A stretch of 64,000 nucleotides of DNA, taken from an uncultured Nocardioides sp. GTDB taxonomy: Bacteria; Actinomycetota; Actinomycetes; Propionibacteriales; Nocardioidaceae. This document shows, piece by piece, positions 1 through 64,000 of this stretch. The position numbers and the translations under genes are program-made. The stretch lies in contig NZ_CANLDB010000003.1 in assembly GCF_947489365.1 (NCBI RefSeq), positions 186,001-250,000 of the forward strand, given 5' to 3'. Numbering within the stretch: the stretch's first letter is position 1; the number at the start of each line of letters is the position of its first letter. Under the pieces are notes generated by a model, which was given only the letters and a program-made list of their open reading frames with translations, had not been told where the DNA came from and ran no database searches.

Positions 1-718
1 CCTGCTCGGCCAGGCCCGCGTGCTCGGGTTCGACGCGCTGAACGTCACCCACCCGTGCAAGCAGCTCGTGGTCGACCACCTCGACGAGCTGTCCCCGGCC
101 GCCGCGGCCCTCGGCGCGGTCAACACCGTGCTCCTCCGGGCGGACGGCACGACCATCGGCCACAACACCGACACCACCGGCTTCGAGACCGCCGTCGCCA
201 CCGGCCTGCCGGGCGCGGACACGTCCTCGGTCGTGATGCTCGGGGCGGGCGGGGCGGGGGCCGCCGTCGGCGCCGCCCTGACCCGGCTCGGCACCGAGCA
301 CCTGGTGGTCGTCGACACCGACGTCGACCGGGCCACCCGCCTGGCCGCCGACCTCGCGGAGGGCTCCGGCACCACAGGTGTCCGCGTCGAGGCCGCCGAT
401 CCCGACAAGCTGTCCGCCCTGCTGCCCGGGGCCACCGGCCTCGTGCACTGCACCCCGACCGGGATGGCCGACCACCCCGGTCTCCCGCTGGACGCCACCC
501 TGCTCCACCCCGGCCTCTGGGTGGCCGACATCGTCTACCGGCCCCTCGAGACCGCGTTGCTGACCGCGGCGCGCGAGGCCGGCTGCCGCACCCTCGACGG
601 CGGCCACATGGCCGTCCACCAGGCCGTCGACGCCCTCCGGCTCATCACCGGCCTCGAGCCCGACGCGGACCGCATGTCCGCCCACCTGCGAGACCTCGTC
701 GCCCCCGACGCGGCCTGA
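1..718 (+). CDS. Shikimate/quinate dehydrogenase, AroE/QsuD-like (5' truncated)
   Basis: Oxidises shikimate or quinate to the 3-dehydro acid in the cytoplasm. The reading frame is open from base 2, so the N-terminus lies outside the window; the GTG at base 20 is internal. Visible are the substrate-binding LNVTHPCKQ with the conserved Lys, the NTDTTGF motif with the catalytic Asp, the nucleotide-binding loop GAGGAG, and the C-terminal GGHMAVHQAVDA motif. The second Rossmann strand ends VVDTDVDRA; an acidic residue there usually means NAD rather than NADP, as in the catabolic quinate/shikimate dehydrogenases of corynebacteria. With an MHS permease 22 bp downstream and a pca cluster nearby, I infer a role in feeding shikimate or quinate into protocatechuate rather than in biosynthesis. 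A biosynthetic AroE is the alternative. Confidence 0.85.
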   Translation, partial: LLGQARVLGFDALNVTHPCKQLVVDHLDELSPAAAALGAVNTVLLRADGTTIGHNTDTTGFETAVATGLPGADTSSVVMLGAGGAGAAVGAALTRLGTEHLVVVDTDVDRATRLAADLAEGSGTTGVRVEAADPDKLSALLPGATGLVHCTPTGMADHPGLPLDATLLHPGLWVADIVYRPLETALLTAAREAGCRTLDGGHMAVHQAVDALRLITGLEPDADRMSAHLRDLVAPDAA

Positions 719-740
719 CCCACCCACCCAGGAGCAGAGC

Positions 741-2099
741 ATGACCACAGCGACACCCACGCCCGCCCCCGGCGCGGCGGACGACCCGGCCACCGCGGTC
801 AAGACCCCCAAGAAGGCCGCCGCGGCGAGCTTCATGGGCAGTGCCGTCGAGTACTACGACTTCTTCATCTTCGGCTCCGCGGCCGCGCTGATCTTCCCGA
901 CGGTGTTCTTCCCGTCCGACAACGACGCCGCGCTGGTGATGAGCTTCGCGACCTTCGGGTTCGCCTACGTCGCCCGCCCCTTCGGCGCCGTCATCCTGGG
1001 CCACTTCGGTGACCGGGTCGGCCGCCAGAAGGTCCTGATGTTCACCCTGGTCCTGATGGGGATCTCGACCTTCATCATCGGTTGCCTGCCCGGCTACGAG
1101 ACCATCGGCTGGGCCGCGCCCGCGCTGCTCGTGTTCTGCCGGCTGCTGCAGGGCCTGTCCGCCGCGGGCGAGCAGGCCGGGGCGTCGTCCCTCACCCTGG
1201 AGCACGCGCCGGACGACCGGCGCTCCTTCTTCACGTCCTGGACGCTGACCGGCACCCAGGGCGGCCAGATCCTCGCCGCCCTGATCTTCATCCCGATCGT
1301 GGCGCTGCCCGACGACATCCTCTACAGCTGGGGCTGGCGCGTGCCGTTCTGGCTCTCCGCGATCGTCGTCGTGGTCGCCTACTTCATCCGCCGCACCCTC
1401 ACCGAGCCGCCGGAGTTCGCCGAGGCCAAGGCCTCCGGTGCCGTCTCCAAGCTGCCGTTCCTCGACCTCATGCGCGACCACGGCTGGGACGTCGCCCGCG
1501 TCGTCTGCTGCGCCTTCATCGCCGCCGTCTCCACCGTGTTCGGCAACCTCGCCCTCGCGTACGGCGCCGAGGTCGGCCTCGCCGACTCCGTCACCCTGTG
1601 GCTGGTCGTCGTCGCCAACGTGGTCGCGCTCTTCACCCAGCCGTTCTTCGGCCGCCTGTCGGACCGCATCGGCCGCAAGCCCGTCTTCATCTGGGGCGCG
1701 GTGTCCAGCGCGGTGATGATGCCCTTCTACATGCGCTCGATGTCCGGTGACTCCGAGCTGCTGGTCTTCGTCCTCGGCGTCGCGACGTTCTCCTTCGGGT
1801 ACGCCGCCGCGAACGCCACCTGGCCGTCGTTCTACGGCGAGATGTTCTCCCAGAAGGTCCGCTTCTCCGGCATGGCGATCGGCACCCAGCTCGGGTTCCT
1901 CATGGCCGGCTTCGCGCCGACCATCGTCACCGCTCTCGGCGGCGTCCAGGAGGGTGGCTGGGTCGTCATCTCGGCCTTCACCGCGACCATCTGCGCCATC
2001 GCCACCATCGCGGCCCTCACCGCCAAGGAGACCCGCGCCGTGCCCACCGCCGAGCTCGGCCTCCGTCGTACGGACGACCGCAAGCCCGTCGCGGCCTGA
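741..2099 (+). CDS. MHS-family MFS metabolite:H+ symporter (shikimate-permease-like)
   Basis: Inner-membrane proton symporter of 452 residues, normal length for the metabolite:H+ symporter branch of MFS. About 12 hydrophobic segments follow a polar N-terminus. The signature SAVEYYDFFIFGSAAAL in TM1 and the loop 2-3 motif GHFGDRVGRQKVL are typical of ShiA/ProP-type transporters. A second loop motif, GRLSDRIGRKPV, lies between TM8 and TM9. ATG at 741 is preceded by AGGAGC. It follows the shikimate/quinate dehydrogenase by 22 bp on the same strand, so shikimate or quinate is the likely substrate. That is inferred from context; this family also carries alpha-ketoglutarate, proline and other organic acids. 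Confidence 0.85.
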   Translation: MTTATPTPAPGAADDPATAVKTPKKAAAASFMGSAVEYYDFFIFGSAAALIFPTVFFPSDNDAALVMSFATFGFAYVARPFGAVILGHFGDRVGRQKVLMFTLVLMGISTFIIGCLPGYETIGWAAPALLVFCRLLQGLSAAGEQAGASSLTLEHAPDDRRSFFTSWTLTGTQGGQILAALIFIPIVALPDDILYSWGWRVPFWLSAIVVVVAYFIRRTLTEPPEFAEAKASGAVSKLPFLDLMRDHGWDVARVVCCAFIAAVSTVFGNLALAYGAEVGLADSVTLWLVVVANVVALFTQPFFGRLSDRIGRKPVFIWGAVSSAVMMPFYMRSMSGDSELLVFVLGVATFSFGYAAANATWPSFYGEMFSQKVRFSGMAIGTQLGFLMAGFAPTIVTALGGVQEGGWVVISAFTATICAIATIAALTAKETRAVPTAELGLRRTDDRKPVAA

Positions 2100-2115
2100 T
2101 CCCGACCCACCACCG

Positions 2116-2148
2116 CCGCCCCGGGACCGCACCGCGGTCTCGGGGCGG
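2116..2148 (+). terminator. GC-rich stem-loop terminator after the MHS gene
   Basis: A 15-bp stem (2116-2130 with 2134-2148, one mismatch) closes on a 3-nt ACC loop 17 bp after the stop codon. There is no U-tract, as is common for actinobacterial terminators. Confidence 0.7.
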
Positions 2149-2194
2149 TGTCGTGCCCGGACCCGTGCCCGGACCGTTGCTCGGGCCGATGTCG

Positions 2195-2278
2195 CTCACC
2201 ACGCTAGGTAGGCGAGCCGTCGCTCAGCGCGCTGAGCCCACCGCGCCAGGCTGGGACTCGCCCACCTAGCGTGGTGAG
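2195..2278. repeat. 22-bp inverted repeat around a 16-bp palindrome in a convergent gap
   Basis: Arms 2195-2216 and 2257-2278 (CTCACCACGCTAGG...) are reverse complements with one mismatch. Between them lies a perfect 16-bp palindrome, GCTCAGCGCGCTGAGC, at 2222-2237. The element sits between the converging MHS gene and IclR gene, separate from the terminator at 2116-2148. It may be a second bidirectional terminator or a small repeat element. Confidence 0.6.
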
Positions 2279-2337
2279 CCGCGCGGCGCGGCGCGTCCGT
2301 CGTCCGCAGCCCGGCGTGACCGACCGGACCCACCGGG

Positions 2338-3093
2338 CTACCGCCCCAGCGACCGCCCGATCCCGCGGGCGGCGACCTGGAGGCCGGCGAGCAGGCGGGT
2401 CCGGTCGCGGCGGAGGTCGGCGACCACCACGCCGAGAGCGGCGACGACGGTGTCGCCCCGGCGGACGGGGACGGCGATGGAGCAGGCGCCGAGGCTCATC
2501 TCCTCGGCGGTGGTGGCGACGTCGTCGCGACGTACCGCCTCGAGCTGGCGCCGCAGCGTCCCCGGCTGCGTGACCGTGTACGGCGTCATCGCCCGCAGGT
2601 CGCCCAGGACGGCGAGCTGGACCTCGCGCGGGGCGTGGGCGAGGAGGACCTTGCCGACGCCGGTGGCGTGCAGGGGCAGGCGGGACCCGACGGTGCTCAC
2701 GACCGGCACCGAGGAGTGGCCGCGGAGCCGGTCGAGGTAGAGGCACTCGACGCCCTCCCGGACGGCGAGGTGGACGGTGGCACGGGTGGCGCCGTACAGG
2801 TCGTGCAGGAACGGCGAGGCCTGCTCGACCAGCCCGGCCTGGACCGGGGCGAGCAGGCCGATGTCCCACAGCCGTCGCCCGACGACGTACGACCCGTCCC
2901 CCGACCGGGCGAGCGCACCCCAGTCGACGAGCTCACCGATCAGGCGGTGCGCGGTCGACCGGGGGATGCCGGCCCGGTCCGCGAGCTCGGTGAGCGTCAG
3001 CCGGCGGTGCTCCTCGTCGAAGGCACCGAGCAGCGCCAGCGACCGACTGGTGACGGACTCGCCCGCGCTCGACCCCCCGGCCACACCCGCCAC
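2338..3093 (-). CDS. IclR-family transcriptional regulator (PcaR/PcaU-like)
   Basis: Cytoplasmic DNA-binding regulator of 251 residues. The N-terminal winged HTH (residues about 15-75) contains LTLTELADRAGIPRSTAHRLIGEL. The C-terminal IclR effector domain (about 80-250) ends with the characteristic segment EEMSLGACSIAVPVRRGDTVVAALGV. It is co-directional with the AAHS transporter just upstream (6-bp gap), so both are probably transcribed from the divergent promoter facing pcaH. In this family the regulator next to pca genes typically senses protocatechuate or beta-ketoadipate and often activates. A matching palindrome stands at 4438-4456. The exact effector cannot be read from sequence. Confidence 0.88.
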   Translation of the reverse strand: MAGVAGGSSAGESVTSRSLALLGAFDEEHRRLTLTELADRAGIPRSTAHRLIGELVDWGALARSGDGSYVVGRRLWDIGLLAPVQAGLVEQASPFLHDLYGATRATVHLAVREGVECLYLDRLRGHSSVPVVSTVGSRLPLHATGVGKVLLAHAPREVQLAVLGDLRAMTPYTVTQPGTLRRQLEAVRRDDVATTAEEMSLGACSIAVPVRRGDTVVAALGVVVADLRRDRTRLLAGLQVAARGIGRSLGR

Positions 3094-3099
3094 GCGGCC

Positions 3100-4374
3100 T
3101 CAGCCCACCCGGGCCGGGTCCTGCGCACGGGCGGCGGGGCCGTGCGCGGGGACGGCGGCGAGCGCCACCACCGCGAGCACCGCGGCCAGCGCGAAGATGT
3201 AGAAGCCCCAGGGGTAGGCGAGCTCGGCCGCCACCAGCGCGCCGCCGAGCGAGGGCCCGACGATCGCGCCGACCCGGCCGACACCGGCGGCGAGGCCGAG
3301 GGCGGTGCCGCGGATCTCCGGCGGGTAGAGGTGGCCGACGAACGCGTAGACCAGCACCTGGGCGCTGAAGACGAAGACGCCGGCGAGGGTGACGGCGGCG
3401 TACACGAGGATCGTGCTCTCGATCCGGATCGAGAGTGCGGCGAGGAAGACCGCGGCGATGCCGAACCAGGCCAGGACGACGGGCTTGGTGCCGCGGGCGT
3501 CGGCGACGCTCCCGGCGACCATCAGCCCGATGACGGCACCCACGTTGAGCGCGAGGAGGAGGCCGACGCCGGCGCTGATGGAGTAGTCGGCCGCCTCCAT
3601 GATCGTCGGCAGCCACGTGTTGAGGCCGTAGACCAGCAGCAGCCCCATGAACGACGCCACCCACAGCCCCAGCGAGATCCGCAGGTAGCCGCCCTTCAGG
3701 ACGGCGCTCGAGCGGACGGGCGCCGCGGTCGTCGCGGTGACCCCGCCCGCGGCGGCGCGGGCCTCGCGGGCCGCGAGGAAGGCCTCCGACTCCGGCAGCT
3801 TCCACGCCATCAGCGGGACGACGACCAGCCCGGCGACGCCGCCGACGACGAACATCGCCTCCCAGCCGAAGCGGTCGACGAGCAGCAGCGCCAGCAGCGC
3901 GGTCAGGACGGCGCCGACGTGGTAGCCGGTCATCATGCGCGTCACCGCCGACCCGCGGCGGCCCTCCCGGGCGTGCTCGGACATGTAGGCCAGCGCCGTG
4001 GGCAGGCACGCGCCGAGGCCGAGTCCGGCGAGGAAGCGCAGGGTGGTGAAGACGGTCGGGCTCGGCGCGACCGCGATCAGCAGCGTCGTCACCGAGAACC
4101 ACGTGATGCAGGCGATGAGCGTACGACGACGGCCGAAGCGGTCGGTGAGGGGTCCGATCGCGACGGCACCCAGGCCGACGCCGACGAGCCCGAGGGTCGC
4201 GGCGAGGGTCACCGACGACTCGGTGAAGCCGAGGGCGCCGGTCGACAGCAGGGTCGGGATCACGGCGCCGAGGACGACCAGGTCGAAGCCGTCGAGCGCG
4301 ACGGCCACCCAGCACAGGACGACGGGCCAGGCCCCCGCGGACGAGCGGGCGGGCGCGGACGGGTGGGCAGACAT
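3100..4374 (-). CDS. pcaK: AAHS-family MFS aromatic acid transporter (PcaK-like)
   Basis: Proton symporter for aromatic acids such as 4-hydroxybenzoate or protocatechuate; 424 residues with about 12 membrane segments. TM1 carries the family motif WVAVALDGFDLVVLG, where the DGxD acidic residues are needed for transport in PcaK. The loop 2-3 motif is GPLTDRFGRRRTL. The frame extends to 4458, but the ATG at 4374 (MSAHPSAPARSS) has a GGAGG ribosome site 5-6 nt upstream, so I start there. It diverges from pcaH across about 125 bp that hold the IclR-type palindrome, and it is followed at once by the IclR gene. Substrate assignment is from family and context. Confidence 0.87.
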   Translation of the reverse strand: MSAHPSAPARSSAGAWPVVLCWVAVALDGFDLVVLGAVIPTLLSTGALGFTESSVTLAATLGLVGVGLGAVAIGPLTDRFGRRRTLIACITWFSVTTLLIAVAPSPTVFTTLRFLAGLGLGACLPTALAYMSEHAREGRRGSAVTRMMTGYHVGAVLTALLALLLVDRFGWEAMFVVGGVAGLVVVPLMAWKLPESEAFLAAREARAAAGGVTATTAAPVRSSAVLKGGYLRISLGLWVASFMGLLLVYGLNTWLPTIMEAADYSISAGVGLLLALNVGAVIGLMVAGSVADARGTKPVVLAWFGIAAVFLAALSIRIESTILVYAAVTLAGVFVFSAQVLVYAFVGHLYPPEIRGTALGLAAGVGRVGAIVGPSLGGALVAAELAYPWGFYIFALAAVLAVVALAAVPAHGPAARAQDPARVG

Positions 4375-4437
4375 GGGACCTCCATCGCAGTACGTGCCTC
4401 CACGGTGGCGTCCGTCACAGCTCCCCGTCGCCCGCGC

Positions 4438-4456
4438 GCTTCCGCTCAGCGGAAGC
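4438..4456. promoter_or_regulatory. Putative IclR operator between transporter and pca operon
   Basis: Perfect inverted repeat GCTTCCGC-TCA-GCGGAAGC (8-bp arms, 3-nt spacer). It lies at about -61 to -43 relative to the proposed leaderless start of pcaH at 4499, a position suited to an activator. The adjacent IclR gene is the obvious candidate protein; binding is inferred. Confidence 0.6.
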
Positions 4457-4486
4457 ATGGCGCATCCCGGCCGTGCGGGCCACCGC

Positions 4487-4492
4487 TACGGT
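4487..4492 (+). promoter_or_regulatory. -10 box TACGGT of the pca operon (leaderless)
   Basis: TACGGT is followed by exactly 6 nt and then the pcaH GTG, which has no Shine-Dalgarno sequence. This is the layout of a leaderless actinobacterial transcript. No good -35 hexamer is visible, consistent with activator dependence. Confidence 0.5.
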
Positions 4493-4498
4493 CGCGGC

Positions 4499-5272
4499 GT
4501 GACCAGGACCACTGCACTGCCCGCCCACAGCCAGGCGGAGATCAGCACCGAGATCGACGCCCTGGCTGCCGAGGGTGCCGCCGACGGCCACCGCGGGCCC
4601 CAGCCCCGCCTGGACTACGCGCCGTACCGCTCCTCGCTGCTGCGCCACCCCACGAAGGCGCCCCAGCAGGTCGACCCGGAGGGCATCGAGCTCTGGGCGC
4701 CGTGCTTCGGCGAGCGCGACGTCCACGCCCTCGAGTCCGACCTCACGATCCAGCACGCGGGCGAGCCCGTCGGCGAGCGGATGGTCGTCACCGGTCGCGT
4801 GCTCGACGGCGCCGGCCGGCCCGTACGACGTCAGCTCGTGGAGGTCTGGCAGGCCAACGCGGGCGGCCGCTACGTCCACCAGCGCGACCAGCACCCCGCC
4901 GCGCTCGACCCGAACTTCACCGGGATGGGCCGCTGCCTCACCGACGACGACGGCTGGTACCGGTTCACCACCATCAAGCCCGGGCCCTACCCCTGGAAGA
5001 ACCACCGCAACGCCTGGCGCCCCGCGCACATCCACTTCTCGCTTTTCGGGACCGAGTTCACCCAGCGGACGATCACGCAGATGTACTTCCCGGGCGACCA
5101 GCTCGTCGGCCTCGACCCGATCATCTCGTCGATCACCGACCCGGCCGCGCGGGAGCTGCTCGTCGCCGACTACGACCACGACGTGACCACCCACGAGTGG
5201 GCCACCGGCTACCGGTGGGACATCGTGCTCACCGGCACCCACCGCACCCCGACCGAGGAGGAGGGCGCATGA
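4499..5272 (+). CDS. pcaH: Protocatechuate 3,4-dioxygenase beta subunit
   Basis: Intradiol ring-cleaving, non-haem Fe(III) enzyme. With PcaG it converts protocatechuate to 3-carboxy-cis,cis-muconate. The 257-residue protein shows all four iron ligands with the family spacing: Tyr125 (GGRYVHQ), Tyr164 (GPYPWKN), His177 and His179 (RPAHIHFS). The frame is open well upstream, but homologous sequence starts around residue 40, and GTG 4499 follows a leaderless -10 box, so I chose it. It is the first gene of pcaHGBLIJ and overlaps pcaG by 4 nt (ATGA). The N-terminal 40 residues are the least certain part. Confidence 0.95.
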   Translation: MTRTTALPAHSQAEISTEIDALAAEGAADGHRGPQPRLDYAPYRSSLLRHPTKAPQQVDPEGIELWAPCFGERDVHALESDLTIQHAGEPVGERMVVTGRVLDGAGRPVRRQLVEVWQANAGGRYVHQRDQHPAALDPNFTGMGRCLTDDDGWYRFTTIKPGPYPWKNHRNAWRPAHIHFSLFGTEFTQRTITQMYFPGDQLVGLDPIISSITDPAARELLVADYDHDVTTHEWATGYRWDIVLTGTHRTPTEEEGA

Positions 5273-5850
5273 GCGGAGTCCGCACCGAGGGGGACCTGGC
5301 CCCCACTCCCGGCCAGACCGTCGGCCCGTTCTACGGCTACGCGCTGCCCTTCGACGGGGACTCCGAGCTCGTGCCGCCCGGCCGCGAGGACGCCGTCCGC
5401 CTGCACGGGGTCGTCACCGACGGCGCGGGGGCGCCGGTCCCCGACGCCCTGCTCGAGATCTGGCAGGCGGACGCCGACGGTGCCGTGGTCCGGCGCCCGG
5501 GCTCGCTGCACCGTGACGGGTGGACCTTCACCGGCTGGGGCCGCTGCGCGACCCGCGACGACGGCAGCTTCTCCTTCACCACGGTCCGCCCCGGCCGCCA
5601 CGACCCGGACCGGGCGCCGTACGTCGCGGTGACGGTGTTCGCCCGCGGCCTGCTGGACCGTCTGCTGACCCGGGCCTACCTGCCCGCCGGCGAGATCGAG
5701 GCGGAGGAGCTGCTCACCTCGGACCCGCTGCTCGCCTCCCTGCCCGCCGAGCGGGCGCGGACGCTGCTGGCGACCCCGGAGCCGACCGGCCACCGCTTCG
5801 ACGTCCGCCTGCAGGGCGAGGGCGAGACCGTCTTCCTGCGGCACGCGTGA
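5269..5850 (+). CDS. pcaG: Protocatechuate 3,4-dioxygenase alpha subunit
   Basis: Partner of PcaH in the iron dioxygenase; 193 residues, normal for the alpha chain. It begins with the conserved TPGQTVGPFYGYALPF segment, which helps form the substrate pocket, followed by the intradiol beta-sandwich (LHGVVTDGAGAPVPDALLEIWQAD). It lacks the Tyr/His iron ligand set of the beta chain, as expected for alpha. The ATG overlaps the pcaH stop (ATGA) and its own stop overlaps the pcaB GTG, so translational coupling is likely. Confidence 0.93.
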   Translation: MSGVRTEGDLAPTPGQTVGPFYGYALPFDGDSELVPPGREDAVRLHGVVTDGAGAPVPDALLEIWQADADGAVVRRPGSLHRDGWTFTGWGRCATRDDGSFSFTTVRPGRHDPDRAPYVAVTVFARGLLDRLLTRAYLPAGEIEAEELLTSDPLLASLPAERARTLLATPEPTGHRFDVRLQGEGETVFLRHA

Positions 5851-7094
5851 GCGGCCTGCTCTGGCCCGGTGACGAGCGGGCGGACGGCGTCGCCGACGAC
5901 ACCGCCGTCCTGCGCGGCATGCTCGCCGTCGAGGACGCCTGGCTCGGCGCGCTCGTCGCCGCCGGGGTCGCACCCGCCGACGCGGCCGCGGACCTCCGGG
6001 GTCTCGTCACCCCCGACGACCTGCCCGCGCTGGCCGCCGGCAGCGAGGCCGGTGGCAACCCGGTCCTCGGTCTCGTCGCGCTGCTGCGCGAGCGCACCAG
6101 CGGTGCCACCTCGACCTGGATCCACCGCGGCCTGACCAGCCAGGACGTCGTCGACACCGGGCTGCTGCTCGCCGTCCGGGACGCCCTCGGCGAGGTCGTG
6201 GGCGCCCAGCGCACCCAGCTCGGCCTGCTCCGTGACCTGGCCCGGGAGCACCGGGACACCCCGACGGTCGCCCGCACCCTCACCCAGCACGCCGTGCCCA
6301 CGACCTTCGGCCTGAAGGTCGCCGGGTGGGCGTCGGGGGTGCTCGGCGCGGCCACCGGCCTCGCCGTGGTCGGGGCCTCGCTGCCCGTCCAGGTCGGCGG
6401 CGCCGGCGGCACCCTGTCCGCCGCGGTCGAGCTCACCGGCTCGCCCGCCGCCGCACTCGACCTGCTCGTCGACGTCGCCGGCCACCTCGGCCTCGTCGCC
6501 GCGCGCCCCTGGCACACCACCCGGCAGCCCGTCGTCGCGGTCGGCGACGCCCTCGTCACCTGCACCGACGCGTGGGGTCACCTCGCGGCCGACGTCCTGG
6601 TGATGACCCGCTCGGAGGTCCGCGAGGTCGCGGAGGGCGGCGGCGCCCCGGGATCAGGGGGGTCCTCGACCATGCCGCACAAGCAGAACCCCGTCCTCGC
6701 CGTCCTGCTCCGGCGCGCGGCGCTCGCCGCCCCCGCGCTCGCCTCGACGCTCCACGTGGCCTCCGCGACCGCGGTCGACGAGCGCTCCGACGGGGCGTGG
6801 CACGCCGAGTGGGAGACCCTGACGCTGCTCGCCCGCCGGACCGTCGTCGCCGCTGGCCAGGCCACCGACCTCCTCGCCGGCCTCCGGGTGGACGCCGACC
6901 GCATGGCCGCCACGCTCGCCGCCGCCGACGGCGTCCGCTCCGAGCAGGAGGCCATGGCCCGCCTCGCCGGCCACGAGCCCGCCGACGGACCCGACCCCGC
7001 CTACCTCGGCGCCGCCGGTGACCTCGTCGACGTCGCCCTCGCCGAGGTCGACGCCTTCCTCGCCGCCCCGCACCCCCCGGAGGACAGCCCGTGA
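5847..7094 (+). CDS. pcaB: 3-carboxy-cis,cis-muconate cycloisomerase
   Basis: Converts 3-carboxy-cis,cis-muconate to 4-carboxymuconolactone. It belongs to the fumarase/aspartase/adenylosuccinate lyase superfamily, with the signature loop GGSSTMPHKQNPV at about residues 270-282 and the earlier conserved STWIHRGLTSQDVVDTGL. Length 415 residues is slightly shorter than the usual 440-450. GTG 5847 overlaps the pcaG stop (GTGA); no better start exists downstream and the protein begins SGLLWPGD as relatives do. The stop overlaps the GTG of pcaL in the same way, so the operon is tightly coupled. Confidence 0.93.
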   Translation: MSGLLWPGDERADGVADDTAVLRGMLAVEDAWLGALVAAGVAPADAAADLRGLVTPDDLPALAAGSEAGGNPVLGLVALLRERTSGATSTWIHRGLTSQDVVDTGLLLAVRDALGEVVGAQRTQLGLLRDLAREHRDTPTVARTLTQHAVPTTFGLKVAGWASGVLGAATGLAVVGASLPVQVGGAGGTLSAAVELTGSPAAALDLLVDVAGHLGLVAARPWHTTRQPVVAVGDALVTCTDAWGHLAADVLVMTRSEVREVAEGGGAPGSGGSSTMPHKQNPVLAVLLRRAALAAPALASTLHVASATAVDERSDGAWHAEWETLTLLARRTVVAAGQATDLLAGLRVDADRMAATLAAADGVRSEQEAMARLAGHEPADGPDPAYLGAAGDLVDVALAEVDAFLAAPHPPEDSP

Positions 7095-8290
7095 CCACCC
7101 CTCCCGTCGCCCTCACGGACCTGGGCGGACCACCCGACGCGCCGCTGCTCGTCCTCGGCCCCTCGCTGGGGACCGGGTGCGTGCCGCTGTGGAGCGCCAC
7201 CCTGCCCCGGCTGCGGGCGGCGTACCGCGTCGTCGCCTGGGACCTCCCCGGCCACGGGGGCAACGCCGCGGTCGGCGAGCCGTTCACGGTCGCCGACCTC
7301 GCCGCCTCCGTCCTCGCCGCCGTCGAGGAGCACGCGCCCGGCGAGACCTTCGTGTACGCCGGCGTCTCGGTCGGCGGCGCCACCGGCCAGCAGCTCGCGC
7401 TCGACGCCCCCGACCGGGTCGACGCGGTCGCGGTCCTGGCGTCCGCCCCCCGGATCGGCGAGCCCGCGATGTGGGCCGAGCGCGCCGCGCTGGTCCGCGC
7501 CGAGGGCACCGCCGCGGTGCTGGACGGCTCCCGGCAGCGGTGGTTCGCGCCCGGGTTCGCCGACGCCCACCCGGAGGTCGCCGTCCCCCTGCTGCAGTCC
7601 CTGGCCCGGCTCGACGCCGAGGGCTACGCGCAGACCTGCGAGGCGCTCGGCTCCTTCGACGTCCGCGACCGCCTCGGCGGGCTCGCCGTCCCGGTGCTCG
7701 AGCTGCTCGGCGCCGCCGACCCCGTCTGCCCGCCCGACGGCCCGACGCCGATCGCCGGCCCCACCGGTGCCGTGCCCGACGGCCGGCGCGTCGTCCTCGA
7801 CGGCGTCGCCCACCTGCCGCCCGCCGAGGCGCCGGACGCCGTCGTCGAGGCGCTGCTGGGCTTCCTCGGTCGGGACGGCGTCACCGCGCTGACCCCGGGG
7901 GCGACCGCCACCGAGGTCCAGGACGCCGGGATGGTCGTGCGGCGCGCCGTCCTCGGTGCCGCCCACGTCGACCGCGCCGCCGCCGCGGCCGCGGAGGCGG
8001 GGGGCATGAGCGAGGAGTTCCAGCGCTTCATCACCGCCTACGCCTGGGGAGGCATCTGGACCCGCCCGGGCCTGGACCGCCGCACCCGCTCCTTCATCAC
8101 CCTCACCGCGCTGATGGCGCGCGGGCACGACGAGGAGTTCGTCATGCACGTCCGTGCCGCTCGCACCAACGGCCTCAGCGAGGCCGAGATCGGCGAGCTC
8201 GTGCTGCAGTGCGCGATCTACCTCGGTGTGCCCGACGCCAACCACGCGCTCCGGCTGGTCCGCAGCGCGCTCGCGGAAGGAGAGGCCTGA
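7091..8290 (+). CDS. pcaL: Fused beta-ketoadipate enol-lactone hydrolase / 4-carboxymuconolactone decarboxylase
   Basis: Bifunctional enzyme for two consecutive pathway steps. Residues about 1-262 are an alpha/beta hydrolase (PcaD) with nucleophile elbow GVSVGG (Ser93), an acid in LGAADPVC and a late His in DGVAHLPP. Residues about 270-399 are a carboxymuconolactone decarboxylase domain (PcaC), including GGIWTRPGLDRRTRSFITL, the His of EEFVMHVRAA and the conserved GLSEAEIGELVLQCAIYLG. The fusion is typical of Actinobacteria such as Rhodococcus and Streptomyces; in Pseudomonas the two are separate genes. The GTG overlaps the pcaB stop (GTGA). Confidence 0.95.
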   Translation: MTTPPVALTDLGGPPDAPLLVLGPSLGTGCVPLWSATLPRLRAAYRVVAWDLPGHGGNAAVGEPFTVADLAASVLAAVEEHAPGETFVYAGVSVGGATGQQLALDAPDRVDAVAVLASAPRIGEPAMWAERAALVRAEGTAAVLDGSRQRWFAPGFADAHPEVAVPLLQSLARLDAEGYAQTCEALGSFDVRDRLGGLAVPVLELLGAADPVCPPDGPTPIAGPTGAVPDGRRVVLDGVAHLPPAEAPDAVVEALLGFLGRDGVTALTPGATATEVQDAGMVVRRAVLGAAHVDRAAAAAAEAGGMSEEFQRFITAYAWGGIWTRPGLDRRTRSFITLTALMARGHDEEFVMHVRAARTNGLSEAEIGELVLQCAIYLGVPDANHALRLVRSALAEGEA

Positions 8291-8291
8291 G

Positions 8292-8954
8292 ATGGGCCGC
8301 ACCACGTTCCACACCGACCCGGTGGAGGCCCTCGCCGGCGTCGCCGACGGCGACACGGTCCTCGTCGGCGGGTTCGGCATGGCCGGCATGCCGGTCCGCC
8401 TCGTCGACGCCCTCATCGACGTCGGGGCGAAGGGCCTCACGATCGTGTCCAACAACGCCGGCAACGGCGAGACCGGGCTCGCCGCCCTCTTGAAGGCCGG
8501 CCGGGTGGCCAAGGTCATCTGCTCGTTCCCCCGCCAGGCCGACTCCTACGTCTTCGACGGCCTCTACCGGGCCGGGGAGGTCGAGCTGGAGGTCGTCCCG
8601 CAGGGCAACCTCGCGGAGCGCATGCGCGCCGCCGGCGCCGGGATCGGTGCCTTCTACACGCCGACCGGGGTCGGCACGCTGCTCGCCGAGGGCAAGGAGC
8701 AGCGCACCATCGACGGGAGGGACCACGTGCTCGAGATGCCGATCCGCGGCGACTGGGCGCTCATCGCCGCGCAGGCCGCGGACCCGATGGGCAACCTCGT
8801 CTACCGCAAGACCGCCCGCAACTTCGGGCCCGTGATGGCGACCGCGGCCGCGACCACCGTCGTCGAGGTCCGCGAGACGGTCGACCTCGGGGCGATGGAC
8901 CCCGAGGCCGTCGTCACGCCCGGCATCTTCGTCGACCGGGTGGTGACGTCGTGA
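8292..8954 (+). CDS. pcaI: 3-oxoadipate CoA-transferase, alpha subunit
   Basis: With PcaJ, transfers CoA from succinyl-CoA to beta-ketoadipate. The 220-residue protein has the class I CoA-transferase alpha signature DTVLVGGFGMAGMPVRL near the N-terminus and the CoA-binding region GRVAKVICSFPRQ. ATG 8292 lies one base after the pcaL stop and is preceded by GGAGAG about 6 nt upstream, which decides the start against the longer open frame. It overlaps pcaJ by 4 nt. A succinyl-CoA:acetoacetate transferase (ScoA) is the close alternative family, but the pca context favours PcaI. Confidence 0.92.
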   Translation: MGRTTFHTDPVEALAGVADGDTVLVGGFGMAGMPVRLVDALIDVGAKGLTIVSNNAGNGETGLAALLKAGRVAKVICSFPRQADSYVFDGLYRAGEVELEVVPQGNLAERMRAAGAGIGAFYTPTGVGTLLAEGKEQRTIDGRDHVLEMPIRGDWALIAAQAADPMGNLVYRKTARNFGPVMATAAATTVVEVRETVDLGAMDPEAVVTPGIFVDRVVTS

Positions 8955-9631
8955 CCGCGCAGCAGGGCCTGCCGCTGGACGTCAGCGGCGCGGCCGAGCA
9001 CCCCGAGCCCCTCGACCGCGCCGGCCTCGCGGCCCGGGTGGCGCGCGACGTGCCGGCGTACGCCTACGTGAACCTCGGCATCGGCCAGCCCACCACCGTC
9101 GCCGACCACCTCGACCCCGCGCAGGGCGTCGTCCTCCACACCGAGAACGGGATGCTCGGCATGGGCCGCGCCGCCCACGACGACGAGGTGGACCCCGACC
9201 TCATCAACGCCGGCAAGGTGCCGGTCGTCGAGCCGCCGGGTGCGTCGTACTTCCACCACGCGGACTCCTTCGCGATGATGCGCGGCGGCCACCTCGACGT
9301 CTGCGTGCTCGGCGCCTTCCAGGTCAGCGCCGCCGGCGACCTCGCGAACTGGCACACCGGCGCGCCCGACGCGATCCCCGCCGTGGGCGGGGCGATGGAC
9401 CTCGCCATCGGCGCGAAGCAGGTGTTCGTGATGATGTCGCTGTTCGCCAAGGACGGCAGCCCGAAGATCGTGCCGTCCCTGACCTACCCCGCCACGGGGC
9501 TGGCCTGCGTCGACCGCGTCTTCACCGACCTCGGGGTCTTCGCGGTCGACCACGAGCGGGGCCGGGTGGTCCTGCTCGAGGCGTACGGCACCACCGCCGC
9601 CGACCTCGCGGAGCGCCTGACCGGAGCCTGA
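8951..9631 (+). CDS. pcaJ: 3-oxoadipate CoA-transferase, beta subunit
   Basis: Beta chain of the CoA-transferase, 226 residues. It carries the catalytic glutamate in VLHTENGMLGMG (the SENG-type motif of class I CoA-transferases) and the region YVNLGIGQPTTVADHL. GTG 8951 overlaps the pcaI stop (GTGA). It is the last gene of the pcaHGBLIJ operon. A PcaF-type thiolase, the final enzyme, is not adjacent; the thiolase at 46.5 kb looks like a beta-oxidation enzyme instead. Confidence 0.92.
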   Translation: MTAQQGLPLDVSGAAEHPEPLDRAGLAARVARDVPAYAYVNLGIGQPTTVADHLDPAQGVVLHTENGMLGMGRAAHDDEVDPDLINAGKVPVVEPPGASYFHHADSFAMMRGGHLDVCVLGAFQVSAAGDLANWHTGAPDAIPAVGGAMDLAIGAKQVFVMMSLFAKDGSPKIVPSLTYPATGLACVDRVFTDLGVFAVDHERGRVVLLEAYGTTAADLAERLTGA

Positions 9632-9684
9632 GCCGGCGCCTGACACGAGGGGTTTCCCCGTCGCGGCGGCGAGGCGGGTCTTCC

Positions 9685-9690
9685 TAGCGT
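9685..9690 (+). promoter_or_regulatory. -10 box TAGCGT of the SGNH hydrolase gene (leaderless)
   Basis: TAGCGT is followed by 7 nt and the ATG at 9698, with no ribosome site. The same TAGCGT-N7-ATG arrangement recurs at 36958-36973. Confidence 0.45.
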
Positions 9691-9697
9691 CACCGGC

Positions 9698-10753
9698 ATG
9701 CGCGCACGCCACGTCGTCGGACCCCTCGCCGCCCTGCTCGCCTCCCCGCTGCTCACCGGCGTCGCCCCCGCGGGGGCGGAGGACGCGGGCGCGGCCGCGC
9801 AGGCCTTGGAGTACGTCGCGCTCGGCGACTCCTACTCCTCGGGCACCGGCACCCGCGACTACCTGGACGACGGGACCGACTGCGAGCGGTCGGCCCGCGC
9901 CTACCCGAGCCTGCTGGCCGCAGCCCGGGGCTGGTCGCTGAACCTCCGCGCCTGCTCCGGCGCCACCATCGGTGACGTGACGGCCTCCCAGCTGTCCGCC
10001 CTCGGCGCGGGCACGGGCCGGGTGACGATCTCGGTCGGCGGCAACGACGCCGGGTTCGCCGACGTCCTCACCGAGTGCGCGCTCCCGGCCTGGGCCAGCG
10101 ACTGCGACGCCGCGGTCGACGACGCCCAGGCGTACGTCGCGGGCCCGCTGCCCGGGGCGCTGGGCACGCTGTACGACCGCGTCCGGACCGCTGCCCCGAA
10201 CGCCCGCGTCACCGTCGTCGGCTACCCCCGTGTCTTCATGGGGGAGGACTGCAACGCCGGCACCTTCTTCTCCCCGTCGGAGCAGACCCGGCTCAACCAG
10301 ACCGCCGACCAGCTCAACACCCGGCTGTCCGCCGCGGCGAGCGGGCGAGGCTTCGCCTTCGCGAACCCGACCTCGGCGTTCACCGGCCACGCGGTCTGCG
10401 ACGACGTCGAGTGGCTGAACGGCCTGTCGAACCCGGTCGGGGAGAGCTACCACCCCAACGTCGCGGGCCACCGCGACGGCTACACGCCCGTCGTCGGCGG
10501 CGTGACGCCGAGCACGTCGGCCGTCGCCGCGGCCCGCGCCTCGGCCGACGAGCAGGCCGCCCGCCAGCGCCGGTACGCCGCGCGGGACGCGGGGATCGAG
10601 CCCCGCCCGTTCATCGCCCCCGACCTGGACTCGCCGGCGGTGCGCCGCGCGGCGCGCGAGGCGGGGGTCGACCTGTCCGACCCGAAGTCGGTGCGGCGTG
10701 CCGACCGCCGGTACTCTTGGGCGCAGGCACGCGACCGGCGCGACCTGCGATGA
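9698..10753 (+). CDS. Secreted SGNH/GDSL-family hydrolase (lipase/esterase)
   Basis: Probably exported esterase. A Sec signal peptide covers residues 1 to about 27 (hydrophobic core then APAGA). The mature SGNH fold shows block I GDSYSSG with the nucleophile Ser45, block III SVGGND, and block V SYHPN with the catalytic His. Six cysteines in the catalytic part could form three disulfides, as in Streptomyces secreted lipases of this family. The last 80 residues (after about 270) are a charged Ala/Arg-rich tail without recognisable domain. It stands alone between the pca operon and a TerC gene. Substrate is unknown; phospholipase or polyester esterase are also possible. Confidence 0.88.
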   Translation: MRARHVVGPLAALLASPLLTGVAPAGAEDAGAAAQALEYVALGDSYSSGTGTRDYLDDGTDCERSARAYPSLLAAARGWSLNLRACSGATIGDVTASQLSALGAGTGRVTISVGGNDAGFADVLTECALPAWASDCDAAVDDAQAYVAGPLPGALGTLYDRVRTAAPNARVTVVGYPRVFMGEDCNAGTFFSPSEQTRLNQTADQLNTRLSAAASGRGFAFANPTSAFTGHAVCDDVEWLNGLSNPVGESYHPNVAGHRDGYTPVVGGVTPSTSAVAAARASADEQAARQRRYAARDAGIEPRPFIAPDLDSPAVRRAAREAGVDLSDPKSVRRADRRYSWAQARDRRDLR

Positions 10754-10810
10754 CCATCGCGGGGCGAGAGGTGTGCGGCTGACACTGCACCCTGAGGATC
10801 GGACCTTCGC

Positions 10811-11923
10811 ATGGATGACCTGGTCGTATCGCCGCTCGTCTGGGGGCTGACGGTCGCCGCCATCATCGGCCTGCTCGCGTTCGACTTCGTCTTCCACGTC
10901 CGCAAGGCGCACGAGCCGACGCTGCGCGAGGCGGCGGTCTGGTCCGCCATCTACGTGGGCCTCGCCGTGCTCTTCGGTCTCGGGTTCCTCTGGTTCACGT
11001 GGGACGCCCACGGCGCCACCTACGGCGGCGAGTACTTCGCGGGCTACATCACGGAGAAGGCGCTGAGCGTCGACAACCTCTTCGTGTTCCTCGTCATCAT
11101 GGCGAGCTTCAAGGTCCCGCGCGCCGACCAGCAGAAGGTGCTGCTGTTCGGCATCGTCTTCGCGCTGATCGCCCGCTCGGCCTTCATCGCCGTCGGCGCG
11201 GCCCTGGTGGCGCAGTTCGTCTGGATCTTCTACATCTTCGGCCTGATCCTCTTCTACACGGCGCTGACGCTCCTGAAGGACGACAGCGAGGACGACGCCG
11301 CGGACAACTTCGTGATCCGCTTCGCGCAGAAGCGCATGAACACCACCGACTACTACGACGGTGACAAGCTGTTCACGTACGAGAACGGCAAGCGGATGAT
11401 GACGCCGATGCTGCTCGTGATGATCGCGATCGGCGGCACCGACCTGCTCTTCGCGCTGGACTCGATCCCCGCGATCTTCGGCCTGACGCAGGAGAGCTAC
11501 ATCGTCTTCACGGCCACGGCGTTCTCGCTGATGGGCCTGCGGCAGCTGTTCTTCCTCATCGACGGCCTGCTCGACCGCCTGATCTACCTGTCCTACGGCC
11601 TGGCGATCATCCTCGCCTTCATCGGCGTGAAGCTGTTCATCCACGCCCTCCACGAGAACAACATCTCCTGGATCAACGGCGGCGACCCGGTCATCGACTG
11701 GGAGGTCAGCACCGGGGTGTCGCTCGGCGTGATCGTCGGCGTCCTCCTCATCACGGTCATCGCCTCGCTGACCAGCCCGAAGGGCCGCGAGATGGCCAAG
11801 AAGGGCAACGCCCGCGAGGAGAACGGCATGGGCACGCCCGAGGGCACCGGCTCGCCGACCGGCAAGGACTCCCGCGCCGACGAGGCGAGCACGGGGGAGA
11901 GCGCCTCGACCGACGGTCGCTAG
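10811..11923 (+). CDS. TerC/Alx-family integral membrane protein
   Basis: Membrane protein of 370 residues with 8-9 hydrophobic segments and the family hallmarks EYFAGYITEKALSVDNLFVF (first half) and IGGTDLLFALDSIPAIFG (second half), each with conserved Asp/Asn in the membrane. TerC relatives are linked to tellurite resistance and more recently to Mn2+ efflux or metalation of secreted proteins. A hydrophilic Gly/Ser/Glu-rich tail of about 45 residues follows the last segment. ATG 10811 has a distant GAGGAT upstream. I looked for a manganese (yybP-ykoY) riboswitch in the 57-bp gap and saw none. Confidence 0.88.
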   Translation: MDDLVVSPLVWGLTVAAIIGLLAFDFVFHVRKAHEPTLREAAVWSAIYVGLAVLFGLGFLWFTWDAHGATYGGEYFAGYITEKALSVDNLFVFLVIMASFKVPRADQQKVLLFGIVFALIARSAFIAVGAALVAQFVWIFYIFGLILFYTALTLLKDDSEDDAADNFVIRFAQKRMNTTDYYDGDKLFTYENGKRMMTPMLLVMIAIGGTDLLFALDSIPAIFGLTQESYIVFTATAFSLMGLRQLFFLIDGLLDRLIYLSYGLAIILAFIGVKLFIHALHENNISWINGGDPVIDWEVSTGVSLGVIVGVLLITVIASLTSPKGREMAKKGNAREENGMGTPEGTGSPTGKDSRADEASTGESASTDGR

Positions 11924-11926
11924 TCC

Positions 11927-14608
11927 GTGGCGCCGGCGCTCGTCGGCCGCGCGGAGCTGATCGGTCGGCTCCGCGGGTTGCTGGGCGCCGGGACACCGGT
12001 CGCACTCGTCGGACGACGGGGGGTCGGCCGCAGCGCGGTCCTCGACGCCCTCGCCGACGCCCACGTCGCCGAGGGCGGCTGGGTGCTGCGGGTCGGCGGC
12101 GTCGCCGGCGAGCAGGGCCTCGCCTACGGGGCAGTCCGCGACCTGTTCGCGCAGCTCCCGGACGACCTGCGGGCCCCCGTCGACCTCGAGAAGGTGGACG
12201 ACCCCCACCGGTGCGCCCTCGAGCTGCTGCGCGCCCTGGCGGGCCGGGTGCGGGTGCTCGTCCTCGTGGACGACGGACACCTCGTCGACCCCGCGTCCCT
12301 CGGCGTCCTGGCCTTCGCCTGCCGGCGGCTGACCGACACCGTCGCGAGCCTCGTCGCCGTCGACGCGGCGTACCCCCTCCCCACGGCGCTGGAGGTGCCC
12401 GGCCTCGCCGAGGTCGAGGTCCCGCCGCTCGACAGCACCGGCACCATCGAGCTGCTCGCGCCGTACGGCGTGGGCCCGCGCGCCGCGCAGCGCCTGCACG
12501 TCGAGTCCGGCGGCGTCCCGGCGCTGGCGCTCGCGCTGGGCGGCGCGGCCGGTGACCGGCCCGCGCTGCTCGGGCGACCCACCGGCGTCCCGGTCGAGCT
12601 GGAGCGCGCCCTCGGCGCCCGCCTCGCGGCCCTGCCCGACGAGGTCGTCGGCACCCTCGTGTGCGCCGCCCTGCTGCTGCGGCCCACCGTGCGGCAGCTG
12701 GAGCGCGCCGGGCGCGCCGACGCCGAGGAGCACCTGCGCCGGGCCTCCCGGGTGGGCCTCGTACGACGGGACTCCTCGACGGTCCGGCTCGTGCCGCCCG
12801 TGCTGGGCCGCCTCCTCGCCGAGCGGGCCGGGGCGGAGGTCCGCACCGCCTGGCACCGCCAGCTCGCCGAGGTGGCCACCACCCCCGCCGACCGGGTCCG
12901 CCACCTGGCCCTCGCCGATCCCCGGCCCGACGCCGACCTCGCCCACGAGCTCGCCCGGCACGCCCGCGAGGCCGGGGCCCGCGGCGAGCGGGGGACCGCC
13001 GCCGACCTGAGCCTCCTCGCCGCGCAGCACGCGACCGCGGAGCTCGCCGCCGAGCGCGCCGAGTGGCTGGCCGCGACCGTCGAGCACGGCACCGCCGGCG
13101 ACGCCGCGGAGGCGGCGTACGACGCCCTGGAGGAGTTCTGGGACGCGGGCCCGACCCCCGAGCAGCGCGTCCGCGTCCGGCTGGCGCTGCTGGAGCTGGC
13201 GGGCGCGACCGTGATGGCGATGGAGGAGGTGCTCACCGCGGCCCGGGCGGACGCGGGCACCGACGAGCGTCTCCTCGCCGACGTCCTGCTCCAGCGGGCC
13301 CGGCTGTCGATGGTCGACTCCCGTCCGATCGAGGCCGGCCTGGCCGCCGAGGAGGGAGTGCGGCTCCTGCGCCGCTCCGGCGACGCGGCCGCGCTCGCCA
13401 CCGCCCTGCCGGTGCTGGCCGTCGCCCGGCGCTGGACCGGCCGCGGCGACCCCGACGTCCTCCTCGACGAGGCGCTGGCGCTGCCCGTGGAGCCCGAGAC
13501 CGGCAGGGTCCACACCTCCCCGGCGTACATGGCCGCCCGCTTCGCGCTGTACGACGACCGCCTCGAGGCGTCCCTGACCCAGTTCCGCACCCTGCTGGCC
13601 CGCGCCGACCACGGACCCGCCGCGGACCGGATGCACCTGCTGCGCAGCCTCGTCGAGGTCGCCGTCCGCCGGGGGGACTGCGAGACGGCGCTGCACCACG
13701 CCGGACGCGCCGCCGCGCTGGCCGAGGAGCACGACGTCGCGCCGTACTCGGTCTGGTTCGTCTCCGCCCTGGCGGAGCTCGCGGGCGGCGGCCTCGACCA
13801 CGGGCTCGCCCTCGCCACGCGGGGGGCCGCCGTCGCCGCCGACGAGCGGGACAACCGCTACCTCCAGCGCCACCTGATCCTCATCGGCCACGCGCGCCTG
13901 AGACGGGGGGAGTCGGCCTCCGCGGCGGAGGCGTTGCGGCAGGTGGAGGCCATCGAGGAGGGGCACCGGATCAGCGACCCCACCGTGAACCGGTGGCAGG
14001 CGGACCTCGTGTCGGCCCTGGTCGCGCTCGGGGACGTCGACTCCGCCGCCGGGGTCCTCGCCCGCGCCCGCCGCGCCCTCGACGGACGCCACGGCACCGA
14101 CGGCGTGGCGGCGCAGCTGGACCGCGTCGAGGCCGAGGTGCTCACCGCCCGCGGGGAGACCCACGAGGCCACCGGCCTCCTCGACCGCTCCGAGAAGGTC
14201 TGTCGCGACCTCGGGCTCGGCATCGACGTCGGCCGGGCCATGCTGTCCCGCGCCCACCTGGAGCGACGCCGCCGGCGGGCCGCGGCGTCCCGGGACGCCC
14301 TCGCCGCCGCCCACGCCCACTTCAGCGCGCTGCGGGCCCGGCCCTGGGTGAGCCAGATCGAGGCCGAGCAGCAGGGCTCCGCCGGGGCGGGGCCCACCCC
14401 CGGGGGCGAGGGGATCCTCTCGGCGCTGACCGACGCCGAGCGCGGCGTCGCCCTCGCCGTCGCCGACGGCGCGACCAACAGGGAGACGGCCGAGCGGCTC
14501 TGGCTGAGCGTCAAGACGGTCGAGGCGGCCCTGACGCGGGTCTACCGCAAGCTCGGGGTCCGGTCCCGGACCGAGCTCGCGGCGCTGCTGCGCGAGCACC
14601 TGCCGTAG
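11927..14608 (+). CDS. Large LuxR-type ATPase regulator (LAL-like)
   Basis: 893-residue protein. The N-terminal STAND/AAA-like ATPase has a P-loop GRRGVGRSAVL near residue 30 and a Walker B-like strand RVLVLVDDGHLVD near residue 112. The middle is a long alpha-helical, probably TPR-like sensor region (about 280-800). The C-terminal LuxR HTH (about 828-890) reads ALTDAERGVALAVADGATN followed by ETAERLWLSVKTVEAALTRVYRKLG. Such regulators usually activate metabolic or antibiotic genes in response to a ligand. GTG 11927 lies 3 bp after the TerC stop, suggesting cotranscription. The target is unknown; the intergenic operators before the downstream dehydrogenase are candidates. Confidence 0.85.
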   Translation: MAPALVGRAELIGRLRGLLGAGTPVALVGRRGVGRSAVLDALADAHVAEGGWVLRVGGVAGEQGLAYGAVRDLFAQLPDDLRAPVDLEKVDDPHRCALELLRALAGRVRVLVLVDDGHLVDPASLGVLAFACRRLTDTVASLVAVDAAYPLPTALEVPGLAEVEVPPLDSTGTIELLAPYGVGPRAAQRLHVESGGVPALALALGGAAGDRPALLGRPTGVPVELERALGARLAALPDEVVGTLVCAALLLRPTVRQLERAGRADAEEHLRRASRVGLVRRDSSTVRLVPPVLGRLLAERAGAEVRTAWHRQLAEVATTPADRVRHLALADPRPDADLAHELARHAREAGARGERGTAADLSLLAAQHATAELAAERAEWLAATVEHGTAGDAAEAAYDALEEFWDAGPTPEQRVRVRLALLELAGATVMAMEEVLTAARADAGTDERLLADVLLQRARLSMVDSRPIEAGLAAEEGVRLLRRSGDAAALATALPVLAVARRWTGRGDPDVLLDEALALPVEPETGRVHTSPAYMAARFALYDDRLEASLTQFRTLLARADHGPAADRMHLLRSLVEVAVRRGDCETALHHAGRAAALAEEHDVAPYSVWFVSALAELAGGGLDHGLALATRGAAVAADERDNRYLQRHLILIGHARLRRGESASAAEALRQVEAIEEGHRISDPTVNRWQADLVSALVALGDVDSAAGVLARARRALDGRHGTDGVAAQLDRVEAEVLTARGETHEATGLLDRSEKVCRDLGLGIDVGRAMLSRAHLERRRRRAAASRDALAAAHAHFSALRARPWVSQIEAEQQGSAGAGPTPGGEGILSALTDAERGVALAVADGATNRETAERLWLSVKTVEAALTRVYRKLGVRSRTELAALLREHLP

Positions 14609-14715
14609 GCGTCCGGACGGGCTTCCCGGACGTTCCCGGACAGCTGCCGGGCCGACCGGACAGCCGCGCGACGCCGAACGACGGCACGGATCGCCGTGCC
14701 CTGCCCCGGACAAAG

Positions 14716-14753
14716 CCGAACCCCTCGCCGCATGGGGTCGGCAAGGGGTTCGG
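14716..14753 (+). terminator. Stem-loop terminator of the LuxR-type gene
   Basis: 15-bp stem (14716-14730 with 14739-14753, one mismatch) around an 8-nt loop. It lies about 110 bp after the regulator stop. No T-run follows. Confidence 0.7.
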
Positions 14754-14760
14754 TACGGAG

Positions 14761-14790
14761 GACAATACCCCCTGCCACCCAGGGATTGTC
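14761..14790. promoter_or_regulatory. Imperfect dyad GACAAT...ATTGTC
   Basis: GACAAT at 14761 and ATTGTC at 14785 are perfect arms, extended by CCC/GGG with one bulge. It may be an operator or a second hairpin. Confidence 0.35.
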
Positions 14791-14830
14791 AGCAGGTCCG
14801 GAAAAACATCTGTTGGGAGCATCTTTGGTG

Positions 14831-14854
14831 GGTGCCGACACCTGTGTCGGCACC
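14831..14854. promoter_or_regulatory. Perfect palindrome upstream of the dehydrogenase gene
   Basis: GGTGCCGACAC-CT-GTGTCGGCACC: 11-bp arms and a 2-nt spacer, 112 bp before the start codon. The tight symmetry suggests a dimeric regulator site; a hairpin is the alternative. Confidence 0.45.
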
Positions 14855-14965
14855 GCTGTCCCGGCGCTGTCCCGGCGCTGTCCCCGCGCCGGTCCCGTGC
14901 TGGTCCTGCGCTGGGCATGACGGTCACCGCTGACTGCGGGCCGCCCGTCGTGTCAGAGTTGTCCC

Positions 14966-16423
14966 ATGCTCGACGACGCGCTGCTGGCCCCCGACCACCG
15001 CCGCCTCCTGATCGGGGGTGACTGGCGTGACGCCTCCGGTGGCGGCACCTTCGAGGTGCTCGACCCGGCGGACGAGTCCCTCCTGGCGACGGTCGCCGAC
15101 GCGTCCGTCGACGACAGCGTCGCGGCACTCGACGCCGCCGTCGCCGCGCAGCACGACTGGGCCCGCACGCCCCCGCGCGAGCGCAGCGAGATGCTCCGCG
15201 CCACCTTCGAGAAGGTCACCGCGCAGACAGACCGCTTCGCCGAGCTGATGAGCCTCGAGATGGGCAAGCCGCTCGGCGAGGCCGCCGGCGAGGTCGCCTA
15301 CGCGATGGAGTTCGTGCGCTGGTTCGCCGAGGAGGCGGTCCGCATCAGCGGCCGCTGGATGACGGCGCCCGCCGGCGGCACCCGGCTCCTCACCATCCCC
15401 AAGCCGGTCGGCCCCTGCCTGCTCATCACCCCGTGGAACTTCCCGCTCGCCATGGGCACCCGGAAGATCGGGCCCGCGATCGCCGCCGGCTGCACCATGG
15501 TCGTGAAGCCGGCGCCGGCGACGCCGCTGACGATGCTCGCCCTCGCCGAGGTCCTCACCGAGTGCGGCCTGCCGCCCGGCGTCCTCAACGTCGTCCCGAC
15601 GACGTCCGACAAGGACATGAGCGTCCGGTTGCAGGAGGACGCCCGTCTGCGGAAGGTCAGCTTCACCGGGTCCACCGCCGTGGGGCGCACCCTGGTCCGC
15701 CAGTCGGCCGACCACCTCCAGCGCGTGAGCATGGAGCTGGGCGGCAACGCGCCGTTCCTCGTCTTCGAGGACGCCGACCTCGACGCGGCGGTCGACGGGC
15801 TGATGGCCGCGAAGATGCGCAACATGGGCCAGGCCTGCACCGCGGCCAACCGGATCATGGTGCACTCCTCGGTCGCCGAGGAGTTCTCCGCCAAGGTCGC
15901 GGAGAAGATGGGCGCGCTGACGGTGGGCCGTGGCCAGGACGACGGCGTGGACGTCGGCCCGCTGGTCAACGCGGCGGCCGTCGACAAGGTCGCGGACCTC
16001 GTCGCCGACGCCGTGTCGCAGGGCGCCGAGGTCGTCGTCGGGGGCGAGCGCCCCGAGGGACCCGGCTACTTCTACCCGCCGACCGTCCTGACCGGCGTCC
16101 CCGAGGCGGCGCGGATCACCCGCGAGGAGGTCTTCGGCCCTGTTGCGGCGATCACCACGTTCGAGACCGAGGACGAGGCCGTCGAACGCGCCAACGACAC
16201 TGAGTACGGGCTCTCGTCGTACGCGTTCACGAACGACATCGCCCGGACGATCCGGCTCGCCGAGCGCCTCGAGTACGGCATGCTCGGCGCCAACGCCGGT
16301 CTGGTGTCCAACCCGGCCGCGCCGTTCGGTGGTCTGAAGGAGAGCGGCTACGGCCGGGAGGGCGGCTTCGAGGGGATCGAGGAGTACCTCGAGACCACCT
16401 ACGTGGTGATCCCCGTCGACTGA
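14966..16423 (+). CDS. gabD: NAD(P)-dependent succinate-semialdehyde dehydrogenase-type aldehyde dehydrogenase
   Basis: Oxidises an aldehyde, probably succinic semialdehyde, to the acid. The 485-residue ALDH has the cofactor segment GPCLLITPWNFPLAMGTRKI, the catalytic Glu257 in MELGGNAP and the nucleophile Cys291 in GQACTAANR, followed by REEVFGPVAAI and PFGGLKESGYGREGG. These match the GabD/SSADH branch better than betaine aldehyde dehydrogenases. ATG 14966 lacks a strong ribosome site. No GABA transaminase is adjacent, so the aldehyde source is unknown. The 3' end overlaps the convergent flotillin gene by 25 bp. Specificity within ALDH cannot be fixed from motifs alone. Confidence 0.85.
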   Translation: MLDDALLAPDHRRLLIGGDWRDASGGGTFEVLDPADESLLATVADASVDDSVAALDAAVAAQHDWARTPPRERSEMLRATFEKVTAQTDRFAELMSLEMGKPLGEAAGEVAYAMEFVRWFAEEAVRISGRWMTAPAGGTRLLTIPKPVGPCLLITPWNFPLAMGTRKIGPAIAAGCTMVVKPAPATPLTMLALAEVLTECGLPPGVLNVVPTTSDKDMSVRLQEDARLRKVSFTGSTAVGRTLVRQSADHLQRVSMELGGNAPFLVFEDADLDAAVDGLMAAKMRNMGQACTAANRIMVHSSVAEEFSAKVAEKMGALTVGRGQDDGVDVGPLVNAAAVDKVADLVADAVSQGAEVVVGGERPEGPGYFYPPTVLTGVPEAARITREEVFGPVAAITTFETEDEAVERANDTEYGLSSYAFTNDIARTIRLAERLEYGMLGANAGLVSNPAAPFGGLKESGYGREGGFEGIEEYLETTYVVIPVD

Positions 16424-17934
16424 CCGGCGGGCTCGGGGCGTCCCGCCGGATCCGTCCGCTCGGTGGCGCCCTTCACCGAGCGCCCGATCAGCTCGGTCAG
16501 GTCGAGGCCGGTGGAGTTCCGCAGCATCTCGAGGGTCTGCACGACGTTCTCGTTGACCTGCTTCGGCAGGGCGCCGGCGCCGTCGGTGGAGACGACCGTG
16601 AGCTTGTCGATCGCGCCGATCGGGGCCGCGACCTCCTTCGCGATCTGCGGCAGCACCTCGATCAGCATCTGCAGGACCGCGGCGTCGTTGTAGGACGCGA
16701 AGGCCTCCGCCCGCTTGTCCATCGCCTCCGCCTCGGCGGAGCCGACGGCCAGGACGGCGGCCGCCTGCGCCTCGCCCTCGGCGCGGGTGGCGTCCGCCTC
16801 CGCGACGCGGCGGCTCTTCTCGGCCTGGCCGCGACGCTCGCCCTCGATCGCCTCGGCCTCGGCCAGCGCGGAGCGCCGTGCCTTCTCGGACTCACCGGTC
16901 AGGCGGGCCTCCTCGGCCTTCGCCTGGGCGGCGGCGATCGACGCGGCCTTCCGCGCGTCGGCGGCGGCGATCTCGGCGGTCCGCTTGGCCTCGGCCTCCT
17001 GCTCGACCCGGTAGCGCTGGGCGTCGGCGGGCTTGCGGATCTCGGTCTCCAGGTTCCGCTCGGTCAGCGACGCCTGACGGACGGCGACCTTCTCCTGCTC
17101 GGTGAGGATCGCCTGGTCCCGGTCGGCCTGGGCCAGCGGCCCGGACGCGGCGGCCTTCGCCGACGCGGCGTCCGTCTCCGCCTTGATCTCGGCCTGCTTC
17201 AGCGCGAGCTGGCGCTGGGAGATCGCGATCTCCTCCTCCGCCGCGATGCGGGCCTGCTCGGCGGCCTGCCGGGCGTTGGCCTCGGCGATCGAGGCGGCCT
17301 GGCCGATGCGGGCGGCCTCGGGGCGGCCGAGGTCGGCGAGGTAGTTGCCGTCGTCGGTGACGTCCTGGATCTGGAAGGTGTCGAGGATGAGCCCCTGCCC
17401 GGTCAGCGAGTTCTCCGACTCGTCGGCCACCCGCTGCGCGAACGCGGCCCGGTCCCGGATGATCTGCTCGACGGTCAGGCCGCCGACGATGGAGCGCAGC
17501 GCGCCCGCGAGCACCTCCTGGGTGAACGGCTCGACGTCCTGCTGCTGGGAGAGGAAGCGCTGGGCGGCCAGGCGGATCTGGTCGGCGTTGCCGCCGACCT
17601 TGACGATGGCGACGCCCTCGACGTTCAGCTTGATGCCCTGCCCGGAGACCGCACCCCGGATCTGCACCGAGATCCGGCGGCTCGAGAGGTCCATGGTGGC
17701 GAGCTTCTGCACGAACGGGATGACGAACACCCCGCCGCCGAGGACGACCTTCTGCCCCGACAGGTCGGTCGAGAGCTCACCGGTCTCGGGGTTGAGCACG
17801 GCCTTGCCCTTGCGGCCGGTCACGATGAACGCCTGGTTGGGGCCCGCGACCTTGTACCGGCTGGTGACCAGCAGGACGACGAGGACGACGAGGGCGACGA
17901 AGCCCAGGATCGCGATCAGGGTGGGTGAGAGCAT
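16399..17934 (-). CDS. Flotillin family (SPFH domain) membrane scaffold protein
   Basis: 511 residues. One N-terminal membrane helix (about 3-25) is followed by an SPFH domain (KVAGPNQAFIVTGRKG..., about 30-230) and then a long Ala/Glu-rich coiled coil with AEA repeats (about 230-430), the layout of flotillins such as FloT/YuaG. Flotillins organise functional membrane microdomains. ATG 17934 was chosen because it begins MLSPTLIAILGFVAL with the membrane helix and shares one base with the NfeD stop (TGATG). The open frame upstream has no membrane or SPFH character. The NfeD-like gene immediately upstream is the usual operon partner. Confidence 0.93.
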   Translation of the reverse strand: MLSPTLIAILGFVALVVLVVLLVTSRYKVAGPNQAFIVTGRKGKAVLNPETGELSTDLSGQKVVLGGGVFVIPFVQKLATMDLSSRRISVQIRGAVSGQGIKLNVEGVAIVKVGGNADQIRLAAQRFLSQQQDVEPFTQEVLAGALRSIVGGLTVEQIIRDRAAFAQRVADESENSLTGQGLILDTFQIQDVTDDGNYLADLGRPEAARIGQAASIAEANARQAAEQARIAAEEEIAISQRQLALKQAEIKAETDAASAKAAASGPLAQADRDQAILTEQEKVAVRQASLTERNLETEIRKPADAQRYRVEQEAEAKRTAEIAAADARKAASIAAAQAKAEEARLTGESEKARRSALAEAEAIEGERRGQAEKSRRVAEADATRAEGEAQAAAVLAVGSAEAEAMDKRAEAFASYNDAAVLQMLIEVLPQIAKEVAAPIGAIDKLTVVSTDGAGALPKQVNENVVQTLEMLRNSTGLDLTELIGRSVKGATERTDPAGRPEPAGQSTGITT

Positions 17935-18467
17935 CACTTCTCCTCTGGGTCCCCGAGCTGCTGCTCGAGGGTGTCGGGCCACAGGGGGGCGACGGTCACG
18001 GCGGTCGGCGAGAGGATGCCGGTGACGTGGACCTCGGCCCCGGTGGGCAGCGCCACCTCGGCGCGGGCGTTGAACCGGAGCAGGTGACCGCCCCGGCGGA
18101 CGGTGACGACCCCGAGGCCGTCGGCGGGGATGGGGGAGACGACCCGGGCGTCCCAGCCCAGGACGTCGTTCGTCGAGGGGGTGTCCTCGGTGCCGCCCGA
18201 GCGCACCAGGCGCGTGAACCACGCGGCGAACGCGCCGAAGACCGCACCCGCGCCGATCCCGGCGCCGATCGCGAGGGCCGTGGGGGCGCCCAGGCCCTCC
18301 GCGAGTGCGCCACCGAAGCCGAGGGCGGCCACGAACGCGCCGACGACCTCGGTGGAGAACCAGTCCCCGGGGACGCCGTCGAACAGGCCCTCGAGCAGCT
18401 CGCCGACCAGCAGGGACACCAGGAGCACCGCGAGACCGCACGCGCCGATGACGAGGAACGTCGTCAT
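17934..18467 (-). CDS. NfeD-like membrane protein, flotillin partner
   Basis: 177 residues. It has two or three hydrophobic segments (about 5-25, 38-60, 63-85), then a C-terminal OB-fold-like domain (about 105-165) typical of short NfeD proteins without the protease domain. ATG 18467 starts MTTFLVIGACGLAV; the longer open frame is shadow sequence. It overlaps the flotillin start (TGATG), so the two are translationally coupled and presumably act together at membrane microdomains. It diverges from zwf across 150 bp that contain two CACGTG hexamers. Confidence 0.85.
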   Translation of the reverse strand: MTTFLVIGACGLAVLLVSLLVGELLEGLFDGVPGDWFSTEVVGAFVAALGFGGALAEGLGAPTALAIGAGIGAGAVFGAFAAWFTRLVRSGGTEDTPSTNDVLGWDARVVSPIPADGLGVVTVRRGGHLLRFNARAEVALPTGAEVHVTGILSPTAVTVAPLWPDTLEQQLGDPEEK

Positions 18468-18617
18468 GGTCAGGACCCCCGTCCTCCGTCGCCCCCGCGA
18501 CGGGCCCCACACCGTAGTGGATGGGCGCCGGGACCCTGTGCGCCGGCTGTCGGCGGCCGCCGTCCGGCGCGGGTCTCGATTCACGTGGCCGTCACGTGCG
18601 CGTGGGATCGTGGGCCC

Positions 18618-20078
18618 ATGGTGAACGCCTCCGACCGCGAACGCGGTCGCCCCGCCCCGCCGACCACCGTCGTGCTGTTCGGCGCGACAGGTGACCTCTC
18701 CCGGCGCAAGCTCCTGCCGGGCCTGCTGCACCTCATCTCCTCCGGGTTGATGCCGAACGTGCAGATCGTCGGCACCTCCCTCGACGACTTCACCCGCGAC
18801 TCGTTCGTGCAGTTCGCCCGCGAGGCGATCGAGGAGTTCGAGCCCGGCGTCGGCGAGGACCAGTGGGCCGACTTCGCGAAGCGGCTGTTCTGGGCGCCCG
18901 GCGCGACCACCGAGGCGCTGCGCGCCGCGGTCGAGGAGGCCGAGGCGGACTGCGGCGAGCCGCAGCAGCGCCTGCACTACCTGTCGGTGCCGCCCAACGC
19001 GGCCCTCGCCGTCCTCCACCGGCTGCGCGACGCAGGGCTCACGGAGCGCGGCCGCGTCGTCATGGAGAAGCCGTTCGGCACCGACCTCGAGTCGGCCAAG
19101 CTGCTCAATGCCGCCGTCCACGAGGTCTTCGACGAGGAGCGGGTCTTCCGCATCGACCACTTCCTCGGCAAGGAGGCGGCCCTCAACATCCTGGCGTTCC
19201 GGTTCGCCAACGGACTGTTCGAGCCGATCTGGAACCGCACGATGATCGACCACATCCAGATCGACGTCCCCGAGACGCTCGGCCTGGAGCAGCGAGCGTC
19301 GTTCTACGAGTCGACCGGCGCCTACCGCGACATGGTCGTCACCCACCTGTTCCAGGTGCTGGCGTTCACCGCGATGGAGGCTCCGACGGCGCTGGACCCG
19401 CAGTCGATCACCGAGGAGAAGTACAAGGTCTTCCGGTCGATGCTGCCGATCCAGGCCGAGGACGTCGTCCGCGGCCAGTACCTCGGCTACCGCGACGAGA
19501 AGGGCGTTGACCCCGAGTCGGAGACCGAGACCTTCATCGCGCTGAAGTGCTACGTCGACAACTGGCGCTGGGCCGGCGTGCCGTTCTACCTCCGCACCGG
19601 CAAGAAGCTCGCCGAGGGCCAGCGGATCATCTCGGTGGCCTTCAAGGAGCCGCCGCAGTCGATGTTCCCCGACGGCTCCGGCGTCGGGCAGCACGGGCCG
19701 GACCACCTGACCTTCGACCTGTCCGACCGGCCGCGGATGAGCCTGTCGTTCTACGGCAAGCGCCCCGGCCCGGGCTTCCGCCTCGACAAGGTGTCCATGC
19801 AGTTCTCCATGGACGAGACGTCGTGGCAGGGCTCCGTCCTCGAGGCGTACGAGCGTCTGATCCTCGACGCCTCGAAGGGAAACCGCACCCTCTTCAACTC
19901 CGCCGAGGGCGTCGAGCGGCTCTGGGAGATCTCCGAGGCGCTCGTCGAGGACCCGCCGCCCGTGCGGCCGTACGAGCCCGGCTCCTGGGGCCCGAACCAG
20001 ATCCACCAGCTCGTCGCCCCCCGCGCCTGGCGCCTCCCCTTCGAGCGGAAGTGGCGCGAGAAGCAGGCCGCCGACTGA
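18618..20078 (+). CDS. zwf: Glucose-6-phosphate dehydrogenase
   Basis: First enzyme of the oxidative pentose phosphate pathway: glucose-6-phosphate plus NAD(P) gives 6-phosphogluconolactone. The 486-residue protein has the coenzyme motif LFGATGDLSRRKLLPGL near the N-terminus, the EKPFGTD motif, and the active-site signature RIDHFLGKEAALNIL with the catalytic His. ATG 18618 is 6 nt after a GATCGT box and may be leaderless. It is not beside tal/opcA/pgl here, so this may be a second, stand-alone copy as several actinobacteria have. The 3' flank carries a duplicated hairpin repeat. Confidence 0.93.
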   Translation: MVNASDRERGRPAPPTTVVLFGATGDLSRRKLLPGLLHLISSGLMPNVQIVGTSLDDFTRDSFVQFAREAIEEFEPGVGEDQWADFAKRLFWAPGATTEALRAAVEEAEADCGEPQQRLHYLSVPPNAALAVLHRLRDAGLTERGRVVMEKPFGTDLESAKLLNAAVHEVFDEERVFRIDHFLGKEAALNILAFRFANGLFEPIWNRTMIDHIQIDVPETLGLEQRASFYESTGAYRDMVVTHLFQVLAFTAMEAPTALDPQSITEEKYKVFRSMLPIQAEDVVRGQYLGYRDEKGVDPESETETFIALKCYVDNWRWAGVPFYLRTGKKLAEGQRIISVAFKEPPQSMFPDGSGVGQHGPDHLTFDLSDRPRMSLSFYGKRPGPGFRLDKVSMQFSMDETSWQGSVLEAYERLILDASKGNRTLFNSAEGVERLWEISEALVEDPPPVRPYEPGSWGPNQIHQLVAPRAWRLPFERKWREKQAAD

Positions 20079-20115
20079 TCCCGGCCCCGGCTCGGGTCAC
20101 AGGGGCCCCGCCTGC

Positions 20116-20310
20116 CTCGGGTTTCGCGGGTCGGCTGGTGAAACCCCGACTGGGCTGACGAAGTTTCGTCAGCCCGGACGGGGTTTCGTACGCCCGGTCC
20201 GGCGTCGGTCCCACGGGCCCCACCCGTCTCGGGTTTCGCGGGTCGGCTGGTGAAACCCCGACTGGGCTGACGAAGTTTCCCCAGCCAGGTCGGGGTTTCG
20301 TACGCCCGGT
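20116..20310. repeat. Two direct copies of an 83-bp hairpin repeat (period 112 bp)
   Basis: Copies at 20116-20198 and 20228-20310 are nearly identical except for about 15 bp in the middle. Each copy can fold: GAAACCCCGACTGGGCTGAC pairs with a later near-complement ending GGGGTTTC, followed by GTACGCCCGGT. The pair fills the gap between the converging zwf and DUF2332 genes and may act as a bidirectional terminator or be a small interspersed element. Confidence 0.75.
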
Positions 20311-20362
20311 GGGGCCCAGGGGGCGCGTGGGTGGGCGCGGCGGGGCCGGAACCGGCCCGGCG

Positions 20363-21370
20363 CTAGAACCAGCTCATCGACCGGCCGTGGCCGTGGGTCC
20401 AGGCGACGGCGCGGCCGTCGAGGGCGAGGACGAAGGTGGCCAGGTCGGCGGGGACCGGCGGGCCGGTGGCGGTGAGGGTGGGCAGGACGTCCTTGCCCTC
20501 GTTGCTGATCCAGTGGCAGGCGCCGTCGGCGACGAGCTGGGTCATGGTCGCCACGAACGTCTCGCGCTCCTCGACGGTCAGGTACGCCGCCACCGCGCTG
20601 TGCTGGACGACCACCCGGCCGTGGGAGCGGGCCAGGTCGACCAGCGCGGGCAGCTCGGCGAGCAGGTCGCCGCGGACCAGGACCGGCGGGTCGGTGCGGG
20701 CGACGGCGACGGCCTCGGCGAGCCGGCGACGGCGGTCCTCCTGCTCGGGCCACACCAGCGTCGCCAGCCACGCCATCGCGTCGTCGTCGGTGACGTCGAG
20801 GGGGTGCAGGTCGATGCCGCCGCGCCACGCGACCCGGGGCACCGCGGCGGGGTACGGCGGGGTGCCCGCCACGCGGCAGACCAGCTCGGGCCCGTCCCCG
20901 CCGAGCAGCACCGGCTCGCCGTCGTCCCGCCCGTCGGTGGTCGGCTGGAACCGGTAGCGGACGCGGTCGGGGTAGAGGCACAGCCCGGCGCTGGCGCCGA
21001 CCTCGACGAGCGCGAGCGGCCCCGGGGTGGCGTCCGCGAGGAGTCCCAGCGCCGGGAGCAGGGTGGCGGTGCGGCCCACCTCGTTGGTCTGCGTCGAGCG
21101 GGACCGGACCGTGGCCACGATCGTGCCGTCGTCACCCAGCAGGGCCTCGCGGAGCGCGGCGTACGGCGCGGGCGCGGTCAGGCCGTGCCAGCGGGCGGCG
21201 GCGAAGACCAGGTTCGGCTGGCGCTTCGGGACCGGCAGGTCCGCCAGCCAGGCCAGCACCTGCGCGTCCTCCGCGGCCCGTCGGGCCCAGTCGGCGAAGC
21301 AGGGCGAGTCCCCGTCGGCGTACGCCGCGAAGTCGGCGTACTGCTCGGAGACCTCCGCGTGGACCTGCAC
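20363..21370 (-). CDS. DUF2332 family protein
   Basis: About 335 residues of unknown function. Family features are YADFAAYADGDSPCFADWA at the N-terminus, PKRQPNLVFAAARWHGL, the conserved QTNEVGRTATLLPAL and the glycine segment ALVEVGASAGLCLYPDRVRY, which resembles a SAM-methyltransferase motif I (inference). Start choice: GTG 21370 gives the usual family N-terminus. A GTG at 21427 overlaps the upstream stop (GTGA) but would add a low-complexity Arg/Pro/Gly stretch. It is the last gene of a minus-strand set with a SigG-like sigma factor and a TIGR03086 protein. Confidence 0.82.
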   Translation of the reverse strand: MQVHAEVSEQYADFAAYADGDSPCFADWARRAAEDAQVLAWLADLPVPKRQPNLVFAAARWHGLTAPAPYAALREALLGDDGTIVATVRSRSTQTNEVGRTATLLPALGLLADATPGPLALVEVGASAGLCLYPDRVRYRFQPTTDGRDDGEPVLLGGDGPELVCRVAGTPPYPAAVPRVAWRGGIDLHPLDVTDDDAMAWLATLVWPEQEDRRRRLAEAVAVARTDPPVLVRGDLLAELPALVDLARSHGRVVVQHSAVAAYLTVEERETFVATMTQLVADGACHWISNEGKDVLPTLTATGPPVPADLATFVLALDGRAVAWTHGHGRSMSWF

Positions 21371-21423
21371 CCGCCCAGTGTGGGGCCGACCGGGCCGCCC
21401 GGGCCGCCGGAGCCGCCCAGGTC

Positions 21424-22077
21424 TCACGCCACGTCGTCGAGCCTCCGCGGTGCCCGACCGAGGAACGCCAGCAGGCGGCGGTCGGCGGGCGTGCCGCCGG
21501 GCAGCAGGAGCGCGCGGGCGAACCGCGGTCCCCGGTCGCCGACGCCGACCGCGGCCGCCGCCACGGGCAGGAGCGCGGTGGCGAGGTCCGACGGGATCGG
21601 TCGGGCCTCACCGGTCGCCTGGGAGACGTCCCAGCCGTGGACGGTGATCTCGAGCGCGGCGGCGCCGACCAGCCGCTCCGCGGGCAGCGGCAGCCCGCCG
21701 ACGAGCACGGGGGCGGAGGACGGGGCACTCCACAGCCCGAGCAGGTGGCAGGCCTTCCGCTGGAGCCGTCCGAGCCGGGCCTCCACCCCCGAGGCGCCCT
21801 CCGGCGCGAGGGCGGCGGGGCGGGCGACGGCGGGGCGGGCGACGGCGGGGCGGGCGACGGCGGGGAGGACCCGGCCCGAGGCCGCCTCGGTGAACGCGTC
21901 GAGCGCGTCGTCCATGTGCCACAGCAGGTCGTCGAGGTCCCACCGGTCGCACGGGGTGGGGCGTGCGAGGTGCACCGGGCGGACGGCCGCCAGCGCCATC
22001 CGGGTGTGACCCAGCGAGCGCTCCAGGAGCTCGACCGCGACGTCGAGCGCGGGACCCGACGACGGGTCCGGAGTCAC
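21424..22077 (-). CDS. TIGR03086-like maleylpyruvate isomerase N-terminal domain protein
   Basis: 217 residues with the DinB-like four-helix metal-binding fold of the mycothiol-dependent maleylpyruvate isomerase family: PTPCDRWDLDDLLWHMDDALDAF (first metal-site His) and LEITVHGWDVSQATG (second His, near residue 150). Function within the family is unknown here; some members are mycothiol-dependent transferases. GTG 22077 overlaps the sigma factor stop (GTGA). A 15-bp DNA repeat adds three AVARP units near residues 72-88, an insertion not expected in the fold. Confidence 0.82.
   Translation of the reverse strand: MTPDPSSGPALDVAVELLERSLGHTRMALAAVRPVHLARPTPCDRWDLDDLLWHMDDALDAFTEAASGRVLPAVARPAVARPAVARPAALAPEGASGVEARLGRLQRKACHLLGLWSAPSSAPVLVGGLPLPAERLVGAAALEITVHGWDVSQATGEARPIPSDLATALLPVAAAAVGVGDRGPRFARALLLPGGTPADRRLLAFLGRAPRRLDDVA
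21812..21866. repeat. 15-bp in-frame tandem repeat coding AVARP units
   Basis: Unit GACGGCGGGGCGGGC occurs perfectly at 21826-21840 and 21841-21855, with partial copies on both sides. Because 15 is a multiple of 3, copy-number change would preserve the TIGR03086-like frame. Confidence 0.75.
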
Positions 22078-23129
22078 GAGCCGTGGGCGGCGGCGATCCG
22101 GTCGGCCCCCTGCCCCGGCCGGACGACCGGCCCGTCGCCGACGTCGGTCCGCACGTCGGCGGGCAGCCGCGCCGGCAGCCCGAAGGTGGCGAACAGCTCG
22201 GTCTCGAAGAACGCGCCGACGTGACGCACGCGGTCGCCGTCCAGGTCGAGGACCTGGAGGTGGAAGGGGGCGAAGTCCCCGTCCGGGGTGCGCATGTAGA
22301 GGCCGAAGGCGGGCTGGCCGTTGGCGCTGACCGGCAGCATCACCATGTCGTGGACGCCGCCGGGGCAGGCCGTGGCGATCAGCTCGCCGATGTTCTCGGC
22401 GCCGCGGTACCAGCCGGTGAACGGCGGCATCTCCCACACGGCGTCGGCCTTGAGCAGCCCGACGATGGCGTCGACGTCCTTCTTCCAGAACGCCTCGACG
22501 TACGCCTCGAGCATCCGCTCCTGGGCCGCGGTGAGCTCGGAGGTCACCGAGTCCTCGGTCAGCGCCCGCTCCTTCATCTGGGCGTGGGCGCGCTGCAGGG
22601 CGGAGTTGACCGCCGCGACGGTGGTCTCGAGCGCGTCCGCGACCTCCGCGGCGCTCCAGCGGAGGACGTCGCGCAGGATCAGGACGGCGCGCTGCCGCGC
22701 GGGCAGGTGCTGCAGGGCGGCGACGAAGGCGAGCCGGATCGAGTCCCGCTCGGTGACGACGACCGCGGCGTCCGGGACCGGCTGCAGCCACGGCACCTCC
22801 TCGTCGGCGACGAGCTCGTCGGAGGCCATGGAGTCCGCGGTGCCCAGCCCCGTGGGGAGCGGCCGCTTCGGCCGGCCCTCGAGGTTGGTCAGGCAGACGT
22901 TCGTGGCGATCCGGTACAGCCAGGTGCGCACCGAGCTGCGGCCCCCGAAGGTCGCCTGCGACTTCCACGCCCGCATCAGGGTCTCCTGCACGAGGTCCTC
23001 GGCCTCGTGGGTCGACCCGCTCATGCGGTAGCAGTGCGCGTGCAGCTCGCGGGAGTACCGCTGCGCCAGCGCGTCGAAGTCGTCCAGCTCGCTCGTCTGG
23101 GTCCTCTGGTCCGTCACCATCTGGCTCAC
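22074..23129 (-). CDS. ECF-type sigma-70 factor with SnoaL-like C-terminal domain (SigG/TIGR02960-like)
   Basis: RNA polymerase sigma factor of 351 residues. Sigma region 2 (about 20-85) has YRMSGSTHEAEDLVQETLMRAW. Region 4 (about 135-190) has LPARQRAVLILRDVLRWSAAEVADAL. A C-terminal NTF2/SnoaL-like domain (about 205-320) follows, as in TIGR02960 and M. tuberculosis SigG; in such factors it replaces a separate anti-sigma factor. GTG 23129 has GGAG 7 nt upstream. It is cotranscribed with, and overlaps, the TIGR03086 gene. The trigger is unknown; SigG-like factors respond to DNA damage or aldehydes in some hosts. Confidence 0.9.
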   Translation of the reverse strand: MSQMVTDQRTQTSELDDFDALAQRYSRELHAHCYRMSGSTHEAEDLVQETLMRAWKSQATFGGRSSVRTWLYRIATNVCLTNLEGRPKRPLPTGLGTADSMASDELVADEEVPWLQPVPDAAVVVTERDSIRLAFVAALQHLPARQRAVLILRDVLRWSAAEVADALETTVAAVNSALQRAHAQMKERALTEDSVTSELTAAQERMLEAYVEAFWKKDVDAIVGLLKADAVWEMPPFTGWYRGAENIGELIATACPGGVHDMVMLPVSANGQPAFGLYMRTPDGDFAPFHLQVLDLDGDRVRHVGAFFETELFATFGLPARLPADVRTDVGDGPVVRPGQGADRIAAAHGS

Positions 23130-23196
23130 CCGTCAGCTCCGGTTCGTGGTCGTGGTCAGTCTGCCCACAACGACCGACCGAGGTCGATGCCCGAAC

Positions 23197-23916
23197 TCAT
23201 CGGAACGACCAGACCAAGAGCTCCCCGCCGGTCCCGAGCCGCAGCCGGGCACCCCCCGCGTCGACGAGCCGGACGGCGTCCCCGGCGGCCAGGTCGACGT
23301 CCTCCTCGAGGCTCGCCGCGCCGCGGGGGAGGTACACGTGCAGGCGCCCCGCCTCGGGCAGCGTCACCTCGCCGGCCCCGCGAGCCACCCACAGGGTCGC
23401 CCCCGCGACGCCGAGGGGGACCGGTCCGCCCGACCCGGCCACCGCCGTCAGCCCCGCGGCGGTCGGCGCCTCCGCCCGGCCGTACGACGGCGCCGTGCCC
23501 GCGACGTCCGGCCGGAGCCAGGTCTGCACGAAGCGGGTCGGCCCGGCGGCGGGGTCGCCGGTCTCGGCGTGGACGACGCCCGAGCCGGCCGAGAGCACCT
23601 GGACGGCTCCGGGGCCGAGGACTCCGCGCGCGCCGTCGCCGTCCAGGGAGGGGGAGCGGTGGACCAGCGCGCCGCCGAGCACCCAGGTGACGACCTCCAG
23701 GTCGGCGTGGGGGTGGTCGTCGTACCCGGCGGACGGCTCGAGGCGGTGGTCGTCGTGGCAGACGATCGGCCCGAAGCCCAGGTTGGCGGGGTCGTAGTGA
23801 GAGCCGAAGGAGAAGGAGTGCGCCGCCCGGGCGCCCGGCCCGTGCTCGGAGACGGACCGCCCGCTCCCGCGCCGTACGTCGGGCCCACCGCGGTCGGCGG
23901 CGGGCGGTGGGGTCAC
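23197..23916 (-). CDS. Pirin family protein (YhhW-like bicupin)
   Basis: 239 residues. The N-terminal cupin has the pirin signature AHSFSFGSHYDPANLGFG, and metal-ligand candidates in GYDDHPHADLEVVTWVLGG and SGVVHAETG. The C-terminal cupin is weaker. Some pirins (YhhW) are quercetinases; others are redox or transcription cofactors, so the role is open. GTG 23916 is the only plausible start, and 30 bp separate it from the divergent sulfotransferase-like gene. The SigG-like operon follows 67 bp downstream on the same strand. Confidence 0.88.
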   Translation of the reverse strand: MTPPPAADRGGPDVRRGSGRSVSEHGPGARAAHSFSFGSHYDPANLGFGPIVCHDDHRLEPSAGYDDHPHADLEVVTWVLGGALVHRSPSLDGDGARGVLGPGAVQVLSAGSGVVHAETGDPAAGPTRFVQTWLRPDVAGTAPSYGRAEAPTAAGLTAVAGSGGPVPLGVAGATLWVARGAGEVTLPEAGRLHVYLPRGAASLEEDVDLAAGDAVRLVDAGGARLRLGTGGELLVWSFR

Positions 23917-23933
23917 GGACCCATCGTCGCGTC

Positions 23934-23939
23934 TACCCT
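23934..23939 (+). promoter_or_regulatory. -10 box TACCCT of the sulfotransferase/GT2 operon (leaderless)
   Basis: TACCCT, 7 nt, then the ATG at 23947, with no Shine-Dalgarno sequence. It lies within the 30-bp divergent gap with the pirin gene. Confidence 0.45.
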
Positions 23940-23946
23940 GGGCACC

Positions 23947-25101
23947 ATGTCCAGCACCACCCCCGAGACGTCCCCGCCGGGCACCGACCCCGGCCAGGAC
24001 GGCTCCACCCCCCGCGTCGACGAGCCCGCCCCGACCGGCAAGCGTCGCGTGCTGTTCGTCGTCGGTTCCGGTCGCAGCGGCACGAGCACGATGTCCGGCA
24101 CCCTCCAGACGCTGGGGATGCACGTCCCCCAGCCGGAGGTCGTCGCCGACGAGTCCAACCCGCGCGGCTTCGGTGAGCCCCGCTGGGTCGTCGACCTGCA
24201 CAACGAGCTGCTGAAGCGGGTCAACGTGCAGGTCTCCGACGCCCGGCCGTCCGCCTGGTTCGAGACCGGCAAGCAGTCCACCAACGAGGCGCTGCGCGCC
24301 CAGATCCACGAGTGGCTGGAGCAGCAGTTCGAGGAGGGTGGCGACGAGCTGGTCGTCAAGGACCCGCGCCTCGCCTGGTACCTCGGGCTGTGGCGCTCCG
24401 CGGCCCTCCGCGCCGGGGCGACGTGCTCCCACGTGACGATGCTGCGCCCCGTCACCGAGGTCGTCGGCAGCAAGCAGAAGTACTACGCGAAGCGCTTCGG
24501 CGAGGTGAATCGCGTCGCCGCCTGGGTCAACATGATGCTCCACACCGAGCGCTCCACCCGCGGCTCGCTGCGCGCCTTCGTCCGGTACGCCGACATGCTC
24601 GACGACTGGACCGTGCCGGTCCACGACCTCGGCGAGCGCTTCGACCTCCACGCCGTGCGCGCGGCCACCGCGAAGGACATCCGCAAGGTCCACCAGTTCA
24701 TCGACCCGACCCTCCGCCGCGTGCAGCTGACCTGGGACGACGTCCCGGTCCCGGCCCGGCTGCGGGAGATCGCCGACGGCACGTGGAACTCCCTCGACGC
24801 GCTCGCGACCCCCGGCGGCGACACCGAGGCGGAGCACGCGCGCCTCGACGAGCTGCGCCAGGTCTTCACCGAGGCCTACGAGGAGGCGGAGGCGATGTCG
24901 CAGTCGACGGCGATCGCCGCCCAGCGCGCCGGCGCCGCCGGCGAGCGCGAGCGTCTGGGCGCGCAAGGTGCCGCGGGCGCCCCGGGCGCCGGTCCCGCCG
25001 ACGGCGGCCGGCTCGCCGACAAGGTGCCGCACTCGGTGCGCGCGATGGTGCCGGCGGGGGCCCGCCGCCGGGTGCGCGCGGCGCTGAACCGCCAGCGGTG
25101 A
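23947..25101 (+). CDS. Sulfotransferase-like P-loop protein
   Basis: 384 residues. The PAPS-binding-like P-loop reads FVVGSGRSGTSTMSGTLQTLG (about residues 36-56, Gly-rich turn with RSGTS), and a second conserved segment DELVVKDPRLAWYL matches the 3'-phosphate-binding region of actinobacterial sulfotransferase-family proteins. The C-terminal 60 residues are Ala/Gly/Arg-rich. It is followed after 7 bp by two tandem GT2 glycosyltransferases, so the three probably modify or build a surface glycan. The acceptor is unknown, and true sulfotransferase activity is inferred only from the fold motifs. Confidence 0.78.
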   Translation: MSSTTPETSPPGTDPGQDGSTPRVDEPAPTGKRRVLFVVGSGRSGTSTMSGTLQTLGMHVPQPEVVADESNPRGFGEPRWVVDLHNELLKRVNVQVSDARPSAWFETGKQSTNEALRAQIHEWLEQQFEEGGDELVVKDPRLAWYLGLWRSAALRAGATCSHVTMLRPVTEVVGSKQKYYAKRFGEVNRVAAWVNMMLHTERSTRGSLRAFVRYADMLDDWTVPVHDLGERFDLHAVRAATAKDIRKVHQFIDPTLRRVQLTWDDVPVPARLREIADGTWNSLDALATPGGDTEAEHARLDELRQVFTEAYEEAEAMSQSTAIAAQRAGAAGERERLGAQGAAGAPGAGPADGGRLADKVPHSVRAMVPAGARRRVRAALNRQR

Positions 25102-25108
25102 CGAGCCG

Positions 25109-26101
25109 ATGACCGCCGTCCTCGGCACGGCCGGCGCGAGCGCGGCGAACCGTGAGGGCGACGCCGACTACGACATCGTCTGGCCGTGGTCGCGCCGCCA
25201 GCGCCCCGGCACCGGGATCGTGCTGCGGGTCAAGGACGAGGCGCGCTCCCTGCCCTGGGTCTTGCCGCCCCTGCTGCGGACGGCGACCGAGGTGGTGCTG
25301 GTCGACAACGGCTCGACCGACGGGACCCCGGACGTCGCCCGCCGGGTGGCCGACGCCACCGGCCTGGGCGGGAAGCTCACCGTCACCGAGTACCCCTTCC
25401 AGGTGAGCCGCTGCGGCCCCGAGCACCTGTACACGCCGGCCGACTCGGTGCACTCCCTGGTGTGGTTCTACTCGTGGTCGTTCGCGCACCTGTCGACGAC
25501 GTACTCGGTGAAGTGGGACGGCGACATGGTCCTGACCCGGGAGGGCGAGGAGCTGCTGCGCGAGCTCGCGTGGCGCCTGCCGGGCCGCGAGGCGGTGCTC
25601 TACGTGCCGCGCCACAGCCTGTACGTCGAGTCCGACCGCGTCGCCTACCTCGACCTGGGGCTCTTCAACGCGGAGCCGTTCGGCTACCCGATGTCGCCGG
25701 CGTACCCGCACGTGAAGGCGTTCGAGTGGGAGCTGCGGATCCACCCCGAGGGTGTGGACCACGTGAAGCTGCCCGAGGGCACCTGCCTGGAGCTGAAGTA
25801 CCTGGACTCCGACGAGTTCGCCCACTGGACCGACGTCGACGCGTTCGCCACCAGCCTCCGGACCCGTCGCAAGCGGCGCGAGCACCGGCTCTTCACCGAC
25901 CTGGTCGAGGGCCGGTGGGAGGAGCACGCCGCCAGCGGCCTGCACCGGATCGAGGTACCGGCCGGCTCGGGGGCCCATGTGGTCGACCACGTCACCGAGG
26001 TGTGGCTGCCCGCCGCCCCGCGGCCGCTGGTCGACCCGGCGCTGCGCCGCCTCACCTCGCAGGACCGCGCCCGGGGACGCCGGCAGCAGGAGCCGACGTG
26101 A
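25109..26101 (+). CDS. GT2-family glycosyltransferase (first of a tandem pair)
   Basis: 330-residue GT-A fold enzyme. GIVLRVKDEARSLPWVLPPLL and VVLVDNGSTDGTPDVARR give the UDP-sugar-binding first half, and KWDGDMVLT supplies the DxD-type metal motif (DGD). The C-terminal part, including HVKAFEWELRIHPEG, is shared with the next gene. No membrane segment is seen, so it acts in the cytoplasm or at the inner face. It overlaps the next gene by 4 nt (GTGA). Donor and acceptor are unknown. Confidence 0.85.
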   Translation: MTAVLGTAGASAANREGDADYDIVWPWSRRQRPGTGIVLRVKDEARSLPWVLPPLLRTATEVVLVDNGSTDGTPDVARRVADATGLGGKLTVTEYPFQVSRCGPEHLYTPADSVHSLVWFYSWSFAHLSTTYSVKWDGDMVLTREGEELLRELAWRLPGREAVLYVPRHSLYVESDRVAYLDLGLFNAEPFGYPMSPAYPHVKAFEWELRIHPEGVDHVKLPEGTCLELKYLDSDEFAHWTDVDAFATSLRTRRKRREHRLFTDLVEGRWEEHAASGLHRIEVPAGSGAHVVDHVTEVWLPAAPRPLVDPALRRLTSQDRARGRRQQEPT

Positions 26102-27036
26102 CGCCGGCGACCCGGCCCCCGGACATCGCCAACCTCGAGGGCCACGAGGGGTACGACGTCCGCTGGGCCTGGAACGACGGGCCGCTCGAGACCGGCCTGA
26201 CCTGCGTGTTCCGGGTGAAGGACGAGGCCCGCAACCTGCCGTGGGTGCTGCCCGGGATCCTCGCCGCGGTGCAGCACGTCGTCGTGGTCGACAACGGCTC
26301 CTCCGACGGCACCCTGGACGTCGCCGCGCGCGTGGCCGCCGAGCAGGACGCCTCGGACCGGGTGACGCTGCTCGAGTACCCGTTCCGCGTCAGCCGCGCC
26401 GGCACGGAGAACCTCTCCACCCGCGCCGACTCGGTCCACAGCCTCACCCACTTCTACAACTGGTCGTTCGGCCACGTGCGGACGTCGTACTCGATGAAGT
26501 GGGACGGCGACATGGTGCTCACCGAGGAGGGCGTGCGGACGCTCGCCGACCTGGCCTGGCAGCTGGAGGGCTCCGGTGCGGTCGCCCTCGTGCCGCGGCA
26601 CTCGATGACCGTGGTGTCGGACTCCGAGGCCTGGATCGACCTGGGCGTCGACTTCCGCGAGCCGTGGATCTACCCGATGGGCCCGGAGTACGTGCACAAG
26701 AAGGCGTTCGAGTGGGAGCTCCGCGTCTTCCCCGAGGACACCGAGCGGATCCACCTCCCGCCCGGGATGTGCGTCGAGCTGAAGTGGCTGGACGCCGACG
26801 AGTTCGCCCACTGGAGCAGCACGGCGTTCAGCGAGGTCCGCATCCCCCGCAAGCGCCGCGAGTGGCAGGTCGACCGCGCGATCCGCGAGGGCCGCCCGGA
26901 GTCCGTCTTCGGCCTGCGGCACATCACCGCCCCGCCCGGCGTGCACGTCGTCGACCACGTCGTCCGCGACTGGCTTCCCCGCGCCCCGCGCCCCCTCGTC
27001 ACCCGCGACCCCGCCGCCGAGCCCGACGCCGTCTGA
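26098..27036 (+). CDS. GT2-family glycosyltransferase (second of a tandem pair)
   Basis: 312-residue paralogue of the preceding protein, alignable over its length: CVFRVKDEARNLPWVLPGIL, VVVVDNGSSDGTLDVAAR, the metal motif KWDGDMVLT, and HKKAFEWELRVFPED. GTG 26098 overlaps the upstream stop (GTGA) and the frame is otherwise open far upstream as shadow sequence. The pair looks like a local duplication whose members may add successive sugars. It ends the operon that began with the sulfotransferase-like gene; a repeat array follows. Confidence 0.85.
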   Translation: MTPATRPPDIANLEGHEGYDVRWAWNDGPLETGLTCVFRVKDEARNLPWVLPGILAAVQHVVVVDNGSSDGTLDVAARVAAEQDASDRVTLLEYPFRVSRAGTENLSTRADSVHSLTHFYNWSFGHVRTSYSMKWDGDMVLTEEGVRTLADLAWQLEGSGAVALVPRHSMTVVSDSEAWIDLGVDFREPWIYPMGPEYVHKKAFEWELRVFPEDTERIHLPPGMCVELKWLDADEFAHWSSTAFSEVRIPRKRREWQVDRAIREGRPESVFGLRHITAPPGVHVVDHVVRDWLPRAPRPLVTRDPAAEPDAV

Positions 27037-27044
27037 GCCCGGCC

Positions 27045-27345
27045 CACCTCGATCTGCGGTCGCGGCCCAGGTGGTCGAGCAGCACGCGAGCGCAGCGAGC
27101 GCGCGTCGTCGAGACCTCGGTGGTTCACCGGGTGCCGGGATCTCGTGGCTCGGCCGTGGCCGGCCTCGCACCTCGATCTCCGGTCGGGTCCCGGCTGGTC
27201 GAGCAGCACGCGAGCGCAGCGAGCGCGCGTCGTCGAGACCTCGGTGGTTCACCGGGTGCCGGGATCTCGTGGCTCGGCCGTGGCCGGCCTCGCACCTCGA
27301 TCTCCGGCCGCGGCCAGGTGGTCGAGCGCGCGTCGTCGAGACCTC
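27045..27345. repeat. 124-bp tandem repeat array (two full copies plus a shortened third)
   Basis: Units start at 27045, 27169 and 27293, each opening CACCTCGATCT. Each unit contains GGTCGAGCAGCACGCGAG... to CGTCGTCGAGACC, an imperfect palindrome, then GGGATCTCGTGGCTCGGCC. The third copy lacks about 16 bp of the GAGCGCAGCGAGC core. The region 27037-27365 contains no gene. The GGTCGAGC...CGAGACC motif recurs at 47741-47794 and the TCTCGTGGCTCGG part at 59194. Confidence 0.85.
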
Positions 27346-27365
27346 GGTGCGTCGCCCGGTCCGGG

Positions 27366-27971
27366 TCAGGCGGGGGGTGGGTCCGGGCGGGTGGAGCGGT
27401 GGAGGGCACCCTCGAAGAAGACCACGTAGCGGCCCTGGTCGATCTGCTCGGACCTGACGGTCGACACCAGGTCGTGCTCGGCGGCGTCGCCGACGGCGGA
27501 GACGTACTCGAGCCAGTCCTCAGGGGTGATCGCGATGGTCACGCCGTCGCCCTCCGCCAGACCGGGGCCGACGACGCGGGCGCCGACGCGGGCGACCATC
27601 TGGTCCCACAGCTCCTGCGGGTCCCGGATGGCGGCGGTGACGTTCTCGGCGTGCACGGGGTCGCTGAGGTCGGCGGCGGCGAAGGCGGCGCCGGTGAAGA
27701 GCATGCGGGCCAGCCAGTCGACGTACGGGACCCGGGCCTCGCGCCACTCGCGGTCGAAGCGGACGCGGGCGTCGGACTCCCAGCAGGTGCCGTCGACCTC
27801 GGTGCCGCGGCAGCTGACCAGGAGCTCGTCGATGCCGTCGGCCGCGACCTCGGTCGCGAGGCGGGTCACGACGACCTCCGCGGCGGGGTAGGCGAGGTCG
27901 CGGTCGTGGAGCGCACGCAGCCGGCGGGGCAGCTCCCGCGCCAGCTCGTGGAGGTACGACACCTCGTCCAT
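27366..27971 (-). CDS. Hypothetical protein
   Basis: 201 residues, no family recognised. The sequence is soluble and acidic, without signal peptide or membrane helix. It starts MDEVSYLHELARELPRRLRAL and has two cysteines (CRGTEVDGTCWESD). ATG 27971 is the only reasonable start; upstream frame is shadow. It diverges from the CaiB-type gene across 36 bp that contain a small palindrome, GGGGCA-GTA-TGCCCC (27974-27988), overlapping its own start region. Codon use and GC pattern are like neighbours, supporting a real gene. Confidence 0.65.
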   Translation of the reverse strand: MDEVSYLHELARELPRRLRALHDRDLAYPAAEVVVTRLATEVAADGIDELLVSCRGTEVDGTCWESDARVRFDREWREARVPYVDWLARMLFTGAAFAAADLSDPVHAENVTAAIRDPQELWDQMVARVGARVVGPGLAEGDGVTIAITPEDWLEYVSAVGDAAEHDLVSTVRSEQIDQGRYVVFFEGALHRSTRPDPPPA

Positions 27972-28007
27972 GGGGGGCAGTATGCCCCTCCCTGGCAAGA
28001 TCCGGGC

Positions 28008-29165
28008 ATGGTCGAGTCGACAGATCCTCCGCGGACCGGGCCGCTGCAGGGTGTGAAGGTGGTCGAGATCGCCGGGATCGGCCCCGGTCCGCACGCCTGC
28101 ACGATCCTCGCCGACCTCGGTGCGGACGTCGTCCGGCTCGAGCGTCCGCAGGGCGGAGCGGTGTCCTCCGGGCCCACCGACCTGCTCACCCGCGGCCGGC
28201 CCAGCGTGGGCATCGACCTCAAGCACCCGGAGGCCGCGGGGCTCGTCCTGGACCTCGTCGCCGGCGCAGACGTGCTGGTCGAGGGCATGCGACCGGGCAC
28301 CACCGAGCGGCTCGGGATCGGCCCCGACGCCTGCTGGGAGCGCAATCCCGCGCTCGTCTACGGCCGCATGACGGGATGGGGCCAGGACGGCCCCCTCGCG
28401 CCGTACGCCGGGCACGACATGAACTACGTCGCGCTCACCGGGGCGCTGCACGGGCTCGGGCAGGACCCGGACCGACCGCACTTCCCGATGAACCTGCTCG
28501 GCGACTTCGGCGGCGGGTCGACGTACCTCGTCATCGGGATCCTCGCCGCGCTCCTGGAGTCGAAGGTCTCCGGGCGCGGGCAGGTCGTCGACGCCGCGAT
28601 CACCGACGGCACCGCCCACCTCAACGCGATGACGATGGGCTTCCTCGCCGGCGGCGGCCACGTCGAGCGCCGCGCCTCGAACTTCCTGGACGGCGGCCAG
28701 CCCTACTACGACCTGTACGCCACCGCCGACGGCCGCCACATGAGCGTCGGGCCGCTGGAGCCGAAGTTCTACGACGAGTTCTGCCGCCTCCTCGGCATCA
28801 CCGACGATGCGCCCGACCGGTGGGACCCCGCCCGGGCCGACGAGCTGCGCCGGCTGGTCGCCGGGCGCTTCGCGCAGCGCACCATGGCCGACTGGACCGC
28901 CGTGTTCGAGCACACCGACGCCTGCGTCGCGCCCGTCCTGACGATGGCCGAGGCCGCCGAGCACCCCCACAACGTCGCCCGCGGCACCCTGGTGGAGCGG
29001 GACGGGATCCTGCAGCCGGGACCGGCGCCGCGGTTCTCCCGGACCGCGCCGGAGCTGACCACCGGCCCCTCCTCGCCGGGCAGCGGGACCCGGGACGCCC
29101 TCGCCGCCTGGGGCGTCGCCGACCTCGACGGCCTGCTCGAGCGCGGGGTCGTCACGCAGACGTGA
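28008..29165 (+). CDS. CaiB/BaiF family CoA enzyme, alpha-methylacyl-CoA racemase-like
   Basis: 385 residues of the class III CoA-transferase fold. It begins LQGVKVVEIAGIGPGPHACTILADLGADVVRLE, a segment shared with alpha-methylacyl-CoA racemases (Mcr/AMACR). The catalytic region GHDMNYVALTGAL resembles the Asp-containing motif of AMACR, and GWGQDGPLAPYAGHD supplies the His/Asp pair region. The probable role is epimerising 2-methylacyl-CoA during branched-chain fatty acid or sterol side-chain degradation. ATG 28008 follows a CAAGAT box by 6 nt. The next gene begins within or just after its end. A CoA-transferase specificity remains possible. Confidence 0.85.
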   Translation: MVESTDPPRTGPLQGVKVVEIAGIGPGPHACTILADLGADVVRLERPQGGAVSSGPTDLLTRGRPSVGIDLKHPEAAGLVLDLVAGADVLVEGMRPGTTERLGIGPDACWERNPALVYGRMTGWGQDGPLAPYAGHDMNYVALTGALHGLGQDPDRPHFPMNLLGDFGGGSTYLVIGILAALLESKVSGRGQVVDAAITDGTAHLNAMTMGFLAGGGHVERRASNFLDGGQPYYDLYATADGRHMSVGPLEPKFYDEFCRLLGITDDAPDRWDPARADELRRLVAGRFAQRTMADWTAVFEHTDACVAPVLTMAEAAEHPHNVARGTLVERDGILQPGPAPRFSRTAPELTTGPSSPGSGTRDALAAWGVADLDGLLERGVVTQT

Positions 29166-29233
29166 GCCACCCGCAGCCGGCCCGTGGTGTCGTGTTCGAC
29201 GCGCCGTCACCCGACCCCGGTCCCCTGGGGGCC

Positions 29234-30151
29234 GTGATCACCCGACGGACCACCCTGGCCGGGACGGCGGCGCTCGTGGGGGCGGGCGTGCTGGGCTCGG
29301 CCCGCCGCGCCGGCGCCCGCGACCCCGGGCCGCTGATCGGCCCCGCCCTCGGCGAGGACCTCCACGTCATGAGCTTCAACGTGCGCGTCCCGCAGCCGGG
29401 CACCCGGCCCGGGGACCCCGACCACTGGGGCGACCGGGAGCCGTACGTCGTCCGGCTGCTCGCCGACGAGCAGCCCACCGTGCTCGGCCTGCAGGAGGTG
29501 ACCGCCGCCCACCTCGACGCCCTGGCCGAGGCCCTCCCCGGCCACCACCTGCTCGGCTTCGGGTACGGCGAGGAGACCCTGGCCGGCTACCCGGTCCTGG
29601 CGTACGACGCCGACCGGCTCGAGCTCCTCGACCACGTCCAGCTGGCGCTCTCCGCGACGCCCGACCTCCCCGACTCCCGCGGCTGGGGCAACCGGTTCGC
29701 CCGCAGCCTCGTCCGGGCCCGGCTGCGCGACCGGACCACCGGCCGGGTGCTCGGCGTCGTCGCCACCCACCTCGACCACGAGTCGGAGTTCGCCCGCGTC
29801 GGCGGCGCCCGGCTGGTGCGGGAGCAGGTCGCCGCCCTCGACTGCCCGACGCTGGTCGTCGGCGACTTCAACGCCGCGGCGGCCGCCAGCCTGCCGTCGG
29901 CGGTGCTGACCGGCGACGGGGTGCTGCGCGACACCTGGACGACCGCCACCAGCCGCATCACCCCCGCCTGGGGCACCTTCCCGAGCTACGGCCCGCCGGT
30001 GCGGGGCGGACGGCGCATCGACTGGCTCCTGGCCGGCGACCAGGTGACGGTCGCGCGGACGGCGATCAACGCCACCCGTTACTCCTCGGCCACCGGCGAG
30101 CGGTGGCCGAGCGACCACACCCCGGTCCAGGCGCTGGTGCGCCTCACCTGA
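29234..30151 (+). CDS. Secreted endonuclease/exonuclease/phosphatase-fold protein (first paralogue)
   Basis: EEP-fold hydrolase, probably exported by Tat. From GTG 29234 the protein starts VITRRTTLAGTAALVGAGVLG, a twin-arginine signal. Catalytic motifs are MSFNVRV, GLQEV (metal Glu), HLDHES, VVGDFNA and the final SDHTPVQ. An earlier GTG at 29162 overlaps the upstream stop (GTGA) but would put 24 acidic residues before the Tat motif. It is closely similar to the protein at 33627-34586. Substrate (nucleic acid, phospholipid, inositol phosphate) is unknown. About 305 residues. Confidence 0.82.
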   Translation: MITRRTTLAGTAALVGAGVLGSARRAGARDPGPLIGPALGEDLHVMSFNVRVPQPGTRPGDPDHWGDREPYVVRLLADEQPTVLGLQEVTAAHLDALAEALPGHHLLGFGYGEETLAGYPVLAYDADRLELLDHVQLALSATPDLPDSRGWGNRFARSLVRARLRDRTTGRVLGVVATHLDHESEFARVGGARLVREQVAALDCPTLVVGDFNAAAAASLPSAVLTGDGVLRDTWTTATSRITPAWGTFPSYGPPVRGGRRIDWLLAGDQVTVARTAINATRYSSATGERWPSDHTPVQALVRLT

Positions 30152-30206
30152 GGTCCCCCTCGCGGGCCCAGGTGGCCGCGACGCAGGCCACATCGCCCGC
30201 CTGGCC

Positions 30207-30212
30207 TACGAT
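30207..30212 (+). promoter_or_regulatory. -10 box TACGAT of the amino acid ABC operon (leaderless)
   Basis: TACGAT, 6 nt, then ATG 30219 with no ribosome site. It lies 55 bp after the EEP stop codon. Confidence 0.45.
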
Positions 30213-30218
30213 CCTGAC

Positions 30219-31097
30219 ATGCGTACGCCCCGTCCCACCGCCCTCGCGGGCCCCCTCGCCGGCCTCCTCGTCGCCACCGCCGCCCTCGCGGCCTGCGCGC
30301 CCGTCGACGAGGCCGACACCGGCTCCGACGGCGGCGAGGCCGCCGCCTCCTGCGAGCCCGGCGAGCTGCTCACGATCACCGACGGCACCCTGACCGTCGC
30401 GACCGACACCCCGGCGTACCCGCCGTACTTCGTCGACGACGACCCGACCAACGGCGAGGGCTTCGAGTCGGCCGTCGCGTACGCCGTCGCCGAGGAGCTC
30501 GGCTTCTCCGACGACGACGTGACCTGGGTCGAGGTGCCGTTCGACAACTCCTACGCCCCGGGCCCGAAGCGCTTCGACTTCGACATCAACCAGATCTCGA
30601 TCACCCCCGAGCGCGAGCAGGCGGTCGACTTCTCCGAGGGCTACTACACCGCCACCCAGGCCGTCGTCGTCCTGGAGGACGGCGCCCCGGAGATCGGCTC
30701 GCTCGACGACCTGGCGGGCCTCGAGCTCGGCGCCCAGTCGGGCACGACCAGCCTCACCGCGATCCGCGACGCCATCCAGCCCGACGAGGACCCCCTGGTC
30801 TTCAAGAACACCAACGCCGCCACGCAGGCCCTGCAGAACGGTCAGGTCGAGGCGATCGTCGCCGACCTCCCGACCGCGCTGTACATCACCGCCGCCCAGC
30901 TCGACGGCGGCGTCGTCGCCGGCCAGTTCGAGTACGCCGGCGAGCAGGCCGAGGAGTTCGGCCTGCTGCTCGAGAAGGGCAACCCCCTGACCACCTGCGT
31001 CGACGAGGCCGTCACCGCCCTGCGCGAGGACGGGACCCTCGACGGGCTCGAGCAGGAGTGGCTCTCGGAGTCGGTCGACGTGCCCGTGCTGCAGTGA
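30219..31097 (+). CDS. Polar amino acid ABC transporter, substrate-binding lipoprotein
   Basis: 292 residues. The lipoprotein signal has lipobox LAAC (Cys at about residue 26), anchoring it outside the membrane. The SBP family 3 fold includes LTVATDTPAYPPYF, the strand FDFDINQISITPEREQAVDFS and LGAQSGTTSLTAI, the ligand-binding elements for amino acids. It is the first gene of a three-component importer with overlapping stops and starts. The exact amino acid is not readable; glutamate/glutamine or arginine-type binding are possibilities. Confidence 0.9.
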   Translation: MRTPRPTALAGPLAGLLVATAALAACAPVDEADTGSDGGEAAASCEPGELLTITDGTLTVATDTPAYPPYFVDDDPTNGEGFESAVAYAVAEELGFSDDDVTWVEVPFDNSYAPGPKRFDFDINQISITPEREQAVDFSEGYYTATQAVVVLEDGAPEIGSLDDLAGLELGAQSGTTSLTAIRDAIQPDEDPLVFKNTNAATQALQNGQVEAIVADLPTALYITAAQLDGGVVAGQFEYAGEQAEEFGLLLEKGNPLTTCVDEAVTALREDGTLDGLEQEWLSESVDVPVLQ

Positions 31098-31966
31098 CGA
31101 CCATCCCGCCCGGGGCGAAGGCGCCGGCCTGGACCCCGTCCGAGCACGAGGTCGCCCGTCGCGCCGTACGACGACGTCTGCGGCGCCGTGGCGTCCTCGT
31201 CGCCGGTGTCGCCACCGTCGTCGGGCTGGGGCTGCTCGTCGCCCTCGTCGTGCTGTCCCCGGGGTGGCAGCGGGTGCAGGAGACCTTCCTGTCGCCGTAC
31301 CACGCCCGTCAGGCGCTGCCCTCGATCGCCGAGGGCTTCCTGCTCAACGTGGCCATGTTCATGGTCGCCGAGCCGCTCATCCTCGTGCTCGGCACGCTCG
31401 TCGCCGTCGTCCGCGGCACCACGTCGCCGTGGCTGACCCCGCTGCGCCTCCTCGCCGTCGCGTACGTCGACCTGTTCCGCGGCCTGCCCACCCTGCTGGT
31501 GGTCTTCCTCTTCGCGTTCGGGATCCCGGCCCTGCAGCTGCAGGGCGTGACGACCAGCCTCTTCTGGCTGGCCACCGCGGCCCTGGTGCTCTGCTACGGC
31601 GCGTACGTCGCCGAGGTCATCCGCGCCGGCATCGACTCGGTCCACCCCTCCCAGGTCGCCAGCGCCCGGTCGCTGGCGCTGAGCCAGTCGCAGGTGATGC
31701 GGTTCGTCGTCCTGCCGCAGGCCGGGCGGCGCGTCGTCCCGCCGCTGATGAACGATTTCGTGTCGCTGCAGAAGGACACCGCGCTGGTGGCCTCGGTCGG
31801 GGTCTTCGAGGCCCTCTTCGCGGCGCAGGACTACGGCAACTACAACTTCAACTACACCCCGCTGCTCGTCGCGGGATTGTTCTTCGTCGCCCTGACGATC
31901 CCGCTGGCGCGGGTCACCGACGCCCTGGGCCGCCGGGTCGCCGAGCGCGAGCGAGGTGGCCGGTGA
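31094..31966 (+). CDS. Polar amino acid ABC transporter permease
   Basis: 290-residue inner-membrane subunit with about five or six helices. The HisM-type EAA loop reads EVIRAGIDSVHPSQVASARSLALSQ, where the ATPase docks, and YVDLFRGLPTLLVVFLFAFG is the typical RGxPxL segment. GTG 31094 overlaps the binding-protein stop (GTGA), and its own stop overlaps the ATPase start. A polar N-terminal extension of about 40 residues precedes TM1. Single permease gene, so it probably forms a homodimer. Confidence 0.9.
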   Translation: MTTIPPGAKAPAWTPSEHEVARRAVRRRLRRRGVLVAGVATVVGLGLLVALVVLSPGWQRVQETFLSPYHARQALPSIAEGFLLNVAMFMVAEPLILVLGTLVAVVRGTTSPWLTPLRLLAVAYVDLFRGLPTLLVVFLFAFGIPALQLQGVTTSLFWLATAALVLCYGAYVAEVIRAGIDSVHPSQVASARSLALSQSQVMRFVVLPQAGRRVVPPLMNDFVSLQKDTALVASVGVFEALFAAQDYGNYNFNYTPLLVAGLFFVALTIPLARVTDALGRRVAERERGGR

Positions 31967-32733
31967 CCGGCAGCGCGCCCCCCCTGCTCGAGGTCCGCGG
32001 CCTCCGCAAGACGTACGGCGACCGCGTGGTCCTCGACGGCCTCGACCTCGCCGTCGACACCCACGAGGTGGTCTGCCTCATCGGCGCCTCCGGGTCCGGC
32101 AAGTCGACGCTGCTGCGCTGCGTCAACCTGCTGGAGTCCGTCGACGACGGCCGGGTGCTGCTCGACGGCCGGGAGGTCACCGACCCGACCGTCGACCCCC
32201 GCGACGTGCGTCGCGACATCGGCGTCGTCTTCCAGGCCTACAACCTGTTCCCGCACCTGACGGCGCTCGACAACTGCACACTGGCCCCGGTGCGGGTCCA
32301 CGGCGTACCGAGGTCGGAGGCGGTCGACCGCGCCCGGGGCCTGCTGGATCGCTTCGGCCTCGCCGCGCAGGCCGACGTCCACCCCGACCGGCTCTCGGGG
32401 GGCCAGCAGCAGCGGGTCGCCCTCGTCCGGGCGCTGTGCACCCAGCCCCGGCTTCTCCTGCTCGACGAGATCACCGCGGCGCTCGACCCCGAGCTCGTCG
32501 GCGACGTCCTCGAGCTGGTCCGCGCCGAGGCCGAGGCGGGCATGACGATGCTCCTGGCCACCCACGAGATGGCGTTCGCGCGCGAGGTCGCGTCCCGCGT
32601 CGCCTACCTCCACCAGGGTCGGGTGCTCGAGATCGGTCCGCCCGCGCAGGTGCTCGGCGACCCGACCGAGGAGGCCACCCGGCGGTTCCTGCGCCGCGTC
32701 CTGCCCGAGCGCCCGCCGGGGGCCCCGGCGTGA
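31963..32733 (+). CDS. Polar amino acid ABC transporter ATP-binding protein
   Basis: 256-residue nucleotide-binding subunit: Walker A GASGSGKSTLL, Q-loop FQAYNLFPHLTALDN, signature LSGGQQQRVALVRAL, Walker B LLLLDEITAALD, and H-loop ATHEMAFA. The closing motif of this amino acid importer class is present. GTG 31963 overlaps the permease stop (GTGA). It powers uptake with the preceding two proteins and overlaps a TetR regulator gene. Confidence 0.92.
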   Translation: MTGSAPPLLEVRGLRKTYGDRVVLDGLDLAVDTHEVVCLIGASGSGKSTLLRCVNLLESVDDGRVLLDGREVTDPTVDPRDVRRDIGVVFQAYNLFPHLTALDNCTLAPVRVHGVPRSEAVDRARGLLDRFGLAAQADVHPDRLSGGQQQRVALVRALCTQPRLLLLDEITAALDPELVGDVLELVRAEAEAGMTMLLATHEMAFAREVASRVAYLHQGRVLEIGPPAQVLGDPTEEATRRFLRRVLPERPPGAPA

Positions 32734-33377
32734 CACGCGGGACCCGCCCCTACCGCTCCCCGGTGCGCGAGCAGCGCGCCGCCGAGACCCGGGTGCTCGT
32801 GGTGCGCACCGCGGCCGACAGCTTCGAGGAGCTCGGCTGGTCGGGCACGACGATGACCCTGATCGCGCAGCGGGCCGGGGTCTCGGTGAAGACCGTCCAC
32901 GCCGTCGGCACCAAGGCGTTCCTCCTGGTCGAGGCCTTCCGCACCCGGTACGTCGGCCGCGGGGGCTGGGCCTCCATCAGCGAGGACCCCGTGTGGCAGG
33001 CGATCTACGCCCTCACCGACCCCGTCGAGGCGGTGCGGCAGCTGACGGAGTGGATCGGGCGGGCGCACCGGGAGTCGGCGAAGCTCTGGTACGTCCTGCG
33101 CACCACGGCCCTCGTCGAGCCCCTGGTGCGCAACGAGTACGACGACCTGCTCCGCTACAAGCGGGAGTCGTACGCGCTGACGGCACGGTGGCTGCTCGAC
33201 CTGGGGATCGTGCCGCCCGAGGAGGTCCCCCCGGAGCTGATGCCCCGGTTCGTCGCGCTGGTCAACCTGACGATGTCGGCGGAGACGTACGCACAGCTCG
33301 TCGTGGACTACGGCTTCAGCCACGAGGAGTACCTGGCGTGGGTGCGTGGGGCGATCCCGTACATCCGTCCCTGCTGA
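32730..33377 (+). CDS. TetR/AcrR-family regulator
   Basis: 215 residues. The N-terminal HTH (about 18-65) reads TMTLIAQRAGVSVKTVHAVGTKAFLLVEAF, followed by an all-helical ligand domain. GTG 32730 overlaps the ATPase stop (GTGA), so it is the fourth gene of the amino acid ABC operon and may autoregulate it. No clear operator was found at the head of the operon; the 12-bp palindrome at 33418-33429 is just after this gene. Confidence 0.85.
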   Translation: MTRGTRPYRSPVREQRAAETRVLVVRTAADSFEELGWSGTTMTLIAQRAGVSVKTVHAVGTKAFLLVEAFRTRYVGRGGWASISEDPVWQAIYALTDPVEAVRQLTEWIGRAHRESAKLWYVLRTTALVEPLVRNEYDDLLRYKRESYALTARWLLDLGIVPPEEVPPELMPRFVALVNLTMSAETYAQLVVDYGFSHEEYLAWVRGAIPYIRPC

Positions 33378-33417
33378 GGCGCGACCACCGAGACGGGGGG
33401 ACAACCGGAACGCCTAT

Positions 33418-33429
33418 TCACTACAGTGA
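33418..33429. promoter_or_regulatory. Palindrome TCACT-AC-AGTGA
   Basis: Perfect 5-bp arms around a 2-nt centre in an AT-richer stretch 41 bp after the TetR gene and about 200 bp before the second EEP gene. It could be an operator for either; no protein can be assigned. Confidence 0.35.
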
Positions 33430-33500
33430 CCGTGCGCCCAATCCTCGTCGCGCCGCCATGGGGCCGGCGTGACGGACGGACCGGGGGCCTCCGGGGGGAG

Positions 33501-33534
33501 GTCGGGCGCCGGGGTCGTGACCCCGGCGCCCGAC
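33501..33534 (+). terminator. Perfect 16-bp stem hairpin after the ABC/TetR operon
   Basis: 33501-33516 (GTCGGGCGCCGGGGTC) and 33519-33534 are exact reverse complements separated by GT. This is the most stable hairpin in the 249-bp gap before the second EEP gene and probably ends the operon. No T-run follows. Confidence 0.65.
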
Positions 33535-33626
33535 GGCACCCCGCCTCCTCCGTCCCGTCCGCGGCGTACGACGCGGAGTCGCCCGCCGTTCAGGCGCGTG
33601 TCACCCGGCTGGGCTGGACTGGGCGC

Positions 33627-34586
33627 ATGCAGACACGACGCAGAGCACTCGGCACGACCCTCGGCGCGACCCTCGGGGTCGCGGCCGCCGTGACCGCCGC
33701 CGGCGCCACCGCCCCGGGGGCGAGCGCCGCCCCCGGTCGCCCGCCGAAGGACCGCCCGGTCCTCGGGCCCGCCCGCGGCGACGACATCCACGTGATGACG
33801 TTCAACATCCGGCTCGACCGGGGCGATGCCACCCAGCCGGGGCAGCCCGACCACTGGGGCGACCGCGCTCCGCTGGTGACGCGGCTGCTGGCCACCGAGC
33901 GCCCGACGCTGCTGGGCGTCCAGGAGGCGACGTACGGCCAGCTCGACGAGGTGGAGCGGGGGGTGGGACGCAGCCACCGGATGCTCGGCTTCGGCCGCGA
34001 GGGCGGCAGCGGCGGGGAGTACTCGGCGATCTTCTACGACGCCGAGCGGTTCACCGCGCTGGAGTGGGACCAGTACTGGCTCTCCGACACCCCCGACGTC
34101 ATCGGCTCCGCGACCTGGGGCAACTCCGTCACCCGCATCGTCACCTGGGCCCGCCTCGCCGACCGCCGTACCGGCCGCGAGCTGGTCCACCTCAACACCC
34201 ACTTCGACCACGAGTCGGAGAACGCCCGTGTCCGCTCCGCCGAGGTGCTCCGCGACCAGGTCGCGGCCCTCGACGTCCCCGCCCTGCTGACCGGTGACTT
34301 CAACGCCCCGGCCGGCGACAGCGCGCCGTACGCCGTGCTCACCGGCGACGGCACCACGACGGACACGTGGGGGACGGCGCAGAAGCGCCTCACCCCGGCG
34401 TGGGGCACCTTCCCGAACTACGCCGCCCCCGTGGAGGGTGAGCGGCGCATCGACTGGGTGCTCGCGACCGACGGGGTGCGGGTCCGCCGGGCGGCGATCA
34501 ACGCCACGACGTACGACACCCGGCGCGGGGAGGACCGCTGGCCCAGCGACCACACGCCGGTGCAGGCGCTCGTCCGGCTGAGCTGA
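33627..34586 (+). CDS. Secreted endonuclease/exonuclease/phosphatase-fold protein (second paralogue)
   Basis: 319 residues and close paralogue of the protein at 29234-30151. The Tat-type signal is MQTRRRALGTTLGATLGVAA, cleaved near ASAAP (about residue 34). Catalytic motifs are VMTFNIRL, GVQEATY, HFDHESEN, LTGDFNAPAGD, RIDWVLA and SDHTPVQ. ATG 33627 gives a clean signal peptide; the frame is open to 33426 but without signal features. The substrate is unknown. Its 3' end converges on the TetR gene with 3 bp between. Confidence 0.87.
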   Translation: MQTRRRALGTTLGATLGVAAAVTAAGATAPGASAAPGRPPKDRPVLGPARGDDIHVMTFNIRLDRGDATQPGQPDHWGDRAPLVTRLLATERPTLLGVQEATYGQLDEVERGVGRSHRMLGFGREGGSGGEYSAIFYDAERFTALEWDQYWLSDTPDVIGSATWGNSVTRIVTWARLADRRTGRELVHLNTHFDHESENARVRSAEVLRDQVAALDVPALLTGDFNAPAGDSAPYAVLTGDGTTTDTWGTAQKRLTPAWGTFPNYAAPVEGERRIDWVLATDGVRVRRAAINATTYDTRRGEDRWPSDHTPVQALVRLS

Positions 34587-34589
34587 GCC

Positions 34590-35201
34590 TCACCCCTCCG
34601 CGTCGGGCCGGTCTGCCGGTGCCAGCGCCCGGCAGGCGCGGGCGGCGACCCCGTCGGCGTAGGCGTGGGTGAGGCTCCCGGAGCCCTGCTGCCACCGGTG
34701 GAACACGGGGGCGACGACGAGCTCGAGGGCGGCCAGGTCGTCGACGTCGTCGCCGACCTGGCCCGCGGCGCGGGCCACGGCGAAGCGGGCGGCGAACGCC
34801 TCGAGCTGGGGCGTGAAGATCGTGGCGAGCACCTGGGACCGCAGGGTGTCGTCCTGCAGCGTCTCGACGGTGAGGGCGCGCAGCAGTGCGTCCCAGGCGG
34901 GGTCGGCGAGCTCGTCGACGACGCCGCGCAGGACCACGGCGAGGTCGCCGCGCAGGTCGCCGGTGTCGGGCAGCCCGTACGCGACGTCCCGTGCGTTGCG
35001 CGCGGCCAGGGCGTCCACGAGCACCGCCCCGCGGGAGGGCCACCAGCGGTAGATCGTGGCCTTGCTGACGCCGGCGCGCGCCGCGATCGACTCGACGGTG
35101 ACCTGCGGGTACGGCCGTTCGGCCGCCAGTGCCAGGGCCGCCTCGAGGATCGCCGCGGTCGATCGCGAGGACCGTCGCCGGCCGGGGTCGTCAGGGGACA
35201 C
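34590..35201 (-). CDS. TetR-family regulator of the adjacent glycosyltransferase
   Basis: 203 residues. HTH at about 25-62: VTVESIAARAGVSKATIYRWWPSRGAVL, then a TetR C-terminal domain (about 85-190). GTG 35201 begins SPDDPGRRRSS. It diverges from the macrolide-type glycosyltransferase across 66 bp that carry a 22-bp dyad (35220-35241), so it very likely represses that gene in the absence of a ligand. The ligand is unknown. Confidence 0.87.
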   Translation of the reverse strand: MSPDDPGRRRSSRSTAAILEAALALAAERPYPQVTVESIAARAGVSKATIYRWWPSRGAVLVDALAARNARDVAYGLPDTGDLRGDLAVVLRGVVDELADPAWDALLRALTVETLQDDTLRSQVLATIFTPQLEAFAARFAVARAAGQVGDDVDDLAALELVVAPVFHRWQQGSGSLTHAYADGVAARACRALAPADRPDAEG

Positions 35202-35219
35202 GCGCTCAGGCTACGGTAG

Positions 35220-35241
35220 CGAAACGATACGCACCGTTTCG
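35220..35241. promoter_or_regulatory. Putative TetR operator CGAAACG-N8-CGTTTCG
   Basis: Perfect 7-bp arms at 35220-35226 and 35235-35241 in the divergent gap, 19 bp from the TetR start and 26 bp from the glycosyltransferase start. Location and symmetry fit autoregulation plus repression. Confidence 0.6.
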
Positions 35242-35267
35242 TTTTGCCGAGAGCCCAGGAGGTCGTC

Positions 35268-36509
35268 GTGGCCCACCTCGTCATGGTCAGCATCCCCGCG
35301 CCCGGCCACGTGAACCCGAGCCTCGAGGTGCTCCGTCGGCTGGTCGAGCGCGGCCACCGGGTCACCTACGTCAACGACGCCTCGTTCCGCGACGTCGTCG
35401 AGAGCACCGGGGCCCGGCTGGCGCCGTACGTGTCGGTGCTCCCGCGGGCCAACCACGCCGGCGCCGACGGCCCGCCGGAGGAGGCGTTCGACGGCGACGC
35501 GGTCGACCACCTCGCCGCGTTCCAGGACGAGTACGAGGCGATGCTCCCGGTCGTCCGTGAGGTGTTCGCCGCGGACCGCCCCGACCTCCTGCTCCACGAC
35601 ATCGCCGGGGTCCCCGGCCGGCTCCTGGCCGACGCGCGCGGCGTGCCGACGCTGCAGCTCTCGCCGACGTACGTCGCGTGGGAGGGCTACGAGGACGACC
35701 TCGGCGCCTTCTGGGACGGCGTCCGCGCCGACCCCCGCGGGGCGGCGTACCTGGCGCGGCAGCAGGCGATGCTCGCCGAGCACGGCGTCACCACCGACGC
35801 GCTGGCGTACCTGGGACGACCGTCCCGGTGCGTCGTCCTGGTGCCCGAGGTGATGCAGCCGCACGCCGACCGGGTCGACCGCGCGACGTACACCTTCACG
35901 GGCCCCGCGCTGCGCCGTCCGGTCCCCGGCGCCTGGACCCCACCGACCGGGCGGCGGGTGCTGCTCGTCTCGCTCGGCACGGCGTTCACCGCGCACCCGG
36001 ACTTCTACCGCCGCTGCCTCGAGGCGTACGGCGGACGGCCCGGCTGGCACCTCGTGCTCCAGGTCGGGCGACACGTCGACCCGGCGGTCCTCACCGACGG
36101 GCGCCCGGTGCCCGAGGACGTCGAGATCGTCCCGTGGGTGCCGCAGCTGGAGGTCCTCGAGCACGCGGACGCGTTCGTGACGCACGCCGGGATGGGCGGG
36201 TCGAGCGAGGGCCTGGCCACGGCGACGCCGATGGTCGCCGTGCCGCAGGACGTCGACCAGTTCGACAACGCCGACGCCCTCGTCGCGGCCGGGGTCGCGG
36301 TGCGCCTGGACTCCGCGACCGCCACGGTCGCCGACCTGCGCCGGGCCCTGACGCAGGTCACCTCGCCCGCCGTGGCCGCGCGGTCCCGCGCGCTCGCGGC
36401 GGAGCTCGCCGCGGCCGGTGGGGCCGACGCCGCGGTCGCCGTGGTCGAGTCGATGGTCGCCCCGCTCAGTCCGGGGGCGCCCAGGTCCCCAGGCGCGCCG
36501 CGATCCTGA
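35268..36509 (+). CDS. MGT-family (macrolide-type) glycosyltransferase
   Basis: GT1/GT-B enzyme of 413 residues resembling OleD/OleI and other macrolide-inactivating UDP-glucosyltransferases. The N-terminus VAHLVMVSIPAPGHVNPSLE is the family acceptor-domain start, and the C-terminal donor motif runs VPWVPQLEVLEHADAFVTHAG then PMVAVPQDVDQFDNADAL. GTG 35268 was chosen over an ATG at 35244 because AGGAGG stands 5 nt before it. Under the divergent TetR gene it could detoxify an antibiotic or other small molecule by glucosylation (inference). The 3' end overlaps the convergent MarR gene by 44 bp. Confidence 0.87.
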   Translation: MAHLVMVSIPAPGHVNPSLEVLRRLVERGHRVTYVNDASFRDVVESTGARLAPYVSVLPRANHAGADGPPEEAFDGDAVDHLAAFQDEYEAMLPVVREVFAADRPDLLLHDIAGVPGRLLADARGVPTLQLSPTYVAWEGYEDDLGAFWDGVRADPRGAAYLARQQAMLAEHGVTTDALAYLGRPSRCVVLVPEVMQPHADRVDRATYTFTGPALRRPVPGAWTPPTGRRVLLVSLGTAFTAHPDFYRRCLEAYGGRPGWHLVLQVGRHVDPAVLTDGRPVPEDVEIVPWVPQLEVLEHADAFVTHAGMGGSSEGLATATPMVAVPQDVDQFDNADALVAAGVAVRLDSATATVADLRRALTQVTSPAVAARSRALAAELAAAGGADAAVAVVESMVAPLSPGAPRSPGAPRS

Positions 36510-36921
36510 CCAGCGCCGCGAGGTCGTCGTCGTCCAGCCGGTCGACGACGACCTCGCGGACGGCCCGGGCGTGGACGGGCGCGGCGGCGCGCACCACGGC
36601 CAGCCCCTCGTCGGTCAGCGTCGCCAGGGTCGCCCGCCCGTCGTCCGGGTCGGGTCGCCGGGTCAGCCAGCCGCGGTCCTCGAAGCGCTTCGCGGCGTTG
36701 GAGAGCCGGGACGGCGCCCCGCCGGAGAGGTAGGCGAGCTCGCCCATCCGCAGCGTGAGGTCGGGCGCCTCCGAGATCCCGCTCAGCACGAGGTACTCGA
36801 ACAGCGACAGCCCGCTGCTGCGCTGCGCGGCCTCGACCCGGGTCGGCACGAGCATCACCAACGACCCGAGGGCCGACCAGCCGTCCTTCTGGGGCTCGGT
36901 GAGCCACGGGTCGTCGGTCAT
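36466..36921 (-). CDS. MarR-family regulator
   Basis: 151 residues with winged HTH LTLRMGELAYLSGGAPSRLS and the wing DPDDGRATLATLTDEG, typical MarR. It diverges from a RidA-family gene across 49 bp with two TTCA-N4-TGAA dyads. A minus-strand TAATCT box (36928-36933) lies 6 nt before its ATG, so it too may be leaderless and is probably autoregulated. The ligand is unknown. Confidence 0.88.
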   Translation of the reverse strand: MTDDPWLTEPQKDGWSALGSLVMLVPTRVEAAQRSSGLSLFEYLVLSGISEAPDLTLRMGELAYLSGGAPSRLSNAAKRFEDRGWLTRRPDPDDGRATLATLTDEGLAVVRAAAPVHARAVREVVVDRLDDDDLAALVRIAARLGTWAPPD

Positions 36922-36933
36922 GGACAGAGATTA

Positions 36934-36947
36934 CTTCACAGATGAAG
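36934..36947. promoter_or_regulatory. MarR operator candidate 1, CTTCA-N4-TGAAG
   Basis: Perfect 5-bp arms, 4-nt spacer. It overlaps the -35 region of the RidA gene and sits just upstream of the MarR -10 box. Confidence 0.55.
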
Positions 36948-36963
36948 CGATCGGGTGTAGCGT
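36935..36963 (+). promoter_or_regulatory. Promoter TTCACA-N17-TAGCGT of the RidA gene
   Basis: -35 TTCACA (36935-36940), 17-bp spacer, -10 TAGCGT (36958-36963). Seven nucleotides later is ATG 36971, so transcription probably begins at the start codon. Confidence 0.5.
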
Positions 36964-36965
36964 TC

Positions 36966-36981
36966 ATTTCATGAGTGAAAT
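36966..36981. promoter_or_regulatory. MarR operator candidate 2, ATTTCA-N4-TGAAAT
   Basis: Perfect 6-bp arms, 4-nt spacer, spanning the RidA start codon and presumed transcription start. It shares the TTCA-N4-TGAA core with the site at 36934. Confidence 0.6.
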
Positions 36982-37381
36982 AACCACGTACGACGTCCCC
37001 GGCCTCCCCGTCACGGGCCTCTACCACCAGGTGTCGGTCGCGACCGGCTCCCGCCTCGTCTCCCTGGCCGGCCAGGTCTCCCAGGACGCCGACGGCACGC
37101 CCGTCGGCGTCGGCGACCTGGCCGCCCAGATCGAGCAGTGCTACGCCAACGTCGCCACCGCCCTCGCCGGGGCGGGCGGCTCGATCGAGGACGTCGTCGA
37201 CCTCACGGCGTACGTCGTGGACTGGTCGGCCGACAAGGTGCCGGCGCTGGTCGAGGGCATGGCCCGGGGCGCGGCGCGGGTGGGCACCACCCACACCCCG
37301 CCCGCGACGCTGATCGGCGTCGCGAGCCTCTTCACCCCGGAGCAGCTCGTCGAGCTCAAGGTCACCGCCGTGCTGGCCTGA
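36971..37381 (+). CDS. RidA/YjgF-family protein
   Basis: 136 residues. RidA members hydrolyse reactive enamine/imine intermediates of amino acid metabolism. Family features include GLYHQVSVATGSRLVSLAGQVSQDADG and a C-terminal PPATLIGVASLFTPEQLVELKVTAVL. The usual arginine of the RidA active site (in R-x-x-V near residue 105) is replaced in the segment TPPATLIGV, so it may be a Rid subfamily member without imine hydrolase activity. ATG 36971 was chosen from the promoter layout. It overlaps the convergent amidohydrolase by 20 bp. Confidence 0.85.
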   Translation: MSEITTYDVPGLPVTGLYHQVSVATGSRLVSLAGQVSQDADGTPVGVGDLAAQIEQCYANVATALAGAGGSIEDVVDLTAYVVDWSADKVPALVEGMARGAARVGTTHTPPATLIGVASLFTPEQLVELKVTAVLA

Positions 37382-38975
37382 GCCCTCCCTCGCCGAGCGC
37401 CGCGACCTCGACCCACTCGCCGGCCGGGTCGTCGTCCTCGTCCGGCCACACCGGCCGCAGGCGCACCCGGTCGTCGTGGACCTCCAGGAGCAGGACGTCG
37501 GTCGGCTCGCCGCCGTCGCGGACGAGCAGCCACGGCTCCGCGAGCACGGCCATCCCGCGCTCGCGGAGCACGGCCTCGGCGGTCTCGTCGTCGCTCGGAC
37601 CCGACAGCGCTGCGCCGAACGTCGTCGTCGGCACCCAGCCCTGCGGCGTCGGGACCACGCGACCCAGCAGCTCGCCGTCCTCGTCGCGGACGACGTCGCG
37701 CGGACCGGCGTCCTCGCCGGGGTCGACCATGACGCCCTTCGCCCGCAGGCCCGCGACGATGCGGGTGGTCATGGCGGCCAGCCAGTCCAGGCCGCGGGTC
37801 TCCTCCGCGGAGCCGGCGAGCCCGGAGGCGTCCACGCGCTGACCGGCCACCCAGGTCGCCACGACCCTCCCGGAGTCGGTGACGTCCCGGGTGGGGTCGC
37901 CCTCGACGAGCAGCAGGTCGGCGCGCAGCCCGGGGGCGACCCGGCCACGGTCGGCCAGGCCGAACACCTCGGCCGCGGCCGACGTGGCGCCTACCAGCGC
38001 CTCGAGCGGCGTCAGCCCGGCGTCGACGAGCCGGGCGAGCTCGCGGTGCAGGCTCAGGCCCGGCACGAGCCCCGGGTTGGGGCTGTCCGTGCCCGCCAGC
38101 ACCGGCAGGCCCGCGCGGTGCAGGGCGAGCACGTTCGCCGTGCGCTCGGTGTCGTCGGGCGGACCGGGTGGCATCCACCGCGTCGCCTGCGCGCGCAGCA
38201 GGTCGCGCCAGGCCGGGGTGAGCAGGCCCCCGAGGACGGGGTCGGCCGCCAGCGGCAGGGGCCCCGCGGGCGTCGGCCAGGCGTCGAACAGCGACAGCGT
38301 CGCCACCACGCCGCGCAGCCGCTGCGCCAGCTCGCCGACCTGGTCGGGCGCCAACCGGTCGTACGGCGCGTGCGCGAGCACGTCCGCGCCGCACCGCGCC
38401 ACGAGGACGGCGTCGGCGGCGGACGAGACGTGCGCGGCCACCACGAGGCCGCGGGCGTGGGCGGCGTCGCAGAGGGCGCGCAGGGTCGCCTCGTCGAGCG
38501 CGGGCAGGCCGTGGCGGCCCTCGAGGAGCACCTTGAGGTGGTGTGCCCCCTCCGCGACGCGGGCGGCGACGAACGCGTCGGCGTCCGCCGGTCCCGCGAC
38601 CGTCGGGAACGGCCCGTAGGCCAGCGTGGGATGACCGCCGGGCGCGGTCGCGCCGACGCCGGAGGTCCGCAGGCTCGCGCGTCCCGGTCCGAGGTCGGCG
38701 CCCGCCAGGTCGTCGGGGCGGCTGAACATGTCGAGCACCGTGGTCACGCCGTACGCCGCCGACATGCGCAGCGAGCCCGGCACGAGGTGGACGTGGCAGT
38801 CGATCAGTCCTGGCAGGAGGGTCCGGCCGGCGCCCGGGACGGCCTCGCCCTCCGGCGGGCGGGCGCCGGGGGCGGTCACGTCCAGCACCTCCCCACCGTC
38901 GACGTGGACGTCGACGGCCGCCTGCCGTCGCACGCCGTCGAGCAGCCGGACGCCGGTGAACGTGATCCTGGTCAT
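37362..38975 (-). CDS. Metal-dependent amidohydrolase family protein with C-terminal extension
   Basis: 537 residues. The amidohydrolase core (about 1-390) begins MTRITFTGVRLLDGVRRQAAVDVHV and has the metal motif GLIDCHVHL, further His residues in VVAAHVSSA and LAHAPYD, the metal Asp in AGTDSPNPG and the closing GRVAPGLRADLLLVEGDP. An extra C-terminal domain of about 145 residues follows, rich in Asp/Glu and of unknown role. ATG 38975 was preferred to GTG 38984. The substrate is unknown; imidazolonepropionase- or prolidase-like enzymes are relatives. The 3' end overlaps the RidA gene by 20 bp. Confidence 0.85.
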   Translation of the reverse strand: MTRITFTGVRLLDGVRRQAAVDVHVDGGEVLDVTAPGARPPEGEAVPGAGRTLLPGLIDCHVHLVPGSLRMSAAYGVTTVLDMFSRPDDLAGADLGPGRASLRTSGVGATAPGGHPTLAYGPFPTVAGPADADAFVAARVAEGAHHLKVLLEGRHGLPALDEATLRALCDAAHARGLVVAAHVSSAADAVLVARCGADVLAHAPYDRLAPDQVGELAQRLRGVVATLSLFDAWPTPAGPLPLAADPVLGGLLTPAWRDLLRAQATRWMPPGPPDDTERTANVLALHRAGLPVLAGTDSPNPGLVPGLSLHRELARLVDAGLTPLEALVGATSAAAEVFGLADRGRVAPGLRADLLLVEGDPTRDVTDSGRVVATWVAGQRVDASGLAGSAEETRGLDWLAAMTTRIVAGLRAKGVMVDPGEDAGPRDVVRDEDGELLGRVVPTPQGWVPTTTFGAALSGPSDDETAEAVLRERGMAVLAEPWLLVRDGGEPTDVLLLEVHDDRVRLRPVWPDEDDDPAGEWVEVAALGEGGLRPARR

Positions 38976-39079
38976 GGCGTCCACGCTGACGGCCCGCAGC
39001 GCCGGGGTCCACCGAGTTTCAGCAGGTCACGGGGCGGGCGGCGGTGGTCAGGGATTCACGGACCTCTCGGCCCGGCCCG

Positions 39080-39085
39080 TAGTCT
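39080..39085 (+). promoter_or_regulatory. -10 box TAGTCT of the DEAD-box helicase gene
   Basis: TAGTCT, with weak TTCACG 17-18 nt upstream. If used, it gives a leader of about 98 nt before GTG 39189, unusually long for this window and suited to post-transcriptional control of a cold-shock-type helicase. Confidence 0.35.
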
Positions 39086-39188
39086 GGACCCACGGCCCGC
39101 ACCCGGGCTCCGGACACACGGCGTCTCGCCGGTCCGTCGAGCCTCGGTCCCGACGCGGGCACCACACCCACGACGGAAGCGATACCCC

Positions 39189-40631
39189 GTGTCCTCAGAC
39201 TTCACCCAGCTCGGCGTGCCCGAGACCCTCTCCGCCGTGCTCGCCGAGCGCGGCATCACCAGCCCCACCCCGATCCAGGCCGCGACGCTGCCGGACTCCC
39301 TGGCCGGGCGCGACGTCCTCGGTCGCGGCCGCACCGGCTCCGGCAAGACCTACGCCTTCCTGCTGCCCCTCGTGGCGCGGCTGAGCGCCGAGAGCCGCCG
39401 GACCAAGCCGGGCCGGCCCCGCGCGCTGATCCTGGCCCCGACGCGCGAGCTCGTCGGCCAGATCAAGGAGGCCCTCGACCCGCTGGCGAGGACCGCCGGC
39501 CTCACCACGCAGACCGTCTTCGGCGGCGTGGGCCAGGGCCCGCAGGTCACCGGCCTGAAGCGCGGCGCGGACGTCGTCCTCGCCTGCCCCGGTCGCCTCG
39601 AGGACCTGATGAAGCAGGGCCACGTCTCGCTCGCCGACGTCTCCATCACCGTGCTCGACGAGGCGGACCACATGGCCGACCTCGGGTTCCTGCCCGCCGT
39701 GCGTCGCCTCCTGACGGCCACCGCCCGCGACGGCCAGCGCCTGCTGTTCTCCGCGACGCTCGACAACGCCATCGACGTGCTGGTGCAGAAGTTCCTGCGC
39801 AAGCCCGTCACCCACGAGGCCGACTCCGTGCAGGCCCCGGTCAGCCAGATGAGCCACCACGTGCTCCACCTCGGCAGCCGGGACTCCCGTGTCGACGTGC
39901 TGGCCGACCTCACCTCCGCCCCCGGGCGCACCGTGGTCTTCACCCGCACCAAGCACGGCGCCAAGGGCCTGGCCAAGCAGCTCAACAAGCGCGGCGTCCC
40001 CGCCGTCGAGCTGCACGGCAACCTGTCGCAGGGCGCCCGCACCCGCAACATGGATGCCTTCCACTCCGGCAAGGCCCAGACGCTCGTCGCGACCGACATC
40101 GCCGCCCGCGGCATCCACGTCGACGACGTCGCGCTGGTCATCCACGCCGACCCGCCGGTCGAGCACAAGGCGTACCTCCACCGCTCCGGCCGTACGGCGC
40201 GCGCCGGCGCCGCGGGCACCGTCATCACGCTGATGCTCGACGAGCAGGTCCGCGACGTCCGCGCGCTGACCCGCGCGGCCGGCATCACGCCGACCACGAC
40301 CAAGGTCAACGACGCCCGCCACCCGGTGCTGGCCCAGCTCGCCCCCGGCGCGCGCGAGCTCGTCCACGGCGGCATCACCATCGAGGCCCCGGCGCAGCAG
40401 CGCCGCTCGAACGGCGAGGGCCCCGGCTCCTCCGGTGGCGGCGGCCGCAACCGTCGCCGTGGCGGCGGTGGCACCGGCTCCGGCGGGTCCTCCTCCGGTG
40501 GTGGGCGCAAGCCCGCCGGCCAGGGCTCGGGCGGCGGTCGCTCCGGCGGTCCCCGTCGTCGCTCCGGCGGCGGCGGCTCCGCCTCGGGCGGCTCGCACAG
40601 CCCCGCGTCCTTCAGCTCCGGGCGCCGCTGA
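39189..40631 (+). CDS. DEAD-box ATP-dependent RNA helicase with Gly/Arg/Ser-rich tail
   Basis: 480 residues. Helicase motifs in order: Q-motif (TPIQAATLP), I GRTGSGKTYAF, Ia APTRELVGQ, II DEAD (VLDEADHMADLGF), III SATL, IV VVFTRTKHGAKGLAKQL, V ATDIAARGIHV, VI YLHRSGRTARAG. The C-terminal 75 residues are almost only Gly, Ser, Arg and Pro, an RGG-like unstructured RNA-binding tail. It unwinds structured RNA during ribosome assembly or decay. GTG 39189 has GGAAG about 10 nt upstream, at the end of a long leader; the frame upstream is shadow. Confidence 0.93.
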   Translation: MSSDFTQLGVPETLSAVLAERGITSPTPIQAATLPDSLAGRDVLGRGRTGSGKTYAFLLPLVARLSAESRRTKPGRPRALILAPTRELVGQIKEALDPLARTAGLTTQTVFGGVGQGPQVTGLKRGADVVLACPGRLEDLMKQGHVSLADVSITVLDEADHMADLGFLPAVRRLLTATARDGQRLLFSATLDNAIDVLVQKFLRKPVTHEADSVQAPVSQMSHHVLHLGSRDSRVDVLADLTSAPGRTVVFTRTKHGAKGLAKQLNKRGVPAVELHGNLSQGARTRNMDAFHSGKAQTLVATDIAARGIHVDDVALVIHADPPVEHKAYLHRSGRTARAGAAGTVITLMLDEQVRDVRALTRAAGITPTTTKVNDARHPVLAQLAPGARELVHGGITIEAPAQQRRSNGEGPGSSGGGGRNRRRGGGGTGSGGSSSGGGRKPAGQGSGGGRSGGPRRRSGGGGSASGGSHSPASFSSGRR

Positions 40632-40658
40632 CGTTCCGCACTGCGCCTGCCCGGGCCT

Positions 40659-40664
40659 GATACT
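40659..40664 (+). promoter_or_regulatory. -10 box GATACT of the DUF3995-like gene (leaderless)
   Basis: TGATACT with 6 nt to GTG 40671 and no ribosome site. Confidence 0.45.
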
Positions 40665-40670
40665 GACCCC

Positions 40671-41105
40671 GTGAGGGGCTGGCTGACCGGGCTCGTGGGC
40701 TGGTGCGCGGTGTTCGCCGTGCCGCACCTGTACTGGGCGGCCGGCGGTCGCGCGGGCCTCGGCGCGAGCGCCGCGGACGCCGACGCGGCGTTCGCCACGC
40801 CGTGGTTCGCGGCGTACAACGCCGCCACCGTCGTGCTCTGCCTCGCCGGGATCGGCCTCGGCGTCGTTGACTTGTCGGGCCTGTCCGGCCGCACCCGCCT
40901 CGCGGTGCGGTTCCGGCGCGTCCTGCTGGTCCTCGGCGTCCTGCTCGCCCTCCGCGGCGCGGTCGGCGTCACCGGCCTCGCCCTCGAGGCCGCCACGACC
41001 GGCGGCGTCTCCTCCCCGCCCGTGCTCGTCGCCGTCGAGGGCTGGTTCCTCCTCGGCGCCGTCGTCCTGCTCGGCCTGGCCCGGGCGGGGCGTCGGCCGC
41101 TGTAA
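40671..41105 (+). CDS. DUF3995-like small membrane protein
   Basis: 144 residues with four hydrophobic helices, a layout seen in DUF3995 proteins: LTGLVGWCAVFAVPHLYWAAGG at the N-terminus, an extracellular loop, ATVVLCLAGIGLGVV, then VLLVLGVLLALRGAV and WFLLGAVVLLGLARAG. Function is unknown. The stop codon TAA at 41103-41105 lies within the left arm of the inverted repeat that encloses the neighbouring nuclease-like gene, so the last codons abut that element. Confidence 0.75.
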   Translation: MRGWLTGLVGWCAVFAVPHLYWAAGGRAGLGASAADADAAFATPWFAAYNAATVVLCLAGIGLGVVDLSGLSGRTRLAVRFRRVLLVLGVLLALRGAVGVTGLALEAATTGGVSSPPVLVAVEGWFLLGAVVLLGLARAGRRPL

Positions 41106-41187
41106 CGCGGTGTTACTGCCACTCCAGTTGGCCTGGGCGGGCTGTTGCGCGCCGTACGACCGCGGAAGTGCCAGGAGGCCGCGGTAG
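41101..41187. repeat. Left arm of an 87-bp inverted repeat enclosing the AbiEi/DUF559-like gene
   Basis: Matches the reverse complement of 42296-42382. The outer 72 bp have 7 mismatches by my alignment, and a weaker inner 15 bp has 3 more. The outer end TGTAACGCGGTGTTAC is itself an imperfect palindrome, followed by TGCCACTCCAGT. Confidence 0.85.
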
Positions 41188-41202
41188 ACGGGCTCGGCCG
41201 AC

Positions 41203-42234
41203 TCAGCCGGCCAGCCGGCGCGGCGTCGTACGACGGATGCGCGCGGCCTGCTCGGCCAGGTGCGCGGGCAGCGTCTCCCCGAAGCGGGCGACGGTGACGG
41301 CGTGCTCGGCCGCGATCTGCTCCTTCGCCCGCTCACGGGCGCGGCCGCGGAGGTCGTCGGGCATCACGCGCGACATGCCCAGTCCCACGGAGCAGATGGC
41401 CGCCTGCCGCCGGCGCTCGTCGCGCAGGACGGACCGGGTGGGACGGTCGGCCAGGCCGCCGGCGGCGCGGCCGACGTACTTCGCCAGGCCGTCGACCTCG
41501 ACGAGGTGGCAGCCGACGCGGAGGTCGACCCAGAAGACGTGACCACCGACGGCGACGGGCCAGCCGACGTCGATGTCGGTGAACCCCATCTCGACCAGCA
41601 GCAGCCGACCGAGGGACTCGGCCACGCTCTCGGCGCGGGGATCGCTCAGGGCGAGGGCGTGGCGCACGGTGTGCACGTGCGGCCACGACGACATCAGGTC
41701 GAGCTGGCCGGTCAGCGCCTCCATCGTCACCCCGCGGGACCGGACGTGGTCGACCGCGACCACGCCGGCGTCCAGGCCGTGCTCGCGGGCGACGTCGAGG
41801 GCGGTCCGCGCCGGCGACGTCAGCCGCAGCGGCCGCGCGGAGCGGACGTCGGTCAGGGCCGCGAGGCCCGAGTGGTGCTTGATGCCCGCCTCCGTTCGGG
41901 TGCCGCGCAGGCCGTCCCGGGTCAGGTGCGGCTGCGTGGCGTCGCCCGCGAGCAGCGGGACGGAGAGCCCGCGGGCGGCGGAGTCGTGGCTCATCACGTG
42001 GGGGACCCGGACCACGAGGTGTGCGGCGACGTCCCCGAGCACGAGCCGGTCGGGCCCGCTCGACGCCTCCCACAGCACGCGCTCGACGTACACCCCGGCG
42101 CGCACGACCACCCATGCTCCCCGCGGCCGGGTCAGCTGCCTCAGCTCGCTGTCGCGGTAGCCCGCGTCGTGGCACTGGCGGCGGGTGACCAGGCCGCGCT
42201 GGGTCGCGGCGAGGGCGCGGAGCTCGGGCTTCAT
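41203..42234 (-). CDS. AbiEi-antitoxin-like N-terminus with DUF559/Vsr-like nuclease C-terminus
   Basis: 343 residues. The N-terminal 50 (LAATQRGLVTRRQCHDAGYR...VVVRAGVYV) are a winged-helix of the type IV AbiEi-antitoxin class. The C-terminal 130 resemble the DUF559/very-short-patch-repair endonuclease fold, with the PD-(D/E)xK-like pair in WVDLRVGCHLVEVDGLAKYVG. Such orphan proteins are frequent in actinobacteria and have no known function; no AbiEii toxin partner is adjacent. The gene fills the space between 87-bp inverted repeats, within a convergent gap of two unrelated genes, which suggests a movable or homing-type cassette (inference). ATG 42234 is the only good start. Confidence 0.8.
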   Translation of the reverse strand: MKPELRALAATQRGLVTRRQCHDAGYRDSELRQLTRPRGAWVVVRAGVYVERVLWEASSGPDRLVLGDVAAHLVVRVPHVMSHDSAARGLSVPLLAGDATQPHLTRDGLRGTRTEAGIKHHSGLAALTDVRSARPLRLTSPARTALDVAREHGLDAGVVAVDHVRSRGVTMEALTGQLDLMSSWPHVHTVRHALALSDPRAESVAESLGRLLLVEMGFTDIDVGWPVAVGGHVFWVDLRVGCHLVEVDGLAKYVGRAAGGLADRPTRSVLRDERRRQAAICSVGLGMSRVMPDDLRGRARERAKEQIAAEHAVTVARFGETLPAHLAEQAARIRRTTPRRLAG

Positions 42235-42295
42235 GGCGGAGGTCCTGCCCGGGCGCGGGCCCGGTCACGCCACCGATCCCGGACCCTGTGGACAA

Positions 42296-42382
42296 CTGCC
42301 GCGGTCCCCTGGCACTACCGCGGTCGTACGGCGTCAAACGGCCCGCCCACGCCTACTGGAGTGGCAGTAACACCGCGTTACA
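42296..42382. repeat. Right arm of the inverted repeat enclosing the AbiEi/DUF559-like gene
   Basis: Reverse-complement partner of 41101-41187. The outer end ...GTGGCAGTAACACCGCGTTACA lies 27 bp from the stop of the ABC permease gene. No obvious target-site duplication flanks the two outer ends (GGCCGC on the left, TCGAGC on the right). Confidence 0.85.
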
Positions 42383-42409
42383 TCGAGCGGGGGCCGGGCC
42401 GGGCGGTCG

Positions 42410-43165
42410 TCACAGCGAGGTACGGCGTGCCGAGGCCGCGAGGGCCACGACGGCGAGGACGCAGACGACGAGGAGGTCGGAGGTCCCGTCGCCGAGCCCC
42501 AGCCAGGGGTCGCGGATCGAGTCGGTGACCAGGGACAGCGGCGTCCACTCGCTGATGCTCGACAGGGTCTCGCTCATCGCCTCCGGCGGGGGACCGCCGC
42601 CGCCCAGCAGGAACGACGGCACGAACAGCATCAGCCCGACCGCCTGGGCCGCCCGCGCCGAGGGGAGCAGCGAGCCGAGCAGGGTGCCGAGCGCGAGGAA
42701 GAGCAGCATGCCGGCGCCGACCCCGGCCAGGGTCCGGGGCAGGTCCTCGACCGCGGGGACGCCGTACACCGGCTCCGCGACGAGCAGCAGCGCGCCGATG
42801 CCGAGCAGGCAGGTCACCGCGCCGACCACCAGCTGCGCGGCAGCGAAGGACCAGCGCGGGAACCCGGCGGCGGCGAAGCGCCGCAGCACCCCGCGCTCCC
42901 GGTACGCCGCGAGGTGCACCGGCACCATGACGAGGCCGGTGCTGCCGATGACGGTCGCGAGGTAGGCCGCGACGTACCACTGGCTCGGGTTCACCGGGAA
43001 CACCTCGTCGGGCTCGGTGCCGAACGCCCCGCCGATGATCAGCATCGTCACCACGGGGAAGACGAACACGAACGTCAGCGTCATCGGCTCGCGCAGCAGC
43101 AGCCGCAGCTCGGTGACGACGAGGCGTCGGGTGACCGAGGGGACCCGGGTGGCGGCGGTGCTCAT
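42410..43165 (-). CDS. ABC-2 type transporter permease
   Basis: 251 residues with six predicted helices in the ABC-2 membrane pattern: RLVVTELRLLLREPMTL, VVTMLIIGGAFG, then GLMLFVPSFLLGGGGPPPEAM. It acts with the overlapping ATPase upstream (ATGA at 43162-43165) as an exporter. ATG 43165 starts MSTAATRVPSVTRR. Substrate unknown; drug or lipid exporters of this DrrB-like type are common next to regulators such as the ArsR gene upstream. Confidence 0.87.
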   Translation of the reverse strand: MSTAATRVPSVTRRLVVTELRLLLREPMTLTFVFVFPVVTMLIIGGAFGTEPDEVFPVNPSQWYVAAYLATVIGSTGLVMVPVHLAAYRERGVLRRFAAAGFPRWSFAAAQLVVGAVTCLLGIGALLLVAEPVYGVPAVEDLPRTLAGVGAGMLLFLALGTLLGSLLPSARAAQAVGLMLFVPSFLLGGGGPPPEAMSETLSSISEWTPLSLVTDSIRDPWLGLGDGTSDLLVVCVLAVVALAASARRTSL

Positions 43166-44139
43166 GGGGCGACTCCGGTCAGGGTGGGCGGGTCGGGCGC
43201 CGGGTCCGGGGACTCGAGCAGGCTGAGCAGCGCCGACTCGAGGTCGGGCACGTCGACGGTGAGGTCGGCGGGGACGCCGCCGGCCTCGGGGGCGCGGGCC
43301 ACGAGCCAGGCGCCGACGTGGGCGATGCTGGCGCGGTCGCCCTCCACGCGGACCAACCCGTCGGCGGCGGTGGCACGGCGTACGCCGGGCAGGGTGCGCA
43401 GGACGTCGACCGCACCGGGTGGCCCGGTGAAGGTGGTCGTGGCGCCGGAGGCGTGGCGGGCGACGAGCGCTGCGGGCGACCCCGCGTCGAGCACGCGTCC
43501 GTCGCGCATCGCGACGACGTGGTCGCAGAGCGCCTCCGCCTCCGCCAGCTCGTGGGTGACGAGGAGGACGGTGGTGCCCTCCTCGCGCAGCTGCGCCACC
43601 GAGGCCCACACCTCGCGGCGGGCCGCGGGGTCCAGGCCCTGGGTCAGCTCGTCGAGGATCACGAGCCGGGGCCGGTTCAGCAGGGCCAGGACGAGGAACA
43701 GTCGTTGCTGCTCGCCGCCGCTCATGCCGGCGAAGGGGGTGCGCCGCTTGCCGGCGAGCCCGAACCGCTCGAGCAGCTCGTCGGGGTCCCGGGCGCCGGT
43801 CTCGGCGAAGAGTCGCACGGCCTCGCCCACGCGGAGCCGGTCGGGCAGCGCGGAGGACTGGAGCTGGCTGCCGACCACCCTCCGCAGCGCCTGGGCGTCA
43901 CGACGGGGGTCGAGGCCGAGGACACGGATCTCGCCGGCGTCCGGACGCCGCAGGCCCTGGAGGCACTCGACGGTGGTGGTCTTGCCGGCGCCGTTGGCGC
44001 CGATCAGCCCGACGACCCGGCCCGCGGGGACGTCGAGGTCGAGGTCGTCGACGACCACGCGGTCGCCGTACGACTTGCGGAGGCCGCGGACGGTCACCGC
44101 CATCTCGGGCGCCGGCTCGTGCGCGGGGTGCGAGGTCAT
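43162..44139 (-). CDS. ABC-2 type transporter ATP-binding protein (DrrA-like)
   Basis: 325 residues: Walker A LIGANGAGKTTTVE, signature MSGGEQQRLFLVLAL, Walker B RLVILDELTQGLD, H-loop VTHELAEAEAL. A C-terminal extension of about 100 residues follows the ATPase core, as in DrrA/CcmA-type exporters. ATG 44139 begins MTSHPAHEPAPEM; the longer frame is shadow. The stop overlaps the permease ATG. It follows the ArsR gene by 53 bp, so the three probably form an operon. Confidence 0.88.
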   Translation of the reverse strand: MTSHPAHEPAPEMAVTVRGLRKSYGDRVVVDDLDLDVPAGRVVGLIGANGAGKTTTVECLQGLRRPDAGEIRVLGLDPRRDAQALRRVVGSQLQSSALPDRLRVGEAVRLFAETGARDPDELLERFGLAGKRRTPFAGMSGGEQQRLFLVLALLNRPRLVILDELTQGLDPAARREVWASVAQLREEGTTVLLVTHELAEAEALCDHVVAMRDGRVLDAGSPAALVARHASGATTTFTGPPGAVDVLRTLPGVRRATAADGLVRVEGDRASIAHVGAWLVARAPEAGGVPADLTVDVPDLESALLSLLESPDPAPDPPTLTGVAP

Positions 44140-44192
44140 GGGTCCAGCCTGACCCCGGCCCGGGCACCTGGGCCGAGCGGTGCCGGGCCGGC

Positions 44193-44759
44193 TCAGTCGT
44201 CCTGGTCGTGCGGCTGCACGACCTGCAGCACCTGGAAGGTCCGCCGGTGCGCGCCGTCGGTGGCGCCGCGGGTCCGCTCGGCGTACCGCTCGACGACGGC
44301 GATCACCTCGCTCGCGAGCGCCCGCGCCTCGTCCTCGGTGAGGCGGACGGCGGCGTCCGAGACCGTGACCCCGCGCCGCTCGGACTCGTGCCTCCGCACG
44401 GCCCGTGCCACGGACTCGGTCAGCGTCGCCCCCAGCTGCCGTCGGTAGACGTCGCCCGCCGCCCGCCCCTCGGGGGTCCGCTCGAGGCGGGTCAGGTCGA
44501 GGTGGAGGCCCTCGTACGCCGCCGGCTTCCACACCCGGTCCCGCCCGTCGCGGGCCGCCTCCGGTGCCTCGACGACGAGCCCGTACTTCGCGAGCTGACG
44601 CAGGTGGAAGCTCGCCTGGTTGGCGGGGATGTCGAGGGCCTGCGCGACGTCGGCGGCGCGCAGCGGCCCGGCGGCGTGGAGCTCCGCGAGGACCCGGTTG
44701 CGCACCGGGTGCGAGACCGCGCGCAGGACGGCGGGGTCGACGACGGGCTGCTCGGGCAC
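44193..44759 (-). CDS. ArsR-type winged-helix regulator
   Basis: 188 residues from GTG 44759. The HTH_20/ArsR-like domain (about 10-75) reads AVLRAVSHPVRNRVLAELHAAG then ADVAQALDIPANQASFHLRQLAKYGLV. The C-terminal helical region is charged. A GTG at 44777 gives six more residues but lies inside the 44-bp palindrome. TACTCT at 44766-44771 (minus) is 6 nt from GTG 44759, so a leaderless start there fits best. It probably represses itself, the ABC exporter downstream, and the divergent 47-codon gene through the palindrome. Confidence 0.86.
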   Translation of the reverse strand: MPEQPVVDPAVLRAVSHPVRNRVLAELHAAGPLRAADVAQALDIPANQASFHLRQLAKYGLVVEAPEAARDGRDRVWKPAAYEGLHLDLTRLERTPEGRAAGDVYRRQLGATLTESVARAVRRHESERRGVTVSDAAVRLTEDEARALASEVIAVVERYAERTRGATDGAHRRTFQVLQVVQPHDQDD

Positions 44760-44765
44760 GGGGCG

Positions 44766-44771
44766 AGAGTA
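44766..44771 (-). promoter_or_regulatory. -10 box TACTCT of the ArsR gene
   Basis: TACTCT on the minus strand followed by 6 nt and GTG 44759. The palindrome at 44773-44816 begins 2 bp upstream, so a bound dimer would block this promoter. Confidence 0.5.
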
Positions 44772-44772
44772 A

Positions 44773-44816
44773 CGCACGTGTTGTTGCGCAAGACTGCTTG
44801 CGCAACAACACGTGCG
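44773..44816. promoter_or_regulatory. 44-bp perfect palindrome, ArsR operator
   Basis: Arms of 20 bp (CGCACGTGTTGTTGCGCAAG and its exact reverse complement) flank a 4-nt ACTG centre. Each arm contains TTGCGCAA, itself a palindrome, and CACGTG. It covers the -35 regions of both divergent genes. Confidence 0.8.
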
Positions 44817-44826
44817 GATCTACGGT
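44798..44826 (+). promoter_or_regulatory. Promoter TTGCGC-N17-TACGGT of the 47-codon gene
   Basis: -35 TTGCGC (44798-44803) lies in the right arm of the palindrome; -10 TACGGT is at 44821-44826 with a 17-bp spacer. The expected start near 44833 gives a leader of about 25 nt containing GAGGAG. Confidence 0.55.
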
Positions 44827-44857
44827 GGAGGCCTCAGCCAGTCCACGAGGAGCCGCC

Positions 44858-45001
44858 ATGACCCACCTGCCCGAGGAGCTCGCCCGAGCCCGTCGTGCCG
44901 TCCTGCTCGAGGCGGGCCGCGAGGCCCGTCGTACGCGGCGGGCCCGGTCGCGCCCGTCCCGCGGTGGTCGCGCGAGGCCCGGTCAGGACCAGGCGCTGTA
45001 G
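44858..45001 (+). CDS. Small basic protein (47 aa), ArsR-regulated
   Basis: ATG 44858 is preceded by GAGGAG at 6 nt spacing and by a good promoter that shares the 44-bp palindrome with the divergent ArsR gene. The product starts MTHLPEELARARRAVLLEAG, an amphipathic helix, and continues as an Arg-rich tail with RRTRRARSRPSRGGRARPG (net strongly positive). No cysteine, no membrane segment, no family recognised. The 3' end overlaps the convergent YciI-like gene by 19 bp. The regulatory signals argue for expression although the gene is short; a nucleic-acid- or membrane-binding role is a guess. Confidence 0.6.
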   Translation: MTHLPEELARARRAVLLEAGREARRTRRARSRPSRGGRARPGQDQAL

Positions 45002-45339
45002 TCCACGACGGGACGCACCTCGACCGTGCCGTACAGCGGCACCGACGCCGCGACCGCCCGGGCGGCGTCCGCGTCGGCGACCTCGACGACGTAGTAGCCG
45101 CTCACGACCGGCCCGTCCGCGGTCGGGGCCGGCACGTCACGGTCGGCGGCGAGGTCGGGGCGCACGTGGCGATCGCCGGCCGGGGGCTCGAGGTCGCCGG
45201 AGTCGACGTACGTGCCGTCGGCCTTCAGGCGCGCCTCGAACTCGGTCCAGGCCCGGTAGTCGGCCTCGGTGCCGAGCCCCTCGGCGTACTGCCCGCCCTC
45301 GGGCACCGGCTCTGTCCAGAAGAGCAGCAGGAACTTCAT
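44983..45339 (-). CDS. YciI/DGPF-domain protein
   Basis: 118 residues. MKFLLLFWTEPVPEGG and the central DGPVVSGYYVVEVADADAARAVA match the YCII-related (DGPF) family, small dimeric proteins often next to ECF sigma factor genes. ATG 45339 begins the family N-terminus; the longer frame is shadow. Function is unknown. It follows the MerR-like fusion gene by 14 bp on the same strand and may be cotranscribed with it. Confidence 0.85.
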   Translation of the reverse strand: MKFLLLFWTEPVPEGGQYAEGLGTEADYRAWTEFEARLKADGTYVDSGDLEPPAGDRHVRPDLAADRDVPAPTADGPVVSGYYVVEVADADAARAVAASVPLYGTVEVRPVVDYSAWS

Positions 45340-45353
45340 GCCGTCCGAGGGTG

Positions 45354-46433
45354 TCAGTGGTTGCGCAGGGCGTCCACGAGGTCGTCCTTCGTCATCGACG
45401 ACCGGCCCTCGACGTCGAGCTCGGCCGCACGCTCGCGCAGCTCGTCGACGGTCCACTCCTCGTACGACGGGTGCTTGCCGCCCCGCTTGCTCGGGTCGGG
45501 GCCGTCGCCCGCGTCGGAGCGGGCCTTCGCGTTGGAGATGCGGGCGGCCTTCTCCTTGCTGTTGCCCTGGTCCCGGAGCTCCTCGTACAGCTCGGGGTCC
45601 TTCAGCGAGGGGTTGTCGCGGTTCTCCTTCGACGCCTTCTTCTCAGCCATGCCGGGACGGTACCCAGCGGCCCTCCGCTCGACGGAGCCGCGCTGCTGGT
45701 CGTCCATCGCGGCCTGGTAGGCGTGGCCGAGCGCCGCCACCGACAGCGGGCGCAGCCGCTCGACGACCTGGCGCAGCATCTCCGGCGGCGCGCCCGAGTG
45801 CCGGTACGCCGGCCACACCTGGCGCCGGAACACCTCGTGCAGCTCCGCGGCGACCGCGCGCCCGTGCTCGACGTACACCTGGGCCGCCGCGCGGGCCGCC
45901 TCGGGCGGGAAGCCCAGCTCGAGCAGGTCCACGCCGATCGCGAGCTGGGACAGCGAGACCCGGTAGCCCTCGGTGTCGCCCTCGACCGGGTCGAGGATGC
46001 CGAGGGAGACGAGGACCTCGAGGTCCTCCGCGCTCAGCGGGCGCCCGGCGCGCTCCGTGATCTCGGCGCGCGTCAGGACGCCCGGCCCGGGGGTGACCCA
46101 CGGCGCGAGCATCGTGCGCTGCAGGGCCAGCTCGTCGACGCTCGCCTCGGCGGGCACGCGGGCGAGGTAGTCCTCGATCGCGGCGAGGGTGAAGCCGTAC
46201 TCCTGGAGGTCCGCGATCAGGCCCAGCCGGGCGACGTGCTGCGGGGTGTAGAAGCCCGACCGGCCCCGCCGGATCGGGGGCGGGACCAGCCCGCGGGTCG
46301 TGTAGAAGCGCACGGTCCGGACGCTCATCCCGACCCGTGCGGTGAGGTCGGCGAGGGTCAGGAGGGGGGCGCCGGGGAGGTCCGGACGGTCGGCGTCGGC
46401 CGGCCCGGCGTCGTACGGCGTGGTGCTGCTCAC
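45354..46433 (-). CDS. MerR-family regulator fused in frame to a Rho_N/SAP-like domain protein
   Basis: 359 residues without an internal stop. Residues about 25-95 are a MerR HTH (LTLADLTARVGMSVRTVRFYTTRGLVPPP), and 100-260 an effector domain. From Met262 (ATG 45650, MAEKKASKENRDN) the rest looks like the stand-alone actinobacterial DUF7218-type protein with a Rho_N-like end (EEWTVDELRERAAELDVEG, MTKDDLVDALRNH). Either this is a true fusion after loss of a stop codon, or the small protein (45354-45650) is also made from the internal ATG; no ribosome site is visible there. It diverges from fadA and probably regulates it via the dyad at 46444-46460. Confidence 0.75.
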   Translation of the reverse strand: MSSTTPYDAGPADADRPDLPGAPLLTLADLTARVGMSVRTVRFYTTRGLVPPPIRRGRSGFYTPQHVARLGLIADLQEYGFTLAAIEDYLARVPAEASVDELALQRTMLAPWVTPGPGVLTRAEITERAGRPLSAEDLEVLVSLGILDPVEGDTEGYRVSLSQLAIGVDLLELGFPPEAARAAAQVYVEHGRAVAAELHEVFRRQVWPAYRHSGAPPEMLRQVVERLRPLSVAALGHAYQAAMDDQQRGSVERRAAGYRPGMAEKKASKENRDNPSLKDPELYEELRDQGNSKEKAARISNAKARSDAGDGPDPSKRGGKHPSYEEWTVDELRERAAELDVEGRSSMTKDDLVDALRNH

Positions 46434-46443
46434 CTTTCAATCG

Positions 46444-46460
46444 TGACAGCACTGGTGTCA
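46444..46460. promoter_or_regulatory. Putative MerR operator TGACA-N7-TGTCA in the fadA promoter
   Basis: Perfect 5-bp arms in the 37-bp divergent gap. A TTTCAA-like -35 (46435-46440) and CATGAT -10 (46459-46464, 6 nt before ATG 46471) would be about 18 bp apart with the dyad between them, the classical MerR arrangement. Confidence 0.5.
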
Positions 46461-46470
46461 TGATCGCGAC

Positions 46471-47697
<1,227 letters not shown>

Positions 47698-47709
<12 letters not shown>

Positions 47710-47734
47710 TCGAGGAACGAGATCAGGCTCTTTC
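47698..47734 (+). terminator. Hairpin spanning the fadA stop codon
   Basis: GAAAGAG-T-CTGATC (47698-47711) pairs with GATCAG-G-CTCTTTC (47721-47734) around the 9-nt loop GAGGAACGA. The stop TGA (47707-47709) is inside the left arm. Possible terminator, attenuator or 3'-end stabiliser between fadA and fadB. Confidence 0.5.
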
Positions 47735-47740
47735 ATCGGT

Positions 47741-47794
47741 GGTCGAGCAGCGACCGCGGCTGAGGAACGAAGCCGCGACGAGCGTGTCGAGACC
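47741..47794. repeat. GGTCGAGCAGC...CGTGTCGAGACC palindromic repeat
   Basis: Starts GGTCGAGCAGCG and ends GTGTCGAGACC, with an inner stem CGCGGCT-gaggaacga-AGCCGCG. It belongs to the same family as the units at 27073-27116 and 27197-27240. The loop GAGGAACGA is the same as in the hairpin at 47698-47734 just upstream. Confidence 0.75.
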
Positions 47795-47887
47795 CGGTGA
47801 GACGACAAGCAGCCGCCCCCACCGCCGCAACCACGACCGGTGGGACAACAAGCGAGAGCGCGGCGACGCGCCGTACGAGGAGAACCC

Positions 47888-50092
47888 ATGACCACCGAAA
47901 CAGCTCAGGAGACCGCGGTCCGCTACGACCGTGACTCCGAGGGCATCGTGACCCTCACGCTGGACGACCCGCACGCCAGCGCGAACACCATGAACGACCT
48001 GTACCGCAGCTCGATGACCGCGGCGGTCGACCGGCTGCACGCCGAGGTCGACGACGTCACGGGCGTCGTGATCGCGAGCGCGAAGAAGACCTTCTTCGCC
48101 GGCGGCAACCTCGGCCAGATGCAGGCCACCACCCCCGAGGACGCGCCGCAGCTGTTCGCGACCGTCGAGGAGGTCAAGGCCGCGCTGCGCCGCCTGGAGA
48201 CCCTCGGCAAGCCCGTGGTGGCCGCGATCAACGGCGCCGCCCTCGGTGGCGGCCTCGAGATCGCGCTCGCCGCGCACCACCGCATCGCGTGGGACGACCC
48301 GAGCGTGCAGCTGGGCCTGCCCGAGGCGACCCTCGGCCTGCTGCCCGGCGGCGGTGGCGTCACCCGCCTCGTCCGGATGCTCGGCCTGCAGTCCGCCCTG
48401 ATGGACGTGCTGCTGCCCGGCACCCGCTTCCGCCCGGCGCAGGCCCAGGAGAAGGGCCTGGTCGACGAGCTGGTCGCGTCCAAGGACGACCTGGTCCCCG
48501 CCGCGAAGGGGTGGATCCTCGACCACCGCTCGGACCCCGAGGCGGCGAGCAAGCCCTGGGACCGCGGCGGCTACCGCATGCCGGGCGGGACGCCGTCCAC
48601 GCCGAAGCTCGCGCAGTTCCTGCCCGCGTTCCCGGCGCTGCTGCGCCAGCAGAGCAAGGGCGCGGTCTACCGCGCGCAGCGGGCGATCCTGTCCGCCGCC
48701 GTCGAGGGGGCGCAGGTCGACGTCGACACCGCGAGCCGCATCGAGTCGCGCTACCTGACCTCGCTCATCACCGGCCAGCAGTCGAAGAACATGATCCAGG
48801 CGTTCTTCTTCGACCTCCAGGCCATCAACGCGGGCTCGCTGCGCCCCGACGGCCACGAGCGGTTCCGGCCCACCAAGGTCGGCGTCCTCGGCGCCGGGAT
48901 GATGGGCGCGGGCATCGCCTACGTGTGCGCGAAGGCCGGGATGCCCGTCGTCCTCAAGGACGTCGAGCAGGCCAACGCCGAGCGCGGCAAGGCCTACTCG
49001 GAGTCGATCCTCGACAAGGCCATCTCGCGCGGCCGGTCGACGGAGGACAAGAAGGCGGCGCTGCTCGACCTCATCACCCCCACCGCCGACCCCGCCGACC
49101 TCGCCGGCTGCGACCTCGTCATCGAGGCCGTCTTCGAGGACCCGGCGCTCAAGGCGAAGGTGTTCGCCGAGGTCGAGCCGCACCTCGCCGACGGCGCGGT
49201 GCTCTGCTCGAACACCTCGACGCTGCCGATCACCGAGCTCGCCGCCGGCGTCTCCCGCCCGGCGGACTTCATCGGCCTGCACTTCTTCAGCCCGGTCGAC
49301 AAGATGCCGCTGGTCGAGATCATCCGCGGCAAGGAGACCTCGGACGCCGCCCTCGCCGCGGCGTACGACGTCGTCCAGGCCATCAAGAAGACCCCGATCG
49401 TCGTCAACGACTCCCGCGGCTTCTACACCAGCCGCGTGATCGGCACGATGGTCAACGAGGGCCTCGCGATGCTCGCCGAGGGCGTCATGCCGATGTCGAT
49501 CGAGCGCGCCGCGATGCAGGCGGGCTACCCCGTCGGCCCGCTGCAGCTCTCCGACGAGCTCAACATGGAGCTGATGAAGAAGATCCGCGCAGCCACCGCC
49601 GCCGCGGCCGAGCGGGACGGGACGCCGTACGCCGCCCACGCGGGCGACGCGGTCGTGGACCGCATGCTGGAGCTCGAGCGGCCCTCGCGACTGAAGGGCG
49701 CCGGGTTCTACGAGTACGCCGACGGCAAGCGGTCCAACCTCTGGCCGGGCCTGGCCGACACGTTCGGCTCGCGGCTCGATGCCGTCCCGTTCACCGACGT
49801 GAAGGAGCGGATGCTCTTCGCCGAGGCGATCGAGACCGCGAAGTGCTTCGAGGAGGGCGTCGTCACCTCCGCGGCGGCCGCCAACATCGGCTCCATCATG
49901 GGCATCGGCTTCCCCGCCAACACCGGCGGCGCGGCGCAGTTCATGACCGGCTACGAGTCCGTGTCCGGCGAACGTGGCCTCGCCGCCTTCGTGACGCGGG
50001 CGGACGAGCTCGCCGCGGCGTACGGCGACCGGTTCCGCCCGACCGACCGGCTGCGGGAGATGGCTGCGGCCGGGGAGTCGTTCCCGGCGTAG
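47888..50092 (+). CDS. fadB: Fatty acid oxidation multifunctional protein (enoyl-CoA hydratase / 3-hydroxyacyl-CoA dehydrogenase)
   Basis: 734 residues. The crotonase domain (about 10-290) has the oxyanion motif FFAGGNLGQM and GAALGGGLEIALA with GLPEATLGLLPG (two catalytic Glu). The NAD-binding HCDH domain (about 330-510) has VGVLGAGMMGAGIAYV and the catalytic HFFSPVDKMPLVEI. C-terminal HCDH segments follow (YPVGPLQLSDE and after). ATG 47888 has GAGGAG 5-6 nt upstream. It acts with FadA encoded just upstream. Confidence 0.94.
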   Translation: MTTETAQETAVRYDRDSEGIVTLTLDDPHASANTMNDLYRSSMTAAVDRLHAEVDDVTGVVIASAKKTFFAGGNLGQMQATTPEDAPQLFATVEEVKAALRRLETLGKPVVAAINGAALGGGLEIALAAHHRIAWDDPSVQLGLPEATLGLLPGGGGVTRLVRMLGLQSALMDVLLPGTRFRPAQAQEKGLVDELVASKDDLVPAAKGWILDHRSDPEAASKPWDRGGYRMPGGTPSTPKLAQFLPAFPALLRQQSKGAVYRAQRAILSAAVEGAQVDVDTASRIESRYLTSLITGQQSKNMIQAFFFDLQAINAGSLRPDGHERFRPTKVGVLGAGMMGAGIAYVCAKAGMPVVLKDVEQANAERGKAYSESILDKAISRGRSTEDKKAALLDLITPTADPADLAGCDLVIEAVFEDPALKAKVFAEVEPHLADGAVLCSNTSTLPITELAAGVSRPADFIGLHFFSPVDKMPLVEIIRGKETSDAALAAAYDVVQAIKKTPIVVNDSRGFYTSRVIGTMVNEGLAMLAEGVMPMSIERAAMQAGYPVGPLQLSDELNMELMKKIRAATAAAAERDGTPYAAHAGDAVVDRMLELERPSRLKGAGFYEYADGKRSNLWPGLADTFGSRLDAVPFTDVKERMLFAEAIETAKCFEEGVVTSAAAANIGSIMGIGFPANTGGAAQFMTGYESVSGERGLAAFVTRADELAAAYGDRFRPTDRLREMAAAGESFPA

Positions 50093-50158
50093 CCCGCGTT
50101 CCGGGCACCTTCCCGGATTCCGGCCCACAAAGGGGCGCTCGCCGGGTCTACTGGACCG

Positions 50159-50881
50159 GTGAGCGCCCCGCCTGCCTCCCCGCCTGCCGTGGAGGTCCGT
50201 GACCTCGTCGTCCGCTTCGGGCCCGTGGTGGCCGTCGACGGGGTCCACCTGACGGCCGGGGCGGGGGCCAGCACCGCCCTGCTCGGCCGCAACGGTGCCG
50301 GCAAGTCCACGACGATGCGGGTCCTGGCCGGCGTGGTGCCGCCGACGTCCGGGACGGTCCGTGTCGCCGGCCTCGACGTCGTCGCCGACCCGCTCGCGGT
50401 GAAGCGCGCCATCGGCTACTGCCCCGACGTCGGCGGCCTGGTGCCGCGCGCGACGCCGTGGGAGCACCTGCAGCTCGCCGCCCGGCTGCGCCGGATGCGC
50501 GACTGGGAGCCCCGCGCCCGGGAGCTGCTGGAGCGCTTCGAGCTCGGCGCCGAGGCGCACCGCGTCACCGCGGGCTTCTCCCACGGCATGAGCCGGCGCC
50601 TGTCGGTGCTGCTCGCCGCCTTCCACGACCCGTCGGTGCTGCTGCTCGACGAGCCCTTCGACGGCGTCGACCCGGTCGGCGTCGAGGCGACCATGGACGT
50701 CGTCGCCGACGCCCGCGCCCGCGGGGCCGCCGTCCTGCTGTCGACCCACCTGCGCGAGCTCGCGGTCCAGGCCTGCGCCGAGGCCGTCGTCCTCCGTGGC
50801 GGGGCGCAGGTCGCGGTCATGGACGCCGCCGCGATGTCCGGCGAGGAGGGCGCCCGTGTCTACCGCGGTCTCCTCGACTGA
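50159..50881 (+). CDS. ABC transporter ATP-binding protein
   Basis: 240 residues: Walker A LLGRNGAGKSTTMR, signature-like FSHGMSRRLSVLLAAF (degenerate, SHGM for SGG), Walker B VLLLDEPFDGVD, H-loop STHLREL. It belongs to the ABC-2 exporter class. GTG 50159 starts SAPPASPPAVEV. The permease gene overlaps its last 26 bp. Substrate unknown. Confidence 0.87.
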   Translation: MSAPPASPPAVEVRDLVVRFGPVVAVDGVHLTAGAGASTALLGRNGAGKSTTMRVLAGVVPPTSGTVRVAGLDVVADPLAVKRAIGYCPDVGGLVPRATPWEHLQLAARLRRMRDWEPRARELLERFELGAEAHRVTAGFSHGMSRRLSVLLAAFHDPSVLLLDEPFDGVDPVGVEATMDVVADARARGAAVLLSTHLRELAVQACAEAVVLRGGAQVAVMDAAAMSGEEGARVYRGLLD

Positions 50882-52424
50882 GGTCTCCCGGCCGGGCCGC
50901 GGCCGGCGCCTCGACCGGCTCCCCGGCGGCTCGCACGTCGCCGACGTCGGCTCCCTGCTCGCGATGCGCGGCGGTCTCGCCCATGGCCGGGCGGCCCGCC
51001 GGCTGGGCCCGGTGCTGGTCGTCCTGACCGTCGCGGTCGTCGTCGTCCCCGCCTTCGTGGGGCCCGGGCTCGGGCAGGGGCGCGCGTTCGACGTCCTGCT
51101 CCTGCTCCCCAGCGGGTACGCCGCGTTCGGCGGCCTCGCCCTCGCCTCCGCGATCGCGTCCGGCGGCGGCCGCGAGCTGCTGCCGCGCGAGCAGGCGACG
51201 CCGTACCCGGTCAGTGCCGCCACCGACCACCTCGGCGCGCTGGTGCTGGCGCCGCTCAACATCGCCTGGATCCTGCAGGCCTGGCTGCTGCTCGGCGGCA
51301 CGTCGTACGCCGTGGGGCCGGCCCACCTCGTCGCCGCGCAGAGCGTCGTCGTGGCCTGGCTGCTCGCCGCGACCGCCGTCGTCCAGGTCCTCGCGTGGCT
51401 CCTCGAGGCGCTGCGCCGGCGTCCGTACGGCGTCTGGGTCGTCCGTGCGCTCGGCCTGGTGCTCGTCGCGACGGTGGCCGCGCTCCAGGTCACCGGGACC
51501 ACCCAGCAGGCGCTCGACGCGCTGCCGACCGAGGTCCTCGTCCGCGCGGGCGTGGCCGGGCCGGCGGGCTTCAGCGGTCTCTGGGTGGCCACGGTGGCGA
51601 CGCTCCTCGTCGTCACCGTCCTGGCCGTGGTCGCCGGCGCGTGGGCCGCCGGAGTGGCCGCCCGTCGGGCGCCGCGGGAGGAGGTCCGCGCCGAGACCGG
51701 CAGCCGGACGCCGCGCCGGGCGCCCCGCACCGACGTGGGAGCCCTGCTGCGCCTCGACCGCGCCTCGGTGTGGCGCGCGGTGCCGATGCGCCGCGGCCTC
51801 GTCGTGCTCGCCGTGATGCCCGGGCTGATCGCCGTCCTCGGCGCGCTGCCCTGGGAGAGCGCGATCATCCTGCCCGGCCTGGTGGCCTCGGGCGGCGCGC
51901 TGCTCTTCGGGGTCAACGCGTGGTGCCTCGACGGGCGCGGAGGGCTGTGGCGCGAGTCGCTGCCGGTGGCACCGGGCCTGGTGTTCGGTGCGCGCGCCCT
52001 GGTCCTCGCCGAGGCGCTCCTGCTCGCCTCCGGCGGCACGCTCGTCATGGCCGCCCTGCGGGCCGGGGCCCCCACCTCCGCCGAGCTGGCCGCCGTGCTC
52101 GCCGTGTGGGTGGTGGTCGTCGCGCAGGCGGTGTCGGCGTCGATGACCTGGTCGGCGCGGTCGCCGTACGCCGTCGACCTGCGCAGCGCCCGCGCCACCC
52201 CCGCCCCGCCCGCGGTGATGGTCGTCTACTCGGCGAAGCTCGCGCTCACCACCACGCTGACCGGGCTGGTGTTCGCGGTGACGGCGCGCGCCCCGGACCC
52301 GACCGTGCCCCTGGTGACCGCCGGGGTGTTCCTGCTGTGGTCGGCGGTGCGGCTGCTGCGCGCGCGTGACGTGTGGGTCGACCCCGTCCGCCGTGCCGGG
52401 GTGGTCACGACCGTGGCGGCCTGA
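50856..52424 (+). CDS. ABC exporter permease-like membrane protein
   Basis: 522 residues with about 12 hydrophobic segments and no recognised catalytic motif. GTG 50856 follows GGAGG by about 7 nt and overlaps the ATPase gene by 26 bp, so it is translationally coupled and is presumably the membrane partner. The N-terminal 30 residues are polar and Arg-rich. Segments such as VLLLLPSGYAAFGGLALASAIA and GGALLFGVNAWCLDGRGGLW occur in actinobacterial 'ABC permease' proteins of unknown substrate. Confidence 0.8.
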   Translation: MSTAVSSTEVSRPGRGRRLDRLPGGSHVADVGSLLAMRGGLAHGRAARRLGPVLVVLTVAVVVVPAFVGPGLGQGRAFDVLLLLPSGYAAFGGLALASAIASGGGRELLPREQATPYPVSAATDHLGALVLAPLNIAWILQAWLLLGGTSYAVGPAHLVAAQSVVVAWLLAATAVVQVLAWLLEALRRRPYGVWVVRALGLVLVATVAALQVTGTTQQALDALPTEVLVRAGVAGPAGFSGLWVATVATLLVVTVLAVVAGAWAAGVAARRAPREEVRAETGSRTPRRAPRTDVGALLRLDRASVWRAVPMRRGLVVLAVMPGLIAVLGALPWESAIILPGLVASGGALLFGVNAWCLDGRGGLWRESLPVAPGLVFGARALVLAEALLLASGGTLVMAALRAGAPTSAELAAVLAVWVVVVAQAVSASMTWSARSPYAVDLRSARATPAPPAVMVVYSAKLALTTTLTGLVFAVTARAPDPTVPLVTAGVFLLWSAVRLLRARDVWVDPVRRAGVVTTVAA

Positions 52425-52451
52425 CGGCCCACCCCCGCCGCGCGGGGAGCC

Positions 52452-53000
52452 TCAGCCGCGGGCCTGCTGGAGGCAGCGCTGCTCCTGCTGCTCCAGGCGG
52501 GTCACCGGCTGCGCGTCGCCCTGCCCGCGCAGGCGCTGGGTGATCGCGTCCTCGCGCAGGTCGTCGGAGATCTCGCGCAGGCAGTCGGCGTAGTCGTCGC
52601 GGGTCTCCGCGGACGCGTCGGGCAGGGCGGCCCGCACGTCGGTCGAGGCGGCGTCGTAGTCGAGGCAGGACACCCGCGCCTCGGCGTACGCCCGGGCCAC
52701 CGGCTCGGACACCGACCGCTCGCCGTCGGCGGTCGCGCGGACGTTGCCGACGTTCGCGGTGTCGCCCTCGACGAGGCCGTCCTTGCGGAGCGCCTCGAGA
52801 CCGGCCTCCCCGACCCACCGCTCGGCCGTGCAGTCGGCGAGGTCCTGGGCGTCGGTGTCGTCGTCCCCGTTCGACAGGGCCGTACGGACCTCGTCGGCGA
52901 CGGTCTGCTCCGCCTCGTCGAGCCCGCAGCCGGCGAGCAGGAGGCAGGCGAGGAGGGGAGCCACCCCGAGGACAGCGCGGCGCCGACGGGACGACTTCAC
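52452..53000 (-). CDS. Putative lipoprotein of unknown function
   Basis: 182 residues. The signal KSSRRRRAVLGVAPLLACLLLAGCG ends in the lipobox LAGC (Cys at about residue 25), so the mature protein is acylated and surface-anchored. The mature part is acidic with five more cysteines (DCTAERW, VSCLDYD, DCLREI, RCLQQ), possibly disulfide-linked. No family recognised. GTG 53000 has GGAG about 8 nt upstream, which decides the start. It converges on the ABC permease gene with 27 bp between. Confidence 0.78.
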   Translation of the reverse strand: MKSSRRRRAVLGVAPLLACLLLAGCGLDEAEQTVADEVRTALSNGDDDTDAQDLADCTAERWVGEAGLEALRKDGLVEGDTANVGNVRATADGERSVSEPVARAYAEARVSCLDYDAASTDVRAALPDASAETRDDYADCLREISDDLREDAITQRLRGQGDAQPVTRLEQQEQRCLQQARG

Positions 53001-53145
53001 TGGACGCTCCAAGGGGATCTCGTGGCGATCTCGAGGGGGGGTGGGGACAGGGTCGCAGAGACCCGGTCGTGGTGGCTGCCGGGGTCGAGGCAAAGAATCC
53101 CCGGTTCGCCGACGGGGGAGGGCCCCCTCCCACGATGATGTGGCC

Positions 53146-53817
53146 ATGGGCGTGATCCTCCTCGTGAAGCACGCCCAGGCGTCGCACGAGGGCCTCGCCG
53201 AGGGTGGACTGACCGCCCTGGGCCGCCAGCAGGCACGGCGCCTGGGCGGTGCCATGTCGGCCAACGGCGTCGACCCCGACATCGTCGCCACGGGCACGCT
53301 GCCGCGGCACCGCGAGACCGTGGACGCGATGACGTCCGGGGCCGTCGACACCCTCGAGGACGAGGGTTGGAACGGCGTCGACACCCTCCACGTGCTGTCC
53401 CGGTGCGAACCCGCGTTCGGCCGGGCCGACCCCACCCGCGAGGAGTTCCAGGCCTGGACCGAGCAGGCGTTCCTGCGGTGGGCCTCCGGCGCGCACGACG
53501 CGGACTACGACGAGTCGTTCGGCGACTTCGCCCGCCGGGTGGCGCACGCCAAGCTCGGCCTGATCGCCCGCATGGCCCCGGACGCCACCGCGGTCGTCGT
53601 CACCTGCGGCGGGCCCGTCAGCTGGGTGACCACGGCGCTGTGGGCCGGCTGGGGCCCCGAGCAGGGCTCCACCCACCTCGCCGCCGCCTGGAGCCGTCTG
53701 GCCGCGGTCGTCGTCGACTCGTCGGTCACCAAGGTGGCCCTCGCCCCCCGCGGCCTCAGCCTGGTCTCGTTCAACGACCACTCCCACCTCGAGCGCGCCT
53801 CCCTCACCTCCCCCTGA
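53146..53817 (+). CDS. Histidine phosphatase-like protein (phosphoglycerate mutase fold)
   Basis: 223 residues with the His-phosphatase fold: LLVKHAQASHEGLAEGG, LTALGRQQARRLGGAM, TGTLPRHRETVDAM, and VVVTCGGPVSWVTTAL. The catalytic RHG triplet is KHA here (Lys-His-Ala); the acceptor His is kept but the phosphate-binding Arg and the Gly are changed, so activity may be altered. ATG 53146 is 6 nt after GATGAT. It is followed by a 32-bp tandem repeat. The substrate is unknown. Confidence 0.8.
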   Translation: MGVILLVKHAQASHEGLAEGGLTALGRQQARRLGGAMSANGVDPDIVATGTLPRHRETVDAMTSGAVDTLEDEGWNGVDTLHVLSRCEPAFGRADPTREEFQAWTEQAFLRWASGAHDADYDESFGDFARRVAHAKLGLIARMAPDATAVVVTCGGPVSWVTTALWAGWGPEQGSTHLAAAWSRLAAVVVDSSVTKVALAPRGLSLVSFNDHSHLERASLTSP

Positions 53818-53818
53818 C

Positions 53819-53903
53819 CGCGAGTCGGCCCGAACGCACGCTTCTCGAGGCGCGAGTCGGCTCGAACGCACGTCGTGAGAGGCGCGAGTCGGCCCGAACG
53901 CCC
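53819..53903. repeat. Three direct repeats with 32-bp period
   Basis: CGCGAGTCGGCCCGAACGCA-type units start at 53819, 53851 and 53883 (about 20 bp conserved, 12 bp variable). They sit between the converging histidine phosphatase and SDR genes. Confidence 0.8.
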
Positions 53904-53911
53904 CCGCTCGC

Positions 53912-54664
53912 TCAGACCATGCGGCGCAGTACGCGCAGAGGGGCGTGGCGCATCACGACGGAGAGCGGTGCCCACGGCAGGCCGGGGACGTACGCCGACG
54001 CGCGGCGGGCCTCCATCGCCCGCACCATCGAGGCCACGCCGCGGCGGGTCGACGCCATCAGCGGCCCCGAGCCGCGTCCATCGGAACGGTCGTTCATCTC
54101 CGAGGCGATGTAGCCCGGGTAGAGCACGGTGACGTCGATGGGGGAGTCGAGCAGCTCGAGGCGGAGCCCCTCGGCGAGGTGCGCGATGCCGGCCTTCGTG
54201 GCGGCGTACGTCGTCATCGTGCGCGGCAGCCCGCGCAGCGCCGACATCGACGAGACCACCACCAGGTGGCCGCTGCCCTGGTCGCGGAAGACCTCCATCG
54301 CGGCCTCGACCTGCGCGAGCCCGGCGACGAAGTTGGTAACGGCGGTCTCGCGGTTGACGTCGTACCGACCGGTCCCGAGCGGCGCGCCCTTGCCGAGGCC
54401 CGCGTTGACCACGACCCGGTCCAGCGTGCCGAGCTCGTCGCGGAACGCCCGGACGACGGCGAACACGGCCTCGTCGTCGGTCACGTCCAACGCACGCACG
54501 GCGACCCGTCGGTCGGGGTGCCGCGCGAGGATCTCCTCGCGCAGCACCTCGAGCCGGTCGAGTCGCCGTGCGCACAACGCCAGGTCGTGGCCGCGGGCGG
54601 CCAGCTGTCGGGCGGTCTCGGCGCCGAGCCCTGAGCTGGCGCCGGTGATCAGGGTGGTCGTCAC
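53912..54664 (-). CDS. Short-chain dehydrogenase/reductase (SDR)
   Basis: 250 residues, classical SDR. The cofactor motif is TGASSGLGAETARQ, with R33/R34 (CARRLDR) favouring NADP. NAG in VVNAGLGKG, the catalytic Ser in VVSSMSALRG, and YAATKAGIAHL with Tyr and Lys complete the active site. The C-terminal LMASTRRGVASMVRAMEAR plus a final basic segment may touch the membrane. Substrate unknown. GTG 54664; no clear ribosome site. Confidence 0.88.
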   Translation of the reverse strand: MTTTLITGASSGLGAETARQLAARGHDLALCARRLDRLEVLREEILARHPDRRVAVRALDVTDDEAVFAVVRAFRDELGTLDRVVVNAGLGKGAPLGTGRYDVNRETAVTNFVAGLAQVEAAMEVFRDQGSGHLVVVSSMSALRGLPRTMTTYAATKAGIAHLAEGLRLELLDSPIDVTVLYPGYIASEMNDRSDGRGSGPLMASTRRGVASMVRAMEARRASAYVPGLPWAPLSVVMRHAPLRVLRRMV

Positions 54665-54688
54665 CCGATCGAGGATGTCAGCAGCGGG

Positions 54689-55429
54689 TCAGCCCTGCTT
54701 CGGCTGGTCGAGGACGACGGTGCTCAGGATCTTGTCGGCGAACGTCTGACGCTTCTGGTCCCACAGCGGCCAGAGGAAGCCGAGGTAGCAGGGGAGCGAG
54801 TCGAGGATGTGCGCGAGCTGGCGCACGAACGCCATGCCGCCGCCGATGGGCTGGCCCGTCTGCTCGGAGACGAGCTTGATGCCGAGCACGCCCTTGCCGA
54901 CCGAGTAGCCGGTCTTGCCCTGCTTGAGGCAGGTGTTCCAGATGAAGATGCCGAGCATCGCGACCAGGCCGACGAGGTAGAGGATCAGGCCGACGGCGAC
55001 CGCGCCGCCGCTGACGTTGCCCTGGGCGTCGGTCGAGGCGCCGGCGATCGCGGCGCCGATGAGGATCGGGATGTAGCCGAGGAAGATCAGCAGCGAGTCG
55101 ATGAGGTAGGCGCCGACGCGCTTGCCCCAGTGGGCGTAGGCGCCCTGCGGGGCGCCGTACCCCTGGCCGTAGCCGCCGTAACCGCCGCCGTAGGGCTGCT
55201 GGCCGTAGCCCTGCTGGCCGTACTGGTCGGGCTGCTGGCCGCCGTACGCGCCCTGCTGGCCGTAGCCCTGCTGGCCGTACTGGTCGGGCTGCTGGCCGTA
55301 CTGCCCGGGCTGCCCGGGCTGCTGCCCGTACTGGCCCGGCTGCTGGCCGTAGCCACCCTGCTGCTGGCCGTAGGGGTCGCCGGACTTGCCGTATCCCGGG
55401 TCCTGGGGGTCGTTGCCGTACTGCGACAT
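54689..55429 (-). CDS. RDD-family membrane protein with Gln/Gly/Tyr-rich N-terminus
   Basis: 246 residues. The first 90 are repeats of YGQQ, QPGQ and GYGQQ units (low complexity, intrinsically disordered). The RDD domain follows: [22 protein letters not shown] (first helix with the conserved Arg/Asp), a second hydrophobic region, and [22 protein letters not shown]. About three to four helices. ATG 55429 begins MSQYGNDPQ. Function of RDD proteins is largely unknown (some are Na+/H+ antiport-related). The next gene upstream has the same MSQYG start. Confidence 0.87.
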
Positions 55430-55466
55430 GCGTGGGTCCTCTCGGGTGTGGTGCGGTGGACGAAGA

Positions 55467-56177
55467 CTAGGTGCGATCGCGCGCATCGGGCATCCGTTCG
55501 CGGATGTCCTCGCTCATGCGCGTGATGGCGAGGAAGAGCTCGAGCGTCATGCGGACGAAGCAGAGGTAGACCACGAAGCCGATCGGACCGGCGACGAGGG
55601 CGAACACGATGAACAGCGGCGAGCCGGTCGCGATCGCGCTGGCGAGCCACCCGAGCAGGCCCAGCGCCAGCCCGACGATCGCGAGGACGTAGACGACCTT
55701 GACGATCCTGCCGGTGACGAACGTGGAGAAGGAGAAGTCGAGCAGGGCCCCCACCAGGCCCTTCGCCTCCGCGGCCGCCGCGCCGCCGCCGGACGACGAG
55801 GTGCTCCACGGACCGGCCTGGCCCGCCGACCGCTCGTAGCCCTGCTGGTACGGCTGCGCATAGCCCTGGTCGTACGACGCCTGCTGCGGGCCGTCCCACC
55901 CCTGCTGCTGCGGGGGCTGCTGCTGGTAGGGCTGCTGGTACGACGGCTGGGCCGGCTGCTGGTACGACGGTTCCTGGGCGGGCTGCTGCTGGGTCGTCTG
56001 CGGCGCCGGCTGGTCCCACGGGTCGGGCTCGGACGGGCCCCGCGTCGGCCGCTCCCAGGCAGGGGCGGGCTCGCCGGACGGCGTGCCGCCGCCCGGGACG
56101 CGGGTGCGGTCGCCATCGCCGGGCTGGCCGGGCTGGCCGGGCTCGCCGGACGGGGGAGGGGCGCCGTACTGGGACAT
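55467..56177 (-). CDS. DUF4282-like membrane protein with Gln/Pro-rich N-terminus
   Basis: 236 residues. Residues 1-125 are Pro/Gln/Gly/Tyr-rich and disordered (starts [15 protein letters not shown]). A C-terminal part of two or three helices contains [27 protein letters not shown] and [21 protein letters not shown], typical of DUF4282. Function unknown. It is 37 bp upstream of the RDD gene on the same strand; the shared tail style suggests the two proteins work together or evolved from the same fusion habit. Confidence 0.85.
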
Positions 56178-56310
56178 CGGGACCTCGGGATCGGGGTGCG
56201 GGGTCAGGGCGGGCCGAGTCTCTCAGCCGCGGTCCGTCTCCTGCCCCCTCCCACGCGGCCCAAACCCGCGGGTTCGGGGTCGGCGGGGCAGCGGCTGGCG
56301 TGGGCGGACA

Positions 56311-56365
56311 GTCCGTGACGTTCTGCACCCTCCCGCGGCCCGGGGAGGTGCAGGACGTCACGGAC
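56311..56365. repeat. 19-bp-arm inverted repeat in the divergent gap
   Basis: 56311-56329 (GTCCGTGACGTTCTGCACC) pairs with 56347-56365 with one mismatch; the 17-nt loop is GC-rich and partly self-complementary. It lies between the DUF4282 gene and the TetR operator. Possible regulatory dyad, terminator of an upstream transcript, or repeat element. Confidence 0.6.
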
Positions 56366-56395
56366 TACCCGGATGGGCCGGGCCGTCAGATAAAG

Positions 56396-56409
56396 ACAGT
56401 CTTGACTGT
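56396..56409. promoter_or_regulatory. Putative TetR operator ACAGTC-TT-GACTGT
   Basis: Perfect 14-bp dyad overlapping a -35 TTGACT (56403-56408); 17 bp later GACGAT (56426-56431) is 6 nt before GTG 56438. A repressor bound here would block its own promoter. Confidence 0.6.
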
Positions 56410-56437
56410 TTGTGCGGTCGGCAGTGACGATGCGGGG

Positions 56438-57055
56438 GTGTCCACGACCACCCGCACCCCCCAGGCGGAGCGCACCCGCGCCATGCGGCAGCGCCTGATG
56501 GAGGCGACGGTGGAGTGCCTCGTGGAGCGCGGCTGGTCCGGCACCTCGACGACGCTGGTCTCGCAGCGTGCCGGGGTCAGCCGCGGGGCCCAGCTGCACC
56601 ACTTCCCGTCCAAGGCGGCCCTCGTCCTGGCCGCGGTGGAGCACGTCGCGAGCCTGCGCGGCGAGGAGCTCGCCGCGGCGGCGGAGTCGATGCCGTCGGG
56701 GAGCGGGCGGACCCGTGCGGTCCTCGGCATGCTCGCCGACCACGTCACCGGGCCGGTCTTCACCGCGGCGCTCGAGCTGTGGGTCGCCGCCCGTACCGAT
56801 CCCACCCTGCTCGAGGCCGTCGCCCCTCTGGAGCAGCGGATGGGCCGCCAGCTGCACCGGACGACGGTGGAGCTGCTCGGCGCCGACGACGCCGACCCCG
56901 CGCAGCGCGAGCTCGTGCAGGCGACCCTCGACCTCGCCCGTGGCCTGGGCCTCGCGACCACCATCACCGACGACAGCGCACGCCGGGAGCGGGTGCTCGA
57001 CCGCTGGGCGACCGTCCTCGACGCCGCGCTGCACCGACGCCAGGAGACGCCATGA
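56438..57055 (+). CDS. TetR-family regulator of the acyl-CoA carboxylase operon
   Basis: 205 residues. HTH about 25-65: GTSTTLVSQRAGVSRGAQLHHFPSK, a segment seen in actinobacterial TetR proteins next to TIGR03084/AtuA operons. GTG 56438 was chosen from the promoter and the operator position. It overlaps the TIGR03084 gene (ATGA), so it is the first gene of the operon and probably represses it until a CoA ester or acid intermediate accumulates (inference). Confidence 0.87.
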   Translation: MSTTTRTPQAERTRAMRQRLMEATVECLVERGWSGTSTTLVSQRAGVSRGAQLHHFPSKAALVLAAVEHVASLRGEELAAAAESMPSGSGRTRAVLGMLADHVTGPVFTAALELWVAARTDPTLLEAVAPLEQRMGRQLHRTTVELLGADDADPAQRELVQATLDLARGLGLATTITDDSARRERVLDRWATVLDAALHRRQETP

Positions 57056-57855
57056 GCGTGCTGGAGGAGGTCCTCGCCGACCTCGCCGCCGAGTCCGACG
57101 CCCTCGACGCGCGCGTGCACCGGCTCGCCGACGACGCCTCCGGCTGGCGCCGTACGACGCCCGCCGCGGGCTGGACCGTCGCCCACCAGGTCGCCCACCT
57201 GGCGTGGACCGACGAGGTCGCCACCCTCGCGGCGCGGGCCGCGACCGGCGAGAAGGACCCCTGGGACGAGGTCGTCCTCGGCGCCATGAACGACCCCGAC
57301 GGCTTCGTCGACGCCGCCGCGGCCGACGGCGCCGCCGTGACCGCCGACGACCTCCGGGCCCGCTGGCTCGCTGCCCGCGAGGGCCTGGCGACGGCGCTGC
57401 GGGACCTCCCCGACGGCACCCGCATGCCCTGGTTCGGCCCCCCGATGTCGCCCACCTCGATGGCGACCGCGCGGTTCATGGAGACCTGGACGCACGCCCA
57501 GGACGTCCACGAGGCACTCGGCGCGCCGGTCGCCCCGACCGACCGGATCCGTCACGTCGCGCACCTCGGGGTCCGCACCCGCCGCTTCGCGTACGCCGCC
57601 CACGGGCTCGACGCCCCGGAGGCCGAGGTCCGCGTCGAGCTCGTCGCGCCGTCCGGGGAGGTCTGGACGTGGGGCCCCGAGGACGCCACGCAGCGCGTCA
57701 CCGGCCCGGCGTACGACTTCTGCCTGCGGGTGACCCAGCGCCGTCCCCGCTCGGCGCTCGCCCTCGTCGCCGAGGGCCCGGACGCCGAGCGGTGGCTCGA
57801 CGTCGCCCAGTGCTTCGCCGGTCCTCCGGGCGCCGGCAGCGGGGCCCGCCCGTGA
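57052..57855 (+). CDS. TIGR03084-family DinB-like metal-binding protein
   Basis: 267 residues. DinB/maleylpyruvate-isomerase-like four-helix bundle: TPAAGWTVAHQVAHLAWTDEVA and METWTHAQDVHEAL carry the metal His residues. Proteins of this family commonly sit beside AtuA and acyl-CoA carboxylase genes; their reaction is unknown. ATG overlaps the TetR stop (ATGA) and its stop overlaps the AtuA GTG (GTGA). Confidence 0.87.
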   Translation: MSVLEEVLADLAAESDALDARVHRLADDASGWRRTTPAAGWTVAHQVAHLAWTDEVATLAARAATGEKDPWDEVVLGAMNDPDGFVDAAAADGAAVTADDLRARWLAAREGLATALRDLPDGTRMPWFGPPMSPTSMATARFMETWTHAQDVHEALGAPVAPTDRIRHVAHLGVRTRRFAYAAHGLDAPEAEVRVELVAPSGEVWTWGPEDATQRVTGPAYDFCLRVTQRRPRSALALVAEGPDAERWLDVAQCFAGPPGAGSGARP

Positions 57856-59645
57856 GCGCGCCGGACCCGGGCGCGCTGGTCGTCGGCAACTGCTCCGGCT
57901 TCTACGGCGACCGCCTGTCGGCGATGCGGGAGATGCTCACCGGGGACCCGCGACCCGACGTCCTCACCGGCGACTACCTCGCCGAGCTCACCATGCTCAT
58001 TCTCGGCCGCGACCAGCTGCGGGACGCGGGCCTCGGCTACGCCCGCACGTTCCTGCGTCAGGCCGAGGACTGCCTCGGCCTCCTCGTCGAGGGCGGAACC
58101 CGCCTCGTCGTCAACGCCGGCGGGCTCAACCCCGCCGGGCTGGCCGAGAAGGTCCGCGAGGCGGCGCGGGGGCTCGGCCTCGACGTCCCCGTCGCCCACG
58201 TCGAGGGCGACGACGTCCGCTCGCTCGGCGTCTCCGGCCACCCCTGGCCCGAGGGAGCGCTCACCGCCAACGCCTACCTCGGCGCCGCCCCGATCACCGC
58301 CGCCCTCGCCGGCGGCGCGCAGGTCGTCGTCACCGGTCGCTGCGCGGACGCCTCCCTCGTCGTCGGGCCCGCCGCGTGGCACCACGGCTGGGCGTACGAC
58401 GACCCGGCCGCCCTCGACGCCCTCGCCGGCGCGACCGTCGCCGGGCACGTGCTCGAGTGCGGCACCCACGCCACCGGCGGCAACTTCTCCGGCTTCCTCG
58501 ACCTGCCCCGCGACGCGACCCCGCTCGGCTTCCCGCTCGCCGAGGTCGCCGCCGACGGCTCCTGCGTGGTCACCAAGCAGGCCGGCACCGGCGGGGCCGT
58601 CACCGTCGACACCGTCACCGCGCAGCTCGTCTACGAGGTGCAGACCGAGCGCTACCTCACCCCCGACGTCACCGTCCGGCTCGACACGGTCGCGCTCGAG
58701 GCCGACGGGCCGGACCGGGTCCGGGTCTCCGGCACCGTCGGCGAGGCGCCGCCCGAGACCCTGAAGGTGTCCGTCTCCGTGCTCGGCGGGATGCGCAACC
58801 ACGTCGACCTCGTCCTGACCGGGCTCGACCTGGACGCCAAGGAAGCCTGGGTCCGCGCGCAGCTCGAGCCCCGGCTGAGCGCCGCGTCGGTGACCTGGAC
58901 CCGCTCCGCGGCCCCCGACCCCGACGCCGACACCCAGCAGGGCGCCTCGCGCACCCTGCGCTGCACCGTCCGGGACGCCGACAAGGGACCCGTCGACCGT
59001 GCCTTCACCGCCGCCGTGGTCGACCTGGCGCTCGGCTCGTACCCCGGCTTCGCGCCCGTCGCCCCTCCCGCGCCCGCCACGCCGTACGGCGTCCACCGCG
59101 CGGCGTACGTCGCACGCGGCGAGGTCGAGGCCGTGGTGGTGCACGACGACGGGGCGCGGGAGGTGGTGGTCGACGGAGGTGCTCGTCCCACCGGGTCTCG
59201 TGGCTCGGGCCCGGGGGGCCCTCGCACCTCGACCTCCGACGAGCCCGGAGGTCGAGGCGCGACGAGCCCTGGCGAGGAGCCACGAGACCCCGTGAGCGTC
59301 ACCAAGGCCCCGCTCGGGACGTTCGTGCACGCCCGCTCCGGCGACAAGGGCGGCGACGCGAACCTCGGGCTGTGGGTGCGCCACGACGACCACCCGGCGT
59401 ACGACGACCGCGTGGCGTGGCTGCTCGACGTGGCGACCCCGGCCTGGGTCACCGCGCTGCTGCCGGAGGCCGAGGGCCTCGCCGTCGAGGTCCACCCGCT
59501 GCCGAACCTCGGCGGCGTGAACGTCCTGCTGCCCGGCCTGCTCGGCGACGGCGTCGCCGCCTCCGCGCGCTTCGACCCGCAGGCCAAGGGCCTCGGCGAG
59601 TGGGCGCGCGGCCGTTCCGTCGACCTCCCGGAAGGACTCCTGTGA
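57852..59645 (+). CDS. AtuA-family (DUF1446) protein with a repeat-derived linker
   Basis: 597 residues. The AtuA domain (about 1-445) begins VVGNCSGFYGDRLSAM and includes VVTGRCADASLVVGP and ECGTHATGGNFSGF. A C-terminal ferredoxin-like AtuA-related domain (about 482-597) contains FVHARSGDKGGDANLGLWV. AtuA is needed for acyclic terpene (citronellol/geraniol) use in Pseudomonas, though its reaction is not defined. Residues about 448-480 are encoded by a palindromic repeat (59194-59289) and are a Gly/Pro/Ser/Arg-rich linker. GTG 59292 could be an internal start for the small domain. GTG 57852 overlaps the previous stop. Confidence 0.87.
   Translation: MSAPDPGALVVGNCSGFYGDRLSAMREMLTGDPRPDVLTGDYLAELTMLILGRDQLRDAGLGYARTFLRQAEDCLGLLVEGGTRLVVNAGGLNPAGLAEKVREAARGLGLDVPVAHVEGDDVRSLGVSGHPWPEGALTANAYLGAAPITAALAGGAQVVVTGRCADASLVVGPAAWHHGWAYDDPAALDALAGATVAGHVLECGTHATGGNFSGFLDLPRDATPLGFPLAEVAADGSCVVTKQAGTGGAVTVDTVTAQLVYEVQTERYLTPDVTVRLDTVALEADGPDRVRVSGTVGEAPPETLKVSVSVLGGMRNHVDLVLTGLDLDAKEAWVRAQLEPRLSAASVTWTRSAAPDPDADTQQGASRTLRCTVRDADKGPVDRAFTAAVVDLALGSYPGFAPVAPPAPATPYGVHRAAYVARGEVEAVVVHDDGAREVVVDGGARPTGSRGSGPGGPRTSTSDEPGGRGATSPGEEPRDPVSVTKAPLGTFVHARSGDKGGDANLGLWVRHDDHPAYDDRVAWLLDVATPAWVTALLPEAEGLAVEVHPLPNLGGVNVLLPGLLGDGVAASARFDPQAKGLGEWARGRSVDLPEGLL
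59194..59289. repeat. Palindromic repeat inserted in frame in the AtuA gene
   Basis: Outer arms GGTCTCGTGGCTC (59194-59206) and GAGCCACGAGACC (59277-59289) are exact complements; nested inside, CCTCGACCTCCG (59227-59238) and CGGAGGTCGAGG (59246-59257) are too. The element is 96 bp (32 codons) with no stop in the AtuA frame. Its left half, TCTCGTGGCTCGG...CCTCGCACCTCGA, matches the 27.1-kb array. Confidence 0.8.
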
Positions 59646-60766
59646 CCGACCTGCACGCGATGGCCGCCGAGTTCACGCGGCGCGAGGTCGCGCCCCACCT
59701 CGACGACTGGGAGGCCGCCGGCCTCGTCCCGCGCGAGCTCCACGCCGCCGCGGCGAAGCAGGGCCTGCTCGGCATCTCGTTCGCCGAGGCTGTCGGCGGC
59801 CAGGGCGGCGACCTCGCCGACGTCGTCGCCGCGACCGAGGGGATGCTCGCCGAGGGCGCCTCCAGCGGCCTCCTGGCGGCGCTGTTCACCGGCGGGATCG
59901 CGCTGCCCCACCTCGCCGCGCACGGTTCCGCCGACCTCGTCGACCGCTTCGTCCGTCCCACCCTCGCCGGCGAGACGATCGGGTCGCTGGCGATCACCGA
60001 GCCGGACGGCGGCTCCGACGTCGCGCACCTCCGCACCCGGGCGGTCAGGGAGGGCGACGAGTACGTCGTCGACGGCGCGAAGACCTACATCACCAGCGCC
60101 GTCCGCGCCGACTTCCTCACCGTCGCGGTCCGCACCGGGCAGCCGGGGGCCGGCGGTGTCTCGCTGCTCGTCGTCGAGACCGACCGGCCCGGCGTCACGG
60201 TCACCGGCCCGCTGCCCAAGATGGGGTGGCACTGCTCGGACACCGGCGAGATCGCCTTCGAGTCGGTCCGCGTGCCCGTCGACCACCTCGTCGGTGCGGA
60301 GGGCAGCGGCTTCGCCCAGATCGCCGAGCAGTTCGTGACCGAGCGGATCGTCCTCGCCGTCCACGGCTACGGCGTCGCCGCACGCGCACTGGCCCTCACC
60401 GCCGCGTGGTGCCGCGACCGCGAGACGTTCGGGCGCCCGCTGAACGGCCGCCAGGTCGTGCGCCACCGGCTCGTGGAGATGCACCGCCAGGTCGAGGTCG
60501 CCCGCACCTACGTCCACCACGTCGTCGCGCGTCACCTGCAGGGCGACGACGTCGTCGCCGAGGCCTGCCTGGCCAAGCAGACGGCGGTGGAGTGCGCGGC
60601 GTACGTGACGGACGCCGCGGTCCAGCTGCACGGCGGCGCGGGCTACGTCCGCGGCGAGGTGGAGCGGCACTACCGCGACGCCCGCCTGCTCGGGATCGGC
60701 GGCGGGTCCACCGAGGTGCTGACCGACCTCGCAGCGGGCCTGCTCGGCTACGGAGGAGCGCGATGA
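59642..60766 (+). CDS. Acyl-CoA dehydrogenase
   Basis: 374 residues, FAD-dependent. Motifs: SLAITEPDGGSDVAHLRT (FAD/substrate), GAKTYITSAVRADFLTV, RETFGRPLNGRQVVRHRL, and QLHGGAGYVRGEVERHYRDAR with a likely catalytic Glu (EVER), then GIGGGSTEVL. It introduces the double bond before carboxylation, as isovaleryl- or citronellyl-CoA dehydrogenases do. GTG 59642 overlaps the AtuA stop (GTGA); it begins TDLHAMAAEFTRREV. Exact acyl chain unknown. Confidence 0.9.
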   Translation: MTDLHAMAAEFTRREVAPHLDDWEAAGLVPRELHAAAAKQGLLGISFAEAVGGQGGDLADVVAATEGMLAEGASSGLLAALFTGGIALPHLAAHGSADLVDRFVRPTLAGETIGSLAITEPDGGSDVAHLRTRAVREGDEYVVDGAKTYITSAVRADFLTVAVRTGQPGAGGVSLLVVETDRPGVTVTGPLPKMGWHCSDTGEIAFESVRVPVDHLVGAEGSGFAQIAEQFVTERIVLAVHGYGVAARALALTAAWCRDRETFGRPLNGRQVVRHRLVEMHRQVEVARTYVHHVVARHLQGDDVVAEACLAKQTAVECAAYVTDAAVQLHGGAGYVRGEVERHYRDARLLGIGGGSTEVLTDLAAGLLGYGGAR

Positions 60767-62325
60767 CCACCATGCAGGAGCAGCTCGAGGCCCTGGGGGC
60801 CGAGCACGCGAAGGCGGTCGCCGGCGGCGGGGAGAAGTACGTCGCCCGCCACCGCGCCCGCGGCAAGCTCACCGCCCGTGAGCGCATCGAGCTGCTCGTC
60901 GACGAGGGCTCGGCGTTCCTCGAGCTGTCGCCGCTCGCCGGGTGGGGCAGCGACTACACCGTCGGCGCCAGCGTCGTCACCGGCGTCGGCGTCGTCGAGG
61001 GCACCGAGGTGCTCGTCGTCGCCAACGACCCGACCGTCAAGGGCGGCGCGACCAACCCGTACACGCTGAAGAAGCTGCTCCGCGCCCACCAGGTCGCCGA
61101 GCGGAACGGGCTGCCGACCATCTCGCTGGTCGAGTCCGCGGGTGCCGACCTGCCGACCCAGAAGGACATCTTCGTCCCCGGCGGCCAGATCTTCCGCGAC
61201 CTCACCCGCGCCAGTGCCCGCCGCGAGCCGACCGTCGCCGTGGTGTTCGGCAACGCCACCGCCGGCGGCGCCTACGTGCCCGGCATGAGCGACCACACGG
61301 TGATGGTCAAGGGCGCCGCGCAGGTCTTCCTCGGCGGGCCGCCGCTGGTGAAGATGGCCACCGGCGAGGAGGCCGCGGAGGAGTCGCTGGGCGGCGCCGA
61401 GATGCACGCCCGCACCTCCGGACTCGCCGACCACCTCGCCGCCGACGAGCACGACGCGATCCGGATCGCGCGCCGAATCGTCGCCCGCTGGGGCCGCCGC
61501 AAGCCGGTGGCGCCGCCGTCGTACGCCTGGGCCGAGCCGGACGCCGACGCCGAGGAGCTGCTCGACCTCGCCCCCACCGACCTCACCGAGCCGTTCGACC
61601 CCCGCGACGTCGTCGCCCGCGTCTGCGACGGCGTCAGCGCCGAGAACCCGGTCGTCTTCGACGAGTTCAAGCCCCTGTACGGCGCCTCGCTCGTCTGCGG
61701 GTGGGCGCGCCTGCACGGCCGGCCGGTCGGGATCCTCGCCAACGCGCAGGGCGTGCTGTTCAGCGAGGAGGCGCAGAAGGCGACGCAGTTCGTGCAGCTC
61801 GCGAACGCCTCCGGCACGCCGCTGCTGTTCTGGCACCACACCACCGGCTTCATGGTCGGCACCGACTACGAGCAGGGCGGGATCGTCAAGCACGGCGCGA
61901 TGATGATCAACGCCATCTCCAACTCGACGGTGCCGCACCTGACCGTGCTCATGGGGGCGTCGTACGGCGCGGGCAACTACGCTATGAACGGTCGCGCCTA
62001 CGACCCCCGCTTCCTCTTCGCGTGGCCCAACGCGAAGTCCGCGGTGATGGGCCCCAAGCAGCTCGCCGGGGTGCTGTCGATCGTGTCCCGCGCCGCCGCC
62101 GAGGCCAAGGGCGCGCCGTACGACGAGGAGGGCGACGCCGGCATGCGCGCGATGGTCGAGCAGATGGTGGAGGAGCAGAGCCTGCCCTTCGTCCTCTCAG
62201 GGCTGCTGTACGACGACGGGGTGATCGACCCGCGCGACACCCGCACGGTGCTCGGCATCGCGCTGTCGGTTGTCGAGAACCGCGCCTGGACCGGCGCCAC
62301 GACGTACGGGGTGTTCAGGCCGTGA
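60763..62325 (+). CDS. Acyl-CoA carboxylase, carboxyltransferase beta subunit
   Basis: 520 residues, AccD/MccB type. It accepts carboxybiotin and an enoyl- or acyl-CoA. Crotonase-fold halves show LVESAGADLPTQKDIF with GNATAGGAYVPGMSDHTVMVKG (N half) and FWHHTTGFMVGTDYEQGGI with GASYGAGNYAMNGRAYDPRF (C half). This matches methylcrotonyl/geranyl-CoA carboxylase-type subunits rather than acetyl-CoA ones. ATG 60763 overlaps the dehydrogenase stop and has GGAGGAG 6-7 nt upstream. Confidence 0.9.
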   Translation: MTTMQEQLEALGAEHAKAVAGGGEKYVARHRARGKLTARERIELLVDEGSAFLELSPLAGWGSDYTVGASVVTGVGVVEGTEVLVVANDPTVKGGATNPYTLKKLLRAHQVAERNGLPTISLVESAGADLPTQKDIFVPGGQIFRDLTRASARREPTVAVVFGNATAGGAYVPGMSDHTVMVKGAAQVFLGGPPLVKMATGEEAAEESLGGAEMHARTSGLADHLAADEHDAIRIARRIVARWGRRKPVAPPSYAWAEPDADAEELLDLAPTDLTEPFDPRDVVARVCDGVSAENPVVFDEFKPLYGASLVCGWARLHGRPVGILANAQGVLFSEEAQKATQFVQLANASGTPLLFWHHTTGFMVGTDYEQGGIVKHGAMMINAISNSTVPHLTVLMGASYGAGNYAMNGRAYDPRFLFAWPNAKSAVMGPKQLAGVLSIVSRAAAEAKGAPYDEEGDAGMRAMVEQMVEEQSLPFVLSGLLYDDGVIDPRDTRTVLGIALSVVENRAWTGATTYGVFRP

Positions 62326-64000
62326 CCGGACGCATGATCACACGACTCCTGGTGGCCAACCGCGGTGAGATCGCCTCGCGGGTCTTCCGCACCTGCCGCG
62401 AGCGCGGCATCGGCACCGTCGCCGTGTTCTCCGACGCCGACGCCGACCTGGCGTACGTCGCCGAGGCCGACGCCGCTGTCCGCCTCCCGGGCACGACACC
62501 GGCCGAGACCTACCTGCGCGCCGACCTCCTCGTCGACGCGGCCCGTCGTACGGGGGCGGACGCGGTGCACCCCGGCTACGGGTTCCTCGCCGAGAACGCC
62601 ACCTTCGCCCGGGCCGTCGAGGCCGCCGGGCTGACGTGGGTGGGCCCGCCGCCGGAGGCGATCGACCTCATGGGCTCGAAGGTCGCGGCGAAGGAGCACG
62701 CCGCCTCCGTCGGCGTCCCGGTGCTGAGCGTCGAGGACCCGACCGAGGCCGACCTGCCGCTCCTCGTGAAGGCCAGCGCCGGCGGCGGCGGCCGCGGGAT
62801 GCGCGTCGTCCGCGACCTCGCCTCCCTCGACGCCGAGCTGGCCGCCGCCCGCGAGGAGGCCGCCTCGGCGTTCGGGGACGGCACCGTCTTCGTCGAGCCG
62901 TACGTCGAGCACGGCCGCCACGTCGAGGTCCAGGTGTGGGCCGACGCGCAGGGAGGTGTGTCGGTCCTGGGCGACCGCGACTGCTCCCTGCAGCGCCGCC
63001 ACCAGAAGGTCGTCGAGGAGGCCCCCGCCCCCGGCCTGCGCCCCGAGACGCGCGACGCGATGCACGCCGCCGCCCGGGCGCTGGTGGAGCCGCTCGGCTA
63101 CCGCGGCGCGGGCACCGTCGAGCTGCTGATGGACGCCACCACCCAGCGCTTCTGGTTCCTCGAGATGAACACCCGCCTCCAGGTCGAGCACCCCGTCACT
63201 GAGGAGGTCACCGGCCTCGACCTCGTCGGGCTGCAGCTCGACGCCTGCGAGCAGGACGGCCCCGTCGAGATCCGCGTCGGCGAGCGTGGCCACGCGATCG
63301 AGGTGCGGCTGTACGCCGAGGACGACCGTCACCAGCCGACGGCGGGTCGGCTGACGGCCTTCGACCTCCCGGAGGGCGTGCGGGCCGAGACGACGTACGC
63401 CGCGGGCGACGAGGTCACGCCGTACTACGACGGGATGCTCGCGAAGGTCGTCGCGCACGCCGCCACCCGCGACCAGGCCGCGCGCCGGCTCGCCGGCGCA
63501 CTGGCGCGGGCCCGGGTCCACGGCGTGACGACGAACCGCGACCAGCTCGTGCGGCTGCTGCGCGAGCCCGACTTCCTGGCCGGGCGCGTCGACACCGCGT
63601 TCCTGCCCGAGCACCCGGCCACCGCCGCGGCCGAGGACCGGGACGCCGTGGTGGCCGCGGCTCTCGCGGTCGTCGCGTCGACCCGGGCGCGGTCGACGGT
63701 GCAGACCGGGGTCCCCGCGGGGTGGCGCAGCGTGACGAGCGCCGCGCAGACGGTCGCCTTCGACGGCCACGACGCCGTCGAGTGGTGGGGCACCCGCGGC
63801 GGTGTCGAGGTCGCGGACTTCGCCGTGGTCGCGTCCTCACCGACGGCGGTGACGCTCGAGCGGGACGGCGTGCGGACGACGTACACGACGACGGTGCGGG
63901 GACTGCCCGGCGCCGAGACGGTGGACGTCGACGCGCCCACCGGGCACCTTCACCTCGTCCGGACACCGCGCTTCACCGACCCCGCCCTCGCGCAGGCGGC
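62322..64000 (+). CDS. Acyl-CoA carboxylase alpha subunit, biotin carboxylase part (3' truncated)
   Basis: At least 559 codons, open to the window end. The biotin carboxylase domain: LLVANRGEIASRVFRTCRERG, VHPGYGFLAENATFARAV, ATP-grasp loop KASAGGGGRGMRVV, and EMNTRLQVEHPVTEEVTG with catalytic residues. The frame continues through a BT-like linker to 64000; the biotin-attachment domain lies beyond. GTG 62322 overlaps the previous stop (GTGA); ATG 62334 is an alternative. It forms the carboxylase with the preceding protein. Confidence 0.9.
   Translation, partial: MTGRMITRLLVANRGEIASRVFRTCRERGIGTVAVFSDADADLAYVAEADAAVRLPGTTPAETYLRADLLVDAARRTGADAVHPGYGFLAENATFARAVEAAGLTWVGPPPEAIDLMGSKVAAKEHAASVGVPVLSVEDPTEADLPLLVKASAGGGGRGMRVVRDLASLDAELAAAREEAASAFGDGTVFVEPYVEHGRHVEVQVWADAQGGVSVLGDRDCSLQRRHQKVVEEAPAPGLRPETRDAMHAAARALVEPLGYRGAGTVELLMDATTQRFWFLEMNTRLQVEHPVTEEVTGLDLVGLQLDACEQDGPVEIRVGERGHAIEVRLYAEDDRHQPTAGRLTAFDLPEGVRAETTYAAGDEVTPYYDGMLAKVVAHAATRDQAARRLAGALARARVHGVTTNRDQLVRLLREPDFLAGRVDTAFLPEHPATAAAEDRDAVVAAALAVVASTRARSTVQTGVPAGWRSVTSAAQTVAFDGHDAVEWWGTRGGVEVADFAVVASSPTAVTLERDGVRTTYTTTVRGLPGAETVDVDAPTGHLHLVRTPRFTDPALAQA

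Follow-up and report, generated by a model that had tools for sequence, protein, structure and literature searches.

Short inverted-repeat ends, dispersal over the genome and a passenger gene between the ends are features of MITEs and mobile insertion cassettes. Another kind of dispersed element are the REP sequences, which measure 20-40 bp and carry a GTAG tag. PMC3116915 defines REPINs, and PMC3733652 pairs GTAG repeats with RAYTs and describes CGTC repeats as seemingly lacking a dedicated enzyme. According to these papers, the palindromes are dispersed and intergenic, the enzyme gene is flanked by its own type of repeat (REPtrons, TIRtrons), and one genome can contain several repeat groups with specific enzymes. 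Two further papers report that an AbiEi antitoxin controls its own expression through inverted repeats that it binds in the promoter (PMC7319586) and that the target on which I-Bth0305I dimerises is nearly 60 bp long (PMC3943268).

Here we describe a Nocardioides gene whose product is predicted to join an AbiEi-like part to a nuclease-like domain and which lies between inverted copies of a dispersed repeat. Our results suggest an unreported enzyme-and-repeat partnership, and a literature search, covering mainly openly accessible papers, gave no account of AbiEi-type or DUF559-type genes with such repeats.

The locus and the predicted fold of its protein

Within the window, which is the whole stretch of 64,000 nucleotides that was analysed, a gene for an AbiEi-like/Vsr-like nuclease of 343 aa was identified on the minus strand by ORF call and predicted fold (41203..42234). 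It lies between two copies of one repeat. The left copy c1 (41101..41191, plus strand) reads TGTAACGCGGTGTTACTGCCACT... GGCCGCGGTAGA and contains the stop codon of a DUF3995-like gene assigned by profile match (40671..41105, plus strand). The right copy c2 (42296..42382, minus strand) is the c1 repeat inverted, is located on the promoter side of the nuclease gene and ends 27 bp from the stop, at 42410, of an ABC permease gene, which was named from its own sequence without a profile (42410..43165, minus strand). Both neighbours are regarded as outside the system. This layout had been described in the initial annotation and was found again in all parts: the inverted arms 41101-41187 and 42296-42382, whose outer 72 bp mismatch at 7 positions by recount, have a single likely coding gene between them (42234-41203), the left arm takes in the end of the DUF3995-like gene at 41105, and a target-site duplication is not visible by eye at the c1/c2 pair. 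The whole inverted pair 41079-41187 / 42296-42404 extends over 109 nt at 83% complementarity, and the homologous part of both arms opens with TGTAAC, at 41101 and 42382. The match between the two flanks has E=4e-30, whereas control windows of the same size gave 0 of 302 at 1e-8 and 0 of 325 at 1e-6.

Sequence profiles describe only a part of the protein. Among 30 homologues, AbiEi_4 was the sole Pfam family matched at 0.01 (27 of 30), the PADLOC AbiEi profile PDLC02228 matched all 30, NCBIfam gave a single weak and unrelated match in one of the 30, and a sequence profile searched against PDB chains found no match at 0.1. The name DUF559, under which the gene had been annotated, has no profile match behind it; Pfam gives AbiEi_4 only, under its cut-off. 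The nuclease half is recognised by its predicted fold. In an AlphaFold2 model built on the 30 homologues (mean pLDDT 91.6), the protein is predicted to be an AbiEi-like part fused to a Vsr/I-Bth0305I-like nuclease. The antitoxin-like part, delimited by fold comparison and PADLOC profile (codons 1-198, 41641..42234, minus strand), resembles the type IV AbiEi antitoxins of S. agalactiae (6y8q; VIA-align Z 11.1, rmsd 5.6, 169 aligned) and Rv2827c (1zel; Z 8.8), and when residues 62-198 are compared by themselves, nucleotidyltransferase folds are matched too (MenT1, 8an4, Z 9.6 at 2% identity; 2ewr, Z 7.6). The Vsr/EDxHD-type nuclease-like domain, delimited by fold comparison and alignment (codons 203-316, 41287..41628, minus strand), aligns with the catalytic domain of I-Bth0305I (3r3p; Z 11.1, rmsd 2.5, 96 of 97 residues), with 3hrl (Z 9.7) and with Vsr (1cw0; Z 9.0); Foldseek alone also ranks 3r3p first, but at E=0.014. 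All 30 aligned homologues share the residues E206, D237, E246 and K252 without variation, and by analogy with EDxHD enzymes these may represent the active site.

From known type IV AbiE systems the locus differs in several ways: its neighbours in the window, the DUF3995-like and the ABC permease gene, include no recognisable AbiEii (DUF1814) or other toxin gene, and the protein has an additional nuclease-like domain, together with flanking and dispersed repeats. The published binding of inverted repeats by AbiEi and the long target of I-Bth0305I, which comes near the repeat length found here, would fit a protein made for long inverted repeats.

Flanking repeats across homologues and paralogues

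Homologues at E<=1e-40 were present in 123 of 215 genomes of the genus. For the 29 best homologues of the genus, about 700 bp on each side of the gene were searched for direct or inverted matches between the two flanks. Such matches were found in 27 of the 29 at E<=1e-6, in 25 at 1e-8 and in 20 at 1e-15, while 302 overlapping control windows gave one at 1e-6 and none at 1e-8; at the looser threshold of 1e-4, 17 direct and 6 inverted matches appeared among these controls. A second set of 74 named loci, nearly all from Nocardioides and including four with short flanks (L220, L250, L255, L260), gave 62 matches at 1e-8 and 54 at 1e-15, against 0 at 1e-6 and 13 at 1e-4 in 325 control windows. Some genomes contribute to both sets (L091-L119 and L189-L262), and there is also overlap among the control windows. 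Twelve of the 74 loci failed at 1e-8, six of them being without a match even at 1e-2; one of these six is short-flanked, and two others (L223, L226) possess a palindrome on one side only. Outside the genus, a 328-aa relative from Corynebacterium pilosum, 31% identical over residues 118-295, is encoded between two palindromes of about 95 bp with quite different sequence. Genes of this nuclease protein family are thus generally flanked by repeats, and matching repeats around homologous or paralogous genes, for which the initial annotation had proposed to look, are present at 27 of 29 loci at 1e-6 and 62 of 74 at 1e-8.

The sequence of the flanking repeats changes from gene to gene. Four of the five paralogues in the same genome carry flank repeats, each of its own type and all differing from that of the window; the fifth, L032, has none. 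Paralogues were found between matching repeats, but not between the arms seen in the window. Searched as one joined query, and with their own loci counted among the regions, the repeats of L034 gave 56 matches in 25 regions, those of L033 24 in 10, those of L035 6 in 3 and those of L036 2 in 2, so that three of the four are dispersed and the L036 repeat is hardly so.

We then assigned repeat classes by a mechanical rule to 60 loci, namely the window gene and 59 of the 74 named loci (those with a match covering 800 bases or more, free of stops and with matching flanks at 1e-6). Forty-seven carry the TGTAAC end, five GAGCGG, one TTACTGACCG and seven others, the class of at least L219 resting on an inner match. 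On the protein tree the class changes 21 times, compared with 31-39 times in 300 shuffles. Common descent alone could produce this agreement. However, paralogues within one genome have different repeats here and also in N. oceani (L193/L258) and in N. lijunqiniae (L231/L239), and repeats thus go with the gene, beyond the species alone.

Dispersed copies in the genome and in its relatives

The arms of the window are two of 14 near-complete copies of a repeat of about 90 bp, which together with one partial copy are spread over six of the 20 contigs of this genome (C1, C3, C4, C5, C11, C16). The set is well delimited, since the search with the repeat model leaves a gap between E=7e-7 for the 15th match and 0.18 for the 16th. 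A typical copy starts with TGTAACGCGGTGTTAC...GCCACT and ends with a GACCGCGGTAGA-like motif, single or double, the spacing of the two often being 19 bp, and many copies show GGTAGA at one end. Twelve of the 14 follow the stop codon of a gene on the same strand: eleven start between 62 bp behind the stop and 4 bp of overlap with the gene, one starts 388 bp behind it, and in two copies the stop codon is inside the repeat. The exceptions are C3:61551 and C5:259494. These neighbours were called by codon-position G+C, except that of c2, which was taken from the window itself; rival frames exist at some sites (C3:327911, C3:352017). If only this genome is considered, a cassette would be an accident of two converging neighbours. 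We indeed weighed the notion that each arm is a repeat copy following the gene next to it and that the AbiEi gene came to lie between the two by chance; this agrees with the data from this genome but fell on the homologue comparison.

Beyond this genome, the repeat model matched 41 of 209 genomes of the genus at 0.01, with G171 and G195 as the only others below 1e-6. The exact pattern of the repeat end was not found in a genome contig collection that possibly leaves out the source genome itself. Many relatives carry a more regular form, since their flank repeats are near-perfect palindromes of 70-72 bp with the ends TGTAAC...GTTACA. For example, N. speluncae (L115, identical to locus L205) has CATGTAACGCGCAGTTAGGCCCACTG... 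and the reverse complement of this sequence to the left and to the right of the gene. The pattern TGTAACNCG...CGNGTTACA occurs in 68 of 209 genomes with one to at least 25 units per genome, and its reversed control in 0 of 209; the asymmetric copies of the own genome do not match it. Copies here and in G171 are hardly palindromic, with mean self-inverse z of 0.45 and 0.73. Among 107 palindromes collected from fetched loci, the gene-flanking ones included, 104 are 70-72 bp long, and with the outer 12 bases removed the arms are still complementary at 0.71, against 0.26 when shuffled. Of the 68 palindrome-bearing genomes, 57 have a homologue at 1e-40 and 11 have none, and 66 gene-bearing genomes lack the pattern; the Fisher value for this association is approximate, since genes were listed from 215 genomes and palindromes from 209. 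The two bases on either side are complementary in 53 of the 107 palindromes (shuffled mean 20.2, maximum 32) and positions 3-4 outside in 17 (shuffled 10.6, maximum 20). Insertion into terminator stems as a target rule was therefore dropped, the signal being too weak past 2 bp.

Where genes were called on both sides (56 palindromes, by codon-position G+C and not by annotation; 51 of the 107 lack a call on at least one side), 33 palindromes lie between convergent, 19 between tandem and 4 between divergent genes, and the median distance to a stop codon is 26.5 bp. These positions bear on the idea that the repeats are operators, at which a DNA-binding regulator would act on its own and on target genes, the nuclease-like domain having another role or being inactive. 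Such a regulator would recall the AbiEi antitoxin that binds inverted repeats in its promoter (PMC7319586), and c2 does lie on the promoter side of the gene. However, the repeats sit mostly behind genes, as in 12 of the 14 copies here and in the counts just given for the relatives, which weakens this explanation; in addition, a unit of 70-72 bp on both sides of a gene is long for an operator, and the four putative catalytic residues are invariant in all 30 homologues. We consider operators unlikely, while giving them more weight than a passing mention.

The closeness to stop codons could also point to ordinary terminator-like hairpins which adjoin these genes by chance. Against this stand the near absence of equally strong repeat pairs around control windows and the conservation of sequence, not of shape alone. 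Moreover, 12 of 13 copies of this genome show no folding excess (the 13th has z -2.02), and an Rfam search of 40600-42900 gave no match. Chance terminators are thus very improbable, and on the last two results an RNA element was rejected as well.

Searches of mobile DNA returned one weak match among plasmids and none among phages. This result speaks against a role in defence or self/non-self discrimination, in which the nuclease would attack incoming DNA and the chromosomal repeats would be decoys, immunity marks or regulators. The PADLOC AbiEi profile, matching 30 of 30 members, and the nuclease-like predicted fold agree with such a role, but the neighbours in the window include no recognisable toxin, and neither the position of copies behind genes nor their likeness within a genome would be explained. 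We hold defence to be improbable to a marked degree.

The genome with the nearest homologue, G171, encodes a protein 60-61% identical to that encoded in the window. Its gene and two repeats sit between genes which here bracket only two inverted copies of the repeat, C3:61412-61499 and 61551-61649; the interval measures 1337 bp in G171 and 195 bp in the present genome, and the sequences to either side of it are 83-88% identical. What separates the two bare arms shows a weak resemblance (score 38, against at most 34 in 300 shuffles) to the stretch 5' of the gene in G171, a hint that the gene may have been lost from this site. At the site of the window, in turn, G171 has one repeat, a response regulator and a kinase gene, both named by sequence, and no nuclease gene. 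The place of the gene hence differs between the two genomes, either by movement or by differential loss of paralogues, and the low identity of the proteins fits loss as well as movement.

These sites speak for a single-gene mobile cassette, in which gene and arms travel as a unit and which the initial annotation had proposed. Matching flank repeats, a repeat class that tracks the protein tree and a gene position that differs from G171, with a bare-armed site here, all stand on its side. On the other hand, differential loss of paralogues explains the two places equally, and among close relatives the gene occupies one alignable place in 11 of 11 distinct, hand-picked pairs. No transposase with matching ends was met in the searches made. 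Target-site duplications were seen neither at c1/c2 nor at the present/absent palindrome of N. carbamazepini L235 versus L233, and the repeat type goes with the enclosed gene, both unlike MITEs and mobile insertion cassettes. The cassette is also weakened by the number of gene-less copies: the initial annotation had itself counted recurrence of the arm without a linked gene against a cassette, and 12 of the 14 near-complete copies have no nuclease gene beside them. Travel as a whole unit is in our opinion clearly unlikely, and we prefer to see the arms as dispersed repeats cognate to the protein, rather than as the two ends of an element that moves in one piece.

Single palindromes, as distinct from the gene, do come and go between syntenic loci of related species; examples are the dispersed palindrome that distinguishes L235 from L233 and the palindromes right of the gene in L213, L216, L218 and L206 versus L223. 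Between this genome and G171, six repeat copies, both bare arms included, occupy orthologous sites, at which the flanks are 79-92% identical where alignable (on both sides at three sites, on one side or nearly so at three) and the repeats only 51-59%. Mean repeat identity over all between-genome pairs is 0.52, compared with 0.67 and 0.72 within the genomes. Six further G171 copies coincide with no copy here among 12 stretches of this genome compared. Repeats that are alike within a genome and unlike at shared sites would be a mark either of concerted evolution or of repeated insertion at favoured places. As insertion into the same favoured sites could yield it, the pattern does not single out conversion. 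The gene-flanking copies are not consistently the most alike pair: c1 and c2 rank first of 91 pairs here (identity 0.85), those of G171 come near the bottom (rank 62 of 66), and we abandoned this as a rule.

Proposed mechanism and relation to known systems

The most economical reading of the locus appears to be a cognate enzyme-repeat pair that would act like RAYT and REPIN. In our view the gene rather probably encodes a DNA-binding nuclease which recognises the flanking repeat, cutting and repair spreading and homogenising the copies. The ends of the inverted repeat would be bound through the AbiEi-like half, and nicking or cutting at the repeat would fall to the Vsr/EDxHD-like half. Repair of the break from another copy could then seed copies at new places behind genes, and it could also overwrite old copies, by which the repeat population of a genome would stay alike. 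The gene with its two flanking copies would be the source unit and the scattered copies its passengers. What we observe are the flanking across the family, the dispersal, the repeats specific to each paralogue, the predicted folds with their invariant residues and the differing repeats at orthologous sites; binding and cutting of the repeats by the protein, and their spread and convergence through repair, are what we infer. A wider formulation is plausible, although we put it forward more tentatively: a class of fused AbiEi/Vsr-like nucleases in Actinobacteria may drive cognate palindromes by cut-and-convert, forming populations that are homogenised per paralogue and seeded behind genes; REPIN/RAYT would then have a homing-type equivalent that relies on an unrelated enzyme.

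The likeness to REPIN/RAYT lies in dispersed intergenic repeats that also flank the enzyme gene, as in a REPtron, and in several repeat groups with their own enzymes in one genome (PMC3116915, PMC3733652), although palindromy is weak in the copies of this genome and of G171. The enzyme, in contrast, is by predicted fold AbiEi-like plus Vsr/EDxHD-like and not a Y1/HUH transposase. Units measure about 70-90 bp here versus the 20-40 bp of REPs. As to the GTAG tag, the ends read TGTAAC...GTTACA in palindromic relatives, but many copies of this genome carry GGTAGA at one end. One might still suppose classical REP/REPIN elements moved by a RAYT encoded elsewhere, for the repeats are palindromic, intergenic, dispersed and gene-flanking as those papers describe. 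However, the RAYT profile PF01797 was unmatched in 208 of 209 genomes, the one exception being a genome 86% complete with 5% contamination, whereas the same search was positive in 5 of 14 control genomes. A RAYT as the mover is therefore hardly credible and already contradicted as far as PF01797 can tell, while a divergent HUH enzyme could escape the profile. Because the defining transposase was searched for in this way and not found, we set the locus apart from REPIN/RAYT proper and regard it as a probable new form of enzyme-plus-palindrome system.

In the predicted fold of residues 203-316 and in its conserved acidic set, the protein is comparable to the EDxHD enzymes I-Bth0305I and Vsr. Yet, unlike a homing endonuclease gene of this type, the gene was not seen within an intron or an interrupted allele, and the repeats persist on both sides and genome-wide instead of being replaced by the gene. 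The orthologous gene-less site keeps both repeat copies.

Profiles for AbiEi antitoxins match the members of this family, which could be mistaken for antitoxins without a partner. Should they be the enzymes of dispersed repeats, a function would be assigned to a gene family that is common in Nocardioides, and the origin of many intergenic palindromes in the genus would be explained. It would also become testable whether an HUH transposase is required for a REPIN-like population of repeats, and dozens of natural repeat-enzyme pairs would form a set in which the evolution of such specificity can be studied.

Repeat families of two paralogues in the same genome

The window also holds a second repeat family that has an AbiEi-like gene of its own, namely the paralogue L033 at C4:139435 of the same genome. 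The flank-repeat type of this paralogue (GGTTTCACGGG...) is present twice within the window (20115-20189 and 20228-20301). Another paralogue, L034 (G000:C9:14163), is flanked by the repeat CGAGTCGGCACGTCTGCGCA, which was found with 56 matches in total in 25 regions of its own genome, where the matches are clustered. The L034 repeat is commoner in this genome than the repeat of the window. At L054 (around G000:C5:259293-259581), a long stretch in which no gene was called contains one partial and one full copy of the window's repeat, interspersed with other repeats (GGTCGAGCAGCACGCG...).

Dispersed palindromes and their outer bases

In 53 of 107 TGTAAC...GTTACA palindromes gathered at the loci numbered from L091, the dinucleotides just beyond the two ends were complementary to each other, against a shuffled mean of 20.2, and the complementary pairs were CA/TG, CT/AG, GC/GC and CG/CG. 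Such complementarity could stem either from variable outer ends of the palindromes or from insertion into 4-bp palindromes. In 11 genomes that bear the dispersed palindromes, no homologue of the window protein was detected at E<=1e-40 (G018, G042, G047, G058, G064, G085, G104, G125, G155, G178 and G195). These genomes may have lost the gene, may carry a homologue that is more distant, or may rely on a different enzyme.

The window protein and its genomic site

Residues 62-198, the middle part of the window protein, resemble nucleotidyltransferase folds, e.g., MenT1 (Z 9.6, 2% identity). In the window genome (L090), DUF3995-like and AbiEi-like genes lie between the helicase and ABC permease genes, whereas the close relative G171 (L283) carries a two-component pair between the same two genes. 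This interval is a variable gap in conserved synteny.
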